Part shown: piece by piece, positions 1 through 24,216 of the stretch | How the letters are laid out: the number at the start of each line of letters is the position of its first letter | Numbering within the stretch: the first letter of the stretch is position 1 | From: a virus | IMG/VR virus record: IMGVR_UViG_3300022925_000171 | Span: 1-24,216 of that record | Reading direction: 5' to 3' (one strand) | Length of the DNA stretch: 24,216 nt | Notes under the pieces: generated by a model | What the model saw: the letters and a program-made list of their open reading frames with translations, nothing else | What the model was told of the DNA's origin: nothing | Databases searched by the model: none | Translations under genes and position numbers: made by a program

Positions 1-312
1 GACTATAAAAGAGTTAAAAAATACTTAATGGACCTTAACCGTTTTGCTGGTGTTCCATCTGAAGCCATTAGATTATTGGAGAAAATAATAATGTTTAAAT
101 CCACATCTTTGGATATCTCATCTGACCGTGGTAGAGGTATTAATGTTGGTGATGATGGTTGGGGTGACCTTAGGGTTGATGTTATTTCTCGTGGTAAAGA
201 CTTTTATGATAATGTAATTAAGGACTCTGACATTATGAAAAAGATGGCGGATAATTATGACTATAGTGAATCTTTCTTATACGGTATTCCTTATGAGGAC
301 GAGTTAATTTAA
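1..312 (+). CDS. 3' end of an unrecognised gene (partial)
   Basis: The reading frame is open from the first base and stops at TAA 310-312, so this is probably the C-terminal end of a longer protein that begins outside the window; an internal ATG at 28 would give only 94 residues. The visible part is soluble-looking, with no membrane segment, and carries a Gly/Asp-rich stretch (GRGINVGDDGWGD). I do not recognise a family. It is on the plus strand and converges with the minus-strand unit that ends at 335; only 22 bases separate the two stops and I see no clear terminator between them. Confidence 0.6.
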   Translation, partial: DYKRVKKYLMDLNRFAGVPSEAIRLLEKIIMFKSTSLDISSDRGRGINVGDDGWGDLRVDVISRGKDFYDNVIKDSDIMKKMADNYDYSESFLYGIPYEDELI

Positions 313-334
313 TCTTTCTAATAGTGGCCCGCAC

Positions 335-688
335 TTATTCCTCCCAGCCCTCAGGGTCTAAACTTCTTATATATTCCCACCTTTCATACTCATCTCTTAT
401 TGAATCTTTTTGTGTGTAAATATGAAGAGTATCATTAATAATTTCCCAGTGTAGGATTTCACTTACACTATCTAATACTGATAGTTCAACACTAAACTTA
501 GGTTGAGGAATCGGTCCACTCTCTTTAATATGTTTTTTATATCTTTGTTCAGCAGTACAACTAAATAAAATTAGTGAGATTAGAAATCCCGTTATTAATC
601 CTTTAACCCAACCTAACCAAGCTGCAGTTTTAGGATTTTCGTCCACCCATTTCCATTTTTGTTTCAAATAATTTTTATACATTTTCAT
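335..688 (-). CDS. Small single-pass membrane protein or lipoprotein, unknown function
   Basis: 117 residues. A basic, Trp-containing N-terminus (about 1-23) precedes one hydrophobic segment (about 24-43) ending in LILFSC, a lipobox-like sequence with Cys44. The remaining 73 residues are polar and charged. It could be a lipoprotein with a long n-region or a membrane-anchored protein; the long N-terminus argues slightly for the second. It is the last gene of the unit 2659 to 335 and lies 6 bases after the RmlC-like gene, so it is probably co-transcribed. No family recognised. Confidence 0.6.
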   Translation of the reverse strand: MKMYKNYLKQKWKWVDENPKTAAWLGWVKGLITGFLISLILFSCTAEQRYKKHIKESGPIPQPKFSVELSVLDSVSEILHWEIINDTLHIYTQKDSIRDEYERWEYIRSLDPEGWEE

Positions 689-694
689 TTATAT

Positions 695-1150
695 TTATTT
701 TCCTTTATTATCTTTTTCTGAAATGATTGGATTGTCAGTATATTTTTCTATAATAGATTTTACTTCAGGAACATCTTTCCACACAATCGAATGTTCTGAC
801 TCAGGAGAGTATTCACCCTTAACCATATAAACAACTATAGTATCAGGTTCTAAAGTTAAAAATCCATGAGCGTACTCATCATGTAAGTAAACTGCATTTC
901 CTTCATTTACCAAGACATGTTGTGTTTGTTTAGTTTCTAAATCGTAACCTATGTCTATAATTGAACCACGAATAACTTTAACGTATTTCTCTTGTGGTGG
1001 GTCTGTTTGGTAATGTAAACCTCTGAAGGTATATCTACCATCATTAATTGAAATGGAGCATTGTGTCCATTCCTTTCCCATTATGTCTAACTCCATTGGA
1101 GTGTAACTTCCTCGATTATCTTTAAATGTTTTATGGTCTACTATTATCAT
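695..1150 (-). CDS. RmlC-like dTDP-4-dehydrorhamnose 3,5-epimerase family protein
   Basis: 151 residues with the signature of the RmlC cupin family, which epimerises dTDP-4-keto-6-deoxy sugars on the way to rhamnose and related sugars. Seen directly: DNRG (11-14), RGLHYQ (43-48) with the usual catalytic His at 46, PPQEKYVKVIRG leading into IDIGYDLE, AHGF (94-97) and EYSPESEH (113-120), matching the conserved Tyr/Glu region. It is a little shorter than typical RmlC (about 180 residues), missing mainly the C-terminus. It lies 3 bases after the lipoprotein gene in the same unit. No other rhamnose gene is in the window, so it probably draws on host dTDP-sugars. The exact substrate is not shown. 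Confidence 0.85.
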   Translation of the reverse strand: MIIVDHKTFKDNRGSYTPMELDIMGKEWTQCSISINDGRYTFRGLHYQTDPPQEKYVKVIRGSIIDIGYDLETKQTQHVLVNEGNAVYLHDEYAHGFLTLEPDTIVVYMVKGEYSPESEHSIVWKDVPEVKSIIEKYTDNPIISEKDNKGK

Positions 1151-1153
1151 CTT

Positions 1154-1981
1154 TTAGTTTTTTCTCCTATTATTCGTTTTTGTCGGTGTACTTCGATTAA
1201 TTACAGGACGACTATTATTAACTCTTGGTCTTGTATTATTATTATTAATGGTCGGTCTAGTATTATTAATAGTAGGTCTATTATTATTTGGTCTACTATT
1301 GTTAATGTTAGGTCTATTATTATTTGGTCTACTATTGTTAATGTTAGGTCGACTATTATTATTAATATAAATCCTTTCTCTTTTATTATCAACCTTAATA
1401 CTACGTTTAGTTGATTCTATTATTGAAGATTGTCCTCTTCTACCATTCACATATACCATATTTCTTCTATACCTGTTATTCCAAGCATAATTATTCATGT
1501 GTTGTCTCCAACCCCAATTGTTACCATAGTATCCATTCCAACCCCAACTATTCCACCCATAATTGTTCCATCCGTAGTGATTATAACCCCATCTGTCATA
1601 ACCAAAGAAAGACCATCGATGAGGACTATACCACGAATAATTAAACGCCCAATCATTCCAAAACCAATATCTGTTAGTATAAAAATCAAAGGAATTAAAT
1701 GGTGACCAATAATTGTATCTATTAAACATGGGATTGTTAAAATACCAATTATAAGGTTGATTAGATGCGTAAAGAGCAAAATTATGTCTAAAGACAAAAT
1801 CGTTTCTAAGTTTTCGTTGTAAATCAAAATAACTTAAAGTATCTACAACCACATCATCAGGTAATTTAATAACTGTATTGTATTTTGGATTATGACCCGC
1901 ATGGTTTAAGGTACTGTACTGCCATTGTACACCACAACTAGTTAATAGTAGTGAACCCATTAATAATAGTAATTTTTTCAT
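1154..1981 (-). CDS. W/Y/N-rich lipoprotein with Asn-Arg-Pro repeats
   Basis: 275 residues. The N-terminus is a lipoprotein signal (hydrophobic run then LLLTSC, Cys16), so the mature protein should be lipidated in the host envelope. Residues about 70-170 are extraordinarily rich in Trp, Tyr, Phe, Asn and Gly in NxYGWNxxGW-like patterns. Residues about 205-275 are low-complexity N-N-x-R-P repeats, partly encoded by a perfect tandem 36-bp repeat, ending in a basic tail. No catalytic motif is visible. It lies between DHFR and the RmlC-like gene. It could be a surface-exposed adhesive or exclusion protein made during infection; that is inference. Confidence 0.75.
   Translation of the reverse strand: MKKLLLLMGSLLLTSCGVQWQYSTLNHAGHNPKYNTVIKLPDDVVVDTLSYFDLQRKLRNDFVFRHNFALYASNQPYNWYFNNPMFNRYNYWSPFNSFDFYTNRYWFWNDWAFNYSWYSPHRWSFFGYDRWGYNHYGWNNYGWNSWGWNGYYGNNWGWRQHMNNYAWNNRYRRNMVYVNGRRGQSSIIESTKRSIKVDNKRERIYINNNSRPNINNSRPNNNRPNINNSRPNNNRPTINNTRPTINNNNTRPRVNNSRPVINRSTPTKTNNRRKN
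1275..1346 (-). repeat. Two perfect tandem copies of a 36-bp unit in the lipoprotein gene
   Basis: Positions 1275-1310 and 1311-1346 are identical. On the coding strand each encodes 12 residues of the N-N-x-R-P low-complexity tail. Further imperfect N-R-P units flank them. Identical adjacent copies suggest recent duplication or slippage, so copy number may vary between related phages. Confidence 0.9.
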
Positions 1982-1991
1982 ATGTTTGTTT

Positions 1992-2369
1992 TTAAAAGTT
2001 GTAGTTATAAATCTTACAATCAGGATTTAATCTACTTAGATTTGGAAACGTAACATCTCCGATATCATTGTTATCTATATGAGATATATGTAATTCCGTA
2101 AAGACCTCACAGAATCTCTCATATGTTTTTTTACCACCAATACACCAATCACAATTATAGTAATGAAAAGTTGAGTGGTCCCTTCTATCTACAATGATTA
2201 ATTCACGATTAGGTAAAAGGGGTAAGGCTTGTGCGGTCCTGTGACCGACCAGTAACGTATCACCCGAAGTCATACGTTTAAAATGACTCAAATCTTTTTT
2301 ATTATACCATAAAAGTTTATCTCCTTTTCCGATAAACCCTAAATTATTAACAGCAATTATGGCTTTCAT
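1992..2369 (-). CDS. Dihydrofolate reductase-like protein, short form
   Basis: 125 residues resembling DHFR, which reduces dihydrofolate to tetrahydrofolate and recycles the folate used by thymidylate synthase. Visible signatures: an N-terminal strand MKAIIAVNNLGFIGKG with LLW following (the Met20-loop region), KKDLSHFKRMTSG as the first helix, TLLVGHRT as the cofactor region, and CIGGKKTYERF (about 76-86), the G-G pair that binds NADPH. At 125 residues it is clearly shorter than the usual 155-165, with loss between these blocks and at the C-terminus. A thymidylate synthase is present at 9677-10735, a common phage pairing. Function is likely, but activity of this shortened form is untested. 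Confidence 0.8.
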   Translation of the reverse strand: MKAIIAVNNLGFIGKGDKLLWYNKKDLSHFKRMTSGDTLLVGHRTAQALPLLPNRELIIVDRRDHSTFHYYNCDWCIGGKKTYERFCEVFTELHISHIDNNDIGDVTFPNLSRLNPDCKIYNYNF

Positions 2370-2371
2370 TT

Positions 2372-2659
2372 TTATCCTTCATCAACAACCACACCAAAAC
2401 AACCACGTTCTGAAATAAGGTTTTCTTTAATTAATTTTAACTTTAAATTATCAATTTCTAAAATTAAGTTATCTAAATCCTCATTTAGATATTCCTTATA
2501 TACATTGAGTAATTTGAAACGCATTAAAAAATCACCTTTAATATAATGACTAATTATTTTATGAGCTTCGTCCCTACAATCTTTTTCAATAACCTCATCA
2601 ATTATATCATTAAAATCAATTTTAACTGATTCAGAAAAGTCTAATATTAGTTTACCCAT
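2372..2659 (-). CDS. Unknown 95-residue protein
   Basis: A small, charged, mostly helical-looking protein with no membrane segment and no motif I recognise. It is the first gene of the minus-strand unit 2659 to 335, two bases before the DHFR start, and follows a transcription terminator (2705-2739). Its own promoter should therefore lie in the roughly 45 bases between; an ATATTTAT sequence similar to those before other genes here occurs in that gap. Confidence 0.6.
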   Translation of the reverse strand: MGKLILDFSESVKIDFNDIIDEVIEKDCRDEAHKIISHYIKGDFLMRFKLLNVYKEYLNEDLDNLILEIDNLKLKLIKENLISERGCFGVVVDEG

Positions 2660-2704
2660 AAATAAAATATAAGATAAATTTAATCATTTATCCATAAATA
2701 TCTG

Positions 2705-2739
2705 TAAAAATAAAACCCCCACCATTTCTGATGAGGGTT
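2705..2739 (-). terminator. Intrinsic terminator after the GH16-like lipoprotein gene
   Basis: On the minus strand a 9-bp stem (2731-2739 with 2714-2722, including G-U pairs) is followed by a U-rich run. It sits 20 bases after the stop of the gene ending at 2762 and separates the lipoprotein genes from the DHFR unit. Confidence 0.8.
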
Positions 2740-2761
2740 TAGAGTTCATAATCAATTGAGA

Positions 2762-4582
2762 TTATTTTAATCCTGGTCCAAAACCTGACTTATTTGTTAT
2801 TGGGTTACCAGATACTTCTGTTTTTTTCTTATAAATAAAGTTTTTATATGAAGTACTAAATCCACCTTCTACACCTGGTTTTGTTTTTGTATCTTGCTTA
2901 GTCCAAGTACCGATGTAAGGTACGAATGGATTTTCTTGTGTATACCCATCGTTTTTTAATACAATCGGTCCGTCTACATAAACTTGAGTTCCTTTGTCAT
3001 TATAACCATAAAAGTATAACCCATCATCTAAAATTGCAATACCAAATGTAGCATATGTAGTTGGGTTAGGGAATGTACTATACATTTGCTCCCATTTTGC
3101 TTCTAATTTATTATATCCATTTGTTCCAGATACTTCAGTATTCCAACTCATCTGACTTGATGGGTCTGATGGATTACCATTAGGTAAATTTGCTTGTGGA
3201 CCTGAAGGTTGCCATTTAGTTTCCATAATGTCAATCTCTCTTCCGTATTGAGAGTATTGTTGTGAACCACCTTTTGGACTGTTGTCCAAATAATATTTAT
3301 TATCCCACATCATAACTTTTCTTTCTGCCAAATAAAAGGTTTCACAAAATAAACTATCAGGATAAGTACCTCCACCATTGGAACCTATTTTAATATCTAT
3401 TTGCCATACTCCATCCATCGCAACTCCATAAGCGCTGTCATCAGTTTTCATATCTGAATCTAAAACATTAACAGGGTACGCTCTACTACCATAATTGTAT
3501 CCGTAAACTGAATCACCTGTTTGTTTTGTACTCTGAACTGTTGAAGTGCCGTCAGATGTCCATCTTAATGTATCATCAAAATTATAGTCTTGTGTCCAAT
3601 ATGAACCTGGAGTACTAAAAGGTTTTTTACCTGTTTGACCACCTGTCCAATCAATTAGTCCTGTAGTGTATGGTGGTGGATAAGAAGATTTACCATACGA
3701 AACATCATATGAATTATCACCTACTTTAGTAAAAGTTAAAACACTATCAGGTTTATTATTACCATCCATTGATACTGGTGGGTCTAAAGGAGCTCCACCA
3801 ACAGGGTCAGTAAAATGTACTGTAGTAGTAGTAAGGTAAGTAGTCCCGTTTAATATATCTAAAACTAAGTACGCCCAATCACCTCCATTTACATTATTCC
3901 AAGTACCATTTGGTGCCAATTCAGTACCTACTGCTGGTGAAAAGTCTTGATGTCCCGATTGTGGATTACCTTGAGATACTCTAAGAGTACCCTGTGAAGA
4001 AGTATTTTTCCATGTTTGATTAGACATAGTTGATAAGTTACTTTCAGGACATATACATGGGTCTTTAAAAGGACATGGACAACCTTCTAAACCTACAGGT
4101 GTGACTTTACCTGTGGTAGCATCCACACTTACAAAACCTTTACTAGTTGTAAAAATGTATTGTGCGAATTCAAAATCTGGTCCTAATGGTCTTCTTAAAA
4201 CTACCACAGACCAATCCGCCTCACCTTCAACTCCAGTACCATAACCTGCTTCTAATAATAATTCTTCAGCCTCCTCTAATGTGAGTTTAACAGGTAAATT
4301 AATAACCTCATCCTCTAAAAAGGGTTCATTGATAACTATAGATTTGGTTAATCCGTTAGAAGTACATAATACTTCAATAGTTGTATTATTTTTACCAGCA
4401 AAAACTGATTTTACTCCATTTAATTCTTTAGTTGCGCTAGATTCATAAAAAAGTGCGGTCTTATCAATACCTAAAGCTACTTCTTCAGTCTTCTCAACCA
4501 TTTCATTAAATGTGAGTTTTTCCGTGTTGGAACAACCCATTAAGAGTAATCCCGTAATTAATGTTAATAATGTTTTTTTCAT
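2762..4582 (-). CDS. Large lipoprotein with PepSY-like region and GH16-like EIDIxE motif
   Basis: 606 residues. The signal ends in LLLMGC (Cys17), a lipoprotein signal. Residues about 98-163 resemble a PepSY-type domain: a helix rich in Glu (LTLEEAEELL), then a strand ending FVSVDATTGKVTPV. A Cys cluster follows (CPCPFKDPCIC, 168-178). The C-terminal about 400 residues are rich in Gly, Thr, Trp and Tyr and look like beta-sandwich sequence. They contain REIDIMETKW, where Glu449, Asp451 and Glu454 fit the catalytic EIDxxE pattern of GH16 glucanases. A GH16-like polysaccharide hydrolase on the cell surface is the best guess; a non-enzymatic beta-sandwich remains possible. It lies downstream of another lipoprotein gene and ends in a terminator. 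Confidence 0.65.
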   Translation of the reverse strand: MKKTLLTLITGLLLMGCSNTEKLTFNEMVEKTEEVALGIDKTALFYESSATKELNGVKSVFAGKNNTTIEVLCTSNGLTKSIVINEPFLEDEVINLPVKLTLEEAEELLLEAGYGTGVEGEADWSVVVLRRPLGPDFEFAQYIFTTSKGFVSVDATTGKVTPVGLEGCPCPFKDPCICPESNLSTMSNQTWKNTSSQGTLRVSQGNPQSGHQDFSPAVGTELAPNGTWNNVNGGDWAYLVLDILNGTTYLTTTTVHFTDPVGGAPLDPPVSMDGNNKPDSVLTFTKVGDNSYDVSYGKSSYPPPYTTGLIDWTGGQTGKKPFSTPGSYWTQDYNFDDTLRWTSDGTSTVQSTKQTGDSVYGYNYGSRAYPVNVLDSDMKTDDSAYGVAMDGVWQIDIKIGSNGGGTYPDSLFCETFYLAERKVMMWDNKYYLDNSPKGGSQQYSQYGREIDIMETKWQPSGPQANLPNGNPSDPSSQMSWNTEVSGTNGYNKLEAKWEQMYSTFPNPTTYATFGIAILDDGLYFYGYNDKGTQVYVDGPIVLKNDGYTQENPFVPYIGTWTKQDTKTKPGVEGGFSTSYKNFIYKKKTEVSGNPITNKSGFGPGLK

Positions 4583-4609
4583 TTTTTTGTTTGATTTTTT
4601 ATTTTATTT

Positions 4610-5284
4610 TTATTTATCACCACCTTCAGGAATTGGTGTACCCACTGGATACGGTGAACCTTCTTTAGCCGCCGTAACCGATGTTTGTCCGTTTTTAGTT
4701 GGTCGAGGGTGACGAAGTGGAACTGCCATGTGATTAAGAGGTCCATAACACTTAGATAAGATAATACCATTGTCAAGAGTATCTATTATTTCACAAGGCA
4801 TTTGGAACATATCACTTTCACTAGTACTAGGAGAACTTAAATCTATTGTGAATGCACGGTTCACTGGAGGTAATAATTCCCATTCTTTAGTTTCAGGGTT
4901 AAACTGAGGAATTGTATCTGATGGTGAAAAATACCAAAATAAAGACCATACTGTGGAATCTGTTCCATCTGGAGTTTGAAAGTTATCATTAGCATTAAAT
5001 TCTCCTAAGGAACCATTCCCATTCATTGCCAAACTAGAAATAGAAGGTCCTGTTAATACCGGGCAAATTGCACAGCCTTCATCAAACTCTTTACCTTGTA
5101 TTACAACTTTTTTACCAGTAGGTACCGCACTTGACGCTCCACAGAAAGCGTATACTCCATTGTGTATTCTTAACACACCTCTATCTCTATTATGATTTTC
5201 ATCATTTTTATTACAACCTAATAACATTAAGGTTGCTGTAATTGTTAATAATATACTTTTAATTTTAAAATGTGGTTTTGACAT
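4610..5284 (-). CDS. Lipoprotein of unknown function
   Basis: 224 residues. A basic start and hydrophobic segment end in LMLLGC (Cys24), a lipoprotein signal, followed by a polar Asn/Asp/Lys tether as in exported Bacteroidota lipoproteins. The mature part contains further Cys residues, including CAIC at about 71-74, which could form disulphides or bind metal. No family recognised. The gene lies 27 bases upstream of the large lipoprotein and has a very similar A-rich leader, so the two are probably co-expressed. Confidence 0.7.
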   Translation of the reverse strand: MSKPHFKIKSILLTITATLMLLGCNKNDENHNRDRGVLRIHNGVYAFCGASSAVPTGKKVVIQGKEFDEGCAICPVLTGPSISSLAMNGNGSLGEFNANDNFQTPDGTDSTVWSLFWYFSPSDTIPQFNPETKEWELLPPVNRAFTIDLSSPSTSESDMFQMPCEIIDTLDNGIILSKCYGPLNHMAVPLRHPRPTKNGQTSVTAAKEGSPYPVGTPIPEGGDK

Positions 5285-5291
5285 ATTTTTC

Positions 5292-5420
5292 TTATTTTTT
5301 TGTTTTATTTTTATTTATTATGTTACCGTACTCGTCACATACAGGTGCAGTTATGATTTCATAGATTATAAATACCCATGAAATTAAAAGGGTTCCCAAA
5401 ATTACCTTAACTACAATCAT
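5292..5420 (-). CDS. 42-residue membrane micro-protein
   Basis: A short frame from ATG 5420 to TAA 5292. The peptide has one strong hydrophobic segment (about residues 2-25, including Trp15) followed by a polar tail with one Cys and a Lys/Asn-rich end. It stops 8 bases before the start of the lipoprotein gene at 5284, and the upstream bases are A-rich as at other starts in the window. No family recognised. Coding status rests on its position and its membrane-segment composition only. Confidence 0.45.
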   Translation of the reverse strand: MIVVKVILGTLLISWVFIIYEIITAPVCDEYGNIINKNKTKK

Positions 5421-5513
5421 AAGTTATTGTTTTTTTTTAAAAGTACTAAATGAGATATTTTAGTGTATAGTTAATTATTTATTTATATATATTAAGAACT
5501 AACATTAAAGCCT
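5421..5513. other. AT-rich divergent intergenic region
   Basis: This gap separates minus-strand genes (5420 leftwards) from plus-strand genes (5514 rightwards), so promoters in both directions are expected. It is very AT-rich, with TATTTATATATAT-like sequence at about 5475-5490, but I find no good TAnnTTTG box in either direction. Confidence 0.4.
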
Positions 5514-5867
5514 ATGGCACACCCTATTTTACATTGTAAATCTTCAGCTAAACAATTTGGTGGAAAACCTGAAGACTATTTACACATACACAATTGGTTT
5601 GATGAAACTAAATCTTGGATAGGTACATCCTTTCATAGAGTATTTAGACATCATTCTGAAGGTATATTTGAGTGTGAAAAAGTCTTTGGTGAGTCGTTTA
5701 GAAACTCTGACGGTAAAGAAGTTTTTGTTCGTTATGTCGGAGAACAACACGTTAGGGAAGATTGTAACAACTATATTCCATCCGCAAAAGAATGGGTCGA
5801 TGCATTAAATAATAATGAAAAACCTATATGGATGATGAAAACAATGAAACTAAAGTTCACTGACTAA
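5514..5867 (+). CDS. DUF6915-like conserved protein
   Basis: 117 residues matching a small conserved family found in bacteria and phages, which I recognise as DUF6915. Typical blocks are MAHPILHCKSSAKQFGGKPEDY at the start, HNWFDETK, FRHHSEGIFECEKVFG, and VRYVGEQHVREDC followed by IPSAKEWV. Many conserved His residues suggest a metal or nucleic-acid role, but no function is established that I know of. It is the first gene of a two-gene plus-strand unit. Confidence 0.75.
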   Translation: MAHPILHCKSSAKQFGGKPEDYLHIHNWFDETKSWIGTSFHRVFRHHSEGIFECEKVFGESFRNSDGKEVFVRYVGEQHVREDCNNYIPSAKEWVDALNNNEKPIWMMKTMKLKFTD

Positions 5868-5882
5868 TATTTATTAATAAAA
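5867..5882 (+). promoter_or_regulatory. Recurrent ATATTTATTAATAAAA motif before the 222-residue gene
   Basis: A 16-base sequence starting at the last base of the preceding stop codon, with its ATATTTAT core 13 bases before the ATG at 5888. The identical 16 bases occur at the same distance before the lysozyme start (18547-18562, minus strand), and a near match precedes 11331. Candidate phage-specific promoter, by inference only. Confidence 0.4.
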
Positions 5883-5887
5883 GAATT

Positions 5888-6556
5888 ATGGAACAGAAAT
5901 ATAAAGTATTATTTAATTTAATTAATCCCGCACTTTTAAAATCCAACTGTAAAAAAGCCACAATGGAATTTGATGAGGGATTTAGCCCATATCAAGATGG
6001 TTATTACTGTAATCATATGAATGGTAAACGTATATCATTTTTAGTTCCTGTTGAACGTGAACTAAGTGAATATGTAGAAGAATATGTTGGTGATAACACA
6101 TGGCATGAAGAGACGGGTTCAGAGTATTATACTTACGAACTTGAAATTAACTCAGAATTTAGAAGTGTTGAAATATTTGGGACTTACACTGTTTATGATA
6201 CTGAAGAAATTAATGAAACTGTAATAGACCAAGATGAAGAGCCTGATGAATTAAAACCTATCTTTGATTATTTAGAAGAGGTTGGTTCTGATATCTTAGA
6301 AGTCAATGTAGATGCTGGTGGTGATAGTGGATGGGTCCATGACGAAAATGATGATGTGAATGGTAAAACTATTCAAACATCAGAACAAATGTCAGATGTT
6401 TGTTACAGGTTATTAAGTCAACATCCAGGATGGGAAATCAATGAAGGTTCTTATTCCGTATTCACATTTGACCCACACAGACGTATTATCATATGGGAAT
6501 TTGCTTATAATACTGAAGAACAAGCAAGAGAATTAATTTCAACTGAGAAATTTTAA
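5888..6556 (+). CDS. Acidic phage protein, unknown function
   Basis: 222 residues, rich in Asp and Glu (for example EEYVGDNTWHEE and DQDEEPDELKP). The C-terminal third has the pattern DAGGDSGWVHDENDD, then MSDVCYRLLSQHPGWEINEGSYSVFTFD, a module I remember from small phage and bacterial proteins of unknown function. No catalytic motif is seen. Its stop codon overlaps the stop of the convergent gene at 6553. Confidence 0.65.
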   Translation: MEQKYKVLFNLINPALLKSNCKKATMEFDEGFSPYQDGYYCNHMNGKRISFLVPVERELSEYVEEYVGDNTWHEETGSEYYTYELEINSEFRSVEIFGTYTVYDTEEINETVIDQDEEPDELKPIFDYLEEVGSDILEVNVDAGGDSGWVHDENDDVNGKTIQTSEQMSDVCYRLLSQHPGWEINEGSYSVFTFDPHRRIIIWEFAYNTEEQARELISTEKF

Positions 6557-6957
6557 GTTAATTTTTCACCAATTTTATCACCAAACATTAACTCACGTTT
6601 CCATTTCAAATCTTTGGATTTATAACTGAGGTAACTCTCAACACCCGAAATTAATGCATTTTCATAGGTATCATAATCCAAATCAGAAACACCTAAGTTA
6701 GTTTCATCACAGAGAATATCTTCTTCTTGCCCAAAATCATTTAGGTCTATTACCGAATAATAATATGAAAGTTCAGGACCATCATCCGCATCACGAAATG
6801 GAAGCGCTGTGATATAAACATGTTGATTACGTAACCAACTTAGAACGTCTTCCATATCAGGGTAACTCCTTAATACTGAAGTATCACCAACTTTTACAGT
6901 TTCAAAAGGATAGGTGCAAGTTTGTAGGTATTGAAATATTTTTTCTGTAATTTGCAT
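6553..6957 (-). CDS. Unknown 134-residue protein with its own promoter
   Basis: An acidic, soluble-looking protein with Tyr-rich stretches (ELSYYYSVIDL). No family recognised. It converges on the plus-strand gene with a 4-base overlap of the stops. A host-type promoter (6976-7006) lies directly upstream and would give a leader of about a dozen bases, so this gene is probably transcribed independently of the genes to its right. Confidence 0.65.
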   Translation of the reverse strand: MQITEKIFQYLQTCTYPFETVKVGDTSVLRSYPDMEDVLSWLRNQHVYITALPFRDADDGPELSYYYSVIDLNDFGQEEDILCDETNLGVSDLDYDTYENALISGVESYLSYKSKDLKWKRELMFGDKIGEKLT

Positions 6958-6975
6958 AATGTTATTTTATTTATA

Positions 6976-7006
6976 CAAACTTAAAATAAAAATTTTGATT
7001 AATCAA
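6976..7006 (-). promoter_or_regulatory. Bacteroidota-type promoter for the gene at 6957
   Basis: On the minus strand, TTG (7006-7004), 20 bases, then TAAGTTTG (6983-6976) fits the Bacteroidota consensus TTG-N19/20-TAnnTTTG. The expected start of transcription is near 6970, about 12 bases before the ATG. Confidence 0.6.
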
Positions 7007-7831
7007 CTATTTTTTTAACCTATTGAAGTCTTCCTCACTAACACCTTTAAAATCTACAGAATCACTATCCAAACCATAAGGGTGTGTTATTTCGTCTACG
7101 TAATTTCTTAATACATCACCAATCTCATATCCTATTTCATCAACCACAGAATCAGCTAGTTCAGGATTTTTACCTAATTCGTTGAAATCATAAGTTTCAC
7201 CGTCAGTCATTAGTGTAACTTGTGAATTATCTTCATTAATTATAAATTCAACATCATAATAAGCAAGATAAGATGTATCATTATCGAAAAGAGGATGATT
7301 AGTGTTTCCGGTATATATATCCATATTAACCTCATTCAAAAATACCTCCATTTCATAACCTCCTGAAGTAATTATAACTGGTTTACCTATATTGAGTTTT
7401 TGTTTTATTAAATCAAACAATTTCCCAATCCCACCAAAATATTCTATTTTGTAAGATAATATCTTTTTACGGTCATCCTTATTACTATCATCTAAATTTA
7501 GATAATGATAAATAGGTTTGGCTTCAATACCTTTATCGTCCCAATATTTAAATAGTGTTGATTTTGTTTGGTCATTTTCACTTAATTGTTCAGAATCACG
7601 TAAAAAATAGTCTCCGTTTTTAATTAAAAACTCATAGAAATAATTTAAGGGTATTAGTTTTTTAGTGTCCTTATACTTAATTCGTAAATCTTCGTAAACC
7701 TCATCCATCATACCTAACTCTAACCCTTTTATAAGTTCACTGAATACATCAGAAAATAATGCAAACATTTTAACGTCAACACCGGTATATTGCTCGTGAA
7801 CCATATTTTCTAAAAGTTTAAGTAGTTTCAT
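7007..7831 (-). CDS. Unknown 274-residue protein with possible N-terminal cleavage tag
   Basis: The start MKLLKLLENMVHEQ is an amphipathic helix ending in VHE|Q, which fits the (I/L/V)xE pattern used by T4-type prohead proteases; this suggests, but does not show, a virion protein. The rest is acidic and mixed in structure, with no motif I recognise. The gene lies 15 bases after the P-loop protein gene, and an ATATTTAT sequence (7837-7844) sits directly before its start. Confidence 0.6.
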   Translation of the reverse strand: MKLLKLLENMVHEQYTGVDVKMFALFSDVFSELIKGLELGMMDEVYEDLRIKYKDTKKLIPLNYFYEFLIKNGDYFLRDSEQLSENDQTKSTLFKYWDDKGIEAKPIYHYLNLDDSNKDDRKKILSYKIEYFGGIGKLFDLIKQKLNIGKPVIITSGGYEMEVFLNEVNMDIYTGNTNHPLFDNDTSYLAYYDVEFIINEDNSQVTLMTDGETYDFNELGKNPELADSVVDEIGYEIGDVLRNYVDEITHPYGLDSDSVDFKGVSEEDFNRLKK

Positions 7832-7846
7832 TATAGATAAATATAT

Positions 7847-8437
7847 CTAAAAAGTAGTTTGCCACTCTTTAAAATTCTTTCTATCCTCCTTACTAATCCA
7901 TAGTTCATGACCTTCTAAAGAACTATGATTAATCTCAACCCAATTAGGTACTAATTTTCTTTGATGGTTTTCCCATATATGGTACGTTAGTTGTTCTATA
8001 CTTTTATTAAGATAGTTTGCACTTTCAGGAAAATCTTCCATAACCATTTGTCTATAGACTTGCCACTCATAACGATGGCTTTGGTCTTTAACAAAAGGAT
8101 TTCTATCTGAATACCTTTCAATACTATTCATGTCTTTATACATAAAAACAACTAGAACATCTTTTAACTGTTCAGGTATTCGATGTAGATGACAAGATTG
8201 TGATGGACCAAATGAAGAATACTTTGAGTTTTTATGTTTATTATGAAAGGTTACGATTCCATCTTCTGACTCATATTCATCTAAAGACCAAGCAAATTCA
8301 CCTCTTAATTCAGGTAAGTTAAAATCATGAGCAATTACTTTGGTGGTTATTTTATTTCCAGCCCCATGTGGTCCTGTTACAATAATCTTATTGAATTTAC
8401 CAATAACATCTTTTAAACTATTATAATCTCTATTCAT
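7847..8437 (-). CDS. P-loop-like NTPase or transferase
   Basis: 196 residues. A strand KIIVTGPHGAGNKITTK (about 17-33) leads into a helix and resembles a Walker A loop in which Asn-Lys-Ile-Thr replaces the usual G-K-S/T ending. A second strand, DVLVVFMYKD, follows at about 93-102. This fits a P-loop kinase or sulphotransferase-like fold, but I see no clear Walker B or lid motif and cannot name a substrate. The start codon overlaps the stop of the upstream 47-residue gene (ATGA), so translation is probably coupled. Confidence 0.6.
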   Translation of the reverse strand: MNRDYNSLKDVIGKFNKIIVTGPHGAGNKITTKVIAHDFNLPELRGEFAWSLDEYESEDGIVTFHNKHKNSKYSSFGPSQSCHLHRIPEQLKDVLVVFMYKDMNSIERYSDRNPFVKDQSHRYEWQVYRQMVMEDFPESANYLNKSIEQLTYHIWENHQRKLVPNWVEINHSSLEGHELWISKEDRKNFKEWQTTF

Positions 8438-8577
8438 TTTTTACAAATTTTATTACTTGCGTAGTCCTTTAAAATATTAGGAAACCAAGCGTGTATTATT
8501 AGTGCAATACCTGAACTCATTGCTATCTTCCAATGTTTCCAATACGTCATATTAGTTTCTTTTAAATGGTTACTCAT
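8434..8577 (-). CDS. DUF6356-like 47-residue membrane protein
   Basis: A frame from ATG 8577 to TGA 8434. The sequence has YWKHWKIAMSSGIALIIHAWFPNI followed by DYASNKI, which matches the pattern of the DUF6356 family as I remember it: an HxxxA start, then a short hydrophobic helix containing IHAxxP, then an aS.KI end. It overlaps the stop of the upstream gene by 8 bases and its TGA shares bases with the next ATG (ATGA). Overlap at both ends plus the family pattern make it very likely a real gene. Function is unknown. Confidence 0.75.
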   Translation of the reverse strand: MSNHLKETNMTYWKHWKIAMSSGIALIIHAWFPNILKDYASNKICKK

Positions 8578-8962
8578 TTTTTTTAATATTTTCAGTTATT
8601 ATTTTTTCTAATTCTTCACCATACAGATTTGGAAACTCATTTTTAACCATTTTAAGAGGTATGGTTATATTTTTATAATCTTCTTGATGTGCCTCGTCAA
8701 TAATAAATTTATAAAAACCAATACTCTGTTTATCTCTAAAAACTTCTCTTATTATTTTTTGTATATGACTATATTCTTTATTCCATAAATTGACACCTGT
8801 TACGTTTTGTGCTTTACCCCATATAAACTTAACTTTTGGTGTAATCTCTATAACGTAATTTTGAATACTATCTTCAAAAATATCCCTAATATAAAGTTCA
8901 TTTTTATAGTTCCTCTCTATCACATAAAACCTTTGAATGAAATCAATTATATTTTTTTCCAT
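8570..8962 (-). CDS. Unknown 130-residue protein
   Basis: A charged, helix-rich protein with aromatic residues spaced through the N-terminal half (FIQRFYVIERNYKNELYI). No motif or family recognised. It starts exactly at the stop of the upstream 60-residue gene and overlaps the DUF6356-like gene downstream, so it is part of the operon running from 10950. Confidence 0.6.
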   Translation of the reverse strand: MEKNIIDFIQRFYVIERNYKNELYIRDIFEDSIQNYVIEITPKVKFIWGKAQNVTGVNLWNKEYSHIQKIIREVFRDKQSIGFYKFIIDEAHQEDYKNITIPLKMVKNEFPNLYGEELEKIITENIKKNE

Positions 8963-9144
8963 TATGTCTTATTCTTAACTATAGAGATGTAATAGTAATC
9001 ACCAGTCTCTTTGAATTTATTGGTTAGATAATCTCTAACTCCCTTACTGTCATATTTTTCGAGTAAGGTGTCAGCGTAATTATGTTTAGCACTGTCCCAA
9101 ACATCTTCTCTTTCAATATTCTCAATAAGTCTATTTTTAGTCAT
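8962..9144 (-). CDS. Unknown 60-residue protein
   Basis: A small, highly charged protein with repeated Tyr near the end (DYYYISIVKNKT). No family recognised. Start ATG at 9144 is preceded by A-rich sequence; the stop touches the next gene. Its place in the tight gene series supports it being real. Confidence 0.55.
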   Translation of the reverse strand: MTKNRLIENIEREDVWDSAKHNYADTLLEKYDSKGVRDYLTNKFKETGDYYYISIVKNKT

Positions 9145-9170
9145 AATACTATTTTTGGTTTCTTAGTTCA

Positions 9171-9674
9171 TTAATTTTTCTTAACCCAATTACCGCTACC
9201 ACCAAAAGAACCTGCACAACATGGGAAACAATCAGCAGTACCTCCTCCAACACAATTACCGTGACTTCCCCATGTAACCTCAACTCCACCTCCAACGTCT
9301 CCACCAAAGAAGACTCCAAAGGTAGTTGTTGCAAGTAAAGTATCCAAATCTGAATATGTAACATCTCCAACCTGTGTCATCCCACCTGGAAATCCTACAC
9401 CTCCTGAGTTACCATAAAAAACATATGTATCATCACCTACCTGCATGGTTATTTCAATATGTGTATAAAAAAGATAACAATCTATTTCAATCATTGCATC
9501 TGCATTAATGATTGGACCCTCAGGTCTGTATATTGGTTTTTTATCTAATATACGTTCAGTGTGCATATTACCTTTAGTATCAGGGTTTATCCCTAATGAA
9601 TCAAAGTATTTATCAGATTTTCTTCTTCTTTCTTTAATTTGTTCTTCTGTTAATTCAATTCCTGCGTATTTCAT
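9171..9674 (-). CDS. Gly- and Cys-rich protein, unknown function
   Basis: 167 residues with two parts. The N-terminal about 55 residues are charged and helical (ELTEEQIKERRRKSDKYFDSL). The rest is strand-like and Gly-rich (YGNSGGVGFPGG, FGVFFGGDVGGGVEVTWGS) and ends with five Cys in HGNCVGGGTADCFPCCAG. There is no signal peptide, so this is either a cytoplasmic protein or a virion part. The Gly-rich strands suggest a beta-barrel or a lipid-binding or tail-surface domain, but no family can be named. It lies 2 bases after thymidylate synthase. Confidence 0.6.
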   Translation of the reverse strand: MKYAGIELTEEQIKERRRKSDKYFDSLGINPDTKGNMHTERILDKKPIYRPEGPIINADAMIEIDCYLFYTHIEITMQVGDDTYVFYGNSGGVGFPGGMTQVGDVTYSDLDTLLATTTFGVFFGGDVGGGVEVTWGSHGNCVGGGTADCFPCCAGSFGGSGNWVKKN

Positions 9675-9676
9675 TT

Positions 9677-10735
9677 TTAATTACTTAATGGTGCTTTTAT
9701 TGTTGGGTGATACTCATAATTATCTATATTATAATTAAATTCTCCCTTTAGTAGATTTATATTTTTAAGATGGATTGAAGGTAACTTATATCCCTTTCTT
9801 TTTATTTGTTCTTTTGCCTGCTCTAAATGATTATTATAAAGATGAACATCACCTAAATTACCTATCAGTTGGTCAGGAACCATAAACACTTCGTTAGCAA
9901 TTAACTCAAGTAAAGTTGCGTATGAGGCAATGTTAAAAGGTAAACCTAAAAAAGTATCAACCGACCTTTGATTCCACATAAGTGATATTGCTCGTTTAGG
10001 TGTTGGTTCATAATATTTTTCATCGAAGTCAGGTAGATTATTAGGGTCAAAGAATCTCTCCATACCCGTCATATAATTGTTTGTAAACCATATATTATAT
10101 CGTTCTTCATCGGTTAGAAGTCTAGTATATAATTGAAATCCGTAATGACATGGAGGTAGAGTCATTAAATCTAATTCCCCAACATTCCAAGCACTAACCA
10201 TCAATCTTCTTGAATCAGGATTAGTTTTTAACTGTTCAATTAAATTTTTAATCTGGTCTACACTATTTTCAGTATAACCTTGTAATGTTTCACCTTCAAA
10301 AATTTGTTCTCCCTCTTGAAACCAATTTCTCCATTGTGCTCCATAGATAGGACCTAACTCCCCCCACTTCTTAGCAAACTCATCATCGGTTTTGATTCGT
10401 TCAATAAACTCATCCATAGTATCAGGCCAATTACCTTTATACTCATTAGTCTTACTAATATAGTTTTTGAAAGCATCACCGTTCCAGATATTACATCCGT
10501 TATCAACCAAATACTTGATGTTGGTATCTCCTTTTAAGAACCACTTCAATTCAGTCATCATAGTTTTGACTGCCATCTTCTTTGTGGTTAATAGTGGGAA
10601 CCCGTCTTTCATGTTATGTCGAATCGTATAACCAAAAATAGACTTAGTACCTGTACCAGTCCTGTCTGATTTATTAACACCGTGTTCTAAGATAGTTAAT
10701 AATAAATCTCTATACTGTTCGTCTAATTTATTCAT
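9677..10735 (-). CDS. thyA: Thymidylate synthase (ThyA type)
   Basis: 352 residues; makes dTMP from dUMP using methylene-tetrahydrofolate, working with the DHFR-like protein of the window. Visible signatures: DRTGTGT (24-30) for dUMP phosphate, FPLLTTKK (46-53), ArgArg at 176-177, the active-site LPPCH with Cys196, and RSVDTFLGLPFNIASY (257-272) for pyrimidine recognition. It is longer than the usual about 264 residues, with an extra segment at about 207-247 after the catalytic loop and one at about 92-125, both in places where ThyA proteins are known to vary in length. It lies in the operon from 10950, 2 bases after the preceding gene. Confidence 0.97.
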   Translation of the reverse strand: MNKLDEQYRDLLLTILEHGVNKSDRTGTGTKSIFGYTIRHNMKDGFPLLTTKKMAVKTMMTELKWFLKGDTNIKYLVDNGCNIWNGDAFKNYISKTNEYKGNWPDTMDEFIERIKTDDEFAKKWGELGPIYGAQWRNWFQEGEQIFEGETLQGYTENSVDQIKNLIEQLKTNPDSRRLMVSAWNVGELDLMTLPPCHYGFQLYTRLLTDEERYNIWFTNNYMTGMERFFDPNNLPDFDEKYYEPTPKRAISLMWNQRSVDTFLGLPFNIASYATLLELIANEVFMVPDQLIGNLGDVHLYNNHLEQAKEQIKRKGYKLPSIHLKNINLLKGEFNYNIDNYEYHPTIKAPLSN

Positions 10736-10737
10736 TT

Positions 10738-10950
10738 TTAAGAATGTATATATTCAATTATAGTTGATTGTATAGGTACTCTGAGAATTGGGACACTAGG
10801 ACCAGTAGGTTCTTGTTTTTGTCTAACTTCATAGTACTTATCCTCATCCTTTATGGTTGTCACATTAGGATATTCCATCACATAGTTTTTATCAGTATCT
10901 GGTTTAAAAACCATCGTGTGTTTTTTTGTGTTAAATGTTAATTTTATCAT
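10738..10950 (-). CDS. Unknown 70-residue protein
   Basis: A small strand-rich protein without a membrane segment (KLTFNTKKHTMVFKPD at the start). No family recognised. It is the first gene of the operon that includes thymidylate synthase, starting just after a terminator (10973-11006). The gap of about 25 bases holds TATACCTT and a long A-run, but no good host-type promoter. Confidence 0.6.
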   Translation of the reverse strand: MIKLTFNTKKHTMVFKPDTDKNYVMEYPNVTTIKDEDKYYEVRQKQEPTGPSVPILRVPIQSTIIEYIHS

Positions 10951-10972
10951 AGTATTATTTTTTTTAAGGTAT

Positions 10973-11006
10973 AAAAAAACCTTTCTCCTAAAATAGAAGA
11001 AAGGTT
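10973..11006 (-). terminator. Intrinsic terminator after the gene at 11032
   Basis: On the minus strand a stem of about 9 bp (AACCTTTCT with AGAAAGGTT, 11006 to 10978) is followed by a run of U. It lies about 25 bases beyond the stop of the 99-residue gene. Confidence 0.85.
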
Positions 11007-11031
11007 ACTATTTGTCAATAAATTATTTTGA

Positions 11032-11331
11032 TTAAGTACCTATAACTAAATCATCATAATTTAGTTTTTCCATACCTTTTAGCTCTTCCTCAGCCTCATC
11101 GTACATAAAAGATTTTACAACAGACACTAAACCTTGTTCAGATTGTGCTATTTTACTTTCCATCCAATCTTCAAGTTGTTCACCATCTTCCATTTGTTCC
11201 CACATTTTATAGGCTAATGTTGCAATAGTAAATAACTGTTGTTTGGCCATATAAGAACCTTCATGAGACCCTTCTTTGATATTTGATTTTAATCTACGTA
11301 ACTGAGATTCTGTTATTATTATATTTGACAT
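11032..11331 (-). CDS. Small conserved T4-like phage protein with possible N-terminal tag
   Basis: 99 residues. The N-terminus, IIITESQLRRL followed by NIKEGSHEGSYMAK, contains two (I/L)xE sites (ITE|S and IKE|G) of the sort cut by T4-type prohead proteases. The rest (AKQQLFTIATLAYKMWEQM, then LEDWMESKIAQSEQGLVSVVKSFMYDE) matches my memory of a helical module common in large T4-like phages, in which a paired helix contains W-x-x-x-K-I. I know of no proven function; a packaged or capsid-associated protein is the most likely role. It is a single-gene unit flanked by terminators. Confidence 0.7.
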   Translation of the reverse strand: MSNIIITESQLRRLKSNIKEGSHEGSYMAKQQLFTIATLAYKMWEQMEDGEQLEDWMESKIAQSEQGLVSVVKSFMYDEAEEELKGMEKLNYDDLVIGT

Positions 11332-11341
11332 ATCTTTTGGT

Positions 11342-11357
11342 GTTTTATTATAAATAT
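11342..11357 (-). promoter_or_regulatory. ATATTTATAATAAAAC motif before the gene at 11331
   Basis: This minus-strand sequence differs little from the 16-base motif before 5888 and 18541. It lies between a terminator (11386-11416) and an isolated gene, where a promoter must exist, and no TAnnTTTG box is present. Candidate late promoter, by inference. Confidence 0.4.
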
Positions 11358-11385
11358 ATGAATGTTAATAAAATTGTAGTTTCAA

Positions 11386-11416
11386 AACTAAAAAAGGTGG
11401 AGTTTCCTCCACCTTT
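11386..11416 (-). terminator. Strong terminator closing the membrane-protein operon
   Basis: On the minus strand, a perfect 10-bp stem AAAGGTGGAG/CTCCACCTTT (11416-11407 with 11402-11393) with a GAAA loop is followed by U-rich sequence. It ends the unit that begins at 13570. A second copy of GGTGGAG lies just upstream (11449-11443), which could compete for the same pairing arm. Confidence 0.9.
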
Positions 11417-11470
11417 AGGGACCGACTTTGGCTATCGGACTACTCCACCATCCTATTTAATCTAATAGGA
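11417..11470 (-). ncRNA. Structured 3' leader to the terminator, possible small RNA or switch
   Basis: Between the stop at 11492 and the terminator, the minus strand holds CCTATT/AATAGG (11469-11464 with 11457-11452), a GGTGGAG copy (11449-11443), and a CCGA/TCGG hairpin (11438-11435 with 11425-11422). The first GGTGGAG could pair with the same CTCCACC arm that forms the terminator, giving two exclusive folds. This may be a processed 3' end or a regulated terminator; no known RNA family is recognised. Confidence 0.4.
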
Positions 11471-11491
11471 AAATCTATCTTTCCTTTACCT

Positions 11492-11698
11492 CTAAACCAT
11501 TTCTTCAATGATTCCTATAACTTCACTAATAATAAGTATGAAACACGCGACTGTCAAGTTAAAGGGTATAAATCCGTAACCAATAATTCTAATCCCTGAT
11601 TTAATAAAACTTATAATTCTATGCCATTTTTGATTGGGCATGTGTTTAATGTCATCACTAACCTCTACTTTACTTGAACTTAATACTTTTTTAATCAT
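11492..11698 (-). CDS. Small membrane protein
   Basis: 68 residues: a polar N-terminus, an amphipathic segment (about 28-40) and one clear hydrophobic helix (about 43-65). No family recognised. It overlaps the cytidylyltransferase gene by 8 bases and is the last gene of the operon from 13570. Confidence 0.6.
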   Translation of the reverse strand: MIKKVLSSSKVEVSDDIKHMPNQKWHRIISFIKSGIRIIGYGFIPFNLTVACFILIISEVIGIIEEMV

Positions 11699-12170
11699 CC
11701 ATTCCTAATTTACGTTCAAAATAATTTGCATCTTTGATTACTTCGGGGTTTTGTTTGATTGTCTGCATCGCAATCATGTCTTTCATTCTGGTAGTCGACC
11801 ATCCGTGTGCTCGTGTAGTATAGACTACTTTGGGAGGTAAGTCGTCCCCCGTAAAAGATTTACCAATATAATCCTCACCTAAAATTCTCACATCAGGTTT
11901 AAAAAATTTAATTAACTCATACAACTCTTCTTCAGTTTGGTAAACATAAACCTCATCAATATATTCAATAGCCATTAATGTTCTATACCTTTCATATAAA
12001 GGAACCACTGGTTTATACTTAGATTTTCTATGAAGTGATGGGTCTCTTTGTAAGAATACAATAAATTTATCACAATGTTTTTTAGCGCTCTCAAATGTGT
12101 AAATGTAACCAGGGTGTATCAAATCGAAATTACCCGCAGTAAATCCTACTATTTCTTTTTTTTCACTCAT
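11691..12170 (-). CDS. Cytidylyltransferase-like nucleotidyltransferase
   Basis: 159 residues of the TagD/RfaE-type nucleotidyltransferase superfamily, which joins CTP (or another NTP) to an alcohol phosphate. GNFDLIHPGY (13-22) is the nucleotide-binding loop, where most relatives have HxGH but this has HPGY; STTRMKD (126-132) is the C-terminal signature; ILGEDYIGK at about 97-105 is also family-typical. I recall the HPGY form as common in a phage-rich branch, so it is probably an enzyme with altered chemistry or a divergent substrate and not a dead copy. It overlaps both neighbours by 4-8 bases, within an operon of small membrane proteins, which could suit a role in lipid or surface polymer precursors. 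Confidence 0.8.
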   Translation of the reverse strand: MSEKKEIVGFTAGNFDLIHPGYIYTFESAKKHCDKFIVFLQRDPSLHRKSKYKPVVPLYERYRTLMAIEYIDEVYVYQTEEELYELIKFFKPDVRILGEDYIGKSFTGDDLPPKVVYTTRAHGWSTTRMKDMIAMQTIKQNPEVIKDANYFERKLGMDD

Positions 12171-12358
12171 ATTTTAAAACTTTCTTTATAATGTTTATCT
12201 TTTTTTACTACCTCATCTAAGGTTAATATTTGACTAATATGATAAGAACTATTATCAGTCATGTAAATGATTACTTGATTTTCAATCTCCTCTATCTCCT
12301 GTATTACCTTGATAGTCTTACTATCTTTTGGTATTACATAATCCCCAACTTTATACAC
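12167..12358 (-). CDS. Small KxGD domain protein
   Basis: 63 residues starting MYKVGDYVIPKDSKTIKVIQEI, a pattern of a small beta-barrel, KOW/SH3-like domain. The protein at 13211 has the same plan (MEKGDKIKDIRDNSIHIVESV), so the two look like distant paralogues in one operon. Function unknown. It overlaps both neighbours. Confidence 0.6.
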   Translation of the reverse strand: MYKVGDYVIPKDSKTIKVIQEIEEIENQVIIYMTDNSSYHISQILTLDEVVKKDKHYKESFKI

Positions 12359-12719
12359 GCTTTAATTGTTTTAGTTTAATACCTAAAAGGTCTAAAGTAT
12401 TTTTATCTTTTACACTCTTTTTAGTTTTCTTTTTTATATCATTAATCAGTCCTTCAATATATTTAATTTCAGGATTAATTTCTTCTTTAACCTTAACAGT
12501 TTTAGAATCTTTAGTTTCTTTCGTTTTAAAACCGTTTATCTTATTTTTAAGGTACAAATAACCTAAATCTATGAGTTTATATGTAAGATAGAATCCAAGA
12601 CAAATAAGACCCACTTCTACAAGTTTCTCAGTTCCTACAAAGTGAACACCTACTAACATAAAGATTAAAACGATAATCATTTTAATCATACTCCATAAAT
12701 TATTAATTATTTTTACCAT
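12351..12719 (-). CDS. Two-helix membrane protein with a charged tail
   Basis: 122 residues. Two hydrophobic helices (about 12-29 and 33-56) are followed by a Lys-rich cytoplasmic-type tail of about 65 residues with helix-forming sequence. No family recognised. Its start abuts the stop of the previous gene and its end overlaps the next start. Confidence 0.6.
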   Translation of the reverse strand: MVKIINNLWSMIKMIIVLIFMLVGVHFVGTEKLVEVGLICLGFYLTYKLIDLGYLYLKNKINGFKTKETKDSKTVKVKEEINPEIKYIEGLINDIKKKTKKSVKDKNTLDLLGIKLKQLKRV

Positions 12720-12976
12720 TATTTTTCCATTTTAGATTTTTGAATTGCATATTCAGCCAAACTTACTGTTTGTGCCTCTCCCATAATAATCGAACATTTA
12801 AGAACATCGTAAGGAATATGGAGAAGAAAATCATTCCCATTAGATGTTGTGAGGTCTTGTTTTAATTCCAAACAAGAATGTACCATTTTAAGGTAAATCT
12901 TAAATTGTATAGAATCCTCAAAAACTTTCTCTTGTAGATTACCAAATGTAGGATGTATAATTTTAACTATTTTCAT
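12719..12976 (-). CDS. Unknown 85-residue protein
   Basis: I place the start at ATG 12976 (MKIVKIIHPTFGN). A longer frame would need a TTG at 12991 and cover more of the upstream gene, while the A-run just upstream of 12976 fits start sites in this genome. The protein is soluble-looking, with two Cys and a C-terminal helix. No family recognised. It overlaps the end of the preceding gene by about 14 bases. Confidence 0.55.
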   Translation of the reverse strand: MKIVKIIHPTFGNLQEKVFEDSIQFKIYLKMVHSCLELKQDLTTSNGNDFLLHIPYDVLKCSIIMGEAQTVSLAEYAIQKSKMEK

Positions 12977-13211
12977 AATATTTTTTTTCAAATTCTTTAA
13001 CGGTTAGTATCTTTTCGTTTTTGGGTTTAACTAAGTTAAAAATTAAACTTTTTATTTTTTCAATCACTTTACTAAGTAATTCAACTGACTCGATTGGTAT
13101 GTATTTTTTACCTTCTGTATAAATAAGTGTAACTTCATCATATACATCTACTGACTCAACGATGTGAATACTATTGTCTCTGATATCTTTTATTTTATCT
13201 CCTTTTTCCAT
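12963..13211 (-). CDS. Small KGD domain protein, related to the gene at 12358
   Basis: I choose ATG 13211 (MEKGDKIKDIRDN), giving 82 residues, because from here the sequence lines up with the 63-residue protein at 12358 and the upstream extension looks non-coding in character. An in-frame ATG at 13274 overlaps the previous gene and remains possible. The first 45 residues look like a small beta-barrel; the rest is a basic helix (KVIEKIKSLIFNLVKPK) that could bind membranes or nucleic acid. Function unknown. Confidence 0.55.
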   Translation of the reverse strand: MEKGDKIKDIRDNSIHIVESVDVYDEVTLIYTEGKKYIPIESVELLSKVIEKIKSLIFNLVKPKNEKILTVKEFEKKYYENS

Positions 13212-13261
13212 ATAACAAATATAATTAAAATTAATGACTTGACCTAATAATTTGAGTGATT

Positions 13262-13570
13262 TTACTGAACCCATTCGTAATCCTCTTCAGTATCATTCCA
13301 TCTGTACTTATCACCGTATACGTCTATAAAAAATTCACCTTCCTTAGTAATTTTACCTCCAAATACTTCCTCTGCATGAGATAGTGAACCTGGTTCTGTA
13401 GGTTTAGGTGAGAATACAATGGTCTTTAAAAGAAATAGAACTAAAATAATTCCTAAAATCCATCCTCCCACTCTACCTGAAGCTGCGAAGATGTTTCCAA
13501 TACCTTTTAGTAATTGTGAACCAAATGTTAAAATGAAACCGATAATGATTAATGTGATAATTCCTTCCAT
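13262..13570 (-). CDS. Two-helix membrane protein, first gene of the operon
   Basis: 102 residues. Hydrophobic helices lie at about 3-22 and 33-54, joined by a Gly-rich turn (KGIGNIFAASGRVGG), with an acidic soluble tail rich in Tyr and Trp. No family recognised. A clear host-type promoter (13591-13621) is just upstream, so this is the head of the unit that runs to 11492. Confidence 0.65.
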   Translation of the reverse strand: MEGIITLIIIGFILTFGSQLLKGIGNIFAASGRVGGWILGIILVLFLLKTIVFSPKPTEPGSLSHAEEVFGGKITKEGEFFIDVYGDKYRWNDTEEDYEWVQ

Positions 13571-13590
13571 AATATTTTTTTTTAGTATTA

Positions 13591-13621
13591 CAAATATAAG
13601 GAATATTATTCTAACTCACAA
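13591..13621 (-). promoter_or_regulatory. Bacteroidota-type promoter of the membrane-protein operon
   Basis: On the minus strand, TTG (13621-13619), 20 bases, then TATATTTG (13598-13591) matches TTG-N19/20-TAnnTTTG. Transcription would start near 13585, about 15 bases before the ATG at 13570. It lies just downstream of the terminator of the large RNA. Confidence 0.65.
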
Positions 13622-13631
13622 ATTATTAGGT

Positions 13632-13664
13632 AAAAAAAAACCTCAGTTGGTTAGAACTGAGGTT
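13632..13664 (-). terminator. Intrinsic terminator of the large structured RNA
   Basis: On the minus strand a perfect 10-bp stem AACCTCAGTT/AACTGAGGTT (13664-13655 with 13648-13639), loop of 6, is followed by at least 9 U. It lies where the structured region ends and before the next promoter. Confidence 0.9.
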
Positions 13665-14554
13665 AAGGAAGATATATATAAAGTATAGAACGCTGAGATT
13701 ACACGTTTATGTGACCTGTCTTTAGTGAGATTACCCTATGTCGGTTGCTCACTTATCCACTATCGTTGCCGAGAGTATCAAGTCAGTGTCGGTTATTTGA
13801 GTGAACCACTCTTCTCGTTAACAACTACTCAACTACTACTTTACTCTGTTAAACCTTGCGAGTTTACGAAGGGATGGCCGTCCCACCAGGTATTTGGTAA
13901 TCGACATCAGAAGACTTGCGGTCTTACCAATGACTTCGTTAGTCTATGACTCGAAGTGTTAGACACCTTTCGTTGTCAACGCCCGAAGAACTTTTGCTTT
14001 CTAATTGTTAGTTAGTATAGCAACTGTGGGATAATGAAAGATGTGCTTCGGGAGAAGGTTCGTTTCTTTTGGAAACAAAATGCTTCACACCTCTCTGTAA
14101 GTCTGTCAACTTACGGTACTTCAGGAATACGTTAACTTATCGTCTCGGAATCCCTTCGTACTGGTACCCAGCCCTACAACATCTGACAGGATGTGTCGAA
14201 CCGTCACCTGTAGCTTTTCCTATTGATATCACTATCTCAACTCTGATATTCCACGGATTCAGAGTAATCTCGTCCCTTTAGCAGTTGCCCTTAGGGTCTT
14301 GATTGTAGCCACTTTGTTTAGTTGTCAGCCTCACGACTGCGGACATTCACGGTGTACTATTCCCGTTTCAATCCCTTTAGTCCCATTACTGGGGTTATCT
14401 AACGACGCTAAACCGCCGTCAAATGTCTTATTTTAACCGTTGTAGAAAAAAGGGGTTAATCTTTTTGTATTTCTTTCACAAACTGTGATGGTCAAATTAG
14501 ACACTTATTAATATTTTCAAAGAACGTCTTCAGTACTCTTACTGATTTGTTTGA

Positions 14555-14585
14555 CAAACTTACAACAAAATTTTCAATCTGTCAA
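14555..14585 (-). promoter_or_regulatory. Second candidate promoter of the large RNA
   Basis: On the minus strand, TTG (14585-14583), 20 bases, then TAAGTTTG (14562-14555). If used, the RNA would start near 14548 and be about 915 bases long. Confidence 0.5.
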
Positions 14586-14660
14586 ATACTTTTTAAAAAA
14601 AATTTCTGAAATAATCAGTAGGGTAAAATATAAATATGCCCGTTTTCTTTAAAAGTTATA

Positions 14661-14690
14661 CAAAGATACAAAAAAATTACTCTCAGACAA
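14661..14690 (-). promoter_or_regulatory. Main candidate promoter of the large RNA
   Basis: On the minus strand, TTG (14690-14688), exactly 19 bases, then TATCTTTG (14668-14661), a full match to the Bacteroidota housekeeping promoter. Transcription would start near 14654. It sits 25 bases after the stop of the gene at 14715. Confidence 0.75.
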
Positions 14691-14714
14691 GCTCTTTGAC
14701 CAATTTTTTTGAAT

Positions 14715-14924
14715 TTACTTATTAAAATACTTAGTTAATGCTGCGATTCTATCATCTGCATCCACTAAAGTAGTAAGTGCTTCTTCAGCATTTTTGTAGA
14801 AGTCTTCTGTTGAATGGTCTCCAATCCCCACTGCTTTATTACCAAGTAATTCTAAAGATAATAAAGCCTTTGCTCTATCTGCCTCAGCAGATTTCATCAA
14901 CATGTTAAATAATTGTTCGTTCAT
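14715..14924 (-). CDS. Small conserved phage protein, unknown function
   Basis: 69 residues, acidic and helical, with AEADRAKALLSLELL, then VGIGDHSTEDFYKNAEEAL and DADDRIAALTKYF. I remember similar short proteins from large phages, without known function. Its start overlaps the stop of the Nudix gene by 4 bases, so the two are probably translated together. Confidence 0.7.
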   Translation of the reverse strand: MNEQLFNMLMKSAEADRAKALLSLELLGNKAVGIGDHSTEDFYKNAEEALTTLVDADDRIAALTKYFNK

Positions 14925-15328
14925 TTTAAAATTATATTTATAAGTTTATTAAATTGTTTGGTCATTGGTTCAGGTAGTTCATCTTTACCAAAATAACCAC
15001 ACTCTGTATGCTCATCACCATCGTGAGCGTTCTCTAAATCCGGAAACATTTCTTCTTCAACATCCATAAGATAGGTATATAACATACCTTTAACCTTTGT
15101 ACCATCTCTATTATATCGTTTTATGACTGCAGCAAAATCTATATCACCCATGACAGGTAAATCAGTCTCTTCAATAAATTCTCTAATGGCCGCGTCTTTA
15201 ACTGGCTCATCATCTTCTACACTTCCTGCAGGACATGACCAAAACCCTGGTAATGTCGTGTCCGAATTTCTTTTGCAAAGTAGAACCTTATTGTTACACC
15301 TTACAATTATACCTGCGTATTTTTTCAT
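14921..15328 (-). CDS. Nudix hydrolase
   Basis: 135 residues. The Nudix box runs from Gly35 to Leu57: G-x5-E (41) -x7-REFIEETDL, matching GX5EX7REUXEEXGU except for Asp in place of the last Gly. The preceding LCKRNSDTTLPGFWSCPAG is the usual strand before the box. Such enzymes hydrolyse nucleoside diphosphates linked to another group (damaged NTPs, sugar nucleotides, NAD or capped RNA); the substrate here cannot be told. It starts 28 bases from the divergent DUF192 gene. Confidence 0.9.
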   Translation of the reverse strand: MKKYAGIIVRCNNKVLLCKRNSDTTLPGFWSCPAGSVEDDEPVKDAAIREFIEETDLPVMGDIDFAAVIKRYNRDGTKVKGMLYTYLMDVEEEMFPDLENAHDGDEHTECGYFGKDELPEPMTKQFNKLINIILK

Positions 15329-15356
15329 ATATTCTTTTTATTGTATATTTATTAGT

Positions 15357-15713
15357 ATGAAAGTAATAATAAATGATAATATTTTAAAAGTCAAAGTTTC
15401 TGCCACTCCAGATTCCATTTCTAAAGGAATGATGGGTAAAAAGTTTGACGAATCTTTTGATGGTATGTTATTTTTTATGCCAAACACCACTGAACAAAGT
15501 TTTTGGATGTATAACTGTATAATACCATTAGATATCATTTTTATTAACGGAACAGAAATAACTGAAATCCATTCCAACTGTCAACCGTGTAATGATAATA
15601 AAAATTGTGAGTCATATCAAGGTTTTGGTAATACAGTTTTAGAAGTTGAAGGTAGATACTGTAAAAATCACGGCATAAAAAAAGGAGACAATGTCTCCTT
15701 TTCTTTGATTTAA
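15357..15713 (+). CDS. DUF192 family protein
   Basis: 118 residues from ATG 15357; the frame is open further upstream, but that part is antisense to the Nudix gene. DUF192 hallmarks: KGMMGKKFDESFDGMLFFMP, QSFWMYNCIIPLDIIFI, an EIHSNCQPC region with Cys, and VLEVEGRYCKNHGIKKGD at the end. There is no signal peptide, unlike many cellular DUF192 proteins. Function is not established. An ATATTTAT element (15345-15352) directly precedes the start. The 3' end overlaps a terminator hairpin. Confidence 0.9.
   Translation: MKVIINDNILKVKVSATPDSISKGMMGKKFDESFDGMLFFMPNTTEQSFWMYNCIIPLDIIFINGTEITEIHSNCQPCNDNKNCESYQGFGNTVLEVEGRYCKNHGIKKGDNVSFSLI
15675..15701 (-). terminator. Terminator shared by the convergent DUF192 and DHH-M23 genes
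   Basis: A perfect 9-bp stem AAAGGAGAC/GTCTCCTTT (15681-15689 with 15693-15701, loop 3). On the minus strand it is followed by seven U, ending the DHH-M23 transcript; on the plus strand the downstream U-run is weaker. It lies inside the last codons of the DUF192 gene. Confidence 0.85.
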
Positions 15714-15719
15714 TATAAT

Positions 15720-17975
15720 TTAGTGTTTCTTGAATTCTGTTGACGTTTCAATACCAACAATTCCGTCAATCAAATTTAAACCATTATCTTTTTGGAACTT
15801 CTTAACCGCTCTCATTGTATAAGGACCATAGATTCCATCAATCCCAGCATCCCCTAAATCGTAACCTTCTTTATCTAAAATTGTTTGGATTTCTTCAACT
15901 CCTTTACCTTGTGAACCCATTGATATTAATTCAGAGTTATCACCGTTGTTAACAATATCCGTAATACTTAAATCTTCACGTGCAATTTTTCCCTCAACTT
16001 TATCAACAACTTGTCCTGGTTCAATAACAATTAAATCTCCCCCATCAAGACTATCTTTTAAAAATGGCCATGGGTCAATAGTTCCTCTTTTATACCCACC
16101 TCTTTTCTCATACATCGAAAAGTGTAAGTGTGGATGGGTTCCTTTAGCGTTTCCTGTATCACCAACTGTACCTATGAATGTGCCTTTTTTAATATCGTCA
16201 CCTTTACTTATATTATCAGATACTTGGTCTAAGTGTGCATAATAATAAACTATACCATTTAATAATACACTAACTGTCTTACCACCAGTAGTTCTATCTT
16301 TTCTTCTAACTTTAATCACTTCTCCATCCGTAGCTGAAATAATTGGAGTACCCTTAGGTGCAAATATATCAATTCCTAAATGTCCTCCTCTGTGTTGATG
16401 TTTAGCGTCACCCGCCCCATAATCACTATTATGAATCGCCTCGTCTTTATCTAATACTTTTTTCTTACCTCTACCTAATCCTGAGGAATCATAACCAACA
16501 TTGAATTCTTCATTACCAATTGGAAATATAAAACCTATTGCTTCATTTAAAACCGATTCATTTAAATTTTTAGATTCATTAATCTTTTCTTTAAGTTTTC
16601 TAACAAATTCATTTTGAATCATTTTAGTAAACTTAACATAAGGTGAGTCACCTTTATCTTTATTGTATTTATATTTACCTTCAGGTTTTCTCTTACCTCT
16701 ACCGAAATAATTAAGTGCCGATATATTAGTAATACATTTATGTCCTCCTGAGTTTGCTTGAATCATTTCCCACGCAGGTACACCTAATTTGTCTAATATT
16801 GCCCACTGGTCTTCCGTTAATTGAGTTGAAGGTGTATCCATGATGTCTTTTAACTTTTCCATATATTCATCACCACCATCAATAGAACGTACTTTATCAC
16901 CATAAAATGCTTCTAAATCTGCATTTGTAAAACCAACTGATTCATCACCAAATTGTTTGTTACCTTCAGATATCCACTTTATTGTAGATAATGGAATTAT
17001 TTTATCCTTTAATTGACTCTCCCATTTACTTAACACTTCTTGAGCAATCTCACCTAAATTAACACCTTTTAGTTCTCTTTCTTTTTTAAATGGGTTACAA
17101 GATGCTTGTACTAATCCCATAGGCCAAGCAATAACTAAGAAATCAGCGTCAGGGTTATTTTCAAATGGTGTGTATCTATCATAAGAACCTGGTTTAAACA
17201 TTGAACCTCCACCATATTGAACTATAATATTATCGTCCACATATACTTTTTCACTTTCTTTTTGTTTTTGAATGTAATCTTTTTGATTTAAATCCATTTC
17301 ATCAGGAAGGGCATATCCTCTCTCCGCCGCGATTCTATTAATATTTTGAAATATATTTAACAACGATGGGTTAGAAGTCATAACTAATTCCTCCATAAAT
17401 CCAGGTTTATTCTTATAGGCTAACATTAATTTGTTAGTCGCCAATCCTAAAGCTGTTTTATTTTTTTGTAATGATTCGTCTTTTTGAAGTTTAAAAACAA
17501 AATTCATAATATCTTTAGGTTTTAATCCGTACTTCGCAAAATCTGCAGAATCAACTGTAGATATTAACCTTATATCATCAGAAGTAAAAATATCTTTTGG
17601 AGACATTATCTGCGATAAGGTTTCAACATTAGACCTTGATGACCTGAAAGAAGTTGAAGTCTCATCTTCAACACCTGTTTGACTATCATGGTGGTCCGTG
17701 TGGACAACAAACATTGGTTTACCGTGGGCGAAGTCAACTAAAACCGGCATAGTATCTCCTTGAGCGTCTTGTTTTTTAACAGTGAACTCTTTATCACCAT
17801 ACTGTATTATCTCAGAATCAACAACTTTAATTCCGTTATCTTCTAAATAATTTTTCATAGCTAAGGCAGTTGTAACACCGTCTAAATCTTGGTGGAAATA
17901 AATTTTAGCCTTTTTATATCTGTCGGCTAACGCCTTCATATTCCTTAGTCCCGATTCTTTAATTAATTTTTTCAT
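15720..17975 (-). CDS. DHH/DHHA1 phosphoesterase fused to M23 endopeptidase and peptidoglycan-binding domain
   Basis: 751 residues in one uninterrupted frame. Residues about 20-420 are a DHH-family phosphoesterase (RecJ/NrnA type): HQDLDG (28-33), LVDFAHG with Asp81, VHTDHHDS with the DHH at 94-96, VDSAD with Asp142, and a late SGGHKC (409-414) like the DHHA1 GGGH. Residues about 515-640 are an M23 peptidase with zinc ligands in GGHLGID (His532, Asp536) and HPHLHF (His616, His618). Residues about 685-750 are a PG_binding_1-like domain (GIDGIYGPYTMRAVKKFQ). The linker has INES, LNES and VLNE|A (465-479), and the N-terminus LIKE|S; both fit T4-type prohead protease sites. The start overlaps the lysozyme stop by 4 bases. 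A cytoplasmic nuclease joined to a wall hydrolase is odd unless the protein is cleaved or carried in the virion. Confidence 0.9.
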   Translation of the reverse strand: MKKLIKESGLRNMKALADRYKKAKIYFHQDLDGVTTALAMKNYLEDNGIKVVDSEIIQYGDKEFTVKKQDAQGDTMPVLVDFAHGKPMFVVHTDHHDSQTGVEDETSTSFRSSRSNVETLSQIMSPKDIFTSDDIRLISTVDSADFAKYGLKPKDIMNFVFKLQKDESLQKNKTALGLATNKLMLAYKNKPGFMEELVMTSNPSLLNIFQNINRIAAERGYALPDEMDLNQKDYIQKQKESEKVYVDDNIIVQYGGGSMFKPGSYDRYTPFENNPDADFLVIAWPMGLVQASCNPFKKERELKGVNLGEIAQEVLSKWESQLKDKIIPLSTIKWISEGNKQFGDESVGFTNADLEAFYGDKVRSIDGGDEYMEKLKDIMDTPSTQLTEDQWAILDKLGVPAWEMIQANSGGHKCITNISALNYFGRGKRKPEGKYKYNKDKGDSPYVKFTKMIQNEFVRKLKEKINESKNLNESVLNEAIGFIFPIGNEEFNVGYDSSGLGRGKKKVLDKDEAIHNSDYGAGDAKHQHRGGHLGIDIFAPKGTPIISATDGEVIKVRRKDRTTGGKTVSVLLNGIVYYYAHLDQVSDNISKGDDIKKGTFIGTVGDTGNAKGTHPHLHFSMYEKRGGYKRGTIDPWPFLKDSLDGGDLIVIEPGQVVDKVEGKIAREDLSITDIVNNGDNSELISMGSQGKGVEEIQTILDKEGYDLGDAGIDGIYGPYTMRAVKKFQKDNGLNLIDGIVGIETSTEFKKH

Positions 17976-18541
17976 GATAAAAACATATTACTTTCTTTTT
18001 CTCTTCTATTCTTTAAACCAGAATTATTGGCTTTGTATTTTAGAATAGCTTCTCCCGCTTTTTTATTTTGACCCGATTTAAGGTATTGAATAAATCTTGA
18101 CATCCTCACTGAATCACATCCTGAATTAAAAACTAATGAAACCAATGAATCAAATTCTCCTTGTGTTAACATATAAGTTTTTAAACCTTTATCTTTCCAT
18201 TCACTTAAAAATCTTCTAACACAATCTGCGGAAATAGTTGCGTCGGAGTATAATAATTTAAGTGCCTGTTGTTTAGTTATAACTAACCCTTCTTTAACAT
18301 CACTTCCTGTGTGACCATAACCTATAGTCCAAATACCACTAGTGTCTTTGTAAGCTTTAAGTACAGGTTCTTTGATAGAACCCACAGGTTTCTTAGGGTC
18401 ACCTTCTTCGAATTTTATAAAATCCCAAAAGTTTTGACTAGCCCTCATTTTAGTACCATCTTTCCTTACCGTATCATTTTCAAGTAAATACAGTTTTTGT
18501 ATATAATGTTTTTCTTCTTCTTTTAATATAATACGTGACAT
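17972..18541 (-). CDS. GH24-type lysozyme (endolysin or virion lysozyme)
   Basis: I place the start at ATG 18541 (MSRIILKEEEKHY; 189 residues). An ATG 27 codons upstream is in frame but would read through the terminator at 18572-18599. Catalytic signature of phage lysozymes: FEEG (44-47) supplies the Glu, AYKDTSGIWTIGYGHTG (64-79) supplies Asp66 and Thr72. Between them about 11 residues more than in T4 lysozyme are inserted. The tail end NSGLKNRREKES with R-R-E is also usual. There is no signal peptide. The N-terminus ILKE|E resembles the tag on other proteins here. It overlaps the DHH-M23 gene, so both wall hydrolases are made together. Confidence 0.9.
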   Translation of the reverse strand: MSRIILKEEEKHYIQKLYLLENDTVRKDGTKMRASQNFWDFIKFEEGDPKKPVGSIKEPVLKAYKDTSGIWTIGYGHTGSDVKEGLVITKQQALKLLYSDATISADCVRRFLSEWKDKGLKTYMLTQGEFDSLVSLVFNSGCDSVRMSRFIQYLKSGQNKKAGEAILKYKANNSGLKNRREKESNMFLS

Positions 18542-18546
18542 AAAAG

Positions 18547-18562
18547 TTTTATTAATAAATAT
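18547..18562 (-). promoter_or_regulatory. ATATTTATTAATAAAA motif before the lysozyme gene
   Basis: The minus-strand 16 bases are identical to those before the plus-strand gene at 5888, and the ATATTTAT core lies 13 bases before the ATG in both. It lies between a terminator and the lysozyme gene, where a promoter is needed. Candidate late promoter, by inference. Confidence 0.45.
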
Positions 18563-18571
18563 CCTGAATAA

Positions 18572-18599
18572 CAAAAAACCCCTTACTTTGTAGGGGTTT
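18572..18599 (-). terminator. Intrinsic terminator upstream of the lysozyme gene
   Basis: On the minus strand AAACCCCTAC and GTAAGGGGTTT pair (one bulged A, loop of 3), followed by a U-run. It ends the unit that includes the methyltransferase and overlaps the last codons of the 49-residue frame at 18583-18732. Confidence 0.85.
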
Positions 18600-18732
18600 C
18601 GGTGATTAATGATAAAGAACATGCAATTATATTCTCAAACCATACCTTTTGTGTTGGTGTTAGTTTTTCCTTTTTAAATGTTTTTACGTGATTATCGGTG
18701 GTAACTATAGTTATATAATCATGACTAATCAT
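18583..18732 (-). CDS. 49-residue unknown protein
   Basis: A frame from ATG 18732 to TAA 18583, starting one base after the methyltransferase stop and preceded by A/T-rich sequence. The peptide has a plausible soluble composition (VKTFKKEKLTPTQKVWFENIIACSLSLI). No family recognised. Its last codons lie in the terminator stem, as for the DUF192 gene. Support is position and composition only. Confidence 0.5.
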   Translation of the reverse strand: MISHDYITIVTTDNHVKTFKKEKLTPTQKVWFENIIACSLSLITETPTK

Positions 18733-18733
18733 T

Positions 18734-19603
18734 TTAATTTCTCGTATGTTCATCTAAAACTAATTTGAGTTGTTTTTGTTCTGTCTGATATTCTTTTATC
18801 CTATTTTTAGCAACCTCACAATAGTTTTTACTGATATCAATACCAATCCATGGCCTACCTAACATTTCCGCCGCTAAACATGTTGTCCCACTTCCGTTGA
18901 ATGGGTCCATTATCAAATCTTCTTTGTAAGAAAGAATTTTAATTGCTCGATATGGAATATCTAATGAAAATGTCGCTTTGGTCTTTTGTTGAGTATCCGC
19001 AAAATAATTCCATTGACCAAAAACTAAAGACATAAAATCTTTTTTGTCTTTATCTTCATACACTAACTTCTTTCTAAACTCACCCTCAATCTTTTCGTTA
19101 GGTACCATTTGATACTCTCCTTTCCATTGGGGTGTTCCTTTAACATCCTTTTTGTGTTTCTTTTTGTAGGCTAGTATTACACATTCTTTAGGGTTATATA
19201 TGTATGGTGAAGACGGACTCATCCAACTTCCCCATGCGGTAGTTTTACTACGGTGTGGTGAACTTTCTTCTAAGTCCACAATACCGAAAAAACCAAATCC
19301 AATCTCTTTCATTATCATCCACAACTCAGCTGAGAAATATATTCTACCACCTTTTTTCTGTCGGTTAATTTCATAAGGAATATTCAAGGCAATACGTCCA
19401 TCATCTTTGAGGACTCTATAAGTCTCTCTTAACCATTCTCTAGTAAATTTCCAATACTCAGCAATTTCTTTATCGTCATCCCAACTATCATAATCGATTC
19501 CTACCCCATAAGGTGGACTTGTAACAACTAAGTCAATCGTCTTCTCAGGCATTTCAGCCATAAGTTTACGGCCATCACCGCAATAAATTTTATTATTCTC
19601 CAT
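18734..19603 (-). CDS. DNA methyltransferase, N4-cytosine or N6-adenine, beta class
   Basis: 289 residues. TSPPYGVG (28-35) is the catalytic (D/S)PPY motif; the serine form is most often seen in N4-cytosine enzymes but also in some N6-adenine enzymes. DPFNGSGTT (233-241) is the AdoMet-binding motif, and GRPWIGIDISKNYCEVAKNRI follows. Catalytic before AdoMet motif is the beta-class order. No restriction partner is near, so it is an orphan phage methylase, likely protecting the phage genome or marking its DNA. It overlaps the DUF3310 gene by 11 bases. Confidence 0.93.
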   Translation of the reverse strand: MENNKIYCGDGRKLMAEMPEKTIDLVVTSPPYGVGIDYDSWDDDKEIAEYWKFTREWLRETYRVLKDDGRIALNIPYEINRQKKGGRIYFSAELWMIMKEIGFGFFGIVDLEESSPHRSKTTAWGSWMSPSSPYIYNPKECVILAYKKKHKKDVKGTPQWKGEYQMVPNEKIEGEFRKKLVYEDKDKKDFMSLVFGQWNYFADTQQKTKATFSLDIPYRAIKILSYKEDLIMDPFNGSGTTCLAAEMLGRPWIGIDISKNYCEVAKNRIKEYQTEQKQLKLVLDEHTRN

Positions 19604-19826
19604 TCTTCTCTATTATTTTTATTCTTCTATCCAAATAAAATAACGCTTTTTTTAAATCTTGTACAGGGGGATTATCATCTTTTTTACCACTTCTAACAAT
19701 ATACTTAAGTACGTTAAAAAGATAAGCATCCTTATCTAATCCTGTTGCTTCCGCTATTTTTATAACTTCATATGGATTGTCTTTTCCACCATAATGTGTT
19801 GGATGTGTGACTAACTCTTTATTCAT
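19593..19826 (-). CDS. DUF3310 (SaV-like) protein
   Basis: 77 residues: HPTHYGGKDNPYEVIKI, then FNVLKYIVRSGKKDD and DLKKALFYLDRRI, the full pattern of the DUF3310 family common in phages. It is often labelled nucleotide kinase, without firm proof as far as I know. It sits between the methyltransferase and a winged-helix-like protein with overlaps on both sides. Confidence 0.9.
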   Translation of the reverse strand: MNKELVTHPTHYGGKDNPYEVIKIAEATGLDKDAYLFNVLKYIVRSGKKDDNPPVQDLKKALFYLDRRIKIIEKNGE

Positions 19827-20034
19827 TTTTACTTTTATTTAATACGTAATAATCTTTTGCAATCTTACTTTCTACTACCATACCATCTTCTACAAGTTTG
19901 TTCATAACTTTTCTAGTTTTTTCTACAGAATCTTTTAAGATGTAATTAGCTATATAACTAATGTGAATTGGAACTCTAAGTTTACCATTCAATTTATTCA
20001 TCATTGTTTTTGTTATTTCAATTTGTTCACTCAT
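19819..20034 (-). CDS. Possible winged-helix DNA-binding protein
   Basis: 71 residues, with helices PIHISYIANYILK and VEKTRKVMNKLVEDGMVVESK followed by a short strand pair (YYVLNK). The step helix, turn, helix ending in LVEDGMV is the usual form of a small winged helix, such as those in transcription regulators. No cofactor site. It may regulate its operon; that is inference. Overlaps DUF3310 by 8 bases. Confidence 0.5.
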   Translation of the reverse strand: MSEQIEITKTMMNKLNGKLRVPIHISYIANYILKDSVEKTRKVMNKLVEDGMVVESKIAKDYYVLNKSKNE

Positions 20035-20045
20035 AATAATATAAT

Positions 20046-20978
20046 TTAATAATTAATTTTCCATTTATCGTAAGGTATCATACTATAAGGGTGTCTTTCG
20101 AAAAAACTTTCATGTATAAAAGTATATTCATTTTCTTGTTTTTTATCAAGGTATGCACCCCAAAATGATAAAGTTGAATTAGATAGAATATGTTTATCAC
20201 ACATACTCATCATATGAACCGCAATATACGGGTCTTCGTCAATATAAACAAATTTTTCTTTGGGAAATCCTAATTTATTTACAAATGATTTGGCTGAATT
20301 TAGGTTATCAGAAAATACAAGTACTTTATGTCCATCACCTTCTTCTTTTAAAATTTTACTTACCCATTCATCTGGAATTAATTTAATATCAAAAAAATTA
20401 TCTTGTCTTCCTCCACCCATTCTCAAATGTAAAGAAATACTTTTATCAAATAAGTTACCATAGTTATATTCAATATAATCACTAATATTTTTATCGGGTG
20501 TAAATAATTCTAAAATATAATCTCTTTCATGATGCCAATATAATTTATTGAAAAAATATCCCTGAAATAGATAAGGTGGTTTAACTTTTTGTTTTAAATC
20601 GTAATAAACTCCACCTTCTCCAGTATCGATGTCCCACGCTAAACTTTGGTCGAACCACCATTGAAATGCATTAGGTCGACTATCGAACCAAGGTATATTA
20701 GGATATACATCACCAAAAGAAATATGTGGGTCTTTAAGTATGTGTCCTCCCCATGGGTCAAAGTGTATATTTCTACCGTTTCTATTGAGATGTTTATTAA
20801 ATTTAGAACTTTCGGATTGATGAGTTGTCCAATACCCAACTAAGGGGTCATAACCCGTTTCTTTTGCGTAAACCATTAGTGTAGCTGTTTGGAACATCAT
20901 ATTACCTAATCCTCCAGCTAATACAGTGGATATGGTATTGTTAGTAACATTTACGTCTTTTGGATTTTGTAAACTCAT
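20046..20978 (-). CDS. GT11-family glycosyltransferase (fucosyltransferase-like)
   Basis: 310 residues. GGLGNMMFQ (22-30) is the GDP-sugar binding start of GT11 alpha-1,2-fucosyltransferases; HLRMGGG (184-190) corresponds to the HxRRGD motif, here altered; VLVFSDN (219-225) and SNSTLSFWGAYL (266-277) complete the family pattern. GT11 enzymes move fucose from GDP-fucose to a galactose-type acceptor. The altered HxRRGD motif leaves the donor open. No sugar-nucleotide synthesis genes are nearby, so the donor would come from the host. Likely modifies virion proteins, phage DNA or host glycans. Confidence 0.87.
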   Translation of the reverse strand: MSLQNPKDVNVTNNTISTVLAGGLGNMMFQTATLMVYAKETGYDPLVGYWTTHQSESSKFNKHLNRNGRNIHFDPWGGHILKDPHISFGDVYPNIPWFDSRPNAFQWWFDQSLAWDIDTGEGGVYYDLKQKVKPPYLFQGYFFNKLYWHHERDYILELFTPDKNISDYIEYNYGNLFDKSISLHLRMGGGRQDNFFDIKLIPDEWVSKILKEEGDGHKVLVFSDNLNSAKSFVNKLGFPKEKFVYIDEDPYIAVHMMSMCDKHILSNSTLSFWGAYLDKKQENEYTFIHESFFERHPYSMIPYDKWKINY

Positions 20979-20980
20979 AT

Positions 20981-21394
20981 TTATACCTCTTTAATTAAAA
21001 CCCATTTATGTTCAGAATTTAATTCTACACTTAAAACATATTCTTGATTCCACATTTCAGGTTCAATTAAAGATAAAAAATATTTTCCATTTTCTCTATA
21101 GTATAAATGATAAGTATTACCTATCACAGGCTCAAATGAGAAATCAGATTCATACACTATTTGGTTTAACTTAACTTCATCAACTAAATTATTATATTCA
21201 TCAACTAACTCTTGATATTTCTTATTGAATTTAGTTTGTATTTTTTGAACATTTCTTTGTTTATATGAAGATATATCTTCTATCTTAATAACAGGTGCAG
21301 AAACACTACTACCATAAGGTAAAATATTCGCATGATATTTTTGATTTTCTTCATCCCAAACTATATGGTCAGGTTTTTTAATTTTAGTCGTCAT
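20981..21394 (-). CDS. DUF2452 family protein
   Basis: 137 residues matching DUF2452, which occurs in Bacteroidota and in large phages: ILPYGSSVSAPVIKIED, then a coiled-coil-like helix (KFNKKYQELVDEYNNLVDEV), FEPVIGNTYHLYY and FLSLIEPEMW. Function unknown. The start overlaps the stop of the preceding gene by 11 bases. Confidence 0.85.
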   Translation of the reverse strand: MTTKIKKPDHIVWDEENQKYHANILPYGSSVSAPVIKIEDISSYKQRNVQKIQTKFNKKYQELVDEYNNLVDEVKLNQIVYESDFSFEPVIGNTYHLYYRENGKYFLSLIEPEMWNQEYVLSVELNSEHKWVLIKEV

Positions 21395-22160
21395 TTTTTA
21401 GTTCTTGAATTTTTATTGTCTGAAAAATATAATTCATTACCTTTCTTTTTATAATCGCAAGTAAACCACCTTCTAAATCATATTCTTGTTCAAATTTAAC
21501 TCTAAATATTGGTAGTCTTTTATCTATTTTTTCATGTGGTTGATATCTAGGACCATCTTTTAATTGGTGATTTTGTTTTATTAATGATATAACATCTTCT
21601 AAATTTTCACCTATAATATCTCCTTCATATATTTTACTTATATCACATTTGTTTTCTCCTGATTTATCTGATAATAACCTAATAAAGTATTGGTAAATAT
21701 AACCTTTACCTTTGTAATTGAAGTAAATGAAACCTCTACCTGGTTTTTCAGTTTTTATTTTATCCCCATTAAAAACAACACTCACCAATGTAGCATCATA
21801 AATTAAAGAATAAATAGACTTACCAATAAGAAATAAATCGGTTAATTTATCTTTTGAGTATTCGACTATTTTGAATATTTCATCAATATTTTCTTTAGTA
21901 CTAATTAACTTTTTATAGTTTAAATCACTTAATAATATTTCATCGTCAATATCTTCAGGTTCTCTATTTAAAATAAGGTACTGTCCTCTCTCTTTTAAAG
22001 AACCTATACTCGCTAAATGTAGTGCTAGTTCTTGAAAAGATGGGTATAATACGAAGTTATCAAAGTCTTCATTGACTTTGGCCATGTAGTCTAATAGAAC
22101 ATATTGTTTGTGTTCTAAATCTATAGGTTCTTGTAAAATCCAGTCTGTATTTAATCTCAT
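21384..22160 (-). CDS. Conserved large-phage protein, unknown function
   Basis: I choose ATG 22160 (MRLNTDWILQEPIDLEHKQYVLLDY; 258 residues) since it forms an ATGA overlap with the stop of the previous gene. The upstream in-frame ATG lies within that gene. The opening, IDLEHKQYVLLDYMAKV, and YPSFQELALHLASIGSL match a protein I recall from T4-like phages of aquatic bacteria. No enzymatic motif seen. It is probably translated together with the preceding gene. Confidence 0.7.
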   Translation of the reverse strand: MRLNTDWILQEPIDLEHKQYVLLDYMAKVNEDFDNFVLYPSFQELALHLASIGSLKERGQYLILNREPEDIDDEILLSDLNYKKLISTKENIDEIFKIVEYSKDKLTDLFLIGKSIYSLIYDATLVSVVFNGDKIKTEKPGRGFIYFNYKGKGYIYQYFIRLLSDKSGENKCDISKIYEGDIIGENLEDVISLIKQNHQLKDGPRYQPHEKIDKRLPIFRVKFEQEYDLEGGLLAIIKRKVMNYIFQTIKIQELKNDD

Positions 22161-23857
22161 ATTCTCTCTAGTCTTCCTTGTTTCCAAAGATTGTAGTTGG
22201 GTCCAATCTTGTACCTAAAATAAGGGTAATCTTTGGCTCTGTAAAGACTAACGAGTCCAGCATCTTTCATTGAACTGAACATTGTTGAGAGATATCCTGA
22301 TAAAACTATCTTTTCAGGGTCTTTTTCTAAAACATTAATTAAAAAATCTCTTTTACTGGCTGGTTCATTTTGAGATTCTTTATCTCTAATATATTCTAAA
22401 AATCTGATGTAAGCATTGTCTGGATTCACACTAGCAAACCTATAATTTGAATGACTATTTTTAGGTCTCCAATATGTTATCTCGTCATTACCGACAGTCA
22501 TGAACTGTGAGTTTTCTTCTACGAATAAGTCCACAATTTTATACAAAACATATGTAAATAATGATTTATCCACTCTATCAGGACTTATCTCTTGACCTGT
22601 TTTGTTTTCTACATATTCAATAGCCTCATATATTGGTCTTTCATCTAAAACATTACTCTTGGTCGCATAAAATACAAAATCATCATCTTTGACAGTTAAT
22701 ACAAACTCTCTCACTCCCCATGTACCTATTAGTTTACCAGATGTAAAACCTTGTAATCTAAGTGGTTTACCATCTATCATGTAACTATATCTTTTAAAAT
22801 TAAGATTTTGAGTAAGTTTAGAATCACCACTAAATATTTTACGGAACATATCAATAATGTTCACACTCCTATCCCATTTATGATTTTGAGTAATGTCATT
22901 TTGAATAGCATCAAAGGCCGGAAGTGTCTTAATTAAACCTAAAAGATTTTCATTGACAACATCCTTAGCATCATATAGAGTCATTCTATTATTTTGACTA
23001 TCATAATGAATTGCAATTTTATAATAATCATTAGTAGGTTGCATATTTTTATTTATTAAATAATACAATGGACCCTTTGAATTGTATTGTTCAAATCTAT
23101 TACCGAACTGTGTTGATGCTGTACACCATCTGGTACCTGACCCATAATAACATGAAGAATCTTTGGTTAATGGTTTTACCACTAATATTCTATCGTCTTC
23201 ATATATCCTTTCAGTACCTTCCTTTAATTTTGACCTTTGTTGACTTTTTGTATCACCATAAACCTCTAATGTATCTATAAGGTCATGAATATTTTTATAT
23301 TGATTAATATCTTTGTATTGTAAGTTTTTTCTTACTCTATCAAATTTCTCAAGCCAATTAATTACACTATCTAAAGAAATAAAAGTATTACCAAAATCAT
23401 CAAAGTTTTTTTTGAGGACCCAATTTACATATTTGTAATTAGTTCTTTTGTTAAATTCGTTATCCAAGAATTCCTCTACTGTTTTTTGTAACTCAGGATT
23501 TTCATTAAACCTATTTAAAATATCTTCTCTTCTACCCTCACTTATAACGTCTACATATTTTTTTCTGTGTGGATTCTGACCTTCTGATAAATTATGTAAG
23601 GTTTTATTAATTGAGTCTTTAAAGTCTTTAAGGTGTTTTTCCGCATCTTTATTATTACCTGACTTTACCATTTTAATAAGGTGTGATAAATGTCCTCCCT
23701 CTGAATGGTAGTTAACATCTGTAAAAGATTTTAACAAATCTTCCATTTTTTTTATTGGAGTTTTTAGGCTTACTTTTAATCCTGATTTCAACATACCATT
23801 GTAATCGAAATCATCTGACCATTTATCTCCAATCTTGTATGTTTTTATGTTTGTCAT
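22157..23857 (-). CDS. Large phage protein with GTRWC domain and internal SEGRRED tag
   Basis: 566 residues in three parts. Residues 1-100 hold FTDVNYHSEGGHLSHLIKMVKSG, a helical segment common in large phages. At 104-117 VISEGRREDILNRF contains ISE|G, an (I/L)xE site followed by a block (EGRxEDIxxxF) that I remember as the N-terminus of many related phage proteins, so the first 107 residues may be a propeptide or a fused domain. Residues about 218-290 contain KDSSCYYGSGTRWCTAS and YYLIN, a domain with an invariant-looking GT(K/R)WC whose function I do not know. The C-terminal about 90 residues look like a winged helix. It is followed by an ATGA overlap with the next gene. Confidence 0.7.
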   Translation of the reverse strand: MTNIKTYKIGDKWSDDFDYNGMLKSGLKVSLKTPIKKMEDLLKSFTDVNYHSEGGHLSHLIKMVKSGNNKDAEKHLKDFKDSINKTLHNLSEGQNPHRKKYVDVISEGRREDILNRFNENPELQKTVEEFLDNEFNKRTNYKYVNWVLKKNFDDFGNTFISLDSVINWLEKFDRVRKNLQYKDINQYKNIHDLIDTLEVYGDTKSQQRSKLKEGTERIYEDDRILVVKPLTKDSSCYYGSGTRWCTASTQFGNRFEQYNSKGPLYYLINKNMQPTNDYYKIAIHYDSQNNRMTLYDAKDVVNENLLGLIKTLPAFDAIQNDITQNHKWDRSVNIIDMFRKIFSGDSKLTQNLNFKRYSYMIDGKPLRLQGFTSGKLIGTWGVREFVLTVKDDDFVFYATKSNVLDERPIYEAIEYVENKTGQEISPDRVDKSLFTYVLYKIVDLFVEENSQFMTVGNDEITYWRPKNSHSNYRFASVNPDNAYIRFLEYIRDKESQNEPASKRDFLINVLEKDPEKIVLSGYLSTMFSSMKDAGLVSLYRAKDYPYFRYKIGPNYNLWKQGRLERI

Positions 23858-24216
23858 TATTCTGTTCTAACTACATGATACCAAGTTCCATTGATTGATG
23901 ACTCATATTCAGCACCGTCATAACTATTCAAGGCATTACCAACACCATCAGCATCAATAGCCGCCTCAAATAAAGCATCAGTATCCACATAGTCATTTAA
24001 ATCTAATCCGTAATCTTCCATAGACCTTACCATATCATACATTACATCGTCTACTCTTGAATTAACCATATCTTCTATCTGTCCAACTGTGGGTTCTCCT
24101 TGAGGGTCACTTTCAATATCAGTTATTTCATCATCAATTTCATTCCATCTATCTTCAGCTAATTCTACTTCATCATCAGTATATTCATCGTCAAGATTAG
24201 CAGTTATTTCATCTAA
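23857..24216 (-). CDS. Acidic conserved phage protein (5' end missing)
   Basis: The frame is open to the right edge, so at least 119 residues belong to this gene; an internal ATG at 24069 would give only 70. The visible part is very acidic (LDDEYTDDEVELAEDRW). It ends with YVDTDALFEAAIDADGVGNALNSYDG, a pattern I know from uncharacterised proteins of large phages. Function unknown. Stop and the next start overlap by one base. Confidence 0.65.
   Translation of the reverse strand, partial: LDEITANLDDEYTDDEVELAEDRWNEIDDEITDIESDPQGEPTVGQIEDMVNSRVDDVMYDMVRSMEDYGLDLNDYVDTDALFEAAIDADGVGNALNSYDGAEYESSINGTWYHVVRTE

What the first reader, a model, noticed from the sequence alone, without database searches (positions are those of the whole stretch)
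13632..14654. Giant structured non-coding RNA of unknown family in a phage genome
About 1 kb lacks protein genes, has higher GC than the genome, and contains many nested complementary segments by eye, including two stems that abut (14281-14340 and 14342-14427) and could stack, and a long arm (13982-14052) with a second stem inside. It has its own host-type promoters and a terminator. Few bacterial RNAs of this size exist apart from rRNA; those in phages (GOLLD, ROOL) are recently shown to form large RNA-only assemblies. This may be a new class or a distant member.
Basis: partly seen in the sequence, partly recalled or inferred. Interest (0 to 1): 0.92.

Follow-up and report, generated by a model that had tools for sequence, protein, structure and literature searches.

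The report
GOLLD RNA with rRNA-type boxA leader
The stretch encodes GOLLD, a known giant phage RNA that builds hollow cages, read from the opposite strand; the new part is that in this and nearly all related phages of Bacteroidota its transcript begins with what looks like the signal the host uses to transcribe its ribosomal RNA without stopping.

Summary
In detail: a conserved, non-coding, highly structured ~1 kb transcription unit with promoters and terminator, all on the MINUS strand. The family is not unknown: window 14095-13690 matches Rfam GOLLD (RF02032) over the whole model, 301.6 bits. Rfam holds only the 3' domain; the 5' domain (14418-14096) is defined here from 16 relatives (98.1% of cells paired, 78 pairs changed on both sides, 0/500 shuffles as good). 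It is shorter than in a second set of Bacteroidota-phage GOLLDs and lacks their GAAA-loop arm, but Acinetobacter GOLLDs are about as short, so this is variation within the family. New here: the leader carries GTTCTTTGAAAATATT (14525-14510), identical to the boxA-like element upstream of 16S rRNA in Bacteroidia. 94 of 99 non-redundant GOLLD leaders carry GTTCTTTRA, against 2.2% of random windows; in the window's own phage the motif also heads the tRNA array and a tmRNA. Best reading: a GOLLD cage RNA whose phage borrows host rRNA antitermination for its stable RNAs. Transcription, cage formation and NusB binding are untested.

The parts
14661..14691 (-). upstream promoter P1, CTTGTC...TATCTTTG (Bacteroidota housekeeping type)
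   Evidence: conserved at this place in nearly all of 18 relatives; coordinates; function inferred
14615..14637 (-). conserved ATATTTATATTTTACCCTACTGA between P1 and P2, role unknown
14555..14586 (-). downstream promoter P2, TTTG-N20-TAAGTTTG; start of transcription inferred ~14548
   Evidence: both boxes and spacing conserved in most relatives; coordinates; function inferred
14510..14525 (-). boxA-like antitermination element GTTCTTTGAAAATATT
   Evidence: GTTCTT invariant in all 18 relatives; identical to 16S rRNA leaders of four Bacteroidia genomes; 94 of 99 GOLLD leaders have GTTCTTTRA
14096..14418 (-). GOLLD 5' (cap) domain, short form; starts with hairpin CGGCG-GUUUAG-CGUCG
   Evidence: covariation in 16-17 relatives; start motif shared with the second GOLLD set
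14408..14413 (-). hairpin loop GUUUAG, complementary to CUAAAC at 14321-14316 (loop-strand pairing, within or between molecules)
   Evidence: invariant in this set; covaries in the second set, 100% paired
14316..14321 (-). partner strand CUAAAC of the loop pairing
13690..14095 (-). GOLLD 3' (ring) domain, Rfam RF02032 positions 1-416
   Evidence: cmscan 301.6 bits, E 9.2e-86, gathering 150
13871..13884 (-). hairpin GGGA-CGGCCA-UCCC with invariant central GC in the loop; candidate for loop L21a, the self-pairing half-shell bridge B8
   Evidence: alignment A1; identification with L21a inferred from the text of PMC12286853
13632..13664 (-). intrinsic terminator, 10-bp stem and T run
   Evidence: stem covaries in relatives (helix 39)

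Best explanation
The minus strand of 14691-13632 encodes a GOLLD RNA (core 14418-13690, ~730 nt) of a large Bacteroidota phage. Two host-type promoters start it; a boxA-like element in the leader recruits the host's rRNA antitermination machinery (NusB/S10 and partners), so that polymerase runs through this long untranslated, structured RNA without Rho termination; an intrinsic terminator ends it. The 3' domain then folds as in other GOLLDs; with the short 5' domain it is expected to assemble into a closed multimeric cage. Shown here: family membership of the 3' domain, conserved fold of both domains, non-coding nature, conserved promoters and terminator, presence and conservation of the boxA-like element, its identity with host 16S leaders, and its presence before the same phage's tRNA array and tmRNA. 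Inferred: transcription, Nus binding, cage formation and its size. What the cage does for the phage is unknown for all GOLLDs; the leader shared with tRNA and tmRNA suggests that it belongs with the translation-related stable RNAs of the phage.
For: RF02032 full-length hit, 301.6 bits. 55 contigs with the 5'-domain 22-mer, all GOLLD-like around it. Covariation: 78 pairs, 0/500 shuffles. No coding signature. Terminator. Promoters and leader motif conserved. Motif exact in 8 of 11 neutrally chosen Bacteroidia genomes, 75-138 nt upstream of 16S, one more with one mismatch. 94/99 GOLLD leaders against 2.2% of random windows. In three phages intergenic motif sites lie at GOLLD, tRNA arrays and tmRNA; reversed-motif control 0 intergenic. 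Same phage as the window: 99.97% identity to a 169-kb contig.
Against: No transcript or protein-binding data. GOLLD loci of three Acinetobacter phages show no boxA within the ~1 kb seen upstream, so the element is not part of GOLLD function in general. The 99 leaders are non-redundant but related. 2 of the 11 neutral 16S leaders lack the motif. In G199 the tRNA array has no such motif in the 400 nt before it.
Confidence: 0.8

Rival explanations
1. GOLLD RNA, but GTTCTTTGA is not an antitermination site: it is a processing or protein-binding site of another kind shared by rRNA, tRNA, tmRNA and GOLLD precursors (for example an RNase or chaperone site).
For: No binding data; the motif sits 16 nt or less before tmRNA 5' ends and inside a tRNA array, which would also suit a processing signal. 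In E. coli the rRNA antitermination complex is also thought to aid folding of nascent rRNA (PMC10250234).
Against: Position just after the promoter in GOLLD leaders (median 27 nt after the -7 box), before 16S in the host, and likeness to the boxA core are those of boxA.
Confidence: 0.17
2. Short-cap GOLLD that does not close into the published D7 14-mer but forms another oligomer or an open ring.
For: 5' domain about 70-90 nt shorter than in the second set, and 0 of 10 have the CCGAAAGG arm found in 63 of 69 there; in env-38 the 5' domains make the cap (PMC12286853).
Against: The 3' domain, which holds the half-shell contacts, is intact; Acinetobacter GOLLDs are also short.
Confidence: 0.25
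3. A new class of giant phage RNA, only superficially like GOLLD.
For: The 5' half is outside Rfam's model and the region has no blastn match in INPHARED phages.
Against: 3' domain at twice the gathering score over the full model; the 5' start hairpin, loop pairing and several motifs are shared with the second GOLLD set.
Confidence: 0.02
4. Chance fold or decayed coding sequence.
For: None of weight.
Confidence: 0.005

Closest known systems
GOLLD RNA, Rfam RF02032 (env-38 structure, Kretsch et al. 2025, PMC12286853)
   Same: 3' domain over the full model; two-domain layout with variable linker; phage-encoded; candidate self-pairing loop retained
   Different: 5' domain short (323 nt here against residues 1-420 in env-38), without the GAAA-loop arm; not next to tRNAs; leader with a boxA-like element
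GOLLDs of other Bacteroidota phages (second set, e.g. L003, L014, L016, L021)
   Same: start hairpin, loop pairing, 3' domain, promoter plus boxA-like leader
   Different: 5' domain ~410-445 nt with CCGAAAGG arm; tRNAs within a few kb in 28 of 60
GOLLD of Acinetobacter phages Herod, Ab15, vB_AciJM_313
   Same: family hit 207-225 bits; short 5' domain (~355 nt to the CAAAAG loop in the two measured)
   Different: inside tRNA arrays; no boxA-like motif seen nearby
ROOL RNA
   Same: works like it: giant phage RNA cage of unknown function
   Different: no Rfam match here; different sequence and fold
boxA of bacterial rRNA operons
   Same: promoter, short spacer, GTTCTTTGA core, long untranslated RNA
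   Different: heads a phage RNA; binding not tested

Membership tests
GOLLD (RF02032) | match of the conserved 3' domain above gathering score | tested here: met
   301.6 bits against 150, positions 1-416
GOLLD (RF02032) | conserved secondary structure with covariation | tested here: met
GOLLD (RF02032) | separate, less conserved 5' domain of several hundred nt | tested here: met
   323 nt, covarying; shorter than in the second set
GOLLD (RF02032) | variable linker near the start of the 3' domain | tested here: met
   the most variable, gap-rich stretch of the alignment, columns ~420-480
GOLLD (RF02032) | phage location, often by tRNAs | tested here: met
   phage contig; tRNA array lies elsewhere in the same phage; no tRNA in the window
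GOLLD (RF02032) | conserved GAAA loop L11a (a 5'-domain trait, not part of the Rfam definition) | tested here: not met
   CCGAAAGG in 0 of 10 of this set, 63 of 69 of the second set; equating that arm with L11a is inferred
GOLLD (RF02032) | self-pairing loop L21a with GC/CG centre | tested here: inconclusive
   loop with invariant GC at a plausible place; numbering not mapped onto the structure
GOLLD (RF02032) | assembly into a 14-mer cage | not testable with these tools
   needs biochemistry
ROOL / OLE / group I / group II introns | Rfam match above gathering score | tested here: not met
   GOLLD is the only match in the window
boxA antitermination element | same sequence at the corresponding place in host rRNA leaders | tested here: met
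boxA antitermination element | NusB-S10 binding and anti-Rho activity | not testable with these tools
   needs biochemistry

The most novel reading that the evidence does not exclude
Large Bacteroidota phages run a stable-RNA regulon: GOLLD, tRNA arrays and a phage tmRNA carry the host's rRNA boxA, so the phage diverts the rRNA antitermination machinery to build RNA cages and translation RNAs. GOLLD would thereby belong functionally with the translation-takeover RNAs.
Probability: 0.6. Interest if true: 0.68.

Novelty: new member of a known kind. Interest (0 to 1): 0.5.

Why it matters
GOLLD cages have an atomic structure but no known function, and little is known about how they are made. A host rRNA antitermination signal on nearly every Bacteroidota-phage GOLLD would explain how such a long untranslated RNA is transcribed in full, links it to the phage's tRNAs and tmRNA, and gives a point mutation by which GOLLD output could be lowered in an otherwise intact phage, which makes the function question testable. 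The short 5' domain gives a natural variant for asking what sets cage size.

Tried and rejected
A late-type TATAAATA promoter on the plus strand (14629): no more such sites than shuffles give. blastn of the region against INPHARED phages: none. The 5'-domain 22-mer in GTDB genomes: none. GOLLD model over 148 Bacteroidota and 119 Lactobacillales genomes: none, but with strict filters and no positive control, so uninformative about absence. Larger searches, and one for Mycobacteriales, gave no answer. RNAalifold first paired the start region in other ways; replaced by the local hairpin plus loop pairing, which covaries in the second set. Claim that the short 5' domain is unique to this set: dropped, since Acinetobacter GOLLDs are about as short. 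A family-wide boxA claim: dropped. Literature: no held paper has both GOLLD and boxA.

Full report
What is there. The Rfam scan of the whole window gives one match: GOLLD, RF02032, at 14095-13690 on the minus strand, 301.6 bits against a gathering score of 150, all 416 model positions. The window is a 24,216-base virus record; it agrees at 99.95-99.99% with several contigs including one of 169 kb, so it is part of a large phage. Its ThyA has its best relatives in two 635-642 kb metagenomic phages and Flavobacterium phage immuto, and the N-terminal part of the 15720-17975 protein in the same two huge phages. With promoter type and leader this points to a Bacteroidota, probably flavobacterial, host; that is inference.

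Extent. Relatives at 83% identity (L009, L012) align from about 14691 to past the terminator. A 22-mer of the 5' domain brought in 55 contigs, and around it the sequence is GOLLD-like as far as the contig reaches. Eighteen non-redundant sequences show, in order: promoter P1 (14691-14661), a conserved ATATTTATAT.TTACCCTACTGA, promoter P2 (14586-14555), an invariant GTTCTT within GTTCTTTGAAAATATT (14525-14510), a variable leader, the 5' domain from 14418, the linker, the 3' domain, and the terminator (coordinates; terminator).

Structure and coding. On 16 sequences the consensus structure with the loop pairing has 227 pairs, 98.1% of cells paired, 78 pairs with changes on both sides; none of 500 shuffles reaches any of the five measures, and slid versions pair 35-42%. 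The structure was derived from the same alignment, so the slid control leans in its favour; the shuffles and the independent Rfam match do not depend on that. The 5' domain alone has dozens of compensated pairs. The plus-strand ORFs are broken in relatives and no frame stays open.

The 5' domain. A second set of GOLLDs (85 non-redundant leaders; 30 aligned) has a 5' domain that begins with the same kind of hairpin and the same kind of loop pairing: loop GUGUA, GCCUA or GUAUA with its exact complement ~100 nt on, compensating at two positions in many sequences and at 100% pairing; here it is GUUUAG with CUAAAC, different letters, same place. The distance from domain start to the UUCAAAAG loop of the 3' domain is ~345 nt here and mostly 411-445 in the second set, and the arm with CCGAAAGG is absent in 10 of 10 here and present in 63 of 69 there. 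In env-38 the 5' residues 1-420 form the cap and the GAAA loop L11a points to the inner circle (PMC12286853); equating the arm with L11a is inference. Acinetobacter GOLLDs are also short, so this is variation inside the family.

The leader motif. GTTCTTTGA looks like boxA. A scan of GTDB contigs for GTTCTTTGAMATATT hit some 16S leaders and several contig ends, where rRNA often breaks assembly, besides many chance matches. A neutral sample, chosen by taxonomy and not by the motif, gave 11 Bacteroidia genomes with a readable 16S leader: 8 have GTTCTTTGA exactly, 75-138 nt before 16S, one more has one mismatch, two have none; four are identical to the window over 16 nt. The loci, several with variants such as GTTCATTAA, come from genomes picked through the motif elsewhere and are not counted. 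Among 99 non-redundant GOLLD leaders 94 have GTTCTTTRA within 150 nt of the domain start against 107 of 4873 random windows of the same contigs, and 81 of the 94 have a Bacteroidota-type promoter within 150 nt before it (11% of random windows). In three phage contigs the intergenic sites lie mostly at GOLLD, at or in tRNA arrays, and within 16 nt of a tmRNA, with no intergenic site for the reversed motif; a few other intergenic sites remain unassigned and one tRNA array lacks the motif at its head. Across the set, 26 further sites precede tRNAs, against none for the reversed motif. Acinetobacter GOLLDs show none.

How it most likely works. Promoters recognised by the host polymerase, then boxA, then ~0.8 kb of untranslated RNA: the layout of an rRNA operon. 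Untranslated RNA of this length is exposed to Rho; in E. coli boxA binds NusB-S10, makes polymerase Rho-resistant, and the complex may help nascent rRNA to fold (PMC10250234). The same would serve GOLLD. Cage assembly is taken over from the published structure. Steps shown and steps inferred are separated in the best explanation. No held paper names GOLLD with boxA; most subscription literature is not in the library.

Verdict. Known family, new member, ordinary as a family assignment; the boxA-like leader is the part worth following.

Noticed in passing
G206:150206-150589 (L369:10206-10589 -), G199:234463-234852 (L382:14463-14852 +), G198:71764-72157 (L389:11764-12157 +): Phage-encoded tmRNA in the window's own phage and two relatives, each with a boxA-like site within 16 nt upstream; in G199 ARAGORN reads tag GETFAKLQAVGLLRTEEVAVA.
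   Followed up: yes
L056:11394-12178: Apparent recombinant GOLLD: L046-like up to a point matching window 14269, L028-like from 14158 on, one clean switch late in the 5' domain. May be natural recombination or an assembly chimera.
   Followed up: partly
window 14615-14637: ATATTTATATTTTACCCTACTGA between the two promoters is about as conserved as the promoters; role unknown.
   Followed up: no
window 15720-17975: 751-aa protein joining a DHH-like N-terminal part with an M23 peptidase and a peptidoglycan-binding domain; in 635-642 kb phages only residues 6-466 match.
   Followed up: partly
window 2762-4582: 606-aa lipoprotein-like protein with an EIDIME motif seen by eye as in GH16 glycosidases, but no significant Pfam or PHROG match.
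   Followed up: partly
window 20046-20978 and 695-1150: Glycosyltransferase family 11-like gene and a dTDP-4-dehydrorhamnose epimerase-like gene: sugar metabolism genes on a phage.
   Followed up: no
second-set GOLLD loci (e.g. L003, L016, L021): GOLLD lies within a few kb of tRNA genes in 28 of 60 second-set contigs but in none of the 5 window-type contigs that could be checked.
   Followed up: partly

Follow-up and report, generated by a model that had tools for sequence, protein, structure and literature searches.

Why a phage should encode, in one reading frame, a phosphoesterase of the DHH type and an enzyme directed against the bacterial cell wall is the question raised by this locus. 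The window, that is, the whole stretch of DNA analysed, is the entire 24.2-kb virus record and probably a piece of a larger genome; it contains no head genes, and the fusion gene sits among auxiliary genes, outside the head cluster. The fusion frame (15720-17975, minus strand) runs uninterrupted from ATG to stop and encodes 751 amino acids. Its parts and the adjoining gene are as follows, a slash in a motif marking a cleavage position, predicted for the phages studied here:

17955..17975, minus strand: N-terminal tag MKKLIKE (residues 1-7), a predicted capsid-targeting peptide with the prohead-protease site LIKE/S
16584..17954, minus strand: DHH/DHHA1-type phosphoesterase domain (residues 8-464), assigned by motifs, fold and conservation; metal ligands H28, D30, D32, D81, H95 and D142, GGH at 410-412
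16536..16583, minus strand: junction INE/SKNLNE/SVLNE/AI (residues 465-480), with 3 predicted cleavage sites (after 467, 473 and 478)
16053..16535, minus strand: M23 peptidoglycan endopeptidase module (residues 481-641), Pfam match 531-624 (16104-16385); zinc ligands H532, D536, H616 and H618
15723..16052, minus strand: C-terminal wall-binding part (residues 642-751), PG_binding_1 at 689-744 (15744-15911)
17972..18541, minus strand: GH24 phage lysozyme adjoining the fusion gene with a 4-base overlap (Phage_lysozyme, E=1e-26)

Pfam analysis of the fusion revealed a Peptidase_M23 domain (E=2.4e-22, residues 531-624) and a PG_binding_1 domain (E=1.2e-14, residues 689-744). The M23 module clears its cut-off (79.4 versus 28.7 bits) and contains the HxxxD and HxH motifs, and its four zinc ligands are invariant in 13 of 13 aligned M23 modules. 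A preliminary description of the window had reported a single frame with a full set of DHH motifs, intact M23 ligands and a wall-binding domain, and this was confirmed residue by residue (H28, D30, D32, G33, D81, D94-H95-H96, D142, G410-G411-H412, H532, D536, H616 and H618). The same in-frame fusion of DHH and wall hydrolase was seen again in many independent metagenome contigs, which rules out a sequencing or assembly artefact and also the case, raised in that description, that the two parts are always separate genes in homologues. No stop or frameshift occurs between residues 420 and 515 in the window, the exceptions being three relatives (L011, with its M23 part from 5228, L109 and L110) in which the frame is broken just past the start of the M23 module; at the break, L011 has a run of 10 A compared to 8 or 9 in relatives, which may be a natural indel or an assembly error. 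A programmed frameshift between the halves was rejected, as the poly-A indel of L011 and the frame breaks of L109 and L110 were the only cases and showed no conserved signal.

The Pfam match of the DHH half is weak (residues 25-109, E=8e-4, 20.1 bits against a gathering score of 28.1), so that this half represents a divergent branch whose membership of the superfamily rests on motifs and fold. Motifs I-IV (HxDxDG, D, DHH and D) are all present. Among 18 non-redundant relatives neither the ligands nor the GGH motif varies, which still holds once huge-phage homologues of 48% identity are included. A PDB sequence search with this half returned nothing meaningful. The AF2 model of residues 1-480, built from a 27-sequence alignment with moderate confidence (mean pLDDT 68, pTM 0.63), had as its top fold matches solved enzymes of the DHH superfamily (pAp phosphatase, DhhP, RecJ, NrnA and PggH). 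The best Foldseek match was the pAp phosphatase 8a8k (E=5.9e-4, prob 1.0), and VIA-align gave Z=11.3 for PggH, 10.2 for 8a8k and about 8 for RecJ. The model thus supports a DHH-superfamily fold, while the close scores of PggH, pAp phosphatase and RecJ led us to withhold a substrate call. Because the ligands are conserved, the DHH half is likely to be enzymatically active. The opposite reading, in which catalysis has been lost and a packaged structural or nucleic-acid-binding protein brings wall enzymes into the head, appears very improbable: the low sequence match to catalytic DHH families (20 bits for Pfam DHH) and the presence of Cdc45, a non-catalytic protein of the same fold, among the fold matches would suit it, but the invariance of ligands and GGH in 18 relatives, down to 48% identity, argues against it.

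A first scan found 124 relatives of the DHH half in viral contigs, and a scan with its alignment found at least 542; one short-pattern scan of cellular genomes found none, a result that does not prove absence. Annotated phage records with the DHH half were uncultured huge phages only (634-735 kb). Their homologues have no lysin and carry another tag, KYxxF[IV]NE/E, which resembles the T4 tag MKTYQEFIAE/A; the enzyme is thus kept while its leader changes with the genome, which fits the expectation for a targeting peptide. In one 634-kb phage the homologue contains a winged-helix insertion (L096, LR745206.1, 3971-5962; HTH_45, E=3e-5, residues 286-346).

In the DHH family the junction is fixed at about residue 470 and what follows it varies. 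Five arrangements were observed, namely nothing, M23 with PG_binding (PGB), an M15-like peptidase with PGB, PGB with GH19, and M23 with two PGB and GH19, besides single cases of a different M23 (L159) and of another M15-like domain (L166). The label M15-like is based on visual recognition of SRHSxxDAVD...HLH and on a match to Extensin-like_C at chance level (E=0.33), and a PDB sequence search with this module gave nothing meaningful. The tree of 69 DHH domains requires at least 22 module changes, which may be losses from a multi-module ancestor or new gains, 25 of its 69 rows lack any wall enzyme, and in one pair identical DHH domains carry M23 on one and GH19 on the other. The M23 module also occurs as a separate gene directly after a tag ending in INE/S (L117 and L119) or ILTE/S (L120), and in another fusion, a 1064-residue chain, after LLIKE/S (L118); the GH19 module occurs as a separate gene after ILQE/N...NLTE/A (L206). 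The literature searched gave no description of a DHH-endolysin fusion, and the preliminary description knew of no other example of the domain pair; the latter statement has to be revised, given that the same DHH protein is fused to several other wall-hydrolase arrangements.

T4 gp21 cleaves after L/I-x-E, removing both a propeptide of 65 residues from gp23 and the capsid-targeting sequences, N-terminal peptides of about 10 residues that guide internal proteins into the head (PMC9026906). Of the relatives, the 198-kb G001 is T4-like, encoding an S77 (gp21-type) protease (E=1e-24) and gp23 (E=4e-63), and both genes are also present in G008, which has the DHH family, and in G009, which has the M23 module. 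A 169-kb contig of the same species as the window (G007) encodes the same 751-residue fusion, with an M23 half 100% identical to that of the window and a portal 95% identical to the G001 portal; it terminates within the protease orthologue, of which it contains only the gene start, and gp23 lies beyond the contig end. The gp23 of G001 reads LINE/A at residue 60, the expected cleavage place, where the capsid protein of the control, the Flavobacterium phage isolate immuto, reads IVSE/A. The capsid of the clade is related to that of immuto, from which Bacteroidota may be guessed as hosts. A search for an isolate or virion proteome containing the DHH fusion protein found none, and no virion proteome with tagged proteins was identified either.

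Candidate sites of the same kind lie at the start of the fusion (LIKE/S at residue 7) and at its junction (INE/S, LNE/S and LNE/A at 467, 473 and 478). MKKLIKE/S has the form of a T4-type capsid-targeting sequence, which comprises about 7-19 N-terminal residues, the last three being L/I-x-E. This motif occupies residues 5-7 in 18 of 18 non-redundant relatives, with E7 invariant, and the AF2 model has a pLDDT of about 31-34 in the first block of the chain, which includes the tag. N-terminal [LIF]xE is enriched proteome-wide in three genomes; the count of tag motifs was 70 of 238 versus 47 expected, so that many single matches are due to chance, as is frequent for a motif only three residues long. 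In the 31 distinct fused linkers, 61 L/I-x-E sites were found versus 14.9+-3.4 in shuffles. The motif is present in 27 of these linkers, the other 4 having V-x-E only, compared to 5 of 15 complete stand-alone DHH tails (p=4e-4), a contrast favoured by the shorter length of the tails.

The longer form [LI]NE[SA] exceeded shuffled expectation in G001 (16 versus 4.0+-1.6), G008 (17 versus 6.3+-2.6) and G007 (9 versus 3.4+-1.6), all of which encode this DHH family, and was not enriched in immuto (2 versus 3.8+-2.0). The sites of G001 fall in gp23, in the product of a gene lying between those of portal and protease (three INE/S), in tagged N-termini, in the fusion junction and in some other places, and 3 of the 9 sites of G007 are in the fusion junction. 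In the loci examined, the gene upstream of the DHH gene bears a tag as well, and encodes a GH24 lysozyme (window and L032), a lysozyme-like protein (L061 and L067) or another small protein (L056, L171 and L175; in the last two the L/I-x-E site is further in, at LNE/Q). In the window, the lysozyme tag reads MSRIILKE/EEKHYIQKLYLLE/N and orthologues are tagged too; placed by comparison, the start of this gene is likely 18541 rather than 18622.

Taken with the head genes, these motifs suggest that the fusion is probably a head-packaged polyprotein, whose MKKLIKE would act as a capsid-targeting peptide and bring the chain inside the prohead. Cleavage by the S77 protease after E7, which would remove the tag, and after E467, E473 and/or E478 in the junction would leave the mature head with the DHH phosphoesterase and the M23-PG_binding hydrolase as separate proteins. 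By analogy with T4 internal proteins, both would leave the head with the DNA; the hydrolase may loosen the peptidoglycan where the DNA enters, and nucleotides or short oligonucleotides in the cytoplasm, perhaps those used in signalling or RNA pieces that host defence has produced, may be the target of the DHH enzyme. Release of two enzymes by the protease is proposed because of the motifs, the predicted disordered linker and the existence of separate tagged versions. Most of the linker has a pLDDT below 50 (residues 470-516 and 518-530), the E467 site lying within a helix predicted with fair confidence. The alternative that the chain stays uncut, as a virion or cytoplasmic protein in which DHH and M23 act jointly, for instance during passage of the head content through the wall, needs no protease and would agree with the conservation of the in-frame fusion across many contigs. 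We regard it as improbable, as this long, predicted disordered linker holds three fitting protease sites, the M23 module is also encoded by tagged genes of its own and within a different fusion, and modules are exchanged while the DHH part is unchanged.

A function in lysis was weighed as well, with the M23, GH19 or M15-like parts acting late from the cytoplasm via a holin and the DHH part being an uncut passenger or regulator. The partner modules are all classical lysin domains with PG_binding_1, the neighbouring gene encodes a GH24 lysozyme, and endolysins are among the PHROG matches of the C-terminal half. Nevertheless, this explanation is rather unlikely, because a wall enzyme is absent from the DHH part in 25 of the 69 rows of the tree, so that its main role is not that of a lysin, and because cleavage-type motifs are located at the module borders. 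Furthermore, the chitinase gene adjoining the holin of immuto carries no tag, and G001 encodes, at another place, an amidase with PG_binding that lacks a tag and can carry out lysis, so that the fusion modules need not be taken as the lysis enzyme.

Among the three options of the preliminary description, a polyprotein cut in two and a virion protein are thus, in combination, better supported than a DHH part with a new substrate, on the basis of the predicted sites at the N-terminus and junction and of the second half being also a separate tagged gene. What it had missed is that one wall enzyme can be swapped for another, that the DHH part is often found by itself and that the sites match the capsid maturation site of the phage itself. 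A broader reading remains tentative, that of a widespread delivery platform of phages, in which the DHH protein, as an anti-defence enzyme, might be targeted to the capsid and carry with it whichever wall hydrolase is joined to it via prohead-protease sites, so that a single gene would load two or three enzymes that act separately into the head, in fixed ratio, for the very start of infection.

Other reading frames with similar features were observed. In the window, the protein of 22157-23857 (minus strand) is a second candidate polyprotein, whose N-terminal part of 107 residues ends in VISE (coordinate 23537) before GRREDILNRF; its relative in G001 begins MKLLNLIE/GRREDILNRF. It has a 'GTRWCTA' domain; L118 and several tagged proteins contain 'KWCT' stretches that resemble it. 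The L118 frame (5497-8781, plus strand) encodes the 1064-residue chain, which begins MSEYILSE and contains M23-PGB mid-chain, a 'TKWCTT' stretch, many L/I-x-E sites and, by eye, a ParB-like motif (ILDGNHRAQKAL); a shorter relative in G001 (49675-51267) adjoins the gp23 gene. A small protein of the window (11032-11331, minus strand; MSNIIITESQLRRLKSNIKEGS) has the same kind of tag and is conserved in G001 (147938-148237), L056 and L061. Finally, the frame at 2762-4582 (minus strand) encodes a predicted lipoprotein of 606 amino acids without a Pfam match, in which GREIDIMETKW resembles by eye a GH16-type active-site motif.

If the polyprotein reading is true, module borders marked by the L/I-x-E motif of the phage's capsid protease would provide a sequence rule by which cargo delivered in the virion could be recognised in uncultured T4-like phages, and the prohead protease would mature multi-enzyme cargo in addition to shell, core and single internal proteins. 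The family of more than 540 viral-contig relatives would then represent delivered DHH enzymes of marine phages, probably active as judged from their residues, which may act against nucleotide-based defence.

The proposed protein is of a known kind, that of head-packaged internal or polyvalent proteins, and what is new is the domain pair, the swappable modules and the predicted processing by a prohead protease. The T4 internal head proteins (IPI, IPII, IPIII and Alt) likewise begin with a short peptide that terminates in a gp21-type L/I-x-E, are encoded with T4-like head genes and differ as cargo between phages. However, T4 cargo consists of small proteins and an ADP-ribosyltransferase, whereas the fusion, the packaging of which we infer, has a DHH phosphoesterase followed by swappable wall hydrolases, with extra sites between modules. 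Polyvalent proteins of phages and conjugative elements combine unrelated enzyme domains in one chain, including peptidoglycan-attacking and nucleotide-targeting ones, and are predicted to be packaged and injected, their lysozyme domains being argued to open peptidoglycan at entry (Iyer et al., 2017; PMC5512222). The fusion, too, joins at least two enzymatic domains that are unrelated in their biochemistry; under the proposed reading it would enter the cell with the DNA. The main text of that study mentions neither DHH nor M23, and it ascribes processing to embedded zincin-like peptidases, whereas the sites of the fusion fit a separate prohead protease. In the part of Iyer et al. (2021; PMC7824862) that concerns them, jumbo-phage DHH phosphoesterases are proposed as counter-nucleotide or counter-defence phosphodiesterases, with no mention there of a wall-hydrolase fusion; the likeness is at the superfamily level, both being phage-encoded, and the fold matches of the fusion are enzymes acting on pGpG, pAp and nanoRNA. 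Phage endolysins and wall endopeptidases with M23 and PG_binding_1 share with the fusion the HxxxD and HxH ligands, a Pfam score far above the cut-off and the C-terminal PG_binding_1, to which the fusion adds an N-terminal DHH domain and predicted protease sites.
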